From Naumovozyma dairenensis CBS 421 (Eukaryota; Ascomycota; Saccharomycetes; Saccharomycetales; Saccharomycetaceae), in assembly GCF_000227115.2 (NCBI RefSeq), contig NC_016480.1, positions 310,001-374,000 on the forward strand: a stretch of 64,000 nt of DNA. The letters are read 5' to 3'. Position 1 is the first letter of the stretch. Every line of letters starts with the position of its first letter. Shown here piece by piece: positions 1 through 64,000 of the stretch. A model generated the notes under the pieces. The model searched no databases, was not told where the DNA came from, and saw nothing but the letters and a program-made list of their open reading frames with translations. The position numbers and the translations under genes are program-made.

Positions 1-1635
1 GAAGCTGATCAATTTAGTACGTTCGATTTCAATAGAAGACATAGTACGGTTATCACTAATAGGTTTCCATACCTAAATAATAATGATATGAACGGTAGAA
101 ATTCCATATCTGGTTCTGTTGATTTCTGGAACTTACCTAATTCAAGAATAAATAGAAGTATCCCAAATGTAAATGCGAGTTTAAGACCATTTACTTCACC
201 AACTACTTCTCCACCCTCAAATAATAATAACAATAATAATAATAATAATAATCTCAACAATAGGAGCTCGATTTCTGATGATCCTTATCAACACTCTAAA
301 GCTGTAGATGCTAAGCTTGCACAATCGCTAAACGAATTCAATATGAATTTTGGTTCCGTAAATACCACTACTAATAGTGAAACTACTCCCTCTGCGGCAA
401 ATATATCGGGAACTAATCACTATGATTTTACTCCACATCATCAACAACCTTCTTATTTAGAGCATTACAACCAAGTACTACAACATTCAAAACAACCGTT
501 CCCTTCTGGAAGAAGATACAGCGTAACTAAGCAACAAAGATCATCCTTACCGACGTCTGAAAGCGTACTAAACTCTGAACTTTTCACAAGACTATACGAT
601 AATAGTAACATGCCCTTAAATTTAAATATCCTTGATTGGAATAATAATAATAATAATAGTAATCACAACAATAACCCTTCTAATGACAATAATAATGAGA
701 TTAATGAAAAAAACAAAGGTAACGAAGATCTTCCAACTAATACATCAAATAGAGATCCTAAAATAGAAAATGTAAGTGCAGGCATTAATTTTTCTAACGC
801 AGATGGAAGCAAGGATCCACTTTCTCCAAATAAGAAGTTCATCAAACCATCAATGATATTTAACGAAAATTTACAAAATCTCAATCCCTCTTTACAATCT
901 AATTTGCTGAACAAAGAGAACAATTTGGAAATTAGTAGCAATTCTTTCCAAAATAAAGAGCCAATTAACAATAATGAAAAGAACAACAACATCAATAATA
1001 ATAATAATAGTAACGGTAATAATCCATTATTATCAACAGTTAATTATAATAGTTATTTTATTTCAAATCCTCCAATAGCAAATGTCCAACCATATTTTAC
1101 AGAATCTCCTGTATCCAGTACGATTTTAAGGCCAAAAACAACTTCAGCTGCCGGAAGAAGGGCATCTAGCATTGAAACTACTCTGATTGCTAATTCACAT
1201 CAACGTCTTTCAAGAGTAGTATCACCTACAGCTCAAGGAAATCAACAAGTACAAATACAATCACAACGACCATCTTCTCAGATGCCTCCACCCAACCAGT
1301 TGCCATTTACTGATGTAGGGTTTACCTCATTACAACACTTAACAGGCGCTTTTCTTCAAGAACATGGGCAACATCAAAATCAAAATGGGCAAGGACAAGG
1401 GCAAGACCGAGGAATAAAGACAACAACTGCATATAATTATGGAGATGAAAACAAACCATTCCAATGTGATCAATGTACTAAAAGTTTTAGGCGAAGTGAG
1501 CATTTAAAGAGACATGTACGATCCGTTCATTCTAAAGAAAGACCATTCGCTTGCAATCTTTGTGAAAAGAAATTTAGCAGAAGTGATAATTTATCACAGC
1601 ATTTAAAAACTCATAAGAAGCATGGTGATCTTTAG
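1..1635 (+). CDS. MSN2: Msn2/Msn4-type stress-response zinc-finger activator (5' end cut by window)
   Basis: Nuclear C2H2 activator of the general stress response; the family binds STRE (AGGGG) promoter elements. The frame is open from base 1, so the N-terminus lies outside the window. The visible protein is mostly low complexity with several Asn runs. It ends in two adjacent C2H2 fingers (about nt 1465-1615), reading CDQC...H-x4-H and CNLC...H-x3-H, with the RSEHLKRH and RSDNLSQH recognition helices typical of Msn2/Msn4, and stops ten residues after the last zinc-binding His. The next gene on the same strand is MIH1, as for S. cerevisiae MSN2. After whole-genome duplication the MSN2 and MSN4 tracks are mixed here, so the MSN2 versus MSN4 name is not settled; family assignment is very secure. 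Confidence 0.9.
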
Positions 1636-2620
1636 GCGTAAGCGAAGATGCAGCATCTTCATTTATCAGATTTTTTTTCTCAGTCATTGAACTTAGGAAA
1701 TGATTTTAATAGTATTGATTATAGATATTGATAAAAAATATATAGCTTTATTTTTAGTACTTTTTGCAATCGAATCGAGTTATTTCACTATTGCAGCATT
1801 AGCTTTTTTTGACAAAAATCGTACAAAAGAGATGGAACCAAATGTAATTTTAATTTCGCAGGCTGATCTGCAACAAAGCAAAACACAGAGTAACTACCAA
1901 GACAAATATCCCTCTTTTATGTAGGATCCTACGCAAAGTTACATATGTGATCAGGAAGGTTAGGAATGATAAGGTAAAAAGATCCAAACCTGTGTCTCAT
2001 TCCCCCTCTTGATAATACCTAAGTTGACATCTTTATTAAGAAATTTCCCGCACGACAGCTCTGCGCAGTTTGTGACGAATCTCCATGTTTCATATTGAAA
2101 CCACAAACACTTCAAGTTTTCCCCTCTGGTAATCGAAGTTGCTTCCACAATTCTCCGCATGGAATCCTACGTACATCACCCAGTTTAGAATTATGTAACA
2201 ACCTTATAACGCATGATAAGATGATCTTGCAATTACTTTACAGAGTGTTCCGCTTCAAGCTTAATTGATCTTGCCATGATTGAATCCCTATATATTATCT
2301 ATAGGATTATATAACTCTGTTACTATCGAGGCCCCCATTCAAAACTCACAGAGCGCGTTTAGACAAAAAGAATACGCGAAAAGTTAGATCTAAGTTTAAG
2401 TTCAAGCTATTTTATATTCAGGATCAGGATCCAACAGGAAGTATAATTGTAGCTCTAGGTCTTGATTGTTTATGCACTATAGCAAAGTTCCTTTACCATT
2501 AGTCTGATAAAACAACGGGAACTTCTAGCCCAATACATTAATATTTACCTGCATTATCTCAAAGAACTTTTTCCGGCAGTCATCTAGTTTTTTTCCCCAT
2601 TTAAAACAACTACGTTAGCT
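1636..2620. other. Intergenic region, MSN2/4 terminator to MIH1 promoter
   Basis: About 985 bases between two genes on the same strand. A T-rich stretch follows the stop at 1635. Short open frames here (for example 1700-1924) are AT-biased and resemble nothing recognisable. No tRNA, LTR or conserved motif was recognised. Confidence 0.5.
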
Positions 2621-4684
2621 ATGAATTCGAATTCACTACAAAACTCACCTGGAAACCTAATGGAACATGATGCCAGTCGATTCAATAAATTGTCTTTGGG
2701 AAGTCCATTCTCTCAAAAGAAAAAACATAATATCTTCAAGAACATACATGTATTTTTCAAGGCGAAAAACAATAACAATAATAACAGAAAAGATAATTCG
2801 ACAGGAATATTTAATGAAGAATATCATCGACAAAATCAGCCACATAGTAGTGCTAGAAGAAGTACTGAAGATGAAACATTATATAATGACGAGATTGTAT
2901 CATCCTCACGTAATTCCTCATCTTTAAAGTTGAAATTGCAAACTGCATATGATGAAAATGAAAAAGAAAATATAAATAATGGCATAGTTTCTAATAAGCT
3001 AACTTCAATTATATCCTCTGAAAATGCCTTGGATGATAATAATATCTTACGATCACCAATAAGTAAATCCATAACGACAAATGAAATTAATATTCTTTAC
3101 TCTCCAACTTTGCAAAACAAACATATAAGGACAAAATCTATCTCGTCCAAGGTAGGTACGCCTCTGTCTTTATCATCATCATCAAACTCGAGAAGGAACA
3201 GTTTTTCGAATATTAATAATACTATTAATAACATAAGAATCCATCGATCCGATAGTATCAAAAAAGAAAGAAAATCATCATCTAAGATAAATCTAAGAAG
3301 GATAAATTCCATGTACTCTTCTCAAAAGGATATCAAACAACCTATTCAATTGCACCCTCATTATAATGACCATAACAATATGAATGAGAAATATACGTAT
3401 TTGGAGGATAATAAATATACATCTTATAATCCAACCACTGACACTCAAAGTTTAAAGTTCTCAAACAAAATGGTCACACCAAGAAACAGTTTTGATTCCG
3501 TGTTAAGTGGATCCCATATACCACATTATGAAGATGATAATAATTCTCATGATTTTTTCAAAAGAATTTCACCAGAAACATTAAATGAAATAATTAATAA
3601 GAAAACTTATAAACCTTATTATGATTCATACACAATCATTGATTGTAGATTCGACTATGAATACAAAGGTGGCCATATCAAAAACGCAATAAATTTATCA
3701 ACTAGGGATGATTTGGAAACGGAATTGCTGAAAAAATACTACCACTCGATTGCATCTTTACCGACTTTATTAATATTCCATTGTGAATTCAGTGCTCACA
3801 GAGGACCTAAATTAGCCTCTCATTTAAGAAATTGTGATAGAATGTTGAATTATGAAACGTATCCGAAGCTATATTATCCAGATATTTTGATTTTAGACGG
3901 AGGTTATGAACAATTCTTTGAAAAATTCCCAGAATCATGTTATCCGCAAAATTACATTGCAATGGATTCACAAGAAAATTTATTGGCTTCTGAGAAAAGT
4001 ATGGATTTATTCAGATCAGATTCGAAAAAATTTAGTACAAGAAATAATTCATTAAGGAAACTAACTTCCGTATCGATATCTACAACAAATTCATTGAAGA
4101 GTAAATTAATTAATAACAATACTACATCAGCATCATGTTTACTTTTTAACAATACAAAAGGAAACGATGGTAGTAACATCACATCACCTTCTACATCGTC
4201 ATTTCCCCTAGTACAACCTCCAAAACTATCATTAGCACAATATCCCGATAGCGAAAATGACGCTATAGGAGATAGAAGTTCACCTACCACAAGTGCAAGT
4301 AGATTATCAATGCATAGTACTACAAGTAGTTTCGGTTCAAGTAGGAGTCGCTTATTGTTAATGGAAGAATGCAATGGAATACTGGATGATACCCATTCTT
4401 ATTTTAGTTTCCAAGATGGGTGCTCTGAAAATAATAAAAACAATGATAGAACACTTGAGGATGATGATGATGATGATGATGACGACGCGAATTTATTACA
4501 AGGAGCTGAACTCACAATGACAAATTCTAATAGTAATCTTATGAGTAATAATATCTTTAACGTTAATCAATTTTTGTCATCAAAACCGGTAAAGAGATCA
4601 TTGTTTCCAAATATTCCAATGGAGGAAGAAGAAGTAGAAGGAAAAACTGAAAGACGAAACGACAACAAACTTAACTTTATTTAG
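2621..4684 (+). CDS. MIH1: Mih1, Cdc25-type protein phosphatase
   Basis: Cdc25-family tyrosine phosphatase that removes the inhibitory phosphate from the cyclin-dependent kinase Cdc28 at mitotic entry. The catalytic rhodanese-like domain spans roughly residues 315-450, with an IDCRF motif, a GGHIKNAINL loop and the active-site HC(X5)R signature HCEFSAHRG, where the nucleophile is Cys388 and the arginine is Arg394. The protein is 687 aa, longer than the roughly 550 aa S. cerevisiae protein. The extra length is Ser/Asn-rich low-complexity sequence on both sides, plus an Asp run near the C-terminus. The ATG at 2621 is used. It is convergent with IMP2, with 244 bases between the stops, matching chromosome XIII order. 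Confidence 0.93.
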   Translation: MNSNSLQNSPGNLMEHDASRFNKLSLGSPFSQKKKHNIFKNIHVFFKAKNNNNNNRKDNSTGIFNEEYHRQNQPHSSARRSTEDETLYNDEIVSSSRNSSSLKLKLQTAYDENEKENINNGIVSNKLTSIISSENALDDNNILRSPISKSITTNEINILYSPTLQNKHIRTKSISSKVGTPLSLSSSSNSRRNSFSNINNTINNIRIHRSDSIKKERKSSSKINLRRINSMYSSQKDIKQPIQLHPHYNDHNNMNEKYTYLEDNKYTSYNPTTDTQSLKFSNKMVTPRNSFDSVLSGSHIPHYEDDNNSHDFFKRISPETLNEIINKKTYKPYYDSYTIIDCRFDYEYKGGHIKNAINLSTRDDLETELLKKYYHSIASLPTLLIFHCEFSAHRGPKLASHLRNCDRMLNYETYPKLYYPDILILDGGYEQFFEKFPESCYPQNYIAMDSQENLLASEKSMDLFRSDSKKFSTRNNSLRKLTSVSISTTNSLKSKLINNNTTSASCLLFNNTKGNDGSNITSPSTSSFPLVQPPKLSLAQYPDSENDAIGDRSSPTTSASRLSMHSTTSSFGSSRSRLLLMEECNGILDDTHSYFSFQDGCSENNKNNDRTLEDDDDDDDDDANLLQGAELTMTNSNSNLMSNNIFNVNQFLSSKPVKRSLFPNIPMEEEEVEGKTERRNDNKLNFI

Positions 4685-4928
4685 CTAACCTTATCATACC
4701 CTATTGTTTCTTTCTTCCTTAGTTCATTTAAAGCTAGCTAGTTTGATTCCGCTTGCATTACATTACATTACATTGCATTTTTATAATATCAATTTTGCAT
4801 AAACACCTAACGTTACGTATTTTCGATTTAACGAAATAACTCATCAAAAGAAAACGAAAAAAAGTAAGAATATTCATTAACAATCTACTTTTTATATAAA
4901 TAGACTTGATAAATTTACAGCATCTTAT

Positions 4929-5447
4929 TCAATGATTATCATCTTTAATAATGATCCCTTCTCTACCTATATTATCTTGTAAATTCACGCCCCATCTATA
5001 TGGCGGCCAAATGACTCTTGTTACTTTACCCAATATGAGACCATTAGAAATGGGACCAAAAGTGTTACTATCTATAGAATGAGTGACATTATCACCCTCT
5101 ACCCATGAATGATTTCTCGGTATGATAGCAGAATCCTTAGGATATGGGAAAATTGTTTGCACCTTATCATACGACTTTGCTTTAATTCTTTTGCAAAGTA
5201 TTTTCTTAGGATCCATTGGTGATTTTAAAAGTATTATATCATCTACATCAATGGATTCTTTATTTAATTTCCAAAGAAAAACCCAATCTTTACTGGAGTC
5301 TGTCGGATTCAATGTTGGTCTCATGGAATTCCCATGGATCTGTGAAATATAACATATTTTATCATTTATTGCCATCAATACAGGAACCCATGTTATTGTA
5401 ATTAATGCGGTCTTTAAAAACCTTTTAGTGTGGTTACTGTGGAACAT
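4929..5447 (-). CDS. IMP2: Imp2, catalytic subunit of mitochondrial inner membrane peptidase
   Basis: Signal-peptidase-I-like serine protease of the inner membrane peptidase complex, acting on the intermembrane-space side with Imp1 to remove sorting signals from imported proteins such as cytochrome c1. The 172 aa protein has an N-terminal hydrophobic segment (about residues 11-27), the catalytic Ser motif HGNSMRPTLNP with Ser41, and the Lys motif CKR with Lys86 as the likely general base. Length matches the family (177 aa in S. cerevisiae). It sits between MIH1 and RCH1 as on chromosome XIII. Confidence 0.95.
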   Translation of the reverse strand: MFHSNHTKRFLKTALITITWVPVLMAINDKICYISQIHGNSMRPTLNPTDSSKDWVFLWKLNKESIDVDDIILLKSPMDPKKILCKRIKAKSYDKVQTIFPYPKDSAIIPRNHSWVEGDNVTHSIDSNTFGPISNGLILGKVTRVIWPPYRWGVNLQDNIGREGIIIKDDNH

Positions 5448-6720
5448 ATATATATGTATATGCTGGTAATGTGAGAAAATATCGCTTTGGACTATTAGTT
5501 TTGTAGGCTAAAAGCATTTTCTTTAGATGCTTTTTAGACTGGAAAGTTTCGAGATTTTCATACATGTAGTTATTTGATTTGCTCTGTAAATTTCATTGGC
5601 GGCAATTTCATTATTTAGAGAACATATAAGCTTTCCAAAATCTACAATAACTAAAGAAATTATGAGGTAATTGGTGACCAGATGATTATAAAAAGTATTG
5701 GATTATCAACTTATCAAGGTAACACTTTCATTTTCTATATCTATCTGATGGTACAAATGAAGCGGTGAAAAGAATATAAGCCGTCAACTATATGTAAAAT
5801 ATATATCTCGATTAATCATCCATCCTTTTAGACCATCGTAATCCGTAGATAAATGTAGACTATACCCCAAACATCAAATATACACTATGTATAATGATGG
5901 TGTAGGCGAACTCTCTGTTTCCTGTGATGAAAACAATAGAAGGTCGTCTGAAAGTGCAACAATCCATCCACTCGTTTGATGAAATATTCGCCTTTCTAAT
6001 TTATGATATTATTCATCTTTTCTATATGTGGGCCAGAATTCTTCATTCTAGTTAAAGTCTTCTATTTCAACTGGATATTAAACGACTTGACTATCTGACA
6101 GCTAGAATAGAAAAAAAAAAAAATAGGTACTGCAGGTGACGGTTTCTTGACACGAGCTTATCAAAATTTCACAAAAAATGTAAACCTACGTAAACACAAC
6201 TTTTTTACATTTTTGCCAAGATGAGACCTACACTCAGAATAGAGGTATTTGTTTCTTCCCATATTAAAGCAAATGAATGCGAACCTAAATTAGTTTTTAA
6301 ATAAATCTGTGGTATACTATTGTGACGTTTATTAGTTTAGCTTGGTTTAGTTTATGTCTTCTCGTCCAATACGGAAAGAGCAATAAAGGGAAACTGTCAG
6401 CGAGCAGTTTTCCGAATAAAAAAAAAGGTGTGTGGCGCTGAAAATACTTCCGAAGGTTCGGATCGATCGATCCGAAAACCAGAACTGTGTTCTTCTATTG
6501 ACTGTTAGCGATCGATAAAAGGACAATTAGCCAGTCAGTCAGTCAGTCAGTCAGTCAGTCAGTCAGTCAGTCAAGAGTACAATTCTACAACAGATCCGAG
6601 CAAATAGGATATATAAACTGGATTAACTTGCAGCACTTATTTAGAGACCATGGTCTTGGTTATATGTATTATTATCAAGGCAAATGGCATATTCGATAAA
6701 GTTTGAAGTTAGCATAGAAT
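5448..6720. other. Divergent intergenic region between IMP2 and RCH1
   Basis: About 1.27 kb serving as the promoter region for both neighbours. It contains an A-run near 6112-6122 and the CAGT microsatellite listed separately. In S. cerevisiae ARP9 lies on the other side of RCH1 (YMR033W); no ARP9 remnant was recognised here or between RCH1 and HOF1. Confidence 0.5.
6532..6573. repeat. CAGT tetranucleotide microsatellite
   Basis: A perfect run of 10.5 CAGT units (42 bases), starting 189 bases and ending 147 bases upstream of the RCH1 ATG, in a position where promoter or 5' UTR sequence is expected. Confidence 0.97.
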
Positions 6721-8184
6721 ATGAAACCGAAAATGTTATCCATTTTGGAAAACAATAAAAACTTTAAAATTTTTTGGAACCATAAAATAACAAACTATTT
6801 AAAGGCCCAATGGTTCTTTTATTGTCTAGCAATATTCATAGTCATAGCGAGATTTGCTCCGAATTTTGCAAAAGACGGTGGTTTAATCAAGGGACAATAT
6901 TCCATCGGTTACGGTTGTGTCGCATGGATTTTCCTACAAAGTGGTCTAAGTATGAAAACTAAAAAATTAATGGCAAACATGTCGAATTGGAGAGCTCATT
7001 TGATAATATTAATGTTAAGTTTCCTCATTACATCATCGATAGCGTATGGTCTTTGTTGTGCTATTAAAGCTGCAAATGATAAAAAAATCGATGATTGGGT
7101 ACTTATTGGCATAATATTAACGACAACATGCCCGACTACTGTTGCGTCCAATGTTATAATGACTACAAATGCAGGTGGTAATGACCTTTTATGTGTTTGT
7201 GAAGTCTTTATTGGTAATCTATTGGGTGCATTTATCACACCTGCTTTAGTTCAATTATATACTGGTAGGGCACCATTTCAATATGGTAATCCAGCAACAG
7301 GAGATGGGATTGGTGCATTATATGGACGTGTTATGAAACAAGTTGGACTTTCTGTATTTCTACCATTATTTGTTGGCCAAGTAATTCAAAACGTTTTCTC
7401 AAAGATTACTGAGAAATATTTAGCATTCTTAAAGAAATATCATTTGAAAATTGGTTCGTATATGTTACTATTAATTATGTTTAGTACATTCTCCACAGCA
7501 TTCGATCAAAAGGCCTTCAGCAGTGTTTCTCACGTTTGTATCGTGTTTATTTGTTTCTTCAACCTTGGGTTATATTTGTTCTTCACAGGTATAACGTATT
7601 TATGTGCAAGACCATGGTTTATTTTGAAATTGTTCCCAACTGAACCAATACCTGGTGAATCTTCCAAATTATATTATTATTCTTATAAGATCTTTAGACC
7701 ATTTTATTATAATAAGAGAGATGCCATTTGTATCATGTTTTGTGGACCTGCGAAGACAGCAGCATTGGGTGTTTCATTAATTACTTCCCAATATGGTGAT
7801 AAAAAGGAACATTTGGGGAAATTATTAGTACCGTTAGTATTGTATCAAGGTGAGCAAGTCCTTACTGCAAGTATATTTGTTGGTATTTTCAAGAAATGGG
7901 TCAGAGATGAATTAGAAGAAGAAGAAGAAGAAGATGTTGGTGATGGAACTAACAATGATACAAAATTGACAGAACCAGATTTAGAAAAGGGGATAATAAC
8001 GTCAGAGGATTGCGAAAGACAATTACAGTTACGACAACAAGAACAACAAGAACAAGAAAATAAACATGAATTAAGACTTTCACGTATTGACTCTCATGTA
8101 TCGTCATCATTGACTTCTTCTTCTACTACAGGGAAACGTTCTGATACTAATCCTACAGACCAAAGTTCGGAATATCAAAAGTAA
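6721..8184 (+). CDS. RCH1: Rch1, SLC10A7-like plasma-membrane regulator of calcium uptake
   Basis: Member of the bile-acid:sodium symporter fold (SBF-like, SLC10A7) family. Fungal Rch1 proteins sit in the plasma membrane and negatively regulate cytosolic calcium uptake. The 487 aa protein has a polytopic hydrophobic core to about residue 395, with conserved stretches such as TTTCPTTVASNVIMT and the late motif CGPAKTAALGVSLI. A hydrophilic tail follows, with an acidic Glu run and a Gln/Glu-rich segment, longer than in S. cerevisiae (434 aa). The start at 6721 is the first in-frame ATG. Convergent with HOF1. Confidence 0.92.
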   Translation: MKPKMLSILENNKNFKIFWNHKITNYLKAQWFFYCLAIFIVIARFAPNFAKDGGLIKGQYSIGYGCVAWIFLQSGLSMKTKKLMANMSNWRAHLIILMLSFLITSSIAYGLCCAIKAANDKKIDDWVLIGIILTTTCPTTVASNVIMTTNAGGNDLLCVCEVFIGNLLGAFITPALVQLYTGRAPFQYGNPATGDGIGALYGRVMKQVGLSVFLPLFVGQVIQNVFSKITEKYLAFLKKYHLKIGSYMLLLIMFSTFSTAFDQKAFSSVSHVCIVFICFFNLGLYLFFTGITYLCARPWFILKLFPTEPIPGESSKLYYYSYKIFRPFYYNKRDAICIMFCGPAKTAALGVSLITSQYGDKKEHLGKLLVPLVLYQGEQVLTASIFVGIFKKWVRDELEEEEEEDVGDGTNNDTKLTEPDLEKGIITSEDCERQLQLRQQEQQEQENKHELRLSRIDSHVSSSLTSSSTTGKRSDTNPTDQSSEYQK

Positions 8185-8304
8185 AAACATCAATACCTTT
8201 ATAGAAAATATTCTTCCTACCATACATGCATATATCGTCATAAGTAATCGAATATAAAAATTAATTGCATCATCATATTACAATAATCAAATAATAGTCC
8301 CTAC

Positions 8305-8326
8305 TATATATATATATATATATATA
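8305..8326. repeat. TA dinucleotide run
   Basis: Eleven TA units in the 172-base gap between the convergent RCH1 and HOF1 stop codons. TA-rich elements are common in yeast 3' end formation signals (efficiency elements), so it may serve the 3' ends of both genes; that role is inference. Confidence 0.85.
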
Positions 8327-8356
8327 GATGTATAGTGAATGTTCCTTTACATATTT

Positions 8357-10486
8357 TCACGATAACAAACGAATAAAATTGAAGGGTATTAATCCAGAAC
8401 GACGATCTTCAGGTATTCTATCATTATCATAAACTTCACCTCTAAACCAATTTTCATTAATAACTTCATTAATTAAGATATAATCATTTGTATCGAAATT
8501 TATAACTTCCGTACTTGTTTGATCTGTCATCAATGGATATAACGCTTTTGCATATTTGATAACATGCTCACCATTCCTCGTTGTCAATGGTAACGTTATT
8601 ATTATACCATTATCATTAATCTGGCCTTTTCCCAATGTATCAGTCTGGGGGTCTTTTCTCTGTATTGATTCAGAATGACCTGATATTAATGATTGTCTAT
8701 ATGGGTCAGGAACTTTTTCAATGTTTTGAGATTGTCTTATGTTTGGATTTATTCTGATTGAATTTGTACTACTGACATTTCTGAGTTCTTGTTCATTTGT
8801 CTTTACTTCTTCTTGTTGTTGTTGTTGTTCAAGGAAGGTACTCCTTCTATCGATAGGAGGGGATGAAGATGAAGAAGTAGGCGAAGTTGAATTCGATAGA
8901 GATTGTAGATAACTGATTGATTTTCTTTTCCTATTCATCGAATTCCATGATTTAGCAAATCGTTGAGAATCATCAATAGTTGATGCCATTGTACTTACAG
9001 ATGTGGTCATTGAATCAATACTTTGTTTGTTTTTCACATGTGTTGTAAAATCTGTTGGATTTGATCCAGATGAAGTGGAAGCTGAAGGTGATACAGAATT
9101 TGATTCAATCTCAGTTGATGTGAGAGAGTTTGTATGTCTACTTGCTTTATTATATGGTAATATTGACATTTTGTTATTTTTAATTATTTCTTCCTCCTTC
9201 TCCTTCTCCTTCTCCTTCTCTTTCTCACTTTCTTCTTCGAGATCAATTACAATTTCTTTATATGCTCTAGGTGTATCTTTCGAAAGTTGGTCCTGTCTTA
9301 GTTTTATCGTTTCAGTAATTTGCGTTGCTGGTCTATTATTATTATCATCATTATCTGTTATTGATTTTTGACCATTTATTGTTGTTTTTTCCACAGGAAT
9401 TGGTAATGGTTTTTCTTGCAATGATTGATACATTAGATTATTCAGATTTTGTGTAATTTTAGGTTTACTATTAACACTTTCTTGAATTTGAGAAGAAAGT
9501 GTTCTGATATTATCAATATAGGATTCTCTTTTAGAGTTGCTGATGTTAGATATGTTTAGCGAATTCCTTTTAGGTTGGGTTGAGTTCCTCAGTTGAGTAG
9601 TATCTTTAACAGTATGATTAGTATGGGAACTTGTTTCTCTATTTTTTGAACGTTTTTCCTTTTTCAATCTACCTGTCCCATATTCACTTGAAAATTTTGA
9701 AATATCATCATTGGAAGCGAAATTCATTAATTTATTATTTAATATTTCCATTTTAGTTTGTTCTAATAAACTTGTTTCCGTTGCCGTTTGTAAATATTGT
9801 TGTAATTTAGATTGTAAAAATGAAATTCTAGCAGTTTCCATTCTTTGGAATTCAATAGTTAATCCAGCCCATTCATGAAGCCAATATTTTTTAGAAGCTT
9901 TATATTCTTGTTTCAAAAGGGATAATTGATTTTTAATTTCTTGAGTATTTGATTCCCATTTAATTAAATCCCTTTTATTTTGTTCCACTCTTTTCGATCC
10001 AATAATATTATTTTGATTCAATTGTAAATCCCTTACTCTAATCTCTGCTTTTTCTAATCTTTGTGTAAGATCTTCACAACCTTTCATTTTATTAAATTTA
10101 TCCAACCTCAAACCTTCAATTTTCCCACTTAATGTAGTATACCTTGCTTGCAATTCACTAGTGAAATCTTTCAAATCGTTAAAAATTTGTCTATAAATCA
10201 ACTCACTTTGTTTAGAATGAGATTGTGCCTTGGAGACTTCAGTCTCATATAATAAATTAAATGATTCAGCTAATTGACCAAATTCTACATTAATTTTCAA
10301 ATCTTTATTCAATTTTTCATTGATTGCACCAACTCTTCTTGCATAATCTTTTTCAATTTCACATTTCTGTTTAAAGAAAGTAATCATGGTATCACACGAT
10401 TTTATACCTGCAGATATATGTGATAGTAATACATTGACACCTTTGTCATCTTTATCCCAAAAGCAAGTTTCGAAATCGTACGTCAT
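8357..10486 (-). CDS. HOF1: Hof1, F-BAR/SH3 cytokinesis protein
   Basis: Bud-neck protein that couples septin and actomyosin-ring events to primary septum formation. The 709 aa protein has an N-terminal F-BAR domain (about residues 1-265, starting with the typical FETCFWDKDDKG motif and helical, charged sequence). A long Ser/Thr/Asn-rich linker follows, with a KE repeat around residue 430, and a C-terminal SH3 domain from about 640 (ALYPL ... NWFRGEV ... GLIPFNFIRLL). Length and architecture match S. cerevisiae Hof1 (669 aa). It lies divergent to EIS1, as YMR032W does to YMR031C. Confidence 0.95.
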   Translation of the reverse strand: MTYDFETCFWDKDDKGVNVLLSHISAGIKSCDTMITFFKQKCEIEKDYARRVGAINEKLNKDLKINVEFGQLAESFNLLYETEVSKAQSHSKQSELIYRQIFNDLKDFTSELQARYTTLSGKIEGLRLDKFNKMKGCEDLTQRLEKAEIRVRDLQLNQNNIIGSKRVEQNKRDLIKWESNTQEIKNQLSLLKQEYKASKKYWLHEWAGLTIEFQRMETARISFLQSKLQQYLQTATETSLLEQTKMEILNNKLMNFASNDDISKFSSEYGTGRLKKEKRSKNRETSSHTNHTVKDTTQLRNSTQPKRNSLNISNISNSKRESYIDNIRTLSSQIQESVNSKPKITQNLNNLMYQSLQEKPLPIPVEKTTINGQKSITDNDDNNNRPATQITETIKLRQDQLSKDTPRAYKEIVIDLEEESEKEKEKEKEKEEEIIKNNKMSILPYNKASRHTNSLTSTEIESNSVSPSASTSSGSNPTDFTTHVKNKQSIDSMTTSVSTMASTIDDSQRFAKSWNSMNRKRKSISYLQSLSNSTSPTSSSSSPPIDRRSTFLEQQQQQEEVKTNEQELRNVSSTNSIRINPNIRQSQNIEKVPDPYRQSLISGHSESIQRKDPQTDTLGKGQINDNGIIITLPLTTRNGEHVIKYAKALYPLMTDQTSTEVINFDTNDYILINEVINENWFRGEVYDNDRIPEDRRSGLIPFNFIRLLS

Positions 10487-11256
10487 ATTTCGCCTCGAGG
10501 TTTTTTCTGTATATCTTCGTTAATAAAACAAATATTATTCTTTTTGCAAAGTTCCTTTCCAATTTGTCCTTTGTACTAAATCCCTTTTTATTATATCCGG
10601 TTAGAATACCAATCCTTGAGAAATCAGGTATCCATAGAGTCTTGTCATATGTATATCCTCGAGTTCAAAAGAGAAGAGGGTCTAAAACTTTTGATTGTTT
10701 ACCTTTTACCAAAATAGGAATACTGATGGGATAATATTAAATCACTGCTCACGGGTATCCTAAATTGGAAATCAGATTAATTTTTCGCAAAATCAACACA
10801 GAGGCGCTAGCATTTTGAATTCTCACTTTATAACTCTCCTTTCTATTAAAACATAAAGAACCAAAAGAACCCACACACCAACAGGGAACTAGCTCATTAT
10901 CATTTTTCCTTCTTTCCTTCTTTCGTTCTCGATCCGAGGAAAACCGAGGTAAACCGAGGAAATATGGTCAAGGGGCGAAAGAAGGGGAGGCAATCTCTAA
11001 TTATGCAGGGATGAAGATGATATATACATCTCGAAGAAGAGGGTAGTAATGTATGTGCATATGTACTGAACACATTACGAAATATAGCAGCACACTTGTA
11101 CATATATAGACTCGAAGAGTAATAAAGTAGGGACATATTTGAAAAGATTACCGTTTGTCCTCGAACAGAAATTACTACAAAGTGATTAGAAAACAAAAAA
11201 AAAAAAAGAAACTAAGTAACACTTCTCAAAGAAAACTAATTCAAACACCATCATAA
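10487..11256. other. Divergent promoter region, HOF1 / EIS1
   Basis: About 770 bases between divergent starts. It contains two TTCCTT/TTCGTT-type pyrimidine stretches near 10905-10930, a CCGAGG(A/T)AAA motif repeated three times around 10935-10960, and an A13-type run at about 11193-11206 just upstream of EIS1. No RNA gene seen. Confidence 0.5.
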
Positions 11257-14073
11257 ATGTCATTGGTTTCTGCAATCCATGAAAGGAAAGAAACTACCAA
11301 GGAAACTACTACCGCGACCACCACCGCTGGTAGGACAACTGGCTCTGTGAAGAAGAACTCCGTACAATCATCATCGAGAAACAATTCCTTGACTTCCAAT
11401 GCAAGCATCGTTTCCAAAAGATCTTCAATATACCAAACTGCAGGAGAACCCCTAAGTAGAGAAGCTCTATATAGAGCAAGATTAAAATATGGATATTATC
11501 AATCTCCAGCAAAGCAATCGAATCTTGGTGTCTCTAATGCAAAACTGGCTTCCGATACAGCTGCATACTTAGCTAATGAAAATACAAAGTCCATACCAGA
11601 GACACACACACAAACAAGAAATAGAAGTTATTCCATGGATAATAATAATAATAATAATAATAATAACACGAATATTACATCCCCATCAGGACATGCTGCA
11701 TCTAGAGCATATTCAATGACTATTACAGGGGCTACAGTTTCATCTCCTGTAAAGGCTCCCAATCCAAATACCAATAAGACTTATTCTATAAACTCAGCAA
11801 GTTCTGCTTTAAAAGCATCATACTTAAACATAACTTTGAGAGAACAACAAAGACAAGAAAGGGAACAAGATGTAGCTAATGTGAAAAAATCATTAAATTT
11901 AACAAAAGTGTTACAAGGAGCTCAATTGAAAGCTGAATCTCGTATTAAAGATCGTTGGGAACCACCTGTCCATTCTTCATCTCATGGAATCAAAACTAAT
12001 GCAGCTGAGTATAATAATAAGTTCAAATTGACCAAAGGTGTTATGTCAGGGATCGTATCACAAGTGGATTTGTCTCATGTGGATGAAAGGAAAAGATTGG
12101 AAGCTGATAAGGCAGAATCTGTGAAATCAATGGGGTTTGCTAGGAATGCTGCTCATGCTATTAAGGATTTGGAAAAACCTTCCACATCAATTGATGAAGA
12201 TTTGGAAGCTAAACGAAAGCAAAGAGATGTTTATTTGAAACAATTGACCTCTTCGGAAGTCTTATCCATGGCAAGAGCAAATGTGGATAGGGAATTGAAA
12301 TTGATTGCTGATTCTGATTATCAAACTAGATTGTTTAGTAATGAAGAATTTAATAAAGCGGCTGTTGTAACAGCTCAAGGAAATTTGGCTAAAAAAGTAC
12401 CTTATCATAATAAGATTAATATGGGTGGTGGATTATGGTTAACTCCAGAGGATATTCAAAATATTGCTAAAGATTTGGTGGAACCTGTTCTTGGTGAAGT
12501 CGACACTAGAGCTAAAGAACAACGTGCCATGGATGAAGATTTAGCTAAGAGGAACTTAGAATATAAAAATGGGATTAATGAATGGAATAATTTACAAAGA
12601 ACTAAATTGAACAATAATGCTAAATTCCCGCCTATTGAATTGGCAAGACAAACAAAGGAAAAGGAAGATTTACAAAAAAGTTTGGCTGATAAATTCAATG
12701 AAATGGTTGCCAAGATGGAAAAGGAACTTGAATTAAAACGTCAAGAAGTCGCCGAGGCAAATAAACATCAAGAAGAATTTGCTAAAGAAATGGAACAGAA
12801 AATTGTTGATGAACAAATACGTATTGACAATGAATTTGATAATTGGAAGGCTAAATGCGAATCTGACTTGACAACAACTCGTGAAGAACAAGAATTGTTA
12901 TTAAAACCATATTATCTTGATTTACAAAATGCTCAAGCTAAACATGAACAATTACTTGAAGAAAAGGATCAAATTGGTAATAAGATTGAAAATTTGAATT
13001 CACAAATTTTATTACATAAATCTAAGATTGATCAATATGGGAAAGATATTGAAGGTCAAGAAAATCAAAAGGAAAGAGAACATGCTAAATTAGACGATTT
13101 AGATCAAAAGAAGGAGGAATTAGAAACTGATTTAAATGAACATATTATTACATTGGCAAACAAGACAAAGGAAGAAGCTGAATTATCATCCAAACAAGCT
13201 CGTTTGAAACAATTAGAGGTTGATGCTTTAGTTAATGAACGTAAAAGTGAGTTGAATAATACAGAAATTATGTTAAAGAAGGAAAAATTAGATTTATTGG
13301 AATCGATGAAGAATTTAGCCTCAGCTCGTGGAGATGATGAATTAAATGAAGAAAAAGTTAAGGCATTAGTTGGTATGACATCAAAAGAATATTTAGAAAA
13401 AATTAAAGAAAGTGAAAGGCAAACTTCTCAACCTACAATGATTGAAATTCATGAAGAGGAAGAAGAAGACCCAGAGGTTAATTTTGTTAGGCCAGAAATA
13501 GAACAGAGTGTTACACCTCAGAAAATGAAGGCAAATCCAGAAATTGAAGTTGAAACTGAAACTAAAACTAAAACTAAAACCCCAATATCTCTTACAGAGG
13601 AAATAAAAAGTTTAAGCAAATCACCACCATCCTCACCTATAATTTCAAAACCCATGACAGTAAATAAACAAGAACCGGTTTCCCCCGTTACAACACCATC
13701 AAAGAAGGGAAACTTATTCAAGAAGTTTTTCATTGGTAGTTCCCAAGATCATAAGGATAAGATGAGTTCACCAACGCAAACTAATAATAATAATGACGTT
13801 AAAGAACTCTTGAAAATGAATACTACGATTGATGAGAATGAACATATCCAAAAGATAGAACATTTGTCAGTGGACAATACGAAACCTAAACCTACCACAA
13901 CGGAAGGAGAGGGTTTACAGCGTGTGGAATTAAAACCAACATTTAGTGGATTTTCCCAAGGTTCAATAGCTGATGATCAGGTATCATCAGTCAATGAAAA
14001 AGATGTTAATGATACTCAAGCAGTACCTTCTGATGAAAGTGAAGAAGGATATTTTAAGGAAGTGTTTAATTAA
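11257..14073 (+). CDS. EIS1: Eis1-family eisosome protein
   Basis: Eisosome component at the cytoplasmic face of the plasma membrane. S. cerevisiae has two ohnologues, EIS1 (YMR031C) and YKL050C, and flanking genes from both tracks are present (HOF1 on one side, SFK1 on the other), so this may be the single survivor. The 938 aa protein has a Ser/Thr-rich N-terminus including a motif SREALYRARLKYGYYQSP at residues 68-85, a conserved middle with GGLWLTPEDIQNIA, a long coiled-coil rich in Glu/Lys/Gln (about residues 430-700), and a disordered acidic tail. The ATG at 11257 has no in-frame competitor upstream close by. Confidence 0.9.
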   Translation: MSLVSAIHERKETTKETTTATTTAGRTTGSVKKNSVQSSSRNNSLTSNASIVSKRSSIYQTAGEPLSREALYRARLKYGYYQSPAKQSNLGVSNAKLASDTAAYLANENTKSIPETHTQTRNRSYSMDNNNNNNNNNTNITSPSGHAASRAYSMTITGATVSSPVKAPNPNTNKTYSINSASSALKASYLNITLREQQRQEREQDVANVKKSLNLTKVLQGAQLKAESRIKDRWEPPVHSSSHGIKTNAAEYNNKFKLTKGVMSGIVSQVDLSHVDERKRLEADKAESVKSMGFARNAAHAIKDLEKPSTSIDEDLEAKRKQRDVYLKQLTSSEVLSMARANVDRELKLIADSDYQTRLFSNEEFNKAAVVTAQGNLAKKVPYHNKINMGGGLWLTPEDIQNIAKDLVEPVLGEVDTRAKEQRAMDEDLAKRNLEYKNGINEWNNLQRTKLNNNAKFPPIELARQTKEKEDLQKSLADKFNEMVAKMEKELELKRQEVAEANKHQEEFAKEMEQKIVDEQIRIDNEFDNWKAKCESDLTTTREEQELLLKPYYLDLQNAQAKHEQLLEEKDQIGNKIENLNSQILLHKSKIDQYGKDIEGQENQKEREHAKLDDLDQKKEELETDLNEHIITLANKTKEEAELSSKQARLKQLEVDALVNERKSELNNTEIMLKKEKLDLLESMKNLASARGDDELNEEKVKALVGMTSKEYLEKIKESERQTSQPTMIEIHEEEEEDPEVNFVRPEIEQSVTPQKMKANPEIEVETETKTKTKTPISLTEEIKSLSKSPPSSPIISKPMTVNKQEPVSPVTTPSKKGNLFKKFFIGSSQDHKDKMSSPTQTNNNNDVKELLKMNTTIDENEHIQKIEHLSVDNTKPKPTTTEGEGLQRVELKPTFSGFSQGSIADDQVSSVNEKDVNDTQAVPSDESEEGYFKEVFN

Positions 14074-14375
14074 AAAACAAATAAAAATACAATTTTGTTC
14101 AAGGTTGGAAAGGGTGTCCAATCTTACTAGCTGGGTACAGACATTATTGTAATTTTTTTTCTTTTTCGTAACCCAATAACTTTTCCTATTTTTAATACAA
14201 TTCATAATTCTTTTTTTTAAAAAAAAAATGTAAATCTTTATTTGTTTTTATTATTAATATTAATATTAAGGGTAGAAAGTATTATACAAGGGTATATTAT
14301 TATTAGCGCTAGATTGTGTGTATAAAAAAAAAAGGGGAAAGCAACACTGGCAGCAAAAGAATTTTCCTTTGAACA

Positions 14376-15383
14376 TTAAACCGGACTAATACCATCATTA
14401 GTAGTTGCAGAATTCGTACTAGCTTTATCGACAGAGTGTCCTGATGAAAGATCTTCTTCTTCATGGTCATGAGGTGTAATATCTATTGATGTATTTTTTG
14501 TGTTTGATTTGCCCTGTATGTTATTAGCAAACAATTCGTCATATTTATAATATCCATCAAACGATTCAATTTGATTAAAATAACGAGATGATTGATAAAT
14601 GGACCCCATATAGAAATCAATTGAAATGATAACGAATAATACACCGAACCAAAATGCTAATAACCATTCAAAACAAGCACTCTTAGAATCATTACTAATG
14701 GCACCGAAACAAATGGCCCAAATCACTGCAAATGCCAACCATAATGCCTTCGCTAGACCACTAATTGTGAATTTATTCCAATAATGACCTTTCCATTGAT
14801 ACCATTTAAGGTCTTCGAAATGAACTCCGTCAGTGTTTGACGCTAATGGATGTAAAAGGGCATAATGTCTACCCATAAGGAAATATTCAGTAGATAAACA
14901 AACTACGGAGAAGAACATAAGCACGACGAAAACAGCCACCATAGCTAAATGAACGTGATGATAGAGTGCTGTGGAGAAGATAGTACACATCAACAATGCA
15001 ATCTCACCAAAGGCACCCAACACACATGCAGCTATGATTAAATTTCTTTCATCTTTATGATACCAAGGTGGCATATAAAATTTCGTACGTTTATTAGGAC
15101 GGTTAAGCAAGTTACCACCTGATCTTTGATAAAATTCAGCGAATACGGTTAATGCATAACCTAGACCTTCCCATGCTACACATGAGATGAATAAGGGACG
15201 TAAGTTGGTGGCACCAATGTCTGAGATATATACGGGGAATTGTTCTGAATGCATGAACCAATATATTGGATGACCTTGTGCTGCCCAACATATTAACATG
15301 GCTATTAGCATACCATACCAGGGGATGAATGCTATCCATGGCAGTAGGAAGAATAAGTTTTTAGGTTTTGGAAAGCTTGGCAT
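14376..15383 (-). CDS. SFK1: Sfk1, plasma-membrane protein of the Frag1/DRAM/Sfk1 family
   Basis: Multi-pass membrane protein linked in S. cerevisiae to Stt4 phosphatidylinositol 4-kinase function and plasma-membrane lipid asymmetry. The 335 aa protein has about six hydrophobic segments, starting with FFLLPWIAFIPWYGMLIAML near the N-terminus, the family-type loop between TM1 and TM2 (YISDIGATNLRPLF) and a hydrophilic, acidic C-tail. Length is close to the 353 aa S. cerevisiae protein. It belongs to the chromosome XI track (YKL051W) and is convergent with EIS1, the same arrangement as YKL051W-YKL050C. Confidence 0.92.
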   Translation of the reverse strand: MPSFPKPKNLFFLLPWIAFIPWYGMLIAMLICWAAQGHPIYWFMHSEQFPVYISDIGATNLRPLFISCVAWEGLGYALTVFAEFYQRSGGNLLNRPNKRTKFYMPPWYHKDERNLIIAACVLGAFGEIALLMCTIFSTALYHHVHLAMVAVFVVLMFFSVVCLSTEYFLMGRHYALLHPLASNTDGVHFEDLKWYQWKGHYWNKFTISGLAKALWLAFAVIWAICFGAISNDSKSACFEWLLAFWFGVLFVIISIDFYMGSIYQSSRYFNQIESFDGYYKYDELFANNIQGKSNTKNTSIDITPHDHEEEDLSSGHSVDKASTNSATTNDGISPV

Positions 15384-16620
15384 CTTTTTTTTCTTAATTT
15401 TCGTTATGTTATTGTTTTGTATTGCTTGTGAAATGGTGGGTGGTAGTTCCCCTCTCGAGAGTGAAGGGATGAATTGGATGAATAAAGCTCGTAAGACTGT
15501 TGGACTTTACCAGGTTATCTTGTATATAGATAGAAGTTGGCTTTTAAAAAGAAAAACAACGAAATGCCAAGATAATGGTATAAGAAGGCTTCGAGGGTAA
15601 TAAACAGTTTTACATAAGTAGATCTGAAAAGTTTCAATATTCCACGGAACATCTGTCCCACTCGGGTAGTGTTAGGTAAACAAAAAAGATAGCCCCTTCC
15701 TGCGCCTTTGGGAACCAGTTCGGGGGGGAAAAAATGCTCGAAGGACAAGCGCCAGCATGGACGTACGTAAGGAGAGATGCCGGATTGCTATGTTTTTCGG
15801 TGCGCGGCTGTCGGCATTTTGGGAAATTACGCTTTTTAGTTTAGCCGCTCAAGTCTTCGTTTGTCTGTAAGTATATACAACACATATATGGGCGGTAATC
15901 TTGTTTGGTTCAAGGAAAGAATGTCTCAGTTGGCCAGAAATGTTACAGAAATAACACAATGTACTTTGTTGGATTTTCCTAGAGGTTGGTATGTTTCTGC
16001 ACGGACAATATCCAGCTTATTGACGGGAAATGAGTTCCATCGCTCTTTGTGCCAAGACGGGAGGGGTTCTTGATTACTACCAGTTCCAAACTAGACCAAA
16101 TATACGAAAACAATATACAAGCGCAATCTATAACTTGCTATAGCTGTAAGCCGATCTGTCTAATATAGAGAGGAACTAATATTGTTGTTGCCCTTAATCT
16201 GACAGGGACCTTGGTGTCTGTACCTCCAGGCACGTGCGTTAAACAAACTTTTTGGGACTGTTCCGTCACCCGTGATGCACGACCCGGTGGCGAAATGCAA
16301 ATTTTTCCAGAAAGAAAAGAACGGGAGATTGGCGAGGAAGAAGGGAAGTTCGTGAGGGAAGGGAAGGGAAAGGAAAGGAATTGGTACAGAGAGAGCCGTT
16401 TGACAATGAATTTTTATTTAACAAGCAAAAAACACACAGCTGTGTGAATGTGTCTTTTAGAGATATCTGCCAAATTTACTTCAATATCTTTACTTATTTT
16501 ATACTTGGCTTTTTACCATTCAACCAATCAATCAATCAAGAAAGTATTAATTCATTTTTTATACCCTCTTATCCCACCTACCACCCACTACCCTCAAACA
16601 TATATATATAAAAAGGAGAG
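15384..16620. other. Divergent intergenic region, SFK1 / DEF1
   Basis: About 1.24 kb upstream of both genes, noticeably more GC-rich than neighbouring spacers around 15640-15800. It holds a CACGTG E-box (about 16231-16236, a Cbf1/Pho4-type word) and a G/A-rich purine stretch at about 16310-16380. A TATATATATAAAAA word ends only a few bases before the DEF1 ATG, too close to act as a TATA box for that start. Small open frames here show no recognisable similarity. Confidence 0.5.
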
Positions 16621-18690
16621 ATGCCATCACAGTATAGGAAGTCGAATCAAAACTCTAAACAAGATCCAGAACTAAAGTTCAAACTAGAGACACTTACAGA
16701 ATTATTCCCAGATTGGACTAACGACGATTTAATCGATTTAGTTCAAGAATACGATGATTTGGAAACAATAATTGATAAAATCACCTCCGGTGCAGTCACT
16801 CGATGGGATGAAGTCAAGAAACCAACTAAGAAAGGAAAAAAAGTAGACACCACACATACTCATCATCATCATCTTAATCAACATGATCTAGAACATATCT
16901 ATGATAATGATACGGACGTCACCTATAACAGTAACTCTAATAATAAGCATAATAGGATTTCATACCGTAGTAATAATACTAGATCACAACAACAACAAAC
17001 AAATAACAAGAAGAAACAAGCAACTACAACATCAACAACAACGACTCCTGCATCAAGATATATAGATACAGAAAATTTGAAACCTGCTACTACACCTGCT
17101 AAGACAGTGTCTCATACTACTTCTTGGGCTGCCGCTATCGCTTCAAGTAATCCTCCTAAGGAAAAGGAACAACCAGAAGCACAAGATGATCAAGGATCAG
17201 ATACTATAACCACTGGAGAACAACAACAATCGGAAAAGGAAAAATCATCTGAGAAAGAAGAAGAAGAACCTAACGTAGAAGAACAACCTAGTGCAGAAGA
17301 AAATGAGGAACCTAGTGCAGGAGCAGAAGAAGAGAAACCAGCTAAGAAAATGACATGGGCTGCCGTGGCTGCTCCAAAGAAACCAAAGGAATCTGCTTTG
17401 GAAAATGTAGATGATTTGAAGAAAGGTATCGAAAAGGTTGAAAATGAAGAACCTAATGAAAATGTAGAATCCAGTGAAGAAGAATCTAGCGAAGAGGAGG
17501 AAGAAGAATCTAGTGAAGAAGAAGAGGAAGAATCCAGTGAAGAAGAATCTAATGAAGAAGAAGAAGAAGAAGAAGAAGAAGAATCAAGTGAAGAAGAGAA
17601 AGCAAAAGAAGAAGAAGAGACTGCAAAGAAAGAAGGAGAAAAATCAGCAAAGAAAGAAGAAGTTAAAATCGCTAAAAAAGCTGAAACTTCCAAACCAGCT
17701 GTTGAAACTCCACCTGCTCAAGCTCCTGTTCAAACTCAACCTGAAACTGTACAGCCTCAAGAACAACAACAACAACCTCAACAAGTATCTCAACAAGATT
17801 ACTATCAACAACAACAATACCCACAAGCTCAATACGGTCAACAACAGCAATCGTCCCAACGTATTCCTCCACAACAACAAAACCCAGCTGCTGCCGCCGC
17901 TGCTGCCCAACAACAATACTACATGTACCAAAATCAATTTCCAGGTTATTCATACCCAGGTATGTTTGATTCTCAATCTTATGGTTATGGTCAACAACAA
18001 CAAGCTGGACAACAACCACAACAAGCTGCTCAACCTGGCATCTCAGCCGCTACTGGTATGTCATCTCCATACGCTTCTATGCAACAAGCTTACGTTCAAT
18101 CTACTCCAGGTACAGCAAATGCTGATTTAACCAGTGCCGGTACTGGTGCATCTCCAGCTACATCTCACATTCAACCACAACAACAACAAGCTGCCGCTGC
18201 TGCTGCTCAACAACAACAACCTTATGGTGGATCATTCATGCCATACTATGGACATTTCTATCAACAATCTTTCCCATACGGTCAACCACAATACGGTATG
18301 GCAGCAGGTCAATATCCATACCAAGTTCCAAAGGGTAGTAATTATTATCAACCACAACAAGGGCAAGAACAACAAGGTCAACCCGCTCAACAAGGACAAT
18401 CTCAAGAAGATCAACAACAACAAGGTCAAGCTCAAGTGCAAGCTCAAGCTCAAGCACAAGCTCAAGCTCAAGCCCAGGCTCAAGCTCAAGATCAACAAGG
18501 ACAATCTCAAGGTCAACAAGATCAAAACTTAACCGCACAACAGTTGCAATATCAACAATATTATCAATTCCAACAACAGCAACAACAAGCTGCTGCAGCA
18601 GCTGCAGCTGCCGCTGCTCAACAAGGTGGCCTACCATATAATTACAGTGGTTATGATTATTCTTCTCAAAATTCAAGAGGTTTCTATTAA
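16621..18690 (+). CDS. DEF1: Def1, RNA polymerase II degradation factor
   Basis: CUE-domain adaptor needed for ubiquitin-dependent removal of stalled RNA polymerase II. The family is held in the cytoplasm by its Gln-rich C-terminus until proteasomal clipping releases the N-terminal part to the nucleus. Residues about 18-60 form the CUE-like domain (LTELFPDWTNDDLIDLV ... GAVTRWDEV). Two repeats of a (S/M)TWAA-type motif follow (SHTTSWAAAIA and KKMTWAAVAA), then a long acidic Glu/Ser tract (about 280-325) and a Gln/Ala/Tyr/Pro-rich prion-like half. Length 689 aa against 738 in S. cerevisiae. It comes from the chromosome XI track (YKL054C). Confidence 0.92.
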   Translation: MPSQYRKSNQNSKQDPELKFKLETLTELFPDWTNDDLIDLVQEYDDLETIIDKITSGAVTRWDEVKKPTKKGKKVDTTHTHHHHLNQHDLEHIYDNDTDVTYNSNSNNKHNRISYRSNNTRSQQQQTNNKKKQATTTSTTTTPASRYIDTENLKPATTPAKTVSHTTSWAAAIASSNPPKEKEQPEAQDDQGSDTITTGEQQQSEKEKSSEKEEEEPNVEEQPSAEENEEPSAGAEEEKPAKKMTWAAVAAPKKPKESALENVDDLKKGIEKVENEEPNENVESSEEESSEEEEEESSEEEEEESSEEESNEEEEEEEEEESSEEEKAKEEEETAKKEGEKSAKKEEVKIAKKAETSKPAVETPPAQAPVQTQPETVQPQEQQQQPQQVSQQDYYQQQQYPQAQYGQQQQSSQRIPPQQQNPAAAAAAAQQQYYMYQNQFPGYSYPGMFDSQSYGYGQQQQAGQQPQQAAQPGISAATGMSSPYASMQQAYVQSTPGTANADLTSAGTGASPATSHIQPQQQQAAAAAAQQQQPYGGSFMPYYGHFYQQSFPYGQPQYGMAAGQYPYQVPKGSNYYQPQQGQEQQGQPAQQGQSQEDQQQQGQAQVQAQAQAQAQAQAQAQAQDQQGQSQGQQDQNLTAQQLQYQQYYQFQQQQQQAAAAAAAAAAQQGGLPYNYSGYDYSSQNSRGFY

Positions 18691-19130
18691 GTTTCCTTAC
18701 CTTAATTATTATGAGATAATGGTATGAAGAGATTTCTCTCCTTTTCTATATATATATATATCACAATGCATTATAGTATCTCATTTTTATATATAGTCCA
18801 CTCCCCCCATGCATGTATAGCAAAATATTATCATCTATACATATGAGTTAATATATATGTTTTTAGACTTCCGTAAATACGCATTTTAATCAGACGTTAT
18901 GATGTGATTATTCATATTTAATAATCGATAGCACATTATATTATTCCATAGAGTAGATAGTAATACCGTTATAGAGAGTAGAATCCCTTATCTTTATGTA
19001 CAAATAACATCAATCAAATCACTCGGTGCCAAGACTGTTAATATTATCTGTTTTTGTTGCTATTGTTAGCGGCGCCGTCAAAAAATAAACGAAGGGTAAA
19101 TTAGATTAGTCGATAGTAGTCGATACAAAT
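18691..19130. other. Intergenic region, DEF1 to FAR8
   Basis: AT-rich spacer with TATATA stretches soon after the DEF1 stop that look like 3' end signals. Nothing else recognised until the short upstream reading frame at 19131. Confidence 0.5.
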
Positions 19131-19241
19131 ATGGGGAACGCCGTTTCTGAGCAGAACAAGAAGATCTCGAAAGGGAGTACTACTACCATAGAAACAAGCA
19201 ATTGCATATCCAAGGCAAAAAGGCATTTACTCAAAAATTGA
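19131..19241 (+). other. Short upstream reading frame with N-myristoylation-type start (uORF, or true FAR8 N-terminus in another frame)
   Basis: A 36-codon reading frame beginning MGNAVSEQNKK. It fits the N-myristoylation pattern (Gly2, Ser6, basic residues after). The AUG has A at position -3. The stop TGA ends two bases before the FAR8 ATG at 19244. Just before the stop lies an A5 run (19233-19237). One extra A there would place this frame directly into the FAR8 frame. It may be a regulatory uORF, or the real N-terminus of Far8 separated by a homopolymer sequencing error. The sequence alone does not decide. Confidence 0.45.
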
Positions 19242-19243
19242 CA

Positions 19244-21058
19244 ATGCTTCCAAATCAAAGTTTCTTACAAACAACGTCAGCTCCTCACTATACATTACCT
19301 GGAGTAATGCATTATTTACAAACTGAATTCACTAAGAATGAACGTGATAGAATTACATGGGAACTAGAGAGATCTGAAATGAAAGCAAAGATTTCTCAAT
19401 TAGAAGGTGAGAATAGAGATCTAAGATATAAATTAGCCAAATTAGAATTGAAGAAAGAGTCTAAAAAATCTAATTGTGAGTCTGACTTACAGGAAACTGG
19501 TAAGGAACAAGATGAGGCATCATTATCATCTTTGATTAAATCAAGAACTGTCATACAAGAAAACGTAAAGGAAATTGTTTACCTTTTGAAAAATGCTGAT
19601 GTTAGTAATCAATTGAATCTATTAAACGCAAAGAATGATAATATGGTACATAATATGGAAAACTTGAATTTGAATTTGAATTCACAACCTAACGTTACTA
19701 TTGATCCGAATCATAATATTATAGAACCAAATAATGATAATGCGAATATGTTAAATACTAGTCAAATGTTTAATTTGGGACATGATCAAAATTCATCAAA
19801 TTTACAGCAGAACACCGCGCCTATGGAGGATATTGGTAATATTGATGAGGGTGGAGAGCAGTCAGAAACAGAAACTATTGTATTAGATGATGATTCTCAC
19901 CCAGTATCTTCATCTTCATCGTCATTATTTAAAGAACCAAATTTCAATAAGAAAATGATAAATAATACAGTGGAAAGTTTTACTAGAAACGACGAGGATG
20001 ATATAAATAGCACTACTGAACGAAGTGATTGTGATGACATCAATTCTAAAAGAATTATTTGGTCTTCTTCTCCAATTAAAAACCTTAATGTTTTGAAGAA
20101 TAATATTTTGACTTCATCAAATGATAATTCACTAAAATATGGAAAAATAATTAATGAAAATCTCGATTGCAAGTCTATGAATGTCATCAATGAAAATGGA
20201 AAAGAAAATTACATCAAAATATTTTTAATAGATAGTTCTATCTTCCTAACAATTACCAACGTCGGAGTTCAATTGCACAACATAAATGAGCAGAAAATTC
20301 TTTCATCTTTGAATATATTCGAACAAGAATCAATTGATAATATTGAAAGTATTGATTTTAAGAATAATAGATTATTAATCGGCACAAATAATAGAGTATA
20401 CATTTGGGAATTAAAGATTTCCACAAAAGAATATAATTTGGAAATAATAAATTCTTATGTTATACAAATTGATACATCCAAATCAATACTCAGTGCCATC
20501 TTAGGAATGACAGAAAAATCATTGATTATATTAACTTCTTCTCCATATGAAATGATAATATATAGCTTTCAAGGGAAATTATTACAATCAATAAAATTAA
20601 GTGAGAATGGTTCTTTAACGAGGAGAAGTGAATCGTCGGCATCAAATACAACCAATGGAAAGTTATATCTGAATAAAGAAACTTCTAAGATAATAATTCA
20701 GTTAAATAAACACCTTTCCACATATTCATTCGATCATAAGAAAGTTATAATGCAAGAACATTTAGAATTCGAGCCTATAGATATGATATTCCAGAATTCG
20801 AAAGATATAATATGCTTCGCATTTGCCAATGGGTCCATTGAGGTACGAAAATTAAATACATTCCAAAATATTATAAAGCAATACAATCATTATGATGAAA
20901 CTATTGGCGAAACAGGGGATACTGATGGTCTTGTGATTCAATTATTATGGCAAGGTCAAAATAAAAGTCACAATCAAGATCAAAATCAAATACCGGTAAT
21001 AGTCTCAGGAGGAGAGGATGGTATCTTAAGATTAGAAAGAATAGATGATTATATATAA
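19244..21058 (+). CDS. FAR8: Far8, striatin-like subunit of the Far/STRIPAK complex
   Basis: Scaffold of the Far3-Far7-Far8-Far9-Far10-Far11 complex (yeast STRIPAK), which works in pheromone-induced arrest and antagonises TORC2 signalling at the ER. The N-terminus carries the striatin signature YTLPGVMHYLQTEFTKNERDR followed by a coiled coil (WELERSEMKAKISQLEGE). The middle is Asn/Ser-rich and the C-terminal half looks like a degenerate WD-type propeller ending SGGEDGILRLERI. The first ATG in frame is 19244; the frame extends upstream without ATG to a stop at 19148. The short frame at 19131 raises the possibility of an N-terminal extension. About 604 aa, longer than S. cerevisiae Far8 (523). 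Confidence 0.9.
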   Translation: MLPNQSFLQTTSAPHYTLPGVMHYLQTEFTKNERDRITWELERSEMKAKISQLEGENRDLRYKLAKLELKKESKKSNCESDLQETGKEQDEASLSSLIKSRTVIQENVKEIVYLLKNADVSNQLNLLNAKNDNMVHNMENLNLNLNSQPNVTIDPNHNIIEPNNDNANMLNTSQMFNLGHDQNSSNLQQNTAPMEDIGNIDEGGEQSETETIVLDDDSHPVSSSSSSLFKEPNFNKKMINNTVESFTRNDEDDINSTTERSDCDDINSKRIIWSSSPIKNLNVLKNNILTSSNDNSLKYGKIINENLDCKSMNVINENGKENYIKIFLIDSSIFLTITNVGVQLHNINEQKILSSLNIFEQESIDNIESIDFKNNRLLIGTNNRVYIWELKISTKEYNLEIINSYVIQIDTSKSILSAILGMTEKSLIILTSSPYEMIIYSFQGKLLQSIKLSENGSLTRRSESSASNTTNGKLYLNKETSKIIIQLNKHLSTYSFDHKKVIMQEHLEFEPIDMIFQNSKDIICFAFANGSIEVRKLNTFQNIIKQYNHYDETIGETGDTDGLVIQLLWQGQNKSHNQDQNQIPVIVSGGEDGILRLERIDDYI

Positions 21059-21559
21059 ATCATCCTTAACCCGTATCTATAAGAAAAGTACGTAGTCTAC
21101 ATATATATCTTTAAATACTTCGTAGTAATATCTATCGAGAAACCTACAGGGTGATTTAACTTTTGCATGCCATATCTAAATCTAAATATAGCTATATTTT
21201 CTGAGATAATTTATGGTTGAGTCCAAAGGGTTGAAGTAGTTGCAGAACCGAAGGAGATAGGTATTCTTAGCATTCCATTGATATGTATCTATGAAACATT
21301 TCACTCATATATTGGTATTCTCTATACGTTCGTAATTTTTCAATCACGTGCCCCGAAATTAACAAGGTTTTTTTTTTTTTTTTAAAACTATCAAAAGTAA
21401 TAATAATAATAATAATAATAGCGGTAGACTACGGAAAGCAAATTACTAGATGAGGGAAGATGAAGAATTGAAGGTTCTTTTAACTAACATAACAAACATT
21501 AGGAAGTTGACTCTTTTCCACGAATATATTAACTGCACGACAATATTCCTCGAACAGCA
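21059..21559. other. Intergenic region FAR8 / NUP120 with CACGTG word, T-run and TAA repeat
   Basis: About 500 bases. Holds TCACGTGCC at about 21342-21350 (Cbf1-type E-box), a T16 run near 21368-21383, and a TAA/AAT triplet run at about 21398-21420. Likely the NUP120 promoter. A short open frame at 21450-21632 overlaps the NUP120 start in another frame and is probably chance. Confidence 0.6.
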
Positions 21560-24500
21560 ATGTCGTATTTGTCGAAAATTGACGTTGATCTTACACAATT
21601 CAATGATCAATATACAAAGCCACATGTTGTGAACCTTTTCCTAGATGGGCAACATTCCGTTACTGAATTAAACACTACTAATACCTTATCATACTTCTTG
21701 GAAAATGACTATTCCAACACAATACGCCTATCAAATGGAGAATGCATCTGTTATCAATTATCAATTGATTATAAAAAACTAACCATATATCGTCTAACTG
21801 ATCCAATCAATGGGAAAACAATTTGCATCCATTTCCCTGACCCAATAATGAACAGTCATCATCATATGTTAACTGTATTGGAAACAGATAATAGCATTGA
21901 CGACCCCTCATTAATGATTAACACAATCTTGACCAATGGTATCTATTTAACAATTAAATTACCTATTGATTATCTCATAACAAATAGTAGTAATGATATC
22001 AATATTTCAAACTACGAGTGGTTTAATATTCAAAGACCTTATGATTTTACTATTAGGTCCCCTCATATGTTAATGACAATATCAGAGAAACTTTCTGTCA
22101 TTTGTCTAGATGATGGTGGTTTATTAGGATTGGTCTCGACACAAGATGATGGTAAAGAATTACAACCAATTCTTTTCAATGATAACTCATATTTGAAAAG
22201 CGTGGCAACTTTACTCTTTAGAAGAAATAAAGATAATATCACCTCGTCAAAAGCTATAAGTTATATCGTATTTGAACAGAAATTCTTAATCATATTAACT
22301 CAGAGTTGCCATTTGAAAATTTGGAATTTATCTACCTTTATTCTGGTACAAAATTATGAATTACCTAAGGATTTCCAACAACAAAATACCACTATAAGGG
22401 GTTATGATTTAATTGGTTCATACCTTTCCATTTTTAATAACAATTTAGCCATCTTTTTGCCTTTTGAAAATGGTATGTTCCAATTGGGGAACTTATTATT
22501 TGATTCAAATGGTAACTTATCATATACTCCAATGACCACTTTAGAAACTAATTTACCAACATCATCCATTTGGTCTCTATGTGATATGAAATTATTAAGA
22601 CCATTTAATTTAAGTATTTCATCAAGTTACTTGAATTTAGTCCTATTATGGAAAAGTGGGTCATTATCTAAATTACAAATATTAAACATTACTGATAACA
22701 CTTTTAAAAATTATCAATGGATTGAAGCTACCAATAAATCATTAAGTGATATTCAATCTGAATTATTACAAGATATCGATTCAACGGATCCTGCAACTAC
22801 TTATTTCAATTTGAAAGCACGTTATTCAATGAATTTATTCCAAAAGGCTGAACAAATATTAAATGAAAATAATATGACTATAATTCATAATGACCTAACG
22901 AGCAACCACGAATATTTAACTAACTTGGAGACTATATTGAGAGATTTGAAAATTAAATGTGATGAAGCATCCAGTTTAACTATTTATAATGATGATATAA
23001 TCATGATTAATTGTTTGCAACGATATAATCATTCAGTATACAAGATCAATTCATCGTTGGAACATGTCTTCTACAACATTAATTCTCGTCTAGGACAGAA
23101 AAATTCAGATATTTTGAGATATTGGAAAATTTTAAATGAATTTTCATCTTTGTTCTCAAAGGAAACCTTATCCACAGTTTCGGAAAAATTCATTAATATA
23201 GTAACAAATGGTTCAATGAAATCAGTTACATCGTTACAAGAGAACTTCAATGAAATATTTCAATTAACAATCAAACCTCAACTATTAGATACAGCAACTA
23301 TAAATACTCTATTCCAGGATTTGAATTCCATCGACATCGTCTCATTATTAAATGATTTAATCAATAATTATATCATCATATCTTCCCAACAGCATCATAA
23401 TCTAGTTAATGCTATACAAAAGGATAGATTTTCAATGACTGTATGCATGAGCAGTTTGCAACAATCTATTATTATTCAAAAAAAGATTATCTTCGAGATC
23501 CTATTAAGTTTCATTGCATTAGATTTTGATTTTAAAAATTTACAAAATCAATTGAACGATTTCTTAAAATTATATTATAATCAAAATCTTTTCTTACAGC
23601 TTTATAAACAAGATAAATTCTTATTAATGAATGACATTAACTATTCGGACACAATAATAATAACAACTGCATCAGAGGAATTTAATTTTGGTATTAAGTT
23701 ACAAGGATACTCAGATCTGGATAACTATTTGGAATATGTTACTAATCGTATTTACAATTTCCCCATTGAAGAGAACCCATTATTTTTCAAATTCTTTGAG
23801 ATGTACGTTATCAAGGATAAAACGCGCACCAACAATATCATATCATCTACATCGGAAAGTTTCTTAAAATATGTTCATTTACCCTTCTATATCCATAATA
23901 ATGAAACTTATGAATTCATGTTAGCAATGGATTTTTTCATTTGTGGAGATTATAAACAATCATTTGAATTTTTCCAAAAACATGAATATACTTCGTTGAA
24001 GGATGCACCATTACCACAGACACTACGTCTAATTTGTGAAAATGAGGCACAATCAACAATATGGTCTCCATTGATATATTCTTTTAAAGAAGCTTATAAA
24101 TATCCACTTTATCAATTTGAATTGGCGAAATTATTTTCAAAAAGAAATAGTATGGAATTTGCTTTAAGAGCAATAAAAAAATCCATTGAATATTCAATGC
24201 AAAACGTTGAGTTGAATGTGCCAAGTGATTTTACTGTGGAGCAGTATAAATTACATTTAGATTTACTAATACATTTCAATATGTTTAATGAAGTCCTAGA
24301 TGTCTTAAGACTAAGTCATGATATTCTTTCAACAAGTATAAGAACGAGATATTATAAAGAATTATTAGATGATAACTCAAAAACCGCGAAATTTTTCTCT
24401 ACATTGCTTAACTCATGTCAAAACGGTAAAGATGGTTTATATTTACCACCTGCAGATTATAAAATTGTAGATCAAATCTTTTTAAGTTATTTGAGTTCTA

Positions 24501-24751
24501 AAAATTGGATTGATTATAAAAAATTATATGGATTCCGTATGGCTAATAAACAAGAAAGAGCAGCTGCTGAAATTATTTTCCACTATTTAATTAAGCTTGG
24601 AAATGATGATCCGCAAGAAAAGAGGAAATGTTATTTAATCATTATTAACATTCTTTCAACATTTGAAGATGAGTATGATCAATGGTTATTATCTGGAAAC
24701 TCCGTGGTAACTTTGACAGAACTTAAACATGAACTTAAAAGTTTGTACTAG
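21560..24751 (+). CDS. NUP120: Nup120, Y-complex nucleoporin
   Basis: Structural nucleoporin of the Nup84 (Y) complex that coats the nuclear pore membrane. The 1063 aa protein is close to the S. cerevisiae length (1037). Recognisable landmarks run throughout: an N-terminal MSYLSKIDVDL start, the propeller segment LFNDNSYLKS and LTQSCHLKIWNLSTF, the junction NYQWIEATNKSLSDIQSE, and the alpha-helical C-terminal half including LDVLRLSHDIL and ERAAAEIIFHYLI, ending VVTLTELKHELKSLY. It derives from the chromosome XI track (YKL057C). Convergent with TAP42 with only 102 bases between stops. Confidence 0.95.
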   Translation: MSYLSKIDVDLTQFNDQYTKPHVVNLFLDGQHSVTELNTTNTLSYFLENDYSNTIRLSNGECICYQLSIDYKKLTIYRLTDPINGKTICIHFPDPIMNSHHHMLTVLETDNSIDDPSLMINTILTNGIYLTIKLPIDYLITNSSNDINISNYEWFNIQRPYDFTIRSPHMLMTISEKLSVICLDDGGLLGLVSTQDDGKELQPILFNDNSYLKSVATLLFRRNKDNITSSKAISYIVFEQKFLIILTQSCHLKIWNLSTFILVQNYELPKDFQQQNTTIRGYDLIGSYLSIFNNNLAIFLPFENGMFQLGNLLFDSNGNLSYTPMTTLETNLPTSSIWSLCDMKLLRPFNLSISSSYLNLVLLWKSGSLSKLQILNITDNTFKNYQWIEATNKSLSDIQSELLQDIDSTDPATTYFNLKARYSMNLFQKAEQILNENNMTIIHNDLTSNHEYLTNLETILRDLKIKCDEASSLTIYNDDIIMINCLQRYNHSVYKINSSLEHVFYNINSRLGQKNSDILRYWKILNEFSSLFSKETLSTVSEKFINIVTNGSMKSVTSLQENFNEIFQLTIKPQLLDTATINTLFQDLNSIDIVSLLNDLINNYIIISSQQHHNLVNAIQKDRFSMTVCMSSLQQSIIIQKKIIFEILLSFIALDFDFKNLQNQLNDFLKLYYNQNLFLQLYKQDKFLLMNDINYSDTIIITTASEEFNFGIKLQGYSDLDNYLEYVTNRIYNFPIEENPLFFKFFEMYVIKDKTRTNNIISSTSESFLKYVHLPFYIHNNETYEFMLAMDFFICGDYKQSFEFFQKHEYTSLKDAPLPQTLRLICENEAQSTIWSPLIYSFKEAYKYPLYQFELAKLFSKRNSMEFALRAIKKSIEYSMQNVELNVPSDFTVEQYKLHLDLLIHFNMFNEVLDVLRLSHDILSTSIRTRYYKELLDDNSKTAKFFSTLLNSCQNGKDGLYLPPADYKIVDQIFLSYLSSKNWIDYKKLYGFRMANKQERAAAEIIFHYLIKLGNDDPQEKRKCYLIIINILSTFEDEYDQWLLSGNSVVTLTELKHELKSLY

Positions 24752-24853
24752 TAAGTAAAAATAATATGTAAATTTTTATGTATTTTAAATTCTATATATT
24801 ACATGCCATCTCATACATAAACTATATAGTCCGGACATATGTATGGTTTTCTA

Positions 24854-26005
24854 TCATCCTCTATTCATGGTATTACCAGATCCCTTTGGATTAGCCTCTT
24901 TAAATTCATCCCATTCACGAGCTTTATAAGTTTCTTCGTCATTCCATTTATAATTATCTTCCATATCTTCCTTCCTTTGCTGTTCTCGTATCAACTCATC
25001 TTCACCACCTTGTAACACTCTACCTTCTTCCCATTCCTTATCAAGGAATTCTTCAACAGTCATCGTTGGACCATACTGTCCATAACCCTTAACTTTGTTT
25101 TGTAATTTAGTACGTTGATCAATTAATGTGAAATTCCTTAAGATTTTCCCAGTTTCAGAAAGTAAAGGTTTATCCAAACTTTCCAATCTATCAGTGAATT
25201 CAGCCTTATCCTGTTTTTCTCTATCACCATTAACTTTTTTGGGATCCTCTGGTCCCATTTTGATGAAATTTAATAATAGTTCAGACTCCATTAATATTTG
25301 TTCAATTTCATTAAATGATTTATAACTTAAACTTTTCAATTGTTCCACATATAAATCTCGTAATAACTCCTCGTTGCTGTCATTTAAATCGTCCTCACTT
25401 TGATTATGGCTATGAAGTTTTGATTCTAATAATTTTAATTTAGAAGAAAGTTCTTTATTACGTTTGAATATTTCTATTTTTTGATCCCTTTTCAATTGAG
25501 CATTTGCAGTTATATCCTTATTCGATGAATATAATTCGTTCAATTTTGGATTATATTTATTTTCAAATGAATTAATTTTTTTTGATAAGAAATCATCTAA
25601 TATTGAATAATTTTGAAGTAAAATTAAGAAAGCAATGAAGGATTGAATTGCACTCTTTAAACAATCGAGTTTAAATTTGTTTCTCTCCACTATATCAGTA
25701 TTTTGCAGTTGTGAAGTAGTGGTGTGAGCGGGAGAAGTGGATGGCATTTGTCTTTTGGACAGCATTAAGCCTAGATAATAATCCATGGATAAATACTTCA
25801 AAGATTTTGTAGACAGATCATCTATATTTTCATTAACACTAAATAATCCCATTTTATCAACAATTATTGATTTAAATTTCAATAAATCATTTAGATTGGT
25901 AGTAAGTAAAGTTTGATATTCTTCTGAATCTTGTCTAAATGAGCTATGTTCTAGTTTCTCATTATAAATTTTAATAATAGAATCATATTTTTCACTGACC
26001 AGCAT
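24854..26005 (-). CDS. TAP42: Tap42, TOR-regulated PP2A/Sit4 phosphatase-binding protein
   Basis: Cytoplasmic alpha4-family protein that binds the catalytic subunits of PP2A and Sit4 and transmits TORC1 signals. Mostly alpha-helical: an N-terminal TPR-like region (KIYNEKLEHSSFRQDS, then YLSMDYYLGLMLSKR) and the highly conserved C-terminal part with GYGQYGPTMTVEEFLDKEW and the ending REWDEFKEANPKGSGNTMNRG. The frame continues upstream of 26005 for three codons to a TTG, so the ATG at 26005 is chosen, giving 383 aa (366 in S. cerevisiae). Confidence 0.95.
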   Translation of the reverse strand: MLVSEKYDSIIKIYNEKLEHSSFRQDSEEYQTLLTTNLNDLLKFKSIIVDKMGLFSVNENIDDLSTKSLKYLSMDYYLGLMLSKRQMPSTSPAHTTTSQLQNTDIVERNKFKLDCLKSAIQSFIAFLILLQNYSILDDFLSKKINSFENKYNPKLNELYSSNKDITANAQLKRDQKIEIFKRNKELSSKLKLLESKLHSHNQSEDDLNDSNEELLRDLYVEQLKSLSYKSFNEIEQILMESELLLNFIKMGPEDPKKVNGDREKQDKAEFTDRLESLDKPLLSETGKILRNFTLIDQRTKLQNKVKGYGQYGPTMTVEEFLDKEWEEGRVLQGGEDELIREQQRKEDMEDNYKWNDEETYKAREWDEFKEANPKGSGNTMNRG

Positions 26006-26422
26006 GATATTCAACGGTGTGGATAGTTCGATTATGTTAGTGATTAGTCAAAGATGGTATGTTTTGTTGGGCTATTCTATGTAGTTCTTTTTTTTTTTCT
26101 TGTTGTGTTTACCATTGGTTTATCTTCGAGATGTTGTTCAATCTATAAATTTTTACTATTTATAAAATTGTCTCAATAAGAGCAATACAAGAGAAATGAA
26201 AAAGGGCAAAAGAGTATGTAGAAAGAAAGACAAGGTAATATCCTTGTAAATGATCCGTCCTAGATTCAGTTGCTACCGTTGAATTTTTGAGATAGAGTCT
26301 AGTTTTACAAATAATAATAAAAAAATTTGTATAATATATCATATATGTGAAATAAAAAATGTACTTGTTGTTGATTGGTATATCATCATTATTAAAATCG
26401 GAATTCATCACAAATCATACGT
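26006..26422. other. Intergenic region, TAP42 promoter / HRT2 3' end
   Basis: About 417 bases between two minus-strand genes. AT-rich with a T10 run around 26090. No further element recognised. Confidence 0.45.
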
Positions 26423-27808
26423 CTATGAAGATGCATAACAGATAACAGCCCATTTACCACTACTACGCCACCAACTGCCGTGACCTGGATGATCCTTTTC
26501 CCACAATTCAGATAATTCCTCATTTAATCCTTCCGGTAAACCAACCAAGACATCGGCTTTAATTGTTCTTAAACTTAACAAAGTGATTCCATTAGATGAC
26601 AATGGGCCAATTGCATCATCCCATGAAGTAGTATGTGCCCATTTTCTATCACCAGTTAATTTTCTATAATTCAAATCACCTTTAAAGATAACTAAATTTG
26701 AATTCAAAAGATCCTTATGTAATTCAGCACCATGATATTTGGTTTCAGAGGGGTCCAAATTCCAATAATCCAAATTATTTGTCCAGAATGAATCAGTACG
26801 GACTTCAATGGCACCTTCAACGTTGAATTTCTTAATATTATCAGCGAATAAATCCAAAGCCCTGGAATCGTTGGAATTAGGATCAATATTAAAGAATGAA
26901 CGATCTTTCAAATCTTCCAGAAGAATATCGAAATCTTTCAACATAACATCACTAACCATATAAGGAGTATCCTTAGCATGGAAGATAATCTTATTGGCCA
27001 ATTTTGTATGTAAAAGGAATGAAGCTAACATTAAATCAGCGTACAATTCGAATCCTGAATTATCAAGGATGAAATCAACACGTGAATTGGAACCTTGTAA
27101 TTTAATCAAAGTATCCCATGCCTTCTTGGTGTCATTGATTAAGATTTTCGATTCTGATTCTTCTCTTGCCTTTGCACCTTGAATGGATTTAATATCATCT
27201 AAAGTAGCATTCGTCAATAGGGAAAGATCAGTAGCGTTCCCCCATAATGAAATTTCAACGAATTCTTTGAAAAGAATTTCTAATATTTCCTTATCATTAT
27301 CATTTGCAATAGAATCGAATTTGGTAATTAATGATTGATATCTTAATGCCAATTCAATGACACCATATAATGAAGCTTTAAAAGTGGATTGTTTCAAAGA
27401 ATTGAAAATATCGAAATGTTTCCATAATGGTTGTAATTGGAACATGACATTAATTCTTCTGTATAAATAAATTTCTGAGAATAACCATTCGACGTTATTC
27501 CATGTGACACCTTTATGAGAGTCTAAATACTCATTGAATGATAATGGGACGTTAGCAATTTTACATTCTTCTTGGGTGAATTTACGTAAGGGGATATGGT
27601 CTAATAATTCTTGGCGATATTTGATTAATTCTTGTTTGATGATCTCACCTTGCTTTTTGTAATCTCCCTGTGAGGAATTTTTAGCTAATTCTGCGGTAAT
27701 ATCATCAATACTGTTTTGTATGATAATAGGCCAACGAGTGGATGCAGTGTACTCACCAAAGGTACCTTTATCGTTTGTTTTGTAACGACGCGCAATTGAA
27801 GTGGTCAT
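26423..27808 (-). CDS. HRT2: YMR027W-type DUF89/ARMT1-family metal-dependent phosphatase
   Basis: DUF89 family enzyme. Characterised relatives (yeast YMR027W, human ARMT1) are metal-dependent phosphatases acting on phosphometabolites such as fructose-1-phosphate, proposed to be metabolite damage control. The 461 aa protein (470 in S. cerevisiae) carries the family core: [15 protein letters not shown], where Asp and Asn of DN and Glu/Asp downstream are expected metal or substrate ligands, then [19 protein letters not shown] and a late [16 protein letters not shown]. The ATG at 27808 follows the syntenic position between TAP42 and PEX12. The alias HRT2 is from memory for this locus. Confidence 0.9.
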
Positions 27809-28436
27809 TACTGTATGATTGATTATCTGTTGTTATTCTTGTCCTGTTGGTATAGTGTAGCTGCCGTCTATAAAGAGGAAGAGGACGAGGTAGTGTTATT
27901 GTTGAGTATTGAAAGAAAATTCCTAAAGACAAATGCAAAGAATTCCAAACTATTTTTATAAGGATTGTATAGGCTAAATATTAGAGATTAGAGTCAAAGT
28001 TTAGATGTGATGATAGCCAAGAAACTATAAAAGAAGTTAAGGGAAATGCTGTGTCAATAACAGTTTTCCTTCGAGAATCCAGGAATTTTCCACTTTTTTC
28101 CACTTTTAAAGTACGACGGACCACCTGTTTAGGTACATTAAAGTGGGAAAAAAGAGAAGAAGCCCAGATTTATGGCAATGAAGCTAACAAGCTTGATATC
28201 TGACATGCCTGAAGAGAGAATGATAATAGATTCTTGATCAACAGACGTACGTAGTGAAATCTCCATGCATGTGTCATGCAATGAAAACTTTCAAGCAACT
28301 TAATTAGGGCGGTGGAGGGGGACCGCTCCTGCTTCTTGGGTAATCAATGCTACAAATTCCGGCGTCATAGCAAAAACAATCACACTTATTTGGTTCGTTA
28401 ATAAACACAGTATGGTGTTAATAACCAGGGTTAATA

Positions 28437-28467
<31 letters not shown>

Positions 28468-29093
28468 GGATGTTGTTGGAGGACTATAATGCTTAGTTCA
28501 CATTCTACACTACTTGGGTGACTAATGAGTTACTACTAAGAGTCAGCTCCAAGATCGAAGATTATTACAACAAGTCTAGTCAACAGTCGTATAAGTAAAG
28601 AGCAAACAGGCAACATTTTCTTGAAAAAAGGATTGTAAAAAAAAGTACTCGAACCTCAAAGTGTTTGACTACGTATATGATATGTCTTATGGATGAGGCG
28701 ATAGCAACGACTAGTGACTAATGTCGTAGTATTTTTTACACTCACAACAAAAAGTGTCATGAAGAGGTTCCGAGTCCCTTTATATTTTATATACACTGCA
28801 ATAATAACTATTCCCAGCTCCTCCTACTATCAGTATGAAAATGGAAGGAATAATTAGCCTCGGTTGTCTATTCGAACTGTGTTTCTTGTAATCAATCTAT
28901 GTAAATTAATTAAATTAATTTTATAACACACAAAGCGGCCATGAAGAAAGGTAATCCGGCTAAATAAGAAGCTATAACCATATAGACTAAATAGATCATA
29001 TGAAATAGGTTTTTATGGAAGATTTAGAATGACTAGTTGAGCCTGTACACAATCGTATATGAACCTAGTTTAATATATTCAGAAAAAAGAACA
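27809..29093. other. Divergent promoter region, HRT2 / PEX12
   Basis: About 1.28 kb. Includes a TTTTCCACTTTTTTCCACTTTTAAAG direct repeat near 28085-28110, the CTG triplet run listed separately, and a G-rich GGCGGTGGAGGGGGACC word near 28310. A frame upstream of the PEX12 ATG stays open to a TTG at 29037 but contains no ATG. Confidence 0.5.
28439..28468. repeat. Non-coding CTG triplet repeat
   Basis: Eight uninterrupted CTG units followed by TTG and CTG, lying outside any gene, about 625 bases upstream of the PEX12 ATG. Both strands were considered; no plausible coding frame includes it. Confidence 0.95.
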
Positions 29094-30320
29094 ATGAGTT
29101 TCTATTCAAATTTACCTACATCCAGTTCAACTTCTACTTCAACTAGTACACCAATCTCCAAGTTATATCCCACTGTTTTTGAAATATTTTCATCTCAAGA
29201 GATTGACGCTTTATTACCTGATTCAGTAAGGTATATTTTGACAAATTATTGGATTGCAAGGCATCCAACGAAATTCACATTATCAGTAAATAATTATTTC
29301 GATGAATGGTTTAACCTCATCTTAAAAGGACTCGTCGAATGGTATCATTTGAAACGTTTCAATTCCACTTTCGTTGATAAGTTCTATGGATTACAAAGAT
29401 TCAGTTCTGCCAACACGTTGGTATTGAATTCTATCGTTTCACCTTCAACATCGAATTTTGCTTCATCTTCATGGCCTATTGAATTGCAATTGACTAAGGT
29501 CCAAAGATTAATAATACTATTGCAAAAAATTATTATTCCTTACTTGAAAAATAAGTTGGATGTTCTATATAATAAATATCTAACAAGATTAACATTTAAT
29601 AATAGCAAAGATGAGAATGACACGCCCACTTCTTTAAGAGTCAAGAAGATTTTCATTAATGTATATCCTATTTGGAAAAAATGTTGGAATTTAATGGATA
29701 TTATTGTTAAATTATCATTCCTAACAGGCAAAACTGGTTCCATTTCTATCATGGAATATTTATTTAATATACAATATACTAGAATGACTCCACCGTTGCA
29801 GCAGCAACAACAACAGCTACGTGGCAAGGCAGCTTCCATTTCTACAGACCCTGACGAGAGAATACGGAAACTAAATAAATATTCATTCCTAAACGAATCT
29901 TCGAAAATTTTATCATCTTCAAAAAATGCCTTATCATTCGTTGGGTCACAAATGTTCCCATCTTTCATATTCATGCTAAGAGTCTACCAATGGTGGACTA
30001 CTGAAGATTTAACAACTAAATTACAAAAGAGAATTGATAATCTTGATGAAGTTATTCCCAAACCTCCGATTGCTAATGATAAATCTATTGAGACAACAAA
30101 TCATTATCATGATAAGGAATGTCCGATTTGTCATTCAGAAATCCAAAATCCATGCGTCATCGAAACAGGTTATGTTCTTTGTTATCCATGTGCGATAAAA
30201 TACCTTACCGAAAACGAAGGAAAATGTCCTATCACCCATAAGAAGGTATTAGGTTGTCAATTTGATCCAATAACAAACCAATGGCAAGTTAATAATGGGA
30301 TCAGGAAATTACTGATATAG
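29094..30320 (+). CDS. PEX12: Pex12, peroxisomal RING peroxin
   Basis: Peroxisomal membrane subunit of the Pex2-Pex10-Pex12 ubiquitin ligase and retrotranslocation channel for import receptor Pex5. Begins MSFYSNLPT as in other yeast Pex12 and has the conserved FEIFSSQEIDALLP and VRYILTNYW N-terminal part, membrane segments in the middle (FMLRVYQWWTTEDLTTKLQKR), and a C-terminal degenerate RING from about residue 342 (CPICHSEI ... CVIETGYVLCYPCAIKYL ... CPITHKK) ending GIRKLLI. The upstream TTG at 29037 is rejected in favour of the ATG at 29094 (408 aa). Its stop is one base from the CSI1 stop. Confidence 0.95.
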   Translation: MSFYSNLPTSSSTSTSTSTPISKLYPTVFEIFSSQEIDALLPDSVRYILTNYWIARHPTKFTLSVNNYFDEWFNLILKGLVEWYHLKRFNSTFVDKFYGLQRFSSANTLVLNSIVSPSTSNFASSSWPIELQLTKVQRLIILLQKIIIPYLKNKLDVLYNKYLTRLTFNNSKDENDTPTSLRVKKIFINVYPIWKKCWNLMDIIVKLSFLTGKTGSISIMEYLFNIQYTRMTPPLQQQQQQLRGKAASISTDPDERIRKLNKYSFLNESSKILSSSKNALSFVGSQMFPSFIFMLRVYQWWTTEDLTTKLQKRIDNLDEVIPKPPIANDKSIETTNHYHDKECPICHSEIQNPCVIETGYVLCYPCAIKYLTENEGKCPITHKKVLGCQFDPITNQWQVNNGIRKLLI

Positions 30321-30321
30321 G

Positions 30322-31233
30322 TCACTTGTTCAACATTTCCCATTGTTCGCATGCTATCTGTATGATACGTATTTCGTTCTCTTTATTCATTATCTCATCT
30401 TCAATATCCTTTGTAGGACTTTTTTGTAAATCTGATATTAATATTGATATTCTTCGCAGTATTTTATCATTTATTTTTATACCTTTCTTCTCCTTTATGA
30501 TATATTCTCCATTTTCAAACATTTCTAAATAATGAATCATATTATCTATCATTTTAATTAATTTCCGAAGCTTAATTTCATCACGATTATTTTCTTCTTC
30601 ATCATTGTCTTGTAATGTTGTTGCCTGTGGATTTTTGTTTCGTGAGGAACTAGAAGAAGCAAAAGTATAATTTGAAATACCAATACCATTATTGACTACA
30701 ATATCGCTAGGTACAATATCGATCACATTCTGTTTCAGAATGTATCCAATTCTGTCTCCAGTATCGAACAAATAACAATTCAATATCAATTCTGCATCAA
30801 CAGCATTTCTTTGATGATGATCCACCTTAATATTTTTGATTGTAGGTTCATAATGGAATATAACCTTAGCGGATTGTAGAGATGGCTGAGACTTTAACTC
30901 TTCTATCACATTACTGTAATTATAAAACTCAACATTCAATATCATTAACCCGACTACCACTACATTATCATATATTTTGTTAATCAAATTTAATCTTTGT
31001 TGCACCTGTTCAATATCAATCTTAAAATGATAGGGATCATCAACACCTAATTGCAGAGGAACTTCAACACTTCTTGTTACATGAATTGTTATCTCTTCGC
31101 ATGCGGGAGTAGCAATCTCTTGACCTAGAAGTAAATGACATCCTGGTTGTTTTGTTGAGTTCGTTAGGGACTCCAAATTATAACTATAGTTGATGTCCAT
31201 AAGTACATGTGATTCTAAAGTTACCACCAACAT
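30322..31233 (-). CDS. CSI1: Csi1, COP9 signalosome subunit
   Basis: Component of the reduced budding-yeast COP9 signalosome that removes Rub1/Nedd8 from cullins together with Rri1. The 303 aa protein (295 in S. cerevisiae) resembles a degenerate MPN-type subunit: an N-terminal beta-rich part (LVVTLESHVLMDINYSYNL, later KIYDNVVVVGLMILN) without the metal-binding JAMM histidines, and a Glu/Lys-rich helical C-terminus. Identification leans partly on position between PEX12 and MRPL3 (YMR026C-YMR025W-YMR024W), because the family diverges fast. Confidence 0.85.
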   Translation of the reverse strand: MLVVTLESHVLMDINYSYNLESLTNSTKQPGCHLLLGQEIATPACEEITIHVTRSVEVPLQLGVDDPYHFKIDIEQVQQRLNLINKIYDNVVVVGLMILNVEFYNYSNVIEELKSQPSLQSAKVIFHYEPTIKNIKVDHHQRNAVDAELILNCYLFDTGDRIGYILKQNVIDIVPSDIVVNNGIGISNYTFASSSSSRNKNPQATTLQDNDEEENNRDEIKLRKLIKMIDNMIHYLEMFENGEYIIKEKKGIKINDKILRRISILISDLQKSPTKDIEDEIMNKENEIRIIQIACEQWEMLNK

Positions 31234-31595
31234 CTTTTATTTGCTTATGCGTTGCTCCTGGTGAAGTGCAGAGCTATCGGTCTATGGCTATATTTGGAGT
31301 ATACCTTCGAATTGCTGATGTTATTGTAGTACAGAATAGGTCGACTAAGTAGACCAGTCTATATAAGTACTACATAAAATGCAACGTTCATAGAGAAAAA
31401 TAAAAATAAAAATAAATAGGTGAATTCTTGAGGAATGTACACTTACTGTTTTAAATATAAACTGGAATGTCTTATTTACAATTATTTTGCAAATATTCGA
31501 GACACAGTTTGTGGGGCACGTACATTGCTTTTATATGTTATAGATTATATTAGATATATATATATATACAGGAGTAAGAACTTTTAATATTAACA
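31234..31595. other. Intergenic region, CSI1 promoter / MRPL3 3' end
   Basis: About 362 bases, with a TATATATATATATA run near 31555-31568 close to the MRPL3 stop and AAATAAAAATAAAAATAAA repeats near 31400. Nothing else recognised. Confidence 0.45.
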
Positions 31596-32771
31596 TTAGA
31601 CTATGACAGTACCGGGATCTATTACAGGAGATTGTAAATTCGTTGGTTCATAACAATACCATTTCAAAAGAGCATCCGTAGCAGCTCTTGCCTTTGCTTC
31701 TTTTAAAGATGATCCATATCCTTCACCTAATTTTTCCTTATCAGAGAAGACACCAACAATGAAAACAGGAGCCTTGGATGCTCTACCAGATTCAGCTAAT
31801 AACTTTGATATAGGTCTTTCAAGCCCTTCACGTTCACATAATTTACTTAACTCTCTCGTTGGTTGTTCGAACATAAATAATTTAGAAACATCAAGTTTCC
31901 TACTTATAATATGATCATCAATAAACTTAAAGGCCAGATTCTTCTTAATTTGTTGTTGTTCCGCCATTTGATCACTTTCAATCCACAGAGACCCAATTAT
32001 ACTTCTCACCGCTAAAGACATGGCCTTCACTTGATTGAATTTCTTTTTCCAAGAGACAATTTCAATACCGTCATTATAATTTAATGAATTATTGTAGAAT
32101 CTTAATTTACCCAAAGTGATTTCGAATGGTTCATTTTGTAAATATCTTTCCATAACAGTTTGCTTTTCAATATCAATCCCCCATTGAGATCCAATTGATG
32201 ATAATACATAATCTGATATGTATGAATCAATTGCGGCGTTTAATATTACGGTAGGTAACCTTGGATATTTTTCTAATAATTTTTTCGTCACGTAGTAACT
32301 TAGGATATTCTTCCCGAAAATATTTAAACCATGATTATCGCAATAATCCTTCGAGAATGTAACTGTCTTTGGTGAAGTAGATGAAGGGAGCGTAGGTAAT
32401 TGAGATGATCTACATGTAAGACATCTTGATAAAGTTGAATATTTGAATGATTCAGGTAGTTGCAATCTGCTATGTAGAGTAATTAGAAGTGGGGATTTGG
32501 ATGCTATTTCCTCTGGTATTTCATTTATTGTTAATGATTTCAAATTTCGATAGTATTCTTTATATTTAGCAAATTCTGAATCCTTTAATCTTGGTGATGT
32601 GGATGATGAGGAATATGATGCTTGTCGTGTCAGAGCCAATAAAGTTCTGTTATTGCATGACTGAGAGACGTTAACAATATTATTGGATGATGATAAAAGT
32701 GAAATTGAAGCGGAGGGACCAGCCCTTGTCAACGGTTGAATCAGCAGCCTACAATTTGAGCGTAGGGACAT
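31596..32771 (-). CDS. MRPL3: Mrpl3, mitochondrial large ribosomal subunit protein (mL44)
   Basis: Mitochondrial ribosomal protein with an inactive RNase III-like domain and a C-terminal double-stranded RNA-binding domain. The first 45 or so residues are Ser/Arg/Leu-rich with few acids, as for a mitochondrial presequence. The RNase III-like part covers about residues 140-290 ([21 protein letters not shown] ... IGSLWIES) and the dsRBD ends with [24 protein letters not shown]. The upstream TTG at 32834 is rejected; the ATG at 32771 gives 391 aa, nearly the S. cerevisiae length (390). Confidence 0.94.
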
Positions 32772-33815
32772 GTTTCTGTTTTGTTGAATAGAAATAGTAG
32801 AAGGAAAGGAAATCACACGCACACAATCAGGCAAACACGCTTTCTATGAATCTTATTTACTTGGATAGTCCTTCTGTTATTTTTCTTTCTTTCAAAGAGT
32901 CTTATAAGATTATACCATGTTCCTATTCATGTTCATGTTCATGCTCTATTGAATGGATTTACTGGTAAACTTTTACTTTGTAGTGTGGTGTCAGGCTGTA
33001 CAACCTTATAAGGAAACGCTGACAGTAAATAGATATAAAAATGATTTATTGCAAGACACTTGCTACAGAGAGAGAGGTTTGGGCAAAGTTATTCATGTTG
33101 AATACTTCTACAGGATTGAATGAAATCATGGGTAAACTAAAAGTTGATTAGAAGCACACACTTTTTGGAGAAGTCAAAACTTGTTCTTTACGTTGTTTTT
33201 GGTATTACGCCATTAAGAATGATTTGGTTGTTCGTGACAGTTTAATGATAATTGATATTGCTATCCTCAACCCTTAGGTATGTAATTCATCTATTTACTA
33301 GTTTGATTTATGGATGTAATTTGAAAGAAAAGAGACCCAACGTTTTGTTCTAGGTTTGCTACCCAACATTCCAGGCATCCAATGTGTAGACTTACTTGAA
33401 AATTAAGTAATCATCAATTGCAGAGCAACTACAACAACAATTAACAAGAGCGATTTCTTGGACAAAATCTTCTTGGACTATAGCTCAATATTTTATTCAT
33501 TTCTGGTCATGTCCACAATGTTTATTGTAATAATGATCTGTTCAATAACACTTACTTATGGGTAATTGGCTATGAGTAGAGCAGAAATACGAAACAACAA
33601 GAAAAAGAGGTATAACAATGCAGAATAGAACGCTATTTGTCTTATTATCTGGGGTGTAGCATGGATGTTGAGAATTTACTTTGTAAAAGAAATTATGCAA
33701 CCTGCTACTTCTTTATAATTCATGGTATAGTCCATAAATTAGATGAAATTTACGAAAGGGCCTAGCGAATCGCGAATCGCCTCTATTTCTGGAAACCCAA
33801 ATAACAAGAAATTTC
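32772..33815. other. Intergenic region between MRPL3 and first tRNA-Ala
   Basis: About 1.04 kb. Contains a TTCATG hexamer repeated four times near 32923-32943 and a GCGAATC direct repeat (about 33766-33779) shortly upstream of the tRNA. No LTR with TG...CA ends and no reading frame with recognisable similarity were found, although Ty elements often lie upstream of yeast tRNA genes. Confidence 0.5.
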
Positions 33816-33888
33816 GGGCGTGTGGCGTAGTTGGTAGCGCGCTCCCTTAGCATGGGAGAGGTCTTGGGTTCGATTCCCAACTCGTCCA
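33816..33888 (+). tRNA. tA(AGC): tRNA-Ala (AGC), copy 1
   Basis: A 73-base intronless gene. The anticodon stem CTCCC/GGGAG encloses TTAGCAT, giving anticodon AGC (read as IGC). The acceptor stem carries the G3-T70 wobble pair that defines alanine identity, plus the T6-T67 mismatch also known from yeast tRNA-Ala. The A box (TGGCGTAGTTGG) and B box (GGTTCGATTCC) are intact, and T6 (33890-33895) directly follows as a Pol III terminator. From memory, S. cerevisiae also has a tRNA-Ala(AGC) between MSS1 and MRPL3, so one of the two copies here is probably ancestral. Confidence 0.98.
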
Positions 33889-34188
33889 ATTTTTTATATA
33901 TTCTTTTCTACTTGAATAATTCCCGAGCATTATCACTTTAGATAGACAGCAGCAATCGAGATCGTATTATCTTTTTCATAGTTAATCTCGTAAATGCAAA
34001 ATATATGCTACGTTAAACCGATCCATTACTTTTGTTAAAGAAAAAGAAAATTGATCAGGGAGGTAGAAATTTTCTGTATAATCAGATCTGACCGAAGGTA
34101 TATTTCAACTTTAACCAAATAATAATGTATCTTATTAACTACTACGTAATATATAGTTTTGAAAATACCATAGTAACAGTGTATTTAA
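33889..34188. other. Spacer between tRNA-Ala copy 1 and the Yrf1-like remnant
   Basis: AT-rich 300 bases after the Pol III terminator. No ATG joins it in frame to the helicase remnant, so the missing helicase 5' end is not here. Nothing else recognised. Confidence 0.5.
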
Positions 34189-37100
34189 CTATTATATATT
34201 TTTGTCGAACATGAAAAGAATGTTGGTGAAATCAAGTTCATTCAGTCAGACTTATCAATCCTTCATCAATATCATCAAGTTAAACCACAATTCATGGAAG
34301 CCACTTGTGACTTGTTCTTGGGGATCTATTCTTCTGTCAGGTGCAATTATCATCATCGTCCATACCTCAATTCATTCTCGAACCAAGGTTACGGTGAACT
34401 GTTCCCAAAGGATCTTCAACTTCCAACCATACAAAAATATTCTGGTTTAGATGCTGCTTTTATTTATTTAATTGAAGTTTTCCCTCAGTTATCGTTAGCT
34501 CAAGATATTGACTCTGCCGAACTAACTAACCCTCCAAAGTCAGTTGATTCTATGGCTAGTTGGTTTACCAAAAAATTGTTACCTGGTTCTTCACCTTCAA
34601 TATGGTTTTTATTGTTGAGAGTCTGCTGTTACAATTGATAAGACAAAGACACATCAGTCTTTGTCTTATCCAGCTCTTCATAAGTTGAATGGATATCGTC
34701 AATTTGTTGACTCCATTAGGGCTTTGGCTACTTATTCTGTTTTATATAGATACCTTAATCATGGTGCTATTGCAGGTGATTCAAAGGCTGATGAAATTTC
34801 TTTACTAATGTTAGTGAACCTTGGAATTGGACCAAGAATATGTACCACAAATTGGCAACTGCTTATCAAGATTATACCAAATTCAACGTCAAGGTCTGTA
34901 AACCTGATGCTGTGTTGATCTCTGGTAAAAAATTCTCCAGATCTTACATTCAGGAATTTTATGCCAATGTTGTTGCCAGATATGATGGTTGTATTGAAGA
35001 GTTACTTTGCTGACGTCTGGTCCGTAGAAGCTATTGCTGAGTCTGTTCTTAAATTCTGGTCCCAATTCCAATCTTACTGAGAGAAGTGTTGTTCCTAAGA
35101 GTTCATTGTTCTTTTTATTCGACCATGCAATATTAACCCAAGTTCCTCATCTCGAATCAGGTGTTATTATTGAAGCTGATGTCATCACAAAAATCGTATC
35201 TGACATGGGAGTGTGTGCTATGTGGATGGTTTATTTTTTTGCTACTAGTCCCTACAGATTTCCCGATGTGTTGATTTTGAAATATGCTGGTAATAACAGA
35301 AATTTGTTCATTGACCCAAACTCTCGTTGCTTTATTTCTTATTTGAAAACTAGATGTGCCAACTTAATGTGCAAGAGTTTAGATAAGAAGACCTCTGATT
35401 ATTTGTTCCATTATATTTTTGTCGTTAGGGCTATTCTTAAACATTCGCTTGGTCAAGATTATGATGGCATGAAGAGGGATTTCTTCAACGAGACTGAAGG
35501 GGAACCTGCCAGTTATCTGTTGAACAATTTCTTAGCAAGATCAGCTGGTGGTGGTGATTCAGAAGATGATTTTGATCCTGTTAAATATTCCAGTAATGTT
35601 TTGAATTCTTTTGTGTTCGTTGATGGTCTGTCTCATACGTTGATGCATTATCATAAATTCCAATCGTTGTTGAAGGTGTACCCAATGTCTGTTCATAGGT
35701 CTTCGAGGTTGTCTTTTAGAGAGTTGAGACATGGAATGATCAAGCTAGTTCGTAAATATGTTAAAGTTGAAGGTGAAGATATAGATATGATGAACGTAAA
35801 AGAGAGACTAGCTGGTCATTCTGCTGCAACTGGTCAAGGTATCTACGGTAACGATGTTGAGAGTGGTGTTGGTGCAGATGCGTCGTTGGAGGAGAAATAC
35901 GCTTCCTTAATCAATAGTGCCTGGCAGAATTGGTTAGGGCTTGGTTATGGCAAAGAAAGGGAAGAAGGTGGGTCTGCTGTAGCTAGGAATGCATGTGTCA
36001 AGAAATACTTTTCATCAAATGGTTCTATCAAGGATTTGTTTGTTGCCGGTAAGAAGTTGTATGGTAAGGAATTTCAATTCAGAGAAGGTCAATTTGATGT
36101 TGCTGTGGAAATTTATTTATCAGGCACTCAGATCATCCCTATTCAAGCTCTTCCAGGTTTTGGGAAAACTGCTCTGTTTCAGATCCCTTTGGTTGCATTA
36201 TCTTATGGTGAACAAAAAACTGTTTCATTTGTGTTTGTCCCTTATGTTTGTTTGTTATCGAATATAAAGTTGAGGTTGTCTTCATGTGGTATCAACTGTG
36301 GTATTTTGAAGGATTTGTTTGTTAATGGTCCAGCTATTGAAGAGAAGAATTTGTTTTGTGATGTTTACGTTGGCACCTTTAACGATTTAGGTTCTGAGAA
36401 TTTTGTCCGGTTGGTCAATAACTGGTACAATATATATCAAGATTGTATTCTAGGTATGATTGTCATTGATGAGTTTCACAACTTAGAGACTGAACAATCG
36501 TACCGTGGACAATCTTTTAGATTGATTCCTGAGATTAACTTTAATCTTGCTTGGAAGGTGGTGGTGATGACAGGTACTGCTGGTGAAAAGGGTATGGTCA
36601 AACCTATGAAATTTATTGGCTATGACAAGGAGATGTGTACGTCGATGGTGTCCAATAAGAACAGAATTTTGTACTTTGACCTGGTTAAACAAATTCCTCT
36701 CAAGAATATTGTGAAGAAGTTCCAAGTTTTTGAAAGATCTACTGTGGCAGAGACTGAGGTGGAAAAGTTGGTTGATAGATTTATGGAGTATGATACTAAG
36801 TCCAAGGTGAACATTGTTTGTATACAGAAGGTGACGGTGGAGAAGCTGATTTCAGACATGAATATGACTGGGTTCGATGGGGATTTACCATCTGAGGAGA
36901 AGATTAGAAAGTCAAAAAGATTTATTGAGGATGAGAAATGCAGAATAATGATTGGTACAAAATTGGTTTCAGAGGGTATTGATATCAAAGCAGTTAAGTT
37001 GGTGATAATGCATGATTACCTTCCATCAATTTGGGAGTATATCCAGACAGCGGGTAGGTTACGTGAAGGTGGGGTATGTCTTTCCTATTGGACCAAGAGA

Positions 37101-38614
37101 AGCGTTCAAACTTGTTCGGTGAAACCAGATGTTTGCATTATTAAACAGGTATCCAAATTTTATGAACTGAATTATGACGGTCATGATTTATGTTGTGGCC
37201 ATCATCATAATATTTCAGAAGCTGTTGCTAATTTGTATCATTATTTGAATGGTGATGGTCGTCCAAGAGTTGTGGAAGTGGATGCTAGTATTGGTGATTC
37301 TGAACATGTTGGTAATGTTCCTTCATTTTCTTCTGCTAATGAGTCTTCTATATTTGAGGATTTGCGTCCAGATATGGATCAATCTGAAAATTTTATTGCT
37401 TCTAATGATAGTAGTTTTCCAGGTTTGAGTAATGAGGTAGATATGCTTGATAATTTGGAAAAGAGTACTCGTGGATTGGTGAATGAGGATAGTACGAATG
37501 ATGGTAATAATAGTGATGAGGTATTACCTGCCCCAAGAATTGTCCTTTTACCTTTTGATCATGGTCCTAATAAAAGAAGAAGAATAATATCCATGAAAGA
37601 TGAGATTAATAATCTCTTTGGTTCTGCTAAGAATGTTTTTGAATTTATTGGAATTCCATCCAAACTTTGTTCACAATTTATTTTTTATGGTTTGAACGAA
37701 AGTTGTTTGGATTTCCCCTTGTCTGTTGTTGATAATCCTTGTCCTGATTGTCTTGGTGCTAAAGATGGTGGATGTGTCTGCTGGGAACTTGGTCCTGCTA
37801 AGGTGAGAAGATTTGGGTTTGAGTTTATTTTGTTGTTGAAGATGATCATGTCAGAAAAAGAATTTGATGGTGTGAGGAAGCATTGCCTCGATAGGGGCCT
37901 CCATGCTGTCATGTTGAAATATGGTGGTTCGAAGTCTCTTTTATTTGATAAATTCAAAACTAGTGCTCTAGCCAAATTTTGTGAAATTATTGTTAGCAAA
38001 CCTAAGTTACCGGTGTCTGGTGAGTTGTTTAGTAATGATATGGTCATGACAAGGTGTTATAATATGATGTGGGAGGACATTCAAGGTCGGAAGTTAGATA
38101 TATTGATGTTTTTCTCGGTGAAGGATTGTAGGGATCAAATGAAGGGTCTTTGGGAAGCTGATAATGGTGATGATTTGGCCTTCAAAGATATAGAAGCTGA
38201 TGTTAAGAGAGCAAGTACCACAAGGTATCAGAGTTTACCATTTATTATTAATTTTGGTGGTAGACCTAATTATTTGGTGAGTACTTGTGGGTATGTCTTT
38301 GAAGAGTATATGATTCTTTATTCCATTGATAAAGATTTTAAGTCTAGGTCTTTGTATGATTCTCGTGACGTTCTAGGAAACCACCCAAAGTGAAGGTGCC
38401 AGCATACCAATATATTATGATGACGCTTGCTGTGTTCCATAACCGTGATTTCTTAGGTTACTTTTACAAGAAGTTTCCATCATTGCCTAGAGTCAAATGT
38501 TTTAGTCACTGGCGGAAGTTGATGACGTTGTCAGTTCAGTTTCCCAATGATCAAGGAAGAAGGCTGTATTTGATTGTAGGAGCTATGTATTATTTATTTG
38601 TTAAAGGAAATTAG
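34189..38614 (+). pseudogene. Y'-element (Yrf1-type) helicase, interstitial, 5'-truncated and frameshifted
   Basis: Relative of the subtelomeric Y' helicases. The longest intact frame (35034-38393, about 1100 aa) has Walker A LPGFGKT (residues 373-379 counted from 35034), DEFH box (479-482), motif V GTKLVSEGID (641-650), motif VI QTAGRLREGG (671-680) and a Cys cluster CPDCLGAKDGGCVCWELG near residue 905. Upstream helicase-family sequence such as FRELRHGMIKLVRK and NWLGLGYG is also like Yrf1. Coding-quality sequence begins at 34189 without a usable ATG and jumps frames at least four times before 35080 (frames 1, 2, 1, 2, 3). A final one-base shift near 38380-38392 moves to the frame ending at 38614, which continues the family C-terminus. 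Could be a decayed copy, or a collapsed-repeat consensus with indel errors. Codons are G/T-richer than neighbouring genes. Confidence 0.88.
34637..34670. repeat. Perfect 14-bp inverted repeat with 6-base loop
   Basis: GATAAGACAAAGAC, loop ACATCA, then GTCTTTGTCTTATC. It falls exactly where the reading frame of the helicase remnant changes from frame 1 to frame 2. Confidence 0.97.
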
Positions 38615-39672
38615 TATTGTTTTGTTTTATTTGATGTAGTCATATAATGTGTATACATATTATCCCTCAATTTAGCCGCCCAACCCCCACGAAGAATATA
38701 TAGAGATATTCGTTAATGGAGGTGTATAAGTGCAACATTGGAATATGTTGTTCCACTGTCATGCTTAGAGTGTCTTAACACATGCACTCTCAATAAGGCT
38801 ATAATCAACCTCTATTCATATATGTTTGGGAGGTGGCATATACCGCATATTTCCCTGCCTGGACGAACGGTCCATTGCTTCTCCCTTCTACTGGACGAGA
38901 AAGTAATCAATCATTAAAAACAAATACTCCTGGGAGAGAAATGATCCGCCTTTATATAGGTGACCGCTGCAATATGTAACAATTTTTTATATAACGCGTC
39001 ATAGGAAAAATTTGGGGAAATTCGGGAAATTTTCGCGTCATGGAATGTGGTGTCTGGGTGTGTGTGAGACTTTACGTAGTTGAAGTTATCATCAAATTAA
39101 AACACTATGTACGTACATTGTGAAATAGAATAATCAAACATTGAAGTACGTACGTTGAATTCGTTTAGTTCTCGTTGATAGTGTTAGTCTTTAAAATATA
39201 ATTGGTAACACCTTTCCCAAGTGTTCTTACTAGATATTTATATGAAACTGTAAATACTTGTACGCTCGATTAGGGGGAGCTAATTGAGAACAATTGAGAA
39301 CATCCAACAACTTCCTCGACCCATTACATAATTCATATACACATTACCAGCCGAAACCGTAGACGTGGCTGCATTCAAAACAAACTGAATAATAATAATA
39401 TAATATTTATATGACATTCAACATAGCTCAACAAAAGATATTCAATCAGAGCTCACAGCCGTTATGCAGCTACAAACATGTACGGTGCATAACGTAGTTC
39501 GAGTCATTATTTCGAACCTTACAACTTTATAATAGTTTAGAACTCATTGACTGCTTTCATGATAGTAATTACTCACATATTAATAAAATAAAACATACTT
39601 CTCTGTGACTTCTTGGCGTGACGGTGCTACTTGGTTGTCTACATCATTTATCTTAGAAAAAAATAAAAATAT
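38615..39672. other. Non-coding region 3' of the Yrf1-like remnant, up to tRNA-Ala copy 2
   Basis: About 1.06 kb with no supported gene. Contains short inverted words (TGGAA...TTCCA near 38740; AGAGTG...CACTCT near 38767-38790), the telomere/Rap1-like word listed separately, two GTACGTAC words about 40 bases apart near 39109 and 39148, and a TAATAATAATA run near 39390. Could be the distal part of a Y'-like element plus junction; inference only. Confidence 0.5.
39049..39061 (+). promoter_or_regulatory. Telomere-repeat / Rap1-site-like word
   Basis: GGTGTCTGGGTGT, embedded in a 21-base G/T stretch (39046-39066). It contains TCTGGGTG, the telomeric octamer reported for Naumovozyma castellii, and matches a Rap1-binding core. 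It sits about 430 bases 3' of the Yrf1-like remnant with the G-rich strand in the same direction as the gene, as at a Y'-telomere junction. One word could also be a plain Rap1 site or chance. Confidence 0.5.
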
Positions 39673-39745
39673 GGGCGTGTGGCGTAGTTGGTAGCGCGCT
39701 CCCTTAGCATGGGAGAGGTCTTGGGTTCGATTCCCAACTCGTCCA
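39673..39745 (+). tRNA. tA(AGC): tRNA-Ala (AGC), copy 2
   Basis: All 73 bases are identical to copy 1 at 33816, in the same orientation, 5857 bases downstream. Flanking bases differ on both sides, so only the tRNA itself is shared. A T8 run at 39752-39759 serves as Pol III terminator. Both copies look functional. Confidence 0.98.
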
Positions 39746-39817
39746 GATTTATTTTTTTTCAACCGTTATCTTTTGAAACCTTCGAGATGCAAGAAGTACG
39801 CAGTTGTCACGATTTTG

Positions 39818-40654
39818 TGATATATTACCTCGCGATAATATATAAACCGCACTCTTATTTAACAGCCGACTATAAGTCAACTTACCCTGCACCTTGATCC
39901 TTTATAAAAAAATTATAGACGTCTATGATATGAAATCTTTTACGTCTGTTATGACCAGTTTGGGTGAAGTTGTGTCCTTATTATCTTGATTACCTTGATA
40001 ATGAGTTAGGAATCTGGTGTGTCTTATCTTTGATATTTCTACTTTTGAGAAATTTGAAGATAACGAATGCAATATCTACTATTCTATTATCTCTGTATCC
40101 AATATAAGCTCAATAGTTAGATCTATACCGGCAGATAATTATTACCAGTATCAAAACTTATATCTTGTAGCTCTTAAAATATACGTACACTAAGCTCGAT
40201 GAATAGCAGATAATTATCAATCCTATGGATGTGTATTACTGTCTATCGGTGAGTAGTATGAGTAGTATGTTTATCGATGAGTATGTCTATCGATGAGTAT
40301 GTTCCTTTCGGTGATGTGATGATCCTTTCGGTGAGGATCTGATGCGATGTTATGTGATGTAATGTTATGTGATGAGATATTATGTGATGGGATATAATAT
40401 TCTCTTCTTTCTATGATCTAGGTTCCTAGGGATCTAGTTGTATATTTTCTTTTCTTCTCTTCTATAAACGAGTATCAAGATAACTTCAGATTCAAATTTT
40501 CCATTTCAATGTCTCTATATATATATATGGTATTCGCTGAAACTCATCGAACCCATTCAGAAAGCGATGCCATGGAAAATTTTCACTCGTTCACTTCGTT
40601 GGTCACCTTCGAGAAACGCGCCACGGAAAAGGCCAAATAGCCTAGAACGTGACA
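39818..40654 (+). repeat. Direct repeat copy A (MSS1-upstream segment)
   Basis: An 837-base segment matching 41972-42811 with roughly ten small differences (for example GTTATGACC against GGTTAATGAACC, CTTAAAATA against CTTATAATA). It contains GTGATG/GTTATG-type short repeats and TATCGATGAGTATG twice, and ends GAACGTGACA. In copy B the same end lies 100 bases before the MSS1 start, so copy A is an extra copy of that upstream region without the gene. Confidence 0.95.
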
Positions 40655-41227
40655 TGCCCCTCTCTTAATTTCAAATTAGTTTTCATCAAACTAATTTGAC
40701 ACTAAGACCCTCAGTCCCTCTCTTAAATCCATCCCAGCTTTGGTCAGACTAAGATGTCATTAAGTTATCTCGGAGTTTCCTTTACCTTAAAAACTAGCTT
40801 TGGTCAAGCTGCTTTAAGACTAAGATCTGTTCCTCGAATATTATTTTTCATTCGCGTGTCTTTTATGTTGCCCTTAATTTCTACTCCCACTGAGTTGTTC
40901 TGCATCTCCGGAAGATGTCCCTGTATTTTATGCAAAGTGCTAATTACTTCACTTGCATATAGCGTATTGATTACTGACGTCCTAAGTGTAGCATCCTAAT
41001 AGTTTATCTGTAGGCTATAATCGTCATATTAAGAATGCGACCTACTATTTCTATTGTTTAATATATTCCCTCTATCATTTCCGAGTCGAATTTATTTGTC
41101 TGTTCCACTTAAGTTACCTATTTCTCATTATGTATTTTATTAACCTCCAGACACAATGCGGCTGATATGACTACTTATTTTTTTTTTAAGAAAAATTGGT
41201 ATCTACCGAACTATTCGTCTTTCGTCA
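40655..41227. other. Unique sequence between the two direct repeats, up to the assembly gap
   Basis: 573 bases without a supported gene. CCCTCTCTTAA occurs twice (about 40658 and 40714), and AGCTTTGGTCA...ACTAAGAT occurs twice (about 40735 and 40797). A perfect palindrome lies at 40673. An 81-codon open frame at 40754-40999 has no recognisable similarity. Could be part of a mobile element whose remainder is in the gap. Confidence 0.6.
40673..40697. repeat. Perfect 10-bp inverted repeat, 5-base loop
   Basis: AAATTAGTTT, loop TCATC, AAACTAATTT. It begins 18 bases after the end of repeat copy A. Confidence 0.97.
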
Positions 41228-41971
41228 NNNNNNNNNNNNNNNNNNNNNNNNNNNNNNNNNNNNNNNNNNNNNNNNNNNNNNNNNNNNNNNNNNNNNNNNN
41301 NNNNNNNNNNNNNNNNNNNNNNNNNNNNNNNNNNNNNNNNNNNNNNNNNNNNNNNNNNNNNNNNNNNNNNNNNNNNNNNNNNNNNNNNNNNNNNNNNNNN
41401 NNNNNNNNNNNNNNNNNNNNNNNNNNNNNNNNNNNNNNNNNNNNNNNNNNNNNNNNNNNNNNNNNNNNNNNNNNNNNNNNNNNNNNNNNNNNNNNNNNNN
41501 NNNNNNNNNNNNNNNNNNNNNNNNNNNNNNNNNNNNNNNNNNNNNNNNNNNNNNNNNNNNNNNNNNNNNNNNNNNNNNNNNNNNNNNNNNNNNNNNNNNN
41601 NNNNNNNNNNNNNNNNNNNNNNNNNNNNNNNNNNNNNNNNNNNNNNNNNNNNNNNNNNNNNNNNNNNNNNNNNNNNNNNNNNNNNNNNNNNNNNNNNNNN
41701 NNNNNNNNNNNNNNNNNNNNNNNNNNNNNNNNNNNNNNNNNNNNNNNNNNNNNNNNNNNNNNNNNNNNNNNNNNNNNNNNNNNNNNNNNNNNNNNNNNNN
41801 NNNNNNNNNNNNNNNNNNNNNNNNNNNNNNNNNNNNNNNNNNNNNNNNNNNNNNNNNNNNNNNNNNNNNNNNNNNNNNNNNNNNNNNNNNNNNNNNNNNN
41901 NNNNNNNNNNNNNNNNNNNNNNNNNNNNNNNNNNNNNNNNNNNNNNNNNNNNNNNNNNNNNNNNNNNNNNN
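41228..41971. other. Assembly gap (744 N)
   Basis: Run of N. The right contig begins at the first base of the shared repeat (TGATATATT), as expected when an assembler breaks at a repeat edge. The upstream boundary of repeat copy B, and possibly a third tRNA or a mobile element, may be hidden here. The true gap size is unknown. Confidence 0.99.
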
Positions 41972-42811
41972 TGATATATTACCTCGCGATAATATATAAA
42001 CCGCACTCTTATTTAACAGCCGACTATAAGTCAACTTACCCTGCACCTTGATCCTTTATAAAAAAATTATAGACGTCTATGATATGAAATCTTTTACGTC
42101 TGGTTAATGAACCAGTTTGGGTGAAGTTGTGTCCTTATTATCTTGATTACCTTGATAATGAGTTACGAATCTGGTGTGTCTTATCTCTGATATTTCTACT
42201 TTTGAGAAATTAGAAGATAACGAATGCAATATCTACTATTCTATTATCTCTGTATCCAATATAAGCTCAATAGTTAGATCTATACCGGCAGATAATTATT
42301 ACCAGTATCAAAACTTATATCTTGTAGCTCTTATAATATACGTACACTAAGCTCGATGAATAGCAGATAATTATCAATCCTATGGATGTGTATTACTGTC
42401 TATCGGTGAGTAGTATGAGTAGTATGTTTATCGATGAGTATGTCTATCGATGAGTATGTTCCCTTCGGTGATGTGATGATCCTTTCGGTGAGGATCTGAT
42501 GCGATGTTATGTGATGTAATGTTATGTGATGAGATATTATGTGATGGGATATAATATTCTCTTCTTTCTATGATCTAGGTTCCTAGGGATCTAGTTGTAT
42601 GTTTTCTTTTCTTCTCTTCTATAAATGAGCATCAAGATAACTTCAGATTCAAATTTCCCATTTCAATGTCTCTATATATATATATGGTATTCGCTGAAAC
42701 TCATCGAACCCATTCAGAAAGCGATGCCATGGAAAATTTTCACTCGTTCACTTCGTTGGTCACCTTCGAGAAACGCGCCACGGAAAAGGCCAAATAGCCT
42801 AGAACGTGACA
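41972..42811 (+). repeat. Direct repeat copy B, leading into the MSS1 promoter
   Basis: 840-base partner of copy A (39818-40654), in the same orientation. Its left edge coincides with the gap, so the true start of homology is unknown. It ends 99 bases before the MSS1 ATG and so probably carries the native MSS1 promoter, including a TATATATATATA word near 42673. Open frames inside it (such as 42625-42837) are not kept in copy A and are unlikely to code. Confidence 0.95.
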
Positions 42812-42910
42812 GCAGTGAATTATTTTTAAGATATTAGTTAATCTTATCATTGCTTGGCAAATGCAAAGTCGATGTAATAGTATATATATTGTTCTTTCTG
42901 CATCACCAAG

Positions 42911-44458
42911 ATGTTCAATCGTAACACTTCCGCAATACTAAATAATATTTGCTATTATTCCACACGAAGCATTACAGAAGGGTTCCCTACAATATATGCT
43001 TTGTCAACACCTCCAGGACAAAGATCAGCAATTGCCATAATAAGAATCTCCGGACAACAGTCATTACATGTATACCAATCAATAACTGGGAATTTATCCA
43101 TACCGAAACCTAGAACCGCCATCTTGAAAAACATCTATGAACCTTCATCGCTATTGGCAAATTCTAAGAAGAAGAAAAATTTGATCGATTCTTCTTTGTT
43201 TCTATATTTCCAATCTCCGAATTCATTCACTGGTGAAAACCTTCTCGAAATACATTGTCATGGGGGTAAGGCTGTTACTTCGGCCATTTTAAAGTCTATT
43301 CAATCTTTAAATGATCCTCAAAGAGGTGTGGAAATACGATATGCGGGGCCCGGTGAATTCTCAAGGAGAGCATTTCAAAATAATAAATTCGATTTGACTG
43401 AGTTGGAAAGTATTAATCAATTAATTGAAGCAGAGACTGAAATTCAAAGGAAGTGTATCATATCGAGTTTTACTGGTGAGAATAATTTGAAATTTGAAAT
43501 TTGGAGGCAAGATTTGATTAAATGTGTCGCCAATTTGACTGCTATCATTGATTTTGGTGAAGATATTGAAATGAGTGATGTAGATTCTTTAGTTAACAAA
43601 GTTAAAGCGGAAATTACTCAAATCAAAGTACAGATAGAATCATTCTTGAATAGATTGAAAAAATCGCGTATTTTGAAAGATGGGATAAAGATTAGTTTGA
43701 TAGGTAAACCTAACGCCGGGAAGTCCTCTTTGGTAAACTGTTTAACTAGTAATGAAACGTCGATTGTAAGTGATATTCCAGGAACTACCCGTGATGTTGT
43801 AGATAGTTATCTTGACATTGATGGTTATAAAGTCATATTGACTGACACTGCAGGAATACGACAAAACTCAACGGATATCATCGAGAAAATGGGCATTGCA
43901 AAGGCTCTGAAAAGTATTAAATCCAGTGATGTTTCACTATTAATAATAGATATATCAGAGGAAAAAGAAGAAGAAGAAGAAGAAATTACAAATGCAATAA
44001 ATAACTTAATCGAACTAAGCGAAGCAGAAGATAAGAGATCAATGATCATTTTGAACAAAAAGGATTTAGTAAACGATGAAGACAAGATGGAAAATATTAC
44101 AGAAAGGTTAACTAAAAGCTTTGGTACGAAATATCCAATAGTACCGGTTTCCTGTATTACGGGGGATGGGATCAAAGACTTGACGGACATGTTAACAAAA
44201 GAATTCAAAACATTATCTGAGGATCTTGATGAGTCAAGTCCAATTCTTATGTCCCAAAGGGTAACAGATATATTACAAAATGACGTTTTGTTCGGCATTG
44301 AATCTTTTATTAATTCAGTAGCAAATGAAAAAGATATAGTAATGGCTACTGAAGACTTAAACGTGGCAATTGACGGTATTGGGAAAATCACTGGACAAGC
44401 CGTTGGAGTTGATGAAATCTTAGACTTTGTATTTTCGAAGTTTTGTGTTGGTAAGTAA
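42911..44458 (+). CDS. MSS1: Mss1, mitochondrial tRNA-modifying GTPase (MnmE family)
   Basis: With Mto1, installs the 5-carboxymethylaminomethyl group on wobble uridines of mitochondrial tRNAs. The 515 aa protein (526 in S. cerevisiae) begins with a presequence-like stretch, then the MnmE N-terminal folate-binding domain (IYALSTPPGQRSAIAIIRISG ... HGGKAVTSAIL ... GPGEFSRRAF). The G domain follows: P-loop GKPNAGKS at 265-272, SDIPGTTRDVVD, DTAG at 312-315, and NKKD. The terminus is FCVGK, carrying the essential C-terminal Cys. Start at the ATG at 42911. Convergent with DCW1. Confidence 0.95.
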   Translation: MFNRNTSAILNNICYYSTRSITEGFPTIYALSTPPGQRSAIAIIRISGQQSLHVYQSITGNLSIPKPRTAILKNIYEPSSLLANSKKKKNLIDSSLFLYFQSPNSFTGENLLEIHCHGGKAVTSAILKSIQSLNDPQRGVEIRYAGPGEFSRRAFQNNKFDLTELESINQLIEAETEIQRKCIISSFTGENNLKFEIWRQDLIKCVANLTAIIDFGEDIEMSDVDSLVNKVKAEITQIKVQIESFLNRLKKSRILKDGIKISLIGKPNAGKSSLVNCLTSNETSIVSDIPGTTRDVVDSYLDIDGYKVILTDTAGIRQNSTDIIEKMGIAKALKSIKSSDVSLLIIDISEEKEEEEEEITNAINNLIELSEAEDKRSMIILNKKDLVNDEDKMENITERLTKSFGTKYPIVPVSCITGDGIKDLTDMLTKEFKTLSEDLDESSPILMSQRVTDILQNDVLFGIESFINSVANEKDIVMATEDLNVAIDGIGKITGQAVGVDEILDFVFSKFCVGK

Positions 44459-44642
44459 AATCATACGGCGCTCAATCAATATTACTTCGGGAACTCTTAC
44501 CTGATAAGAACTACTACAGAATAACCAAAGAAGGGATAAAACTATTTTATAGTGCATGCATTCAAACAAGAGAAAGAATAAAAGTAAAATAATCTATTTT
44601 CTATAAGGTATCGTAAAAATGTAAAAGTAAAAATGCGTTGTG

Positions 44643-45986
44643 TCATAGAATAATCCAGATGGAAGTAAATACTATTGATAATCCAATGGCCGCCGTTATA
44701 AATGCAGCTCCAACCTTAGACCCTTTCGTTATATGCAATGGAGCTAGATTTGTCGGGGTAGCTTCGGTACCTGCTGCACCGTCACCAATAGAAGAACCTC
44801 CATTCGTTGAATTATAAGGAGCTGGTCTATCTAATACCCTAGTATTTACAAGAACATCTAATGCAGACATCTGTTCGCCGAGACCATAATATCCATCCCA
44901 ACCATTATCGAACCAATTGAGTCCGCATGTATGACCATCCGTTCCTCCCGAACACGAATGAGCAACTGCAATAGCTGATGTATTCAACCAATTCATAATT
45001 CTTGATTGCGTTATCGTTACCAACTGGGCGGTTAGTCCAAGAAACCTCGCCAGGTATGATTTGAAAGATCTTTGATCGTTATTACATGTTCCAGTGGGTT
45101 GACATGCAACTTCGTACATGATGCTATTATTAAAGAAAACGCTTGTTGCATCTAATAAATCCATTGTTCTATTTAACCAAATTGTCGAACCAGTAAAATT
45201 ATATAAATAGGCAGCTCCTGCTAACATAAGTCCTTGGTTATAAGACCATTGATACGAAGTTATTGTAGTACAGTTTGTTTCTATACTTGTTCCGTCATAA
45301 ACGTACTTTTGGGTTCCATTAGATATTAGGCCAACATCGGACATCCAATCATAGGTTTTCTCAGCCCAGTCCACATAACTTTGGTTACCAGTATATCTTG
45401 CTAACCTAGCTGCCAGATGGAACAATGCACCATTTGAAACAGAATTCTTGTAATCATAGCCTGAATTCCAAACGAAGATTTGCCATCTTAAGCCACCGCC
45501 ACAATTTTGTGCATCCCATCTTAATGCCATAGTATTAAAGACGGCTTGAGCCAAATATAACCACTGAGGGCTACTCTCAGGAGGATTTGTAAAATTCCTT
45601 TCAGCAGCCGTCATTGCAGCAATACCCCAAAATGCTTGATCGTCATTCCCCTCAGTAGTGGATTGATTCAATGGGATATAATCATTATTTTCACCAGTTT
45701 GATGTAATAATGCAGACATTATTAAATCATTATATGTATCATTTTCCATGAAAAACCAATAATCTAACATGGTACCCCATGCACCACCTGCTTCCCACCA
45801 ATAATATGGATTTGAAAACATTCCTACTGTTTGACCATATTGATCCCCATTATAATAATCCATAAGACCGTAGGCTACTAATGCAGTATCATTTTCTAGT
45901 GATTGGTAATTGTTCAAATCTAAAGATAACGCATTGGCTCTGTGAGTGAAGGTAAGAAGGAACAAAATATTAAAGACTCTCTTCAT
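44643..45986 (-). CDS. DCW1: Dcw1/Dfg5-type GPI-anchored GH76 mannosidase-like wall protein
   Basis: GH76 family protein thought to help transfer GPI-anchored mannoproteins onto cell-wall glucan. The ATG at 45986 gives 447 aa, matching Dcw1 (449); a longer frame reaches a TTG at 46043 and would add a hydrophilic lead before the signal peptide. The N-terminus is a signal peptide (MKRVFNILFLLTFTHRANA). The body has the catalytic Asp pair in EGNDDQAFWG and many N-glycosylation sites. The C-terminus has a small-residue stretch and hydrophobic tail (AAFITAAIGLSIVFTSIWIIL) fitting GPI attachment. DCW1 (YKL046C) is favoured over DFG5 by neighbourhood, although the strand relative to other chromosome XI genes here differs, implying a local inversion. 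Confidence 0.88.
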   Translation of the reverse strand: MKRVFNILFLLTFTHRANALSLDLNNYQSLENDTALVAYGLMDYYNGDQYGQTVGMFSNPYYWWEAGGAWGTMLDYWFFMENDTYNDLIMSALLHQTGENNDYIPLNQSTTEGNDDQAFWGIAAMTAAERNFTNPPESSPQWLYLAQAVFNTMALRWDAQNCGGGLRWQIFVWNSGYDYKNSVSNGALFHLAARLARYTGNQSYVDWAEKTYDWMSDVGLISNGTQKYVYDGTSIETNCTTITSYQWSYNQGLMLAGAAYLYNFTGSTIWLNRTMDLLDATSVFFNNSIMYEVACQPTGTCNNDQRSFKSYLARFLGLTAQLVTITQSRIMNWLNTSAIAVAHSCSGGTDGHTCGLNWFDNGWDGYYGLGEQMSALDVLVNTRVLDRPAPYNSTNGGSSIGDGAAGTEATPTNLAPLHITKGSKVGAAFITAAIGLSIVFTSIWIIL

Positions 45987-46565
45987 TAAAAAAATGAGTT
46001 TGAAGTTTGCGTGTTTTGACTTAGATTTGACAACATTGCTCAAGACACGATGATGGGCATTATATTGGCATGCACTTATGCAAGTTGTTTAGGCTAGTTA
46101 TATATTGGGAAACACTAGGTATTGTTACTTTTAGTATATAATCAAGTATGCATTATTAGGCAATTCTTAAGACTGAGTGTTTTATTCCATTTTTTGCCCA
46201 GGTGATTAAATACGTATGTACGAGAGATCTTCTGTATTTGCCAAAAAAAGGCTTGGCGTTTTGGTTTTTTGGCGCCTCGATTATTTTATACGTAAAAGAG
46301 ATAAATGTGTATCGAAATCACGGTGTTAAAGAACTAAAACTTCTATATTTAGTATATAATTCCTGTATGGGAGGGATTTCTATATTTTCGATATCAGTGT
46401 ACAATGTTTATTGAGATAACATAGGACGTATAAGTCCTATATTGTAGTTCTATAATGTTATGCTATATCATATACACTTATGTTCTATTCCTTGGTCCCC
46501 TATTGCTTCAGGGGTAACAAGTAGTCTTGTCGCATTCATAAACCTCTTTCTAAACAAACTCATTT
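45987..46565. other. Intergenic region, DCW1 promoter / UBC7 3' end
   Basis: About 580 bases between two minus-strand genes. An open frame at 46202-46414 has no recognisable similarity. Nothing else supported. Confidence 0.45.
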
Positions 46566-47063
46566 TTAGAATCCAAGTGATTTCAACACAGAGAGCTTAA
46601 CTTGTCTCTCGAATTCTTTCCTATTATCTCTCCAAAGTATACAAGCATCTATATTGGCACCACTTTCAATATTTGGTTCACTTAGCATGCTCATTACACT
46701 CAACAAAATTTTTTCTACACTTTGTACGGGAGACCATCTTTCTTCAGCCAATTCATACATATTAGGATCATCACCTGGTGAATGTAAGATGGAAATACAT
46801 ACTTCACCATTAGGATAAATATTCGGATGTAAGATACTTGGTGTAAATGTCAATTTTGGTGGAGATAATGGATAATCCTTAGGGAAATCCAGCCTTGCAT
46901 TAAATATACCACCTTCATATGCTGTATCTGGTGGTCCTTGCACTAAACAATCCCATACAAATAGATTATTTTCATTAGCTGGGCCTGCTACTATTCCTGG
47001 AGGCGAGTCTTTATTTAGTTGTTGTAATTCTTTCAGTAGACGTCTTTGAGCTGTCTTGGACAT
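46566..47063 (-). CDS. UBC7: Ubc7, ubiquitin-conjugating enzyme of ER-associated degradation
   Basis: E2 enzyme held at the ER surface by Cue1 and working with Hrd1 and Doa10. The 165 aa length equals S. cerevisiae Ubc7. The UBC fold shows [14 protein letters not shown], the HPN motif ([15 protein letters not shown]) with catalytic Cys89, and the Ubc7/Ube2g-type acidic insertion just after it ([17 protein letters not shown]). Located between MSS1/DCW1 and FMS1, as YMR022W. Confidence 0.97.
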
Positions 47064-47615
47064 TGTTTTAGTCAGTTGTTCTTGATATCTGGGTTGTAGA
47101 GTGGTACTAGAAGGGGTTAGATTGCCCTATTGTTAGGTATTCTTAATGAATTAAGATTCCATATGAGCTCACTTTCGAAAGATCAACAAAAATGGAAATG
47201 TGTGTAAAGCCGAGATTGCAATTAATGGGAGGTGTCACAAATTTCACCCGCACTGACATTTAAAGGCGACATAGGAATTTTGAAAATAAAAAAGTATACT
47301 CTACTGGAAATGTTTGGGGAACCTACTATAAAAGCATTTGGAATGTACTGAGAACTAGATGTTATAAAGAACCAAAAGAGGGAGAATATTGTCTACATGA
47401 CTTTTTTGAATGATAACAAAAACCAATCAGTTTTGTTCTTCTTTTTTGAATTGAAATCCAAATTTTTTCTACTCTTTTCTTTAAACTATGACAGGATTCG
47501 AGAGTTTCTTCGACAGGGATTTCTTTCTGAGCACTCTTGACCACGTTATTAATTATAAATAAATAAACCACAAAGGAATGCTCTTAAGATCTATAGAATA
47601 TGATAAAGTAGTACA
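47064..47615. other. Intergenic region UBC7 / FMS1, site of the missing MAC1
   Basis: In S. cerevisiae MAC1 (YMR021C) lies here. The 552 bases hold no copper-fist motif and no long frame. A 69-codon frame at 47362-47571 has no ATG start or known similarity. Confidence 0.55.
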
Positions 47616-49154
47616 TTACTTGTTATATAAGTTCTTTGAAATATATGCTGCCTCCCTTTTACCGCTTTCCCAACTACCATGGACAGCCCCTGCTCCATCC
47701 ATAATTGTATGTTCCCCTGCGAATCTGATCCGCGAATCTTGACCACTACTCATGGCAATAATCATTTCTAGTGCATCATCTTCTGGGAAACATGTAGAAT
47801 AACTTCCTCTTGAATAAGGGTCGATAGACCAATTTGTGGTCATGATATTTTTTAGTTTAGGGCCAATTTTATTGGATGCAGTTGTTGCGCCAAACATTTC
47901 ATTAATTACGGATTCAGTATCAAGCGTCGACATAATTTTGTCTAAAACTGGTTGGAAAAATTCAAATATTCTCTGCTTGTCATCACCAATAGATTCAATA
48001 TAGTTAGATAAAGGGCGTTGCATCAACATAACAAGAGTTGGGACATCAGTAGATTTCGCTAAGTCGACAAATAATAACGGATAATCCCAACATGTAAGAT
48101 CTTTTGGTTTGTCTGTAGAATTAACTGATTCACTTTTCTTTATCAATTCGTCCCATGAACCAGCTTCACGCACATTATTAACAAAAGTTTCCTTGGAATG
48201 AGCCAAAGTAAATATCCTGCTACCTTTCTTGGTCCAACAACATGCATCGAATTCAAAAATAACTTTTCCTAATCCACCGAAATGCATTTTCCTAAACGCT
48301 TCCTGGATCCTAGCATTCAGAGGTGGAATAAATTCAATTCTACCCTTAGTATTTGTAATGTCATTCGGATCCTTTGTCGATAATTCTAAAACGCTTTGTG
48401 GGACTGTAACAACAGTGTATTCACATGTATATTCTTCACCGTTATTTAGCTTCACGACAACGATTTTTCCCTTACGTTCTATAGTTTTAACCTCGGTATT
48501 CAAAACAATCCACTCCTTTGGAAAACTACTTGAAATCCTTTCAATAATAGAGTCAAAATTTGTTACTAGTGCGTTTCTTCCCTGGTGGTCAAAATAAGTA
48601 CCTTTGGCACTCATATCTTTCCAGCCAATACCATGCCACAATTCTAAGTATCTACAAATTTGAGCAGAGTATCTAATCTGATCATCGGTTAATGTATCTC
48701 TACGTTCAAACAAATATTTCAATATAATGTCATGAAATGAGCAATCCTTAACATCAAGACTTTGATAAAATTCTAATTCGGTATACTTATCAATTTCCTT
48801 ATCGATAAATTCCAAAATCATTTCAGGATCATGATCCAAACGGCCTCTTTCCTCATCAACGAAAATAGGTTGGTTGTCATCAAAAACAAACCTTTTGCTC
48901 TCGCTATCTTTACATTTTTTATTCAATTCCAACTCCTCGGTAAACAATCCATTCATCAAAATATCATGATGCCAAGCAGCCCCAAGGTCATATTTTGAAC
49001 AATTATAACCTGAGACTGTTTGTAATCTACCGCCTAATCTATCCCTTGCCTCGACGACCAGACAATTTTTGATCCCGTTAGCATATAATTGCGATGCCGC
49101 TTTTAAACCGGCAATACCTGCTCCGATAATAATAACTTGTTTATCTTGAGTCAT
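47616..49154 (-). CDS. FMS1: Fms1, polyamine oxidase
   Basis: FAD-dependent oxidase that converts spermine to spermidine and 3-aminopropanal, feeding beta-alanine and pantothenate synthesis and hypusine formation. The 512 aa protein (508 in S. cerevisiae) has the N-terminal dinucleotide-binding motif VIIIGAGIAGLKAA (glycines 11, 13, 16), the VEARDRLGGR extension, GAAWHHD, and the C-terminal FAD-contacting segment FAGEHTIMDGAGAVHGSWESG. Start at the ATG at 49154. Confidence 0.96.
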   Translation of the reverse strand: MTQDKQVIIIGAGIAGLKAASQLYANGIKNCLVVEARDRLGGRLQTVSGYNCSKYDLGAAWHHDILMNGLFTEELELNKKCKDSESKRFVFDDNQPIFVDEERGRLDHDPEMILEFIDKEIDKYTELEFYQSLDVKDCSFHDIILKYLFERRDTLTDDQIRYSAQICRYLELWHGIGWKDMSAKGTYFDHQGRNALVTNFDSIIERISSSFPKEWIVLNTEVKTIERKGKIVVVKLNNGEEYTCEYTVVTVPQSVLELSTKDPNDITNTKGRIEFIPPLNARIQEAFRKMHFGGLGKVIFEFDACCWTKKGSRIFTLAHSKETFVNNVREAGSWDELIKKSESVNSTDKPKDLTCWDYPLLFVDLAKSTDVPTLVMLMQRPLSNYIESIGDDKQRIFEFFQPVLDKIMSTLDTESVINEMFGATTASNKIGPKLKNIMTTNWSIDPYSRGSYSTCFPEDDALEMIIAMSSGQDSRIRFAGEHTIMDGAGAVHGSWESGKREAAYISKNLYNK

Positions 49155-49638
49155 TTCTTAGTCTTTTGTAAGTGGGTTAGCTTTCCTGGATCAACGAATA
49201 TTTATATGATGTGTCTTAAGTAATCGAGGAAGCAAGAAGTTAAAACTCTTCATTTCTTCCTCGTTTTCATGGGGTAGGGAGTTCCTCTAAAAACTCGGAG
49301 ATTTCGAAAAAAAATATGTCAAAAAAGAAGAAGACTTTATGTGCTTTTTTGGCGTTTTTATTCAATTCTTCTCCATTTTTTTGGACGATCCCTGATGGCT
49401 TTTAATTGATTATTCCTTGCTATTAAAGTTACTGGCTGTGTGTGTTAAAAAAGAGGAGGTTTATCTCTTAAATGGAGTAAGAAAATTGACGTTTCTCGTT
49501 ATAAATATTACTTTATTGTTTATTTTTCGTATTCTATATAACCTTTTAAGTAAACTTTCATTCAACAAGCTCCTTCCAAAACATAATATTACCATTCTTT
49601 AAAAACTAAAAAGATTATAAAAATCTACACAACATTAA
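49155..49638. other. Intergenic region, FMS1 promoter / STB4 3' end
   Basis: About 484 bases, AT-rich, with an A-rich stretch near 49307-49330. An open frame at 49417-49602 has no recognisable similarity. Confidence 0.45.
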
Positions 49639-52050
49639 TTATAGGGCAAAATCCTGATCAAACCATTGTAAGTTCGAAAATAAACCATCTTCTAATAAAT
49701 TAGTTGAGTTATTTTCAAAAACTGCTACTGAACTTGACAAGGTAGCACTTAAGGATGGATCATTTAATAATTGATGAATAGATGATTGTGCGTTATCATT
49801 GGTATATCCATTTTCATTTACACGTTCGCTTGATTCATCTTCCTTTTCATCGACTTTACCAAATTGAGAGAATTTATTCTTATTAGGACTATTATCACCA
49901 TTATTTTCTCCAACAAGATTTTCCAGAATTGAATGCGAATTCATTAATCCGAGACGAGATAATTTACTTAACATTCTTAAACACCATAAACATTGTGATA
50001 TCATTGTTGGTTTATTCTTTGGATTACTATTTTCCAATGAATTCCAAATATCAATCGCTTTTTTCAATAAGATGTTAACTTTAGATGATTGAATTCCTGA
50101 ATGAATTAATATGATACATGATAATGATGCTGTAAATAATTGCGATAAGTTTAGCCACCATGGTACAAAGAATAATTTTTCGTCAAGCAGGTATTGAATC
50201 AACGTAATTGATAATTCTATGTTATTAATTAATATTCTAATATCAGTTGGGAAATTGTGTGACCATGGGGTTGTTAAATCTGGTGGGTTAATTAAATGAA
50301 ATAAATATTTAATTTCGAATGATAATCTAACGTCTAAATATGAAATTAATGGTTGAATTTGTGCTGGTGATTTTGAAGAGGACAAAAACTCATCCACGGT
50401 AGTAGCGATATGAACATCAAACCAGTTAGCTAGATCATTTCTAATTTTGACACATTGTTCGAATGTTAATTCTTCAGCGTTTCTATTTTGTAATTCCATT
50501 ATTATTAATGATAGATGAAATAGTTGAATAGTTTCTTTACTAAACCAGTCAGTACCATCATTGCATCTGTTTGATTCTGAGGGGAATTCCATGTGATGAA
50601 TAGGTAATGGCAATAAGTAAAATCTTCCTAATTGGAAACTGATAAATTTATCGATAATGAAGCAAGCCCAAAAGCAATGGAAAAGTTTTGATTCTTCATA
50701 TTTGGAATGAATGTGAGGGAATTCATTTAAATGTAATGACATGCCATTACATAAATTAATAGCTTGACCTAATGCATGCCATGATGAAGTTTGTCTATAA
50801 CAAGTTCTTAAATAGAATGTTATTAATAACCATGATTGAATCAATTCGAAAGATTCCCATTCGAATGTTAATTTAGAAATTATTGAATATGAATAATTAA
50901 ACATTGAATCTTCTAAGGCTTTTTCTGATTTTAATGATTCTAAAATGATTTTTTCTTCTTTAGTTAATTTTGTATGGGGAATATCATTATCATTTTCTTC
51001 TAGAAATCCTTCTTGGAAACGTAATGTTGTTATAATGATTAAATATAACATTGATTTGAATAATTTAGTGGATTCAATATTTTTTTGCTTTTCTTGTTGA
51101 ATGAATACGTTATTATATTGATCCCAAAACATTGATTCATGAATAATATTAAATGGCTTATTTATTTCTTTGAAATAAAAAGTTAACAATTTTCGAATAA
51201 TTGATAGATGAATAATATTTTCAAAATCAAAGAATTGTGAACTAGTTGCAGTTGTAGTCGATGATGATAAAGAATTTGAAAAAGAGCATTGTAAAGTTGT
51301 TATATCGAATTTCAAATAATGTCCTCCAGAAAGGTTCCAAGCATAGTTTTGTATTCTTGGTATTTCCAAATTATTATCCTTTATTATTTTGTCAGATAGT
51401 TCTGAGATCAAAGATTTACCGAAATAATAAGGTAAAAGATTTTGATATCTTCTATGGAAACGATATTTTTCATGTGAAAATGATAACTGTGAAAAGTGAT
51501 GGATGGGTTGACAATTTTGCTGCTGTTGTTCTCGTTTGGAAGGACTAACAATTGCTGATAATTTGTCATTTCGGATGAGGTCATCTTCCGTTGATTGGTT
51601 ATTATTATTATTATTATTCTTATTGTTTATAGATACAGCAGTTGAAGAAGTAGAAGAAGAAGGAGCATTATTTCCTAAACCTAATAAAAGATCAATAACA
51701 AGTGCTTCCTCCGGTTTTCTTTCAGTGTTTCTTAATATTTTCGTTACGTGATTAGCCTTTTTTTGGTGAAGGCGTATATCAAGGGAGGCATCTGGAGCAG
51801 CCGGAGAGTTCTCTATTGAAACAGAGTGAGTTTTTGAAGAAGGAGATAAAGATGGAGAATACTTCATATTGGGTATTTTATATGCAGTAGTATAGGTACA
51901 GTCTTTAGAACGTTTTATACAGTTTGAACATGGTTTCATACCGTCACATTTAACTTTACGTTTTTTACAAATGGCACATGCTCTTTGTACTCTTAATCTT
52001 TGTCTATTCTTATTAGTGACTTCTTTCCCATTAATATCGGTCATATTCAT
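49639..52050 (-). CDS. STB4: Stb4-like Zn2Cys6 transcription factor
   Basis: Fungal binuclear-cluster regulator. The six zinc ligands are Cys25, 28, 35, 41, 44 and 51 in CAICKKRKVKCDGMKPCSNC and the following KDC, close to the N-terminus. The middle holds the fungal-specific transcription factor domain (about residues 280-600), with FNIIHESMFWDQYN and a SSWHALGQAINLC segment. 803 aa against about 950 in S. cerevisiae. Position between FMS1 and SOK2 supports STB4 (YMR019W) over other family members; its targets in this yeast are unknown. Confidence 0.88.
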   Translation of the reverse strand: MNMTDINGKEVTNKNRQRLRVQRACAICKKRKVKCDGMKPCSNCIKRSKDCTYTTAYKIPNMKYSPSLSPSSKTHSVSIENSPAAPDASLDIRLHQKKANHVTKILRNTERKPEEALVIDLLLGLGNNAPSSSTSSTAVSINNKNNNNNNNQSTEDDLIRNDKLSAIVSPSKREQQQQNCQPIHHFSQLSFSHEKYRFHRRYQNLLPYYFGKSLISELSDKIIKDNNLEIPRIQNYAWNLSGGHYLKFDITTLQCSFSNSLSSSTTTATSSQFFDFENIIHLSIIRKLLTFYFKEINKPFNIIHESMFWDQYNNVFIQQEKQKNIESTKLFKSMLYLIIITTLRFQEGFLEENDNDIPHTKLTKEEKIILESLKSEKALEDSMFNYSYSIISKLTFEWESFELIQSWLLITFYLRTCYRQTSSWHALGQAINLCNGMSLHLNEFPHIHSKYEESKLFHCFWACFIIDKFISFQLGRFYLLPLPIHHMEFPSESNRCNDGTDWFSKETIQLFHLSLIIMELQNRNAEELTFEQCVKIRNDLANWFDVHIATTVDEFLSSSKSPAQIQPLISYLDVRLSFEIKYLFHLINPPDLTTPWSHNFPTDIRILINNIELSITLIQYLLDEKLFFVPWWLNLSQLFTASLSCIILIHSGIQSSKVNILLKKAIDIWNSLENSNPKNKPTMISQCLWCLRMLSKLSRLGLMNSHSILENLVGENNGDNSPNKNKFSQFGKVDEKEDESSERVNENGYTNDNAQSSIHQLLNDPSLSATLSSSVAVFENNSTNLLEDGLFSNLQWFDQDFAL

Positions 52051-53639
52051 GCATTCAATTGACTGTGATGGTTTTACAAGAGGAGGTATGATCAGTTATA
52101 ATATCTGGAATAAATGAATGAATGAATGAATGAATGTTACAACGCAGCGATGTACGAACGGCGGTCAATGGAACTAGGAACTAGTTTTTTGTGAAATTTC
52201 CTGGAATTATGGAATTCTTCCAAGATAAAAAGCGAATTCATAATTTCTCAAAAGCGTCCATTGAACCTTCTCTTTTGTATCTTATTATTCATATACTTCA
52301 TCATTCAACCTGCAGGTTCTCAATAATAGTCCAAAAGTGTGTGATTCTACGAGTCCGTTTTGTCGTGGGGCATTCCGAGCACGCGAGGTTACACGTGCTG
52401 AGAAGTCAGTCAGAAAACTATATACAACGTATGTAAACGTAAATACTTGTAGTTTACGATAAGGACAGAGTGATGTATACATGCATACTATAGGAACAAC
52501 GTTTTTCTCTTGCAATATGTAGTTGTTATTTTCTATAGTATACTGCTTTTTTAGGTTATATAAAGCTATAAATCTATTTATGGTGATAGATAGGTTTGGA
52601 AATGCGTTGATGGAAAAAAACGGGGATCATACCTAAGACCACAAGGAACACAAGACACGAAAACATACCTATTCCTATTGCCCTTATACTTTAAATGAGG
52701 TGGAATCAGCTCATAGGGCTTCTAGTTAATAGTTCTGCATCAAGTTCTCTCTCCGGCTTTCTTTCCCAATTTGTGTGAAAAGGAACTTGTACTATTACAA
52801 TATGTGGTGACATTTACTTACATATATACACTCTGCTCTGTGCCCCAATTGTTGATACAACGAACGACCTTGTTGTTTGGGAGTTGGATAATCTTCTGCG
52901 CATGGCTGACCGACTACTTTGAAAAGACTATTTGGCGGTTGCCAGGAACAACGCAATGGATTTCTTCAAGGAAGATATTTTCATTCTTTCACGTGGTAGG
53001 TACACGGGACGGTACATACGCGCACATAATGTACATTTGCATATTGTTCCTACGGTCGTATGCCGCGATCCAAATACCGGAAGGCCTGCTCTTGTGTCTC
53101 CATATGTAACAAAAGCACAATGTACGAACGTGCGTGCGTTCACACCTCCGTGTCTGTTTGTCTGTTTGTCTGTTTGTCGGCGGACAGAAGACGCATTTCG
53201 CATTGCCCTATTGAGAAAATGCCACTATGCTTCGCTTTTCTTTGCTTGTTTACCGCCCTTCCCTCTCTGTTTATAACAATCTTCTCTCACATAAGCATCC
53301 CAACTGGATAAATCAGACACTACTCCTCCAGGAGGCTTGGCATAACGAAACGAAACGGAACATAACATAGCATCGCATCGCATCGCATCGCATCTCATAT
53401 CATCTAATCCCAAAGATCAACTATCCATAGATCTAGTATAGATTAAGTTTGCTCTATCATAGGTATTCTTCCCGGTGTTGTTTTTTTTGCTCGCATACCG
53501 CTTTGGCTTATAAGGACCGTGGAAAATTTTTCATTAATCAACAAGCTAAAAACCATAAAATACTGCATACACCTGCATCTCTGCATGGCACATGAGAAAA
53601 GCTAAATAAGAAAGAAAACATATACATTGCAACAGAAAC
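52051..53639. other. Long divergent promoter region STB4 / SOK2 with several short tandem repeats
   Basis: About 1.59 kb. Contains an AATG tetranucleotide run (about 52113-52136), a TGTTTGTC octamer repeated three times near 53157-53186, and GCATC repeated five times at 53370-53394. S. cerevisiae has YMR018W and SPO20 here; neither is present. Long upstream regions are usual for SOK2/PHD1. Overlapping short open frames on both strands around 52.9-53.4 kb look like chance frames in GC-richer spacer. Confidence 0.55.
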
Positions 53640-56615
53640 ATGTCCAACAACAGTAATAATAATAATAATAATAATAACAACAACAATAGTACTAATAATG
53701 GTGGTTCATCGATTAATAGATCAACAACTCCTTTAGCTATTTCAGCAATAACGAATAACTACGAAGAGAATAATAGTAACACTAATAATAATAATAATAA
53801 GAATAACAATAATAATAATAATAATAGTAATAATGATCGTAATAACACAAACAATGAGTCTATAACATCAAACAATACTGGGAACTCTACTAGACCAACA
53901 GCTAATATGAATAGTGCTTCATCGCAATCGGCTGCTACTTCGGGTTCTACTGTTAATTATCAATATATTTCACCGGAACAATGGCAATATCATCAACCTC
54001 AACAGCAGTACTACCAAGACCAGCTACAACAACAACAGCAACAACAGCAACAACAACAACAACAATTGCAACAGCCATTCATGAACAACGAAAACAATGC
54101 TACTTCCCAAGTCATGCAATCACAGCAACCACAACAACAATACTACGTCAGTAATCAAGATAATACAAATACAGCTGTTCAATCTCCAGCTATGACATAT
54201 TATTACTATTATCCTACACCTCAATTTCAAATACAACCACCAACAACTGTAAATTATCAATACGCAAACCCTGTAGCAGCTGTCACAGCACCTCCACCTA
54301 CAAATGGACCTCCTGCTCTAAATGCTTCCACTGGTGCTACGGTTGCTGCCGCTCCACCACCACCACCACCTCCTGGTGCAACTACAACTCAATATTATTA
54401 CTATCCTCCATCTCAATCTCAATCTCAAGCTCAAATGCAAAATAATAATAACAATACTAATAGTAATGAAAATATACGATCCTATGAAGCAACGAATGAT
54501 AGAAACTCCTATTATGAAAACTATCAAGCCGCTTACTATAATCAGCAGCAGCAGCAACAACAACAACAACAACAGATGCAAGCTCAAGCTCAAGCTCAAG
54601 CTCAACAACAACATCTTCTTCATCATCCACAAACACAACCACAACAGATAGTTTATGGCTCACCACTTCCTTCAAATAATAGTGATATGAATCAATATCA
54701 ATCTTATCAAACAATAGAAGGAAGAGCAACTTCAATCACTCCACCATTTAATAATAATAACAATAACACTAATACCATGGCTCAATCTCATCCAGTCCAA
54801 CTCCCCGTACCATCCGGACAGCTTTTTTCTAAGAATCAAAACCAAAACCAAATTCAAAACCAAATTCAAAATCAAGCATTAACAGATTATCCAAGCCCTT
54901 CTACTTATCAATACCCAGGTTTCCAGCAACAACAAGCAGCTGCAGCTGCAGCTGCCGCGGCTGCTGATGCTGCTGCTAATCAGAAACAAGATAGTCAATC
55001 ACCATCACAACAACAACAACAACAACAACAACAAACATCTGAATTATCAGCAACAAATCCACAAATCCATCAGCCACAACCTCAAAGTTATAACCAAACA
55101 TCAACTTATCAAAGTTCATATATTACTTCTCCATTACCTCCATTATCTACTACTCCAGATCTATTACAACAACAGCAACAGCAACAGCAACAGGGATCTC
55201 TTCCAACATCAACAGCATTACCTTTATCAAGGACCACCATAAATAAGAATATCTCTGCATCTTCACCTTCCAATACTACTACTACAAAGAACATAAAGAA
55301 GAAAAGAAAACAACGTAAAAAGAATAATTCCATATCATCCACAACCACCAAATCCCAACAACAAGATGAAAATGATACCGTCGCAACAACAGCCACATCA
55401 ATGACAACACCTGCCTCAATTGCAAACAATAACGTGGTAGACTCATCGTACATAAAACCAAGGGTAACTACAACAATGTGGGAAGATGAAAGAACCATAT
55501 GTTATCAAGTAGAAGCTAATGGTGTTTCAGTGGTACGTAGAGCAGATAATGATATGATCAACGGTACAAAATTACTAAATGTATCCAAAATGACTCGTGG
55601 TAGAAGAGATGGGATCTTAAAGGCTGAAAAAATTAGACATGTAGTTAAGATTGGATCTATGCACTTGAAAGGTGTTTGGATCCCATTTGAAAGAGCAAGA
55701 ATAATGGCTGAAAAGGAGAAAATATTGGAATTGTTGTATCCTTTGTTCGTTAGAGATATTGAAACTGTGTTGAAACAAACTAGACCACTGGTTTACCACC
55801 ATGTCGATAATACTAATAATAATACATATGCAAACGCGAATGCGAATGTGGATGCGAATGCGAATGGTGAAAATTCAAATGGTTATAGTATGAACGCTAC
55901 TTCTTCTCATGAGTTGACGTATAATCAATATGAAATTGCAAATAGTAATGATAATAAACAACGACAAATGATGTATCAACCGCAACCACAGCAGCAGCCA
56001 CAACAGCAAGTACATGGTCAACTTCCATCAGTCCCACAACAATATCAGCAACAACAACAACAACCAATGATGTATACCCAGTCGCCGCTTACGCAGAATA
56101 ATAATAATAACAATAAGCTGATACCAAACCAAGTTTCAAATTACACAAATACTAATAATAGTAATGGTATTCCTATAAATGCAATAACAACTACTAGTAA
56201 TGGAATGATGTATTATAATCCCCAAGTGCAATATAATATACAACCACAAGCGCAGCCACAAGCACAGCCACAATTACAGCCACAATTACAGTCACCTTTA
56301 ATACGACAAGCGTACCCAACATCCTCATCATCGAATGGTCATGCCCTAATGAATAACAATAATAATAATAATGTTCATACGGGTATTGCACCACAACAAG
56401 AGCACATTAATACTCAATCAGTATCTCAAAAAGGACAAACAAAGGGAAAAACTAATAATACAAATACTGAAGAAAACAAGAATACGTTTTTATCACCATC
56501 TAGCAATAATACTAATAACAGGATAGACAATTTAATGAAGGAGAAACTTGATAGTAGTAAAAACACTAATAGTAATACGTCCAGCATTAATAATGATAAG
56601 AAAATATTGCATTGA
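53640..56615 (+). CDS. SOK2: Sok2/Phd1-type APSES transcription factor
   Basis: Nuclear APSES-domain regulator of pseudohyphal growth, acting downstream of cAMP/PKA signalling. The APSES DNA-binding domain covers about residues 600-717, with [52 protein letters not shown] and [21 protein letters not shown]. The rest is extreme low complexity: Asn runs at the N-terminus, many Gln runs, Ala runs and Gln/Ala repeats. At 991 aa it is larger than Sok2 (785) and much larger than Phd1 (366). Its neighbours ERG5 and STB4 favour SOK2, but the ohnologues cannot be separated by sequence alone. Confidence 0.92.
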
Positions 56616-57667
56616 TCCAGAGCATTTCCACGAACTGCCTTCCTTCCTTCCTTCCTTCCTTCTTACACCTTAAGCATATATATTATATTGATAGATTTGT
56701 CTCTACGCATGCCCTTATCATCTCATGCGTAAAGATATATTCATCATATATACATACATACATAAACACGCATACATACATAAAAAACTTTTGCGAAAAA
56801 CCTTGACTAATGTTAACCTTAAGTACATCATCTTTGGACCACATAACCTTAACGTACATACATACATCCATTCATACAAACAAACATACATACATACACA
56901 CATGCATACGCAGGCAAACAAACAAACAAACAATATGGAGGGATGCCATGATAATTGAGGCCAATTCGAAACCCGCTCGAGGCAAACATCAGAACATTTC
57001 CCCAGAATTCAAATTAATCAACAGAGAGAGCGGGCCCATTATTTTTCACTCCCCGATTAGACCGAAACCACCCAACCACCACAGTGCTCGTATCGTATCG
57101 GATACCCTCCCGGCAGATATATAAACGGAACGTAATCCCCGACAAACGAACAGAACGAGAGAGGGAAACCCGTCCGATATACCGTTGTTTCTCCGCGGGG
57201 GAAAAGATGCACTACGTAGTACACAGAGACATCCCTTACATAATAATTTATGGACCGATGACAACGACACACACCAAAAACGCTGTCGCTTGTTGACCGT
57301 TATTATTACATTACATTGTATCGATATCGAAATTATCAGAATATCAATACATACATACAAAACAACATTCGATATTTTCACTTTAACCTCGCTTTATCTC
57401 GTAAAGGGTTTTTTCTTTAACACAGACTTACACTACGGGTAGTCCGAGAACAATAGAAACGGAAATAACTCTGTTATGCAAGGATATATCAATCTTGTAT
57501 AGTCAACAAACCTTCACAAAGTTTCTATATATAAGTACATGCCAATTTGTAATTCCTAAGACATTTATGTTTTCTTTGCTTGAACATTTTTTTTTTTCTA
57601 TATTATTTCCTCTCACCTAATCAGGAACATCACATCACATCGCATTACTTCAGATTAGCAGCCCAAA
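56616..57667. other. Intergenic region SOK2 / ERG5 with microsatellites
   Basis: About 1.05 kb. Holds CCTT repeats (about 56638-56662) and a stretch of imperfect ACAT/CATA/AAAC tetranucleotides (about 56745-56935), whose open frames in several phases are artefacts of the repeat. Nearer ERG5 are two TCGTATC words (about 57089-57099), close to but not matching the Upc2/Ecm22 sterol element TCGTATA, and ACATC repeats near 57626-57640. Confidence 0.6.
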
Positions 57668-59263
57668 ATGGATACAATTATTTCCAATACAACTGAGTTT
57701 GTAAACTCTAATCCTACACTCATTAACAACGTAGAATTACAATCCACAACAATCATACAATATCTAAAATCGTTCTCAAATTGGCAAATCGCCTTAGCTT
57801 TCATAATTATAATATTAACATGGGACCAAATATCATATCAAATGAAAAAAGGTTCCATCGTAGGTCCAAAATTCAAATGGTACCCAATTATTGGTCCCTT
57901 CCTAGAATCATTAGATCCTAAATTCGAAGAATATAAAGCTAAATGGTATTCAGGTGATTTATCATGTGTCTCCATCTTCCATAAATTCGTCATCATCTCG
58001 TCCACAAGAGATATCTCAAGGAAAATCTTTCAATCTTCTAAATTCGTTAAACCATGCGTAGTGGACGTCGCTGTTAAGATCCTAAGACCAACTAATTGGG
58101 TATTCCTTGATGGTAAACCTCATATAGATTATAGAAAATCATTAAATGGTCTTTTCACAAAATCTGCATTAGCTAAATATTTACCTTCTCAACAAAAAGT
58201 AATGGATAAATATTTAGAAAAATTCATTCAATTATCAAAGGAGAATAATTACGAACCACAAATCTTCTTCCATGAAATGAGAGAAATCTTATGCGCATTA
58301 TCATTAAGAGCATTTTGTGGAGATTACATCACTGAGGACCAAATTAGGAAAATCGCTGATGATTACTATTTAGTCACCGCTGCTTTGGAATTAGTCAATT
58401 TCCCAATCATTATTCCATACACTAAGACTTGGTACGGTAAAAGAACTGCAGATAACGCAATGAAAATCTTTGAATCATGTGCTCAAAAATCAAAAGATTA
58501 TATCGCTGCAGGTGGTGAACCTATTTGTGTAATGGATGCATGGTGTAAATTAATGCATGATGCTAAGAATGAAAATGATGAAAATTCAAGAATCTTACAT
58601 AGAGATTTCTCAAATAAGGAAATCTCTGAAGCTATTTTCACTTTCCTTTTCGCATCTCAAGATGCTTCTTCTTCTTTAGCTTGTTGGTTATTCCAAATCG
58701 TTGCGGATCGTCCTGATGTATTACAAAAGATTAGAGAAGAGCAATTGGCTGTCCGTAATAATGATTTATCCACTGAGATTACTATTGATTTAATTGATCA
58801 AATGAAATATACTAATATGGTCATTAAGGAAACTTTACGTTATAGACCTCCTGTCTTAATGGTTCCATATGTCGTTAAGGAAAAATTCCCCGTAACACCA
58901 AATTACACTGCTCCTAAGGGGTCCATGTTGATTCCAACTTTATATCCAGCTTTACATGATCCTGAAGTTTATGAAAATCCAGATGAATTCATCCCAGAAA
59001 GATGGGTTGAAGGTTCTAAAGCAAGTGAAGCTAAGAAAAATTGGTTGGTTTTCGGCTGCGGTCCTCATGTTTGTTTAGGTCAAACTTATGTTATGATTAC
59101 TTTTGCAGCATTGTTAGGTAAATTTGCATTGTATACTGATTTCGAACATAAAGTTACTCCATTAAGTGAAAAGATTAAAGTCTTTGCTACTATCTTCCCC
59201 AAAGATGATTTATTAATGACATTTAAGAGAAGAGATCCATTGACTGGTGAAGTCTTCGAATAA
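57668..59263 (+). CDS. ERG5: Erg5, cytochrome P450 C-22 sterol desaturase (CYP61)
   Basis: ER-bound P450 that introduces the C22(23) double bond in the sterol side chain late in ergosterol synthesis. The 531 aa protein (538 in S. cerevisiae) has an N-terminal membrane anchor (WQIALAFIIIILTW, about residues 39-52), an I-helix region FLFASQDASSSLACWLFQIV, the ExxR motif KETLRYRPP, and the heme-binding loop FGCGPHVCLG with Cys469 as the iron ligand. Start at the ATG at 57668. Convergent with BUD22, 245 bases apart. Confidence 0.97.
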   Translation: MDTIISNTTEFVNSNPTLINNVELQSTTIIQYLKSFSNWQIALAFIIIILTWDQISYQMKKGSIVGPKFKWYPIIGPFLESLDPKFEEYKAKWYSGDLSCVSIFHKFVIISSTRDISRKIFQSSKFVKPCVVDVAVKILRPTNWVFLDGKPHIDYRKSLNGLFTKSALAKYLPSQQKVMDKYLEKFIQLSKENNYEPQIFFHEMREILCALSLRAFCGDYITEDQIRKIADDYYLVTAALELVNFPIIIPYTKTWYGKRTADNAMKIFESCAQKSKDYIAAGGEPICVMDAWCKLMHDAKNENDENSRILHRDFSNKEISEAIFTFLFASQDASSSLACWLFQIVADRPDVLQKIREEQLAVRNNDLSTEITIDLIDQMKYTNMVIKETLRYRPPVLMVPYVVKEKFPVTPNYTAPKGSMLIPTLYPALHDPEVYENPDEFIPERWVEGSKASEAKKNWLVFGCGPHVCLGQTYVMITFAALLGKFALYTDFEHKVTPLSEKIKVFATIFPKDDLLMTFKRRDPLTGEVFE

Positions 59264-59508
59264 ACAAGTTTTATTCTTTGGCTCATAATATTTTGACACA
59301 TTATATCTATCTATCTATCTATCTCATCTATATTTATTTATTCATTCATTCATACGTAAATTTTTTGTACCTATTTATACTATTAATAGAACATTATGTC
59401 TATACGAATGTTTCTGCCTTTCAAATATCCATCGAGAAAAATATGCTCTATCAAAGGTTTCTATTAAATTATATGCATAATATATAGATGCTACATAGAT
59501 ACAATCAA

Positions 59509-61053
59509 TCAATCAAATGTGATTTTTTTACCTGCAAATTTAGCATTTTTTTGTTTCTCTTCAGCAAGTTTTTTAGCAACCCATGAAGGATGTTCTTCTA
59601 ATGGTGGTTTCTCTAGCATTGGCGTAGTCTTCTTTATCTTGGCAACTGCACTATCACGAGCAGCCCAACCATTATCTCTATTACGTAACCTTTTTTCTTC
59701 CATTACCTTTTCATAAGCTTCTGCCTTTGCTGCACGTTTAGCAGCTCTTTCTTCATATTCTTCTTGCCTTTTTTGCCTTTCCGCAACTTTTGCTTCCACT
59801 TCTTTTTGAATATGTTTAGCACCAGAACCGTACTTCTGCTCCCATATCTTACGTCTAGCACGTTGACCACGTCTATTTTTCCTTTGTGGTTTATTTGACA
59901 TTTGTTCTTTAGCAACTCTATCTTCTCTCTTTTCATCTTCACTGGATTCACCACCACTATAATAACCTGCCATTAATTCAGGTAACTTAACAACATTTTT
60001 CTTTGCCTTCTTTCTTGATGGTTCGTCACTAGTGTCTTCATCTTCATCCGAACTTGGTTCTTCATCTGTAACTTCATTATAATTTATAGTGGTATCAAGA
60101 GTATCTTCAACAGCATTACCTTCTTCTTCTTCTTCATCTGATGATGCGGCAAGTAAACCTTCATAATGTCTCGCAAGTTCTTCTTCATCAATATCGGCAT
60201 GATCTTGATTGTCAATTTCACTTCCACTTTCATCCTCCTCCTCATCTTCCCTCTCATTAACACTATTGTCTGAAACTGATTCATTTTCATCCTTTGTACT
60301 TTTCTTAGATTTTTCCTGTTCTTGTTCTTGTTCTTGTTCCTGTTCTTGTTTCTGTTTTAATCTGTTCTGTTTATTGATTCCTAAGAAGAAATCTAACCCG
60401 TTTTCAAAATTTTCAATAATTTCTTTACATTCTTTATCATTCATCACTAAACTAATTAAACTATCACAATTTTTAATATTCATCACCACTTCATTCCATA
60501 TTCTACTGGGATTAAATTCATTTGATTTATCTTGATTAATTATCCAATAAGAATGTAATGTGAACCATTTAGGAACCAATGTTTGCTTGCCCTCATCGTT
60601 TGAAACCTTTAGATTCTTCTTCTTTTGTGCAAACTTGAGTTTATTTATTGAAATTTTGATGCTTTTGGACATACAAATCAATTTGATAAAAAGATCCAAA
60701 TCATAATTTTTCTTCACATCGTCCAATACAACATCCAATTTCTTCTTCTTCCAAACACTAGATTTGGAACTCGTCGTTAAAAACTTATTGAAAAATTTAG
60801 AAAATTTTTTCTCAAAATGATGAATCTTTTTATTAAATACTTCCAATTTAATTTGATCCATTTGTAATTCCACATCATCTAGCGTAATCTCATTCAAAAT
60901 TTTGGCAATCTTTTTAGCATTCTTCTTACCTTTCGAATTATAATGGATTCTTGTTTGAACAAATCTTGGTTCAAATGAATTTAATGAGTTTGTTAAATAA
61001 TGATATTGATATTCTAAATTGTCTAATTTGAATAGTAAGTTATCCTTCACCAT
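59509..61053 (-). CDS. BUD22: Bud22, small-subunit ribosome biogenesis factor
   Basis: Nucleolar protein required for 18S rRNA maturation and 40S assembly, identified in S. cerevisiae also by a bud-site phenotype. The 514 aa protein (519 in S. cerevisiae) has a Lys-rich helical N-terminal half (LLFKLDNLEYQYHYLTNSL start), then acidic clusters with a Gln/Glu repeat (residues 233-247) and DEEEEEG-type runs, and a basic Bud22-type C-terminus (NRRGQRARRKIWEQKYG ... HPSWVAKKLAEEKQKNAKFAGKKITFD). A PAC element lies upstream. Confidence 0.94.
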   Translation of the reverse strand: MVKDNLLFKLDNLEYQYHYLTNSLNSFEPRFVQTRIHYNSKGKKNAKKIAKILNEITLDDVELQMDQIKLEVFNKKIHHFEKKFSKFFNKFLTTSSKSSVWKKKKLDVVLDDVKKNYDLDLFIKLICMSKSIKISINKLKFAQKKKNLKVSNDEGKQTLVPKWFTLHSYWIINQDKSNEFNPSRIWNEVVMNIKNCDSLISLVMNDKECKEIIENFENGLDFFLGINKQNRLKQKQEQEQEQEQEQEKSKKSTKDENESVSDNSVNEREDEEEDESGSEIDNQDHADIDEEELARHYEGLLAASSDEEEEEGNAVEDTLDTTINYNEVTDEEPSSDEDEDTSDEPSRKKAKKNVVKLPELMAGYYSGGESSEDEKREDRVAKEQMSNKPQRKNRRGQRARRKIWEQKYGSGAKHIQKEVEAKVAERQKRQEEYEERAAKRAAKAEAYEKVMEEKRLRNRDNGWAARDSAVAKIKKTTPMLEKPPLEEHPSWVAKKLAEEKQKNAKFAGKKITFD

Positions 61054-63538
61054 TTTTTCTCTCTCTTTTTTTCCGCCACCAGCTTATTGTTTCTCACAAA
61101 TAACAATACTAGTATAATTCACTAATTATCAATATTCTTTTTGAGACCTTTGCAAATGATTTTGGATAAGAGTTCTTGAAGTCATTAAACATATTTCTTC
61201 AAATTTTCCAGAATAATTTTTTTTTCATCTGGGGTTTGCGATGAGGAGGCATGGGTGTTGTTCTGCAAGATATTTCAAAAGACAAGAAATATATATTTTA
61301 TAATAATGATATTATAATAGCTAATAATTAATAGACAGACATTAGTAAGTTGTCAGCTTTGAGGGCTCGAAAGACCATAAGATTATAATAAATGTATTGC
61401 AAATATGATTGCTGCATAGTTTATTTTTACCAGGATAGTCCCATTTGACTGTAGCTACCAACTAACTTGTTCTTACTTTTTTCAAGTAATATATGAGGGT
61501 ACATCAAACTTATTACAGTATTGTTTCTACGGTAAAGAATACTATCAAGTTCATAATAGAGTATGGTCTATATCTTTATTTAGTGATGCACTGAATAGAT
61601 GACAACCACGATGCTAGGCCAGCATGCATCATGCAGAGTATATGCTATTTTTTCTTTCTGTAGTCTATTGTCAAACGACATCTTTCAACAATACCATAAT
61701 TTACTAAGAGCTGCAAGCTCTTTCACATGGTTAAAAATACAAGAATTTCTTCGATGTGAGTCAAGTACCTAACCTGCTTTCAAGTGTAAAATATTACCAA
61801 GTATTAAAAATCAGACTGACATGCAAATCGTTTTATTTTTTTGAGTCTCATCTTCATCAAATAAAAAATTTTCAAGAAGAAATAGCTCAATTGTCATCAT
61901 ATTTGAATACAAAATTTTACACAAGACAAGAAGACTCAAGTTCAAAAAAAAAGCATGATAAAAAGCAAAAATCCTGAATATTACCAGTAAAAGAAAAAGA
62001 AAAAGAAAAAAGGAAGGAAAACAAATAATAACATTAAAAAAATTACTCATTGAACAATAATCATAATAATATCAGAGCCACGCCCTGTCACAGGCAATTT
62101 ATCATCAACGTTCCAAAATAAACAAATTAAGGAACACAGTTGACCGTCGTGATATAAGTGGAAATCATCATAAACAAAAACTGAATTAAAGTTCAACGTA
62201 AAATTTTATTATTAGTAATATTCATATTCATATTTTCTTTTCCATTATATTAACCTTAATATAATCAATCACAATAGTAATAATCAATCTTTTTTCTTTG
62301 TAAAGGCATCAGACACATATTTGCTCTTATCAATTCATTAAAAATAAATTCTCAGACATATGCTTGTCTATATTGAGTAAATTGTTTCATCTTCTGCAAA
62401 ATTTTTATCGAATCTTATCGACTGATAAGAAGTTCGTTTCTTTTGTATTTACTATTTTCCTTTCCTTTCCTTTTCTTTTTGAAAAGTAATCAAAAATTCA
62501 GAATTGCATGAATGGTAAAAAAATAGTTTTGTCTTCACAATTTGATCAGACTCGTCATCTAAAAGGTATCATCATAATGAGAGCAAAAAAAAGGAAAACG
62601 AAAGGAAACACAAAAATAGGACCCCTTACAACAACAATAATAATCATAACAAAAAAACAAAAAACAAAAAACACAATAAATAATTTTTTTAAATGATGAA
62701 TCTGTTGCGTGGGTTTTCTAGGCCCACATAAAAGCATTGTCACTCATGAAAGGAAAAAATATTATTTATTTTTATTCAGTGCCCAGTGCTGTGTATCTTC
62801 ATCTTCATCAAAAAAAATGAAAAAAATTATTGACGCGTGCCACAATTCAATAAAATAAAAAAGTTGAATGCAAAACAACTGTTTCAATCCAATTCATCTT
62901 TTTTTCCACATAGAGTGAGATAGAATGTCAAAAGGTACAGTCAATTTTTTTTAAAAAATCAGAAGTAGTGCAAAAACGTATCAACATGTACTCGTTCAGC
63001 CAGTAATTCCAGCTTTTGTTTTCGTTGAATCATCATATAAAAAAGACTGACCTAAAGACATTTATTTGCGACGACAAATTAAAAAATAAGCAATAAAGAA
63101 AAAAGTTATAGGAATACGACTATATTCCACTCTTTGAAACACACTCACATAACAATAATAATGAAATGACAAATAAATCCTCAGTGATTAAGATCAAAAG
63201 TTCTAATCAATATTAAAATTCAGAAACTCTAGTTTGTATATATTTTGATATGGTCATCAACGGAGATTAAATGTCCATCGCTATTGTAATATATAGCAGC
63301 AGTTTGTGTTCAAAGCGTATGTGTATAATTTCTTTCTCTTGTCATTTTTTTGTCGTTGTCTCACTCTAACATAACCACTTGGATATACATGTTTTCCTGT
63401 TACAACCTAAGTTAAATTAAATAGTATTAAGACAATGATGAAAGTAACAATAATAGTTCAAACATCCAGCTGCTTTATATAGTTTGTCACTTACTTGTCA
63501 GAGGTATTGTTGGTTTTCCACCTAACCGTTCATTTTGG
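61054..63538. other. Very long intergenic region between BUD22 and the right-edge gene
   Basis: About 2.5 kb without a supported gene, unusually long for this compact window. AT-rich with AAAGA-type repeats near 61985-62010 and polypyrimidine stretches. No tRNA B box, no snoRNA C/D boxes that could be defended, and open frames (61756-61977, 62508-62696) are Lys/Thr-biased and unrecognised. SEC59, next in S. cerevisiae order, is not seen. Confidence 0.5.
61238..61245 (+). promoter_or_regulatory. PAC motif upstream of BUD22
   Basis: GCGATGAG, about 185 bases upstream of the BUD22 ATG. A nearby AAATTTTCC (61201-61209) is one mismatch from the RRPE core. PAC plus RRPE is the standard promoter pair of yeast ribosome biogenesis genes (bound by Dot6/Tod6 and Stb3), fitting BUD22 function. 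A Rap1-like ACACCCATGCC (minus strand, about 61247-61257) lies beside it. Confidence 0.6.
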
Positions 63539-63600
63539 TGAAAATTTTTCACTTTTCCCACTGTAGTTTTTTTTGTTAGGGCTTTGTTCGGCGATGAGAG
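63539..63600 (+). promoter_or_regulatory. RRPE and PAC pair upstream of the right-edge gene
   Basis: TGAAAATTTTT at 63539-63549 matches RRPE and GCGATGAGAG at 63591-63600 matches PAC. The PAC lies 229-238 bases before the ATG at 63829. The combination suggests the right-edge gene is expressed with ribosome biogenesis or growth genes. Confidence 0.6.
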
Positions 63601-63828
63601 AGGGTAACAGCCATTTTAGCGACATGAGATCAAGAAACAGCTTTTGTAAATTGGGAAGCTGACACAAGAACATGGTCGATTGGATAGATCCTCAAGAGGA
63701 GTCATAAGGAATCAAGTAGCGTGTCTGTAGTGTATTGCTAAATCTAACTAAGAGCATCTTAAAGTTTGTTATTCTGTTTATCAGCGTCTCACAGTGTTCA
63801 TTCCATTCGTTTTTTGTCGTATATAGCA

Positions 63829-64000
63829 ATGGCTGCCACAATTAGCCAGCAGGAGACAGTACAAGATCAATCCGAACTTGATAAGCATGCAAAGAACTCT
63901 ATGCAATTATCACCAGATGTATCACCACCAAATGAAACGAAAAGTTCCACAAGTTACTTCTCTTCAAAAAAATTTATCCAACTAGCAATTACTTTTTCAA
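63829..64000 (+). CDS. Unidentified gene, N-terminal 57 codons only
   Basis: The frame opens at an ATG at 63829 and runs off the window. The visible residues are hydrophilic and rich in Ser, Gln, Asp and Pro (MAATISQQETVQDQSELDKH at the start), then turn hydrophobic at the edge (KKFIQLAITFS), possibly the beginning of a membrane segment or a folded domain. I do not recognise it. The S. cerevisiae neighbour on this strand would be SEC59, with HXT2 further on, but the residues do not clearly match either. Open frame, upstream promoter words and the long spacer support a real gene. Confidence 0.6.
   Translation, partial: MAATISQQETVQDQSELDKHAKNSMQLSPDVSPPNETKSSTSYFSSKKFIQLAITFS

What the first reader, a model, noticed from the sequence alone, without database searches (positions are those of the whole stretch)
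34189..38614. Y'-type (Yrf1) telomeric helicase gene at an internal chromosomal site
Helicase motifs (LPGFGKT, DEFHN, GTKLVSEGID, GRLREGG) and flanking family-specific blocks place this with the subtelomeric Y' helicases. It lies between the syntenic housekeeping genes MRPL3 and MSS1, flanked by tRNA genes. In S. cerevisiae such genes are confined to chromosome ends, and Y' RNA can be moved by the Ty1 machinery, which targets tRNA neighbourhoods. A Y' copy next to a tRNA fits such a mobilisation event, or an ancient telomere fusion or translocation.
Basis: partly seen in the sequence, partly recalled or inferred. Interest (0 to 1): 0.85.

Follow-up and report, generated by a model that had tools for sequence, protein, structure and literature searches.

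The report
Internal Y' relic hiding a recombinase
A decayed copy of a yeast chromosome-end element sits in the middle of a chromosome, and its 'helicase' protein also appears to carry a DNA cut-and-rejoin (tyrosine recombinase) domain, which could explain how these end-elements move.

Summary
Window 34201-38769 is a Y'-family copy in Naumovozyma dairenensis, between MRPL3 and MSS1. It is a relic: cut at the 5' end, at least four frame changes. It is not unique: one search shows relatives at about ten internal places and seven contig ends. 2 of 9 fetched internal places hold a tRNA in the stretch held. Two internal places are tandem arrays of two subfamilies, which fits DNA-level copying better than Ty1 cDNA; conserved flanking genes argue against telomere fusion. 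A 744-N gap separates the copy from MSS1, but target duplications match around the two-LTR element spanning it.

The larger result: upstream of the helicase lies a conserved domain with the tyrosine-recombinase residues R-K-RxxR-H-(9)-Y (complete in 24 of 35 rows). The three best entries in a structural alignment of 91 candidate chains are two tyrosine recombinases and topoisomerase IB. One subfamily with intact ORFs keeps the residues while its ATPase motifs are destroyed. My searches of an open-licence library found no paper stating this. Sequence-profile and fold support are below significance; activity is untested.

The parts
31596..32771 (-). MRPL3 (mitochondrial ribosomal protein mL44), left flanking gene
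   Evidence: PDB match 5.8e-134 to yeast 54S ribosomal protein L3; dsrm and RM44 domains
33816..33888 (+). tRNA-Ala(AGC), first copy
   Evidence: ARAGORN, Rfam 60.8 bits
34201..38769 (+). Y'-family homologous segment, 5'-truncated relic
   Evidence: blastn to terminal and internal copies; longest matches 78.9-89.6% identity, starting at 34200-34207 where they reach the 5' edge and ending at 38763-38769 where they reach the 3' edge; the 3' edge fades rather than stopping sharply
34201..35050 (+). N-terminal part of the coding region, broken over changing frames
   Evidence: tblastn with P0003, P0002 and P0004
35028..38393 (+). long open frame: recombinase-like domain, helicase, most of the C-terminal part
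35166..35888 (+). tyrosine-recombinase-like catalytic domain; R 35256-35258, K 35346-35348, R 35718-35720, R 35727-35729, H 35817-35819, Y 35844-35846
   Evidence: residue positions; conservation; model and structural alignment; domain limits inferred
36102..37061 (+). SF2 helicase core (Pfam DEAD to Helicase_C)
   Evidence: Pfam; model of relative P0005 matches RecQ-type helicases over residues 463-700
38369..38614 (+). C-terminal end of the protein in another frame
   Evidence: 91% identity to the C-terminus of P0002
39244..39623 (.). old dispersed repeat, read by me as a solo LTR, just upstream of the second tRNA-Ala
   Evidence: 40 other genomic matches at 72-81%, a capped list
39672..39746 (+). 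tRNA-Ala(AGC), second copy
   Evidence: ARAGORN, Rfam
39805..40654 (+). LTR of a Ty-like retrotransposon (TGTCAC...GTGACA), target duplication GCAGT at 39800-39804
41228..41971 (.). assembly gap, 744 N, inside the retrotransposon
41972..42811 (+). second LTR of the same insertion (98.5% to the first; its start lies in the gap), target duplication GCAGT at 42812-42816
42911..44458 (+). MSS1 (MnmE-type GTPase), right flanking gene
   Evidence: MnmE_helical, TrmE_N

Best explanation
The feature is a decayed Y'-family element copied as DNA from a chromosome end into the old MRPL3-MSS1 intergenic region, beside tRNA-Ala genes. Shown: family identity, internal position, truncation, frame breaks, flanking genes. 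The family's full protein has three modules: an N-terminal Sir1-type ORC-binding domain (lost in this copy), a domain that is most likely a tyrosine recombinase, and an SF2 helicase. Proposed mechanism (inferred): the recombinase nicks and rejoins DNA through a covalent tyrosine intermediate, so Y' DNA can be excised, circularised, integrated or exchanged between ends; the helicase and the ORC-binding part help by opening DNA and by binding origin- or silencer-rich chromosome ends. Internal relics such as this one would be stray DNA-level insertions from that traffic, or repair captures of Y' DNA. The recombinase reading is the better supported part; the route by which this particular copy arrived is not resolved.
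Confidence: 0.66

Rival explanations
1. The domain has a tyrosine-recombinase fold but is no longer a recombinase; it binds DNA or pairs proteins, as in Ndc10 and Gcr1, and Y' moves only by homologous recombination.
For: Kojima and Jurka (PMC3212892, passages) describe Crypton-derived yeast genes whose catalytic site is not preserved; the 2026 Y' paper (PMC13177704, passages) describes Y' recombination and holds the word 'recombinase' 0 times.
Against: Here all six positions, the tyrosine included, are kept in 24 of 35 rows and in a subfamily whose helicase motifs are gone.
Confidence: 0.18
2. The conserved block is not a recombinase; the residue pattern and the weak structural match are coincidence, and the protein is a helicase with unknown N-terminal parts.
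For: No Pfam match, non-significant Foldseek, weak hhalign.
Against: Order, spacing, invariance, helix positions and the top three VIA-align entries agree. A recombinase pattern written after the motif was noticed matches 8 of 22 proteins against 2 of 11000 shuffles; with D allowed for E, 13 of 22 against 6 of 11000; of the three known recombinases P0022-P0024, XerD and FimB match and lambda Int does not.
Confidence: 0.15
3. Ty1-type machinery reverse-transcribed Y' RNA and put the cDNA beside a tRNA gene.
For: The copy is 5'-truncated, lies between tRNA-Ala genes, and LTRs lie nearby; Y' RNA is packaged in Ty1 particles in S. cerevisiae (cited in PMC7175516, passages).
Against: No LTR or poly(A) at the junctions, no shared target duplication found (only 6-base AT matches; the 3' edge is not sharp), 2 of 9 fetched internal places have a tRNA, and two places are two-element arrays.
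Confidence: 0.12
4. Ancient telomere fusion or translocation left the Y' copy behind.
For: A telomere-like GTGTCTGGGTGTG lies at window 39050-39062, and other internal places hold Y' arrays.
Against: Flanks on both sides fit one ancestral gene block (genes typed; order recalled). The motif occurs seven times in the genome (backward control 1) and resembles a Rap1 site (recalled).
Confidence: 0.03
5. Assembly error.
For: A 744-N gap on the MSS1 side; other Y' copies do sit at a doubtful join (C2:109150-109169, 20 N).
Against: From MRPL3 to 41227 there is no N, the copy is at most about 90% identical to any other fetched copy, and GCAGT duplications match across the gap.
Confidence: 0.02

Closest known systems
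Y' elements / YRF1 (Y'-Help) of Saccharomyces cerevisiae
   Same: Same long protein plan with SF2 helicase; terminal copies read toward the end.
   Different: This copy is internal, truncated and broken; N. dairenensis has several diverged subfamilies, one with destroyed helicase motifs.
Tyrosine recombinases (XerA, XerD, integron integrase)
   Same: Residue order R, K, R, H, Y, H-to-Y spacing, helix positions, best VIA-align entries.
   Different: No significant sequence-profile or Foldseek match; RxxR in place of HxxR; fused to a helicase.
Cryptons (fungal tyrosine-recombinase transposons)
   Same: The idea of a eukaryotic DNA element that carries its own tyrosine recombinase (PMC3212892, passages).
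   Different: No GCR1_C domain found here; that paper reports no Crypton insertion in Saccharomycotina and holds the word 'helicase' 0 times.

Membership tests
Y' (YRF1) element family | SF2 helicase of the Y' type, related along the length to Y'-type proteins | tested here: met
   named relatives from Naumovozyma, Huiozyma, Lachancea, Torulaspora and an S. cerevisiae strain.
Y' (YRF1) element family | Direct homology to S. cerevisiae YRF1 itself | tested here: inconclusive
Y' (YRF1) element family | Position at chromosome ends | tested here: not met
   This copy lies 345 kb inside a 1.55-Mb contig; relatives at contig ends C2R, C3L, C3R, C4R, C5R, C9L, C11L do meet it. It is filed as a displaced relic of the family, not as a subtelomeric Y'.
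Y' (YRF1) element family | 36-mer tandem repeats and ARS | not tested
   -
Tyrosine recombinase superfamily | Catalytic R, K, R (HxxR box), H, Y in order | tested here: met
   the His of HxxR is Arg, and topoisomerase IB also lacks it (recalled).
Tyrosine recombinase superfamily | Recombinase fold | tested here: inconclusive
Tyrosine recombinase superfamily | Sequence-profile similarity beyond chance | tested here: inconclusive
   No PF00589 match; hhalign 3 of 200 shuffles reach the score, the smaller set no better than controls.
Tyrosine recombinase superfamily | Covalent tyrosine-DNA strand transfer | not testable with these tools
   Needs protein and DNA.
Crypton | GCR1_C domain beside the recombinase (CryptonF) | tested here: not met
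   No such Pfam match in 16 members at E 10; not filed as a Crypton.
Ty1-mobilised Y' cDNA | Ty or poly(A) junction and 5-bp target duplication at the insert edges | tested here: not met
   the 3' edge is not sharp, so a small duplication could be missed.

The most novel reading that the evidence does not exclude
Y' elements, long known as telomeric repeats with a helicase, are recombinase-bearing mobile elements: they encode a tyrosine recombinase fused to an ORC-binding module and a helicase, kept even where the helicase has died, and it drives their movement between ends and occasionally into chromosome arms.
Probability: 0.5. Interest if true: 0.92.

Novelty: new variant of a known kind. 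Interest (0 to 1): 0.7.

Why it matters
Why Y' elements carry a conserved gene is open; in an engineered strain removal of all Y' copies had no impact on growth (PMC13177704, passage). A recombinase with an intact catalytic set would give them a reason to exist (their own movement) and a single residue to mutate. It would add a tyrosine-recombinase element to Saccharomycotina, where no Crypton insertion was found (PMC3212892, passage), and would tie ORC/Sir1 biology to a mobile element. The internal relics give a fossil record of where such DNA lands.

Tried and rejected
tRNA-gene targeting by the recombinase: attractive because the copy lies between two tRNA-Ala genes with an identical 73-nt stretch in direct repeat, but the copy's edges lie 312 bp and about 0.9 kb away, no tRNA was found in any terminal stretch examined, and of the other matches to this tRNA in the genome nine reach 91%, one of them the second gene here. 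Not supported.

Single-mRNA 3' end as a retro-copy signature: window and C8:952k copies stop aligning near the same place, but the alignment shows fading similarity and no poly(A).

Interstitial telomere at 39047-39066: the motif recurs internally and resembles a Rap1 site (Rap1 recalled); left open.

Whole-protein fold search with P0005 listed only helicases and related ATPases in its 50 rows. Viral library: best row an integrase at E 1.5, not significant. Profile search with the recombinase pieces found five proteins, all relatives. PDB profile search found one irrelevant row. The third protein search brought no named YRF1. Literature searches on this link: (listings); 16, 17 and 105 on the species and on Ty1. 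Papers were seen as passages only: PMC13177704, PMC7175516, PMC3212892, PMC5499181 (0 'recombinase'). The library holds open-licence papers only.

Full report
What is there. The window is C2:310001-374000 of a 13.5-Mb, 11-contig assembly; protein matches on its contigs name Naumovozyma dairenensis CBS 421.

It is a relic. Where matches reach the 5' edge, homology to other copies starts at 34200-34207, residue ~158 of the full-length protein P0003, and runs to about 38769 through at least four frame changes. The recombinase-like and helicase parts survive in one frame.

Context. Genes to the left are MRPL3, an unassigned 303-aa ORF, and PEX12-like, ARMT1-like and TAP42 genes; to the right MSS1, a GH76 enzyme, a ubiquitin-conjugating enzyme, an amine oxidase and a Zn-cluster factor. 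Apart from the GH76 gene and the absence of MAC1 this is the order I recall for S. cerevisiae chromosome XIII (YMR028W-YMR019W), where MSS1 and MRPL3 are neighbours; a paper search to confirm the names found nothing. Five snoRNAs (snR73, 75, 76, 77, 78) lie at 62070-63264. I take it that the Y' DNA was inserted into an old intergenic region.

The gap. 744 N lie at 41228-41971. They fall inside a Ty-like element: a 98.5% direct repeat of 840 bp lies on both sides. It begins TGTCAC at 39805 and ends GTGACA at 40654 and 42811, and GCAGT stands immediately outside both outer ends. Eleven other near-full LTR copies are listed elsewhere in the genome. One insertion with one target duplication across the gap means that the MSS1 side is joined correctly. 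A second, older dispersed repeat, which I read as an LTR, lies at 39244-39623, upstream of the second tRNA-Ala.

Other copies. A six-frame search gave 42 matches, the weakest of them other helicases (my reading of the weakest rows). Contig ends C2R, C3L, C3R, C4R, C5R, C9L and C11L carry relatives, all reading outward; N-terminal fragments also lie at C4L, C6L and C9R. Internal places are C1:66k, C1:172k, C2:107k, this one, C2:447-452k, C2:1008-1016k, C3:461k (36 residues only), C7:667k, C8:952k and C11:299k. C2:107k is two facing copies about 99% identical to C3R with 20 N between them, a likely scaffold join. Nine of the ten were fetched (not C3:461k), with flanks of a few hundred bases to a few kb; a tRNA was found in 2 of the 9, this place and C2:447-452k (tRNA-His within 60 bp of the fragment), none in the other 7. 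At C2:1008243-1015754 a subfamily-B element (the C2R/C3L type) is followed head to tail by a subfamily-A element, and C2:448951-450279 carries the same junction at about 91% identity. Such arrays are expected from copying of chromosome-end DNA and not from single cDNAs.

Selection. Subfamily B (C2R and C3L, ORFs of about 1216 aa from the first ATG) keeps all six residues while Walker A and the DEAH box are gone. Its identity to P0003 is 41% in the recombinase-like part, 20-23% in the two helicase halves and 26-30% in the N-terminal and middle parts; between C2R and C3L it is 98% in this part, 85% in the first and 98% in the second helicase half. Pairwise dN/dS in this part is 0.13-0.23 in the seven pairs, of 36, that passed the limits (the C2R-C3L value of 0.20 rests on few changes). 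For the helicase it is 0.05-0.50 among non-B copies, 0.26 for C2R-C3L and 0.56-1.00 in seven B-to-other pairs with high dS. This is what one expects if the recombinase-like part, not the helicase ATPase, is the indispensable module in that subfamily.

Reading. I take the family as recombinase-helicase elements of chromosome ends and this window copy as a displaced, decayed member. Movement by the recombinase is inferred. The arrival route of this copy (recombinase-driven insertion, capture of Y' DNA at a break beside tRNA genes, or Ty) is open, with DNA-level routes favoured.

Novelty. No paper in the library holds both 'tyrosine recombinase' and 'YRF1'; the 2026 Y' survey does not contain the word 'recombinase' (passages); Kojima and Jurka report no Crypton insertion in Saccharomycotina (passages). 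Searches gave PMC7175516, whose passages treat Cryptons and Y' separately; one search also listed a Trypanosoma cruzi paper that I did not open. The library holds open-licence papers only.

Noticed in passing
C2:105835-112477 (L006, L007): Two Y' copies face each other 3' to 3' across a 20-N gap and are about 99% identical to the C3 right end; probably two chromosome ends wrongly joined in the C2 scaffold.
   Followed up: partly
C2:1542178-1545843 and C3:628-4281: Terminal subfamily B: intact ORFs of about 1216 aa with the recombinase residues kept and the helicase ATPase motifs destroyed.
   Followed up: yes
P0006 (S. cerevisiae AKH_1a_G0042850): A protein labelled S. cerevisiae is 40% identical to the window frame but only about 30% to recalled Yrf1, and has lost the H and Y of the recombinase set; a second Y'-like lineage in that strain, or a transfer.
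   Followed up: partly
window 41167-42051: 294-aa ORF is an artefact of 744 N.
   Followed up: yes
window 38672-38682 and 3' flanks of other copies: TTAGCCGCCCA is shared by the window, C9L, C2:1012k and C2R, and nearly by C3L and C8, in the 3' flank; resembles the Ume6 site URS1 (recalled).
   Followed up: no
window 39047-39066: Telomere-like GTGGTGTCTGGGTGTGTGTG in the orientation of a right-hand chromosome end; GTGTCTGGGTGTG occurs seven times in the genome, backward control 1.
   Followed up: partly
C9:2517-6380 (P0002): Otherwise long terminal copy with the Walker A lysine changed to glutamate.
   Followed up: no
window 44643-45986: A GH76 gene stands between MSS1 and the UBC7-like gene, where I recall none in S. 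cerevisiae, and MAC1 is not seen there.
   Followed up: no
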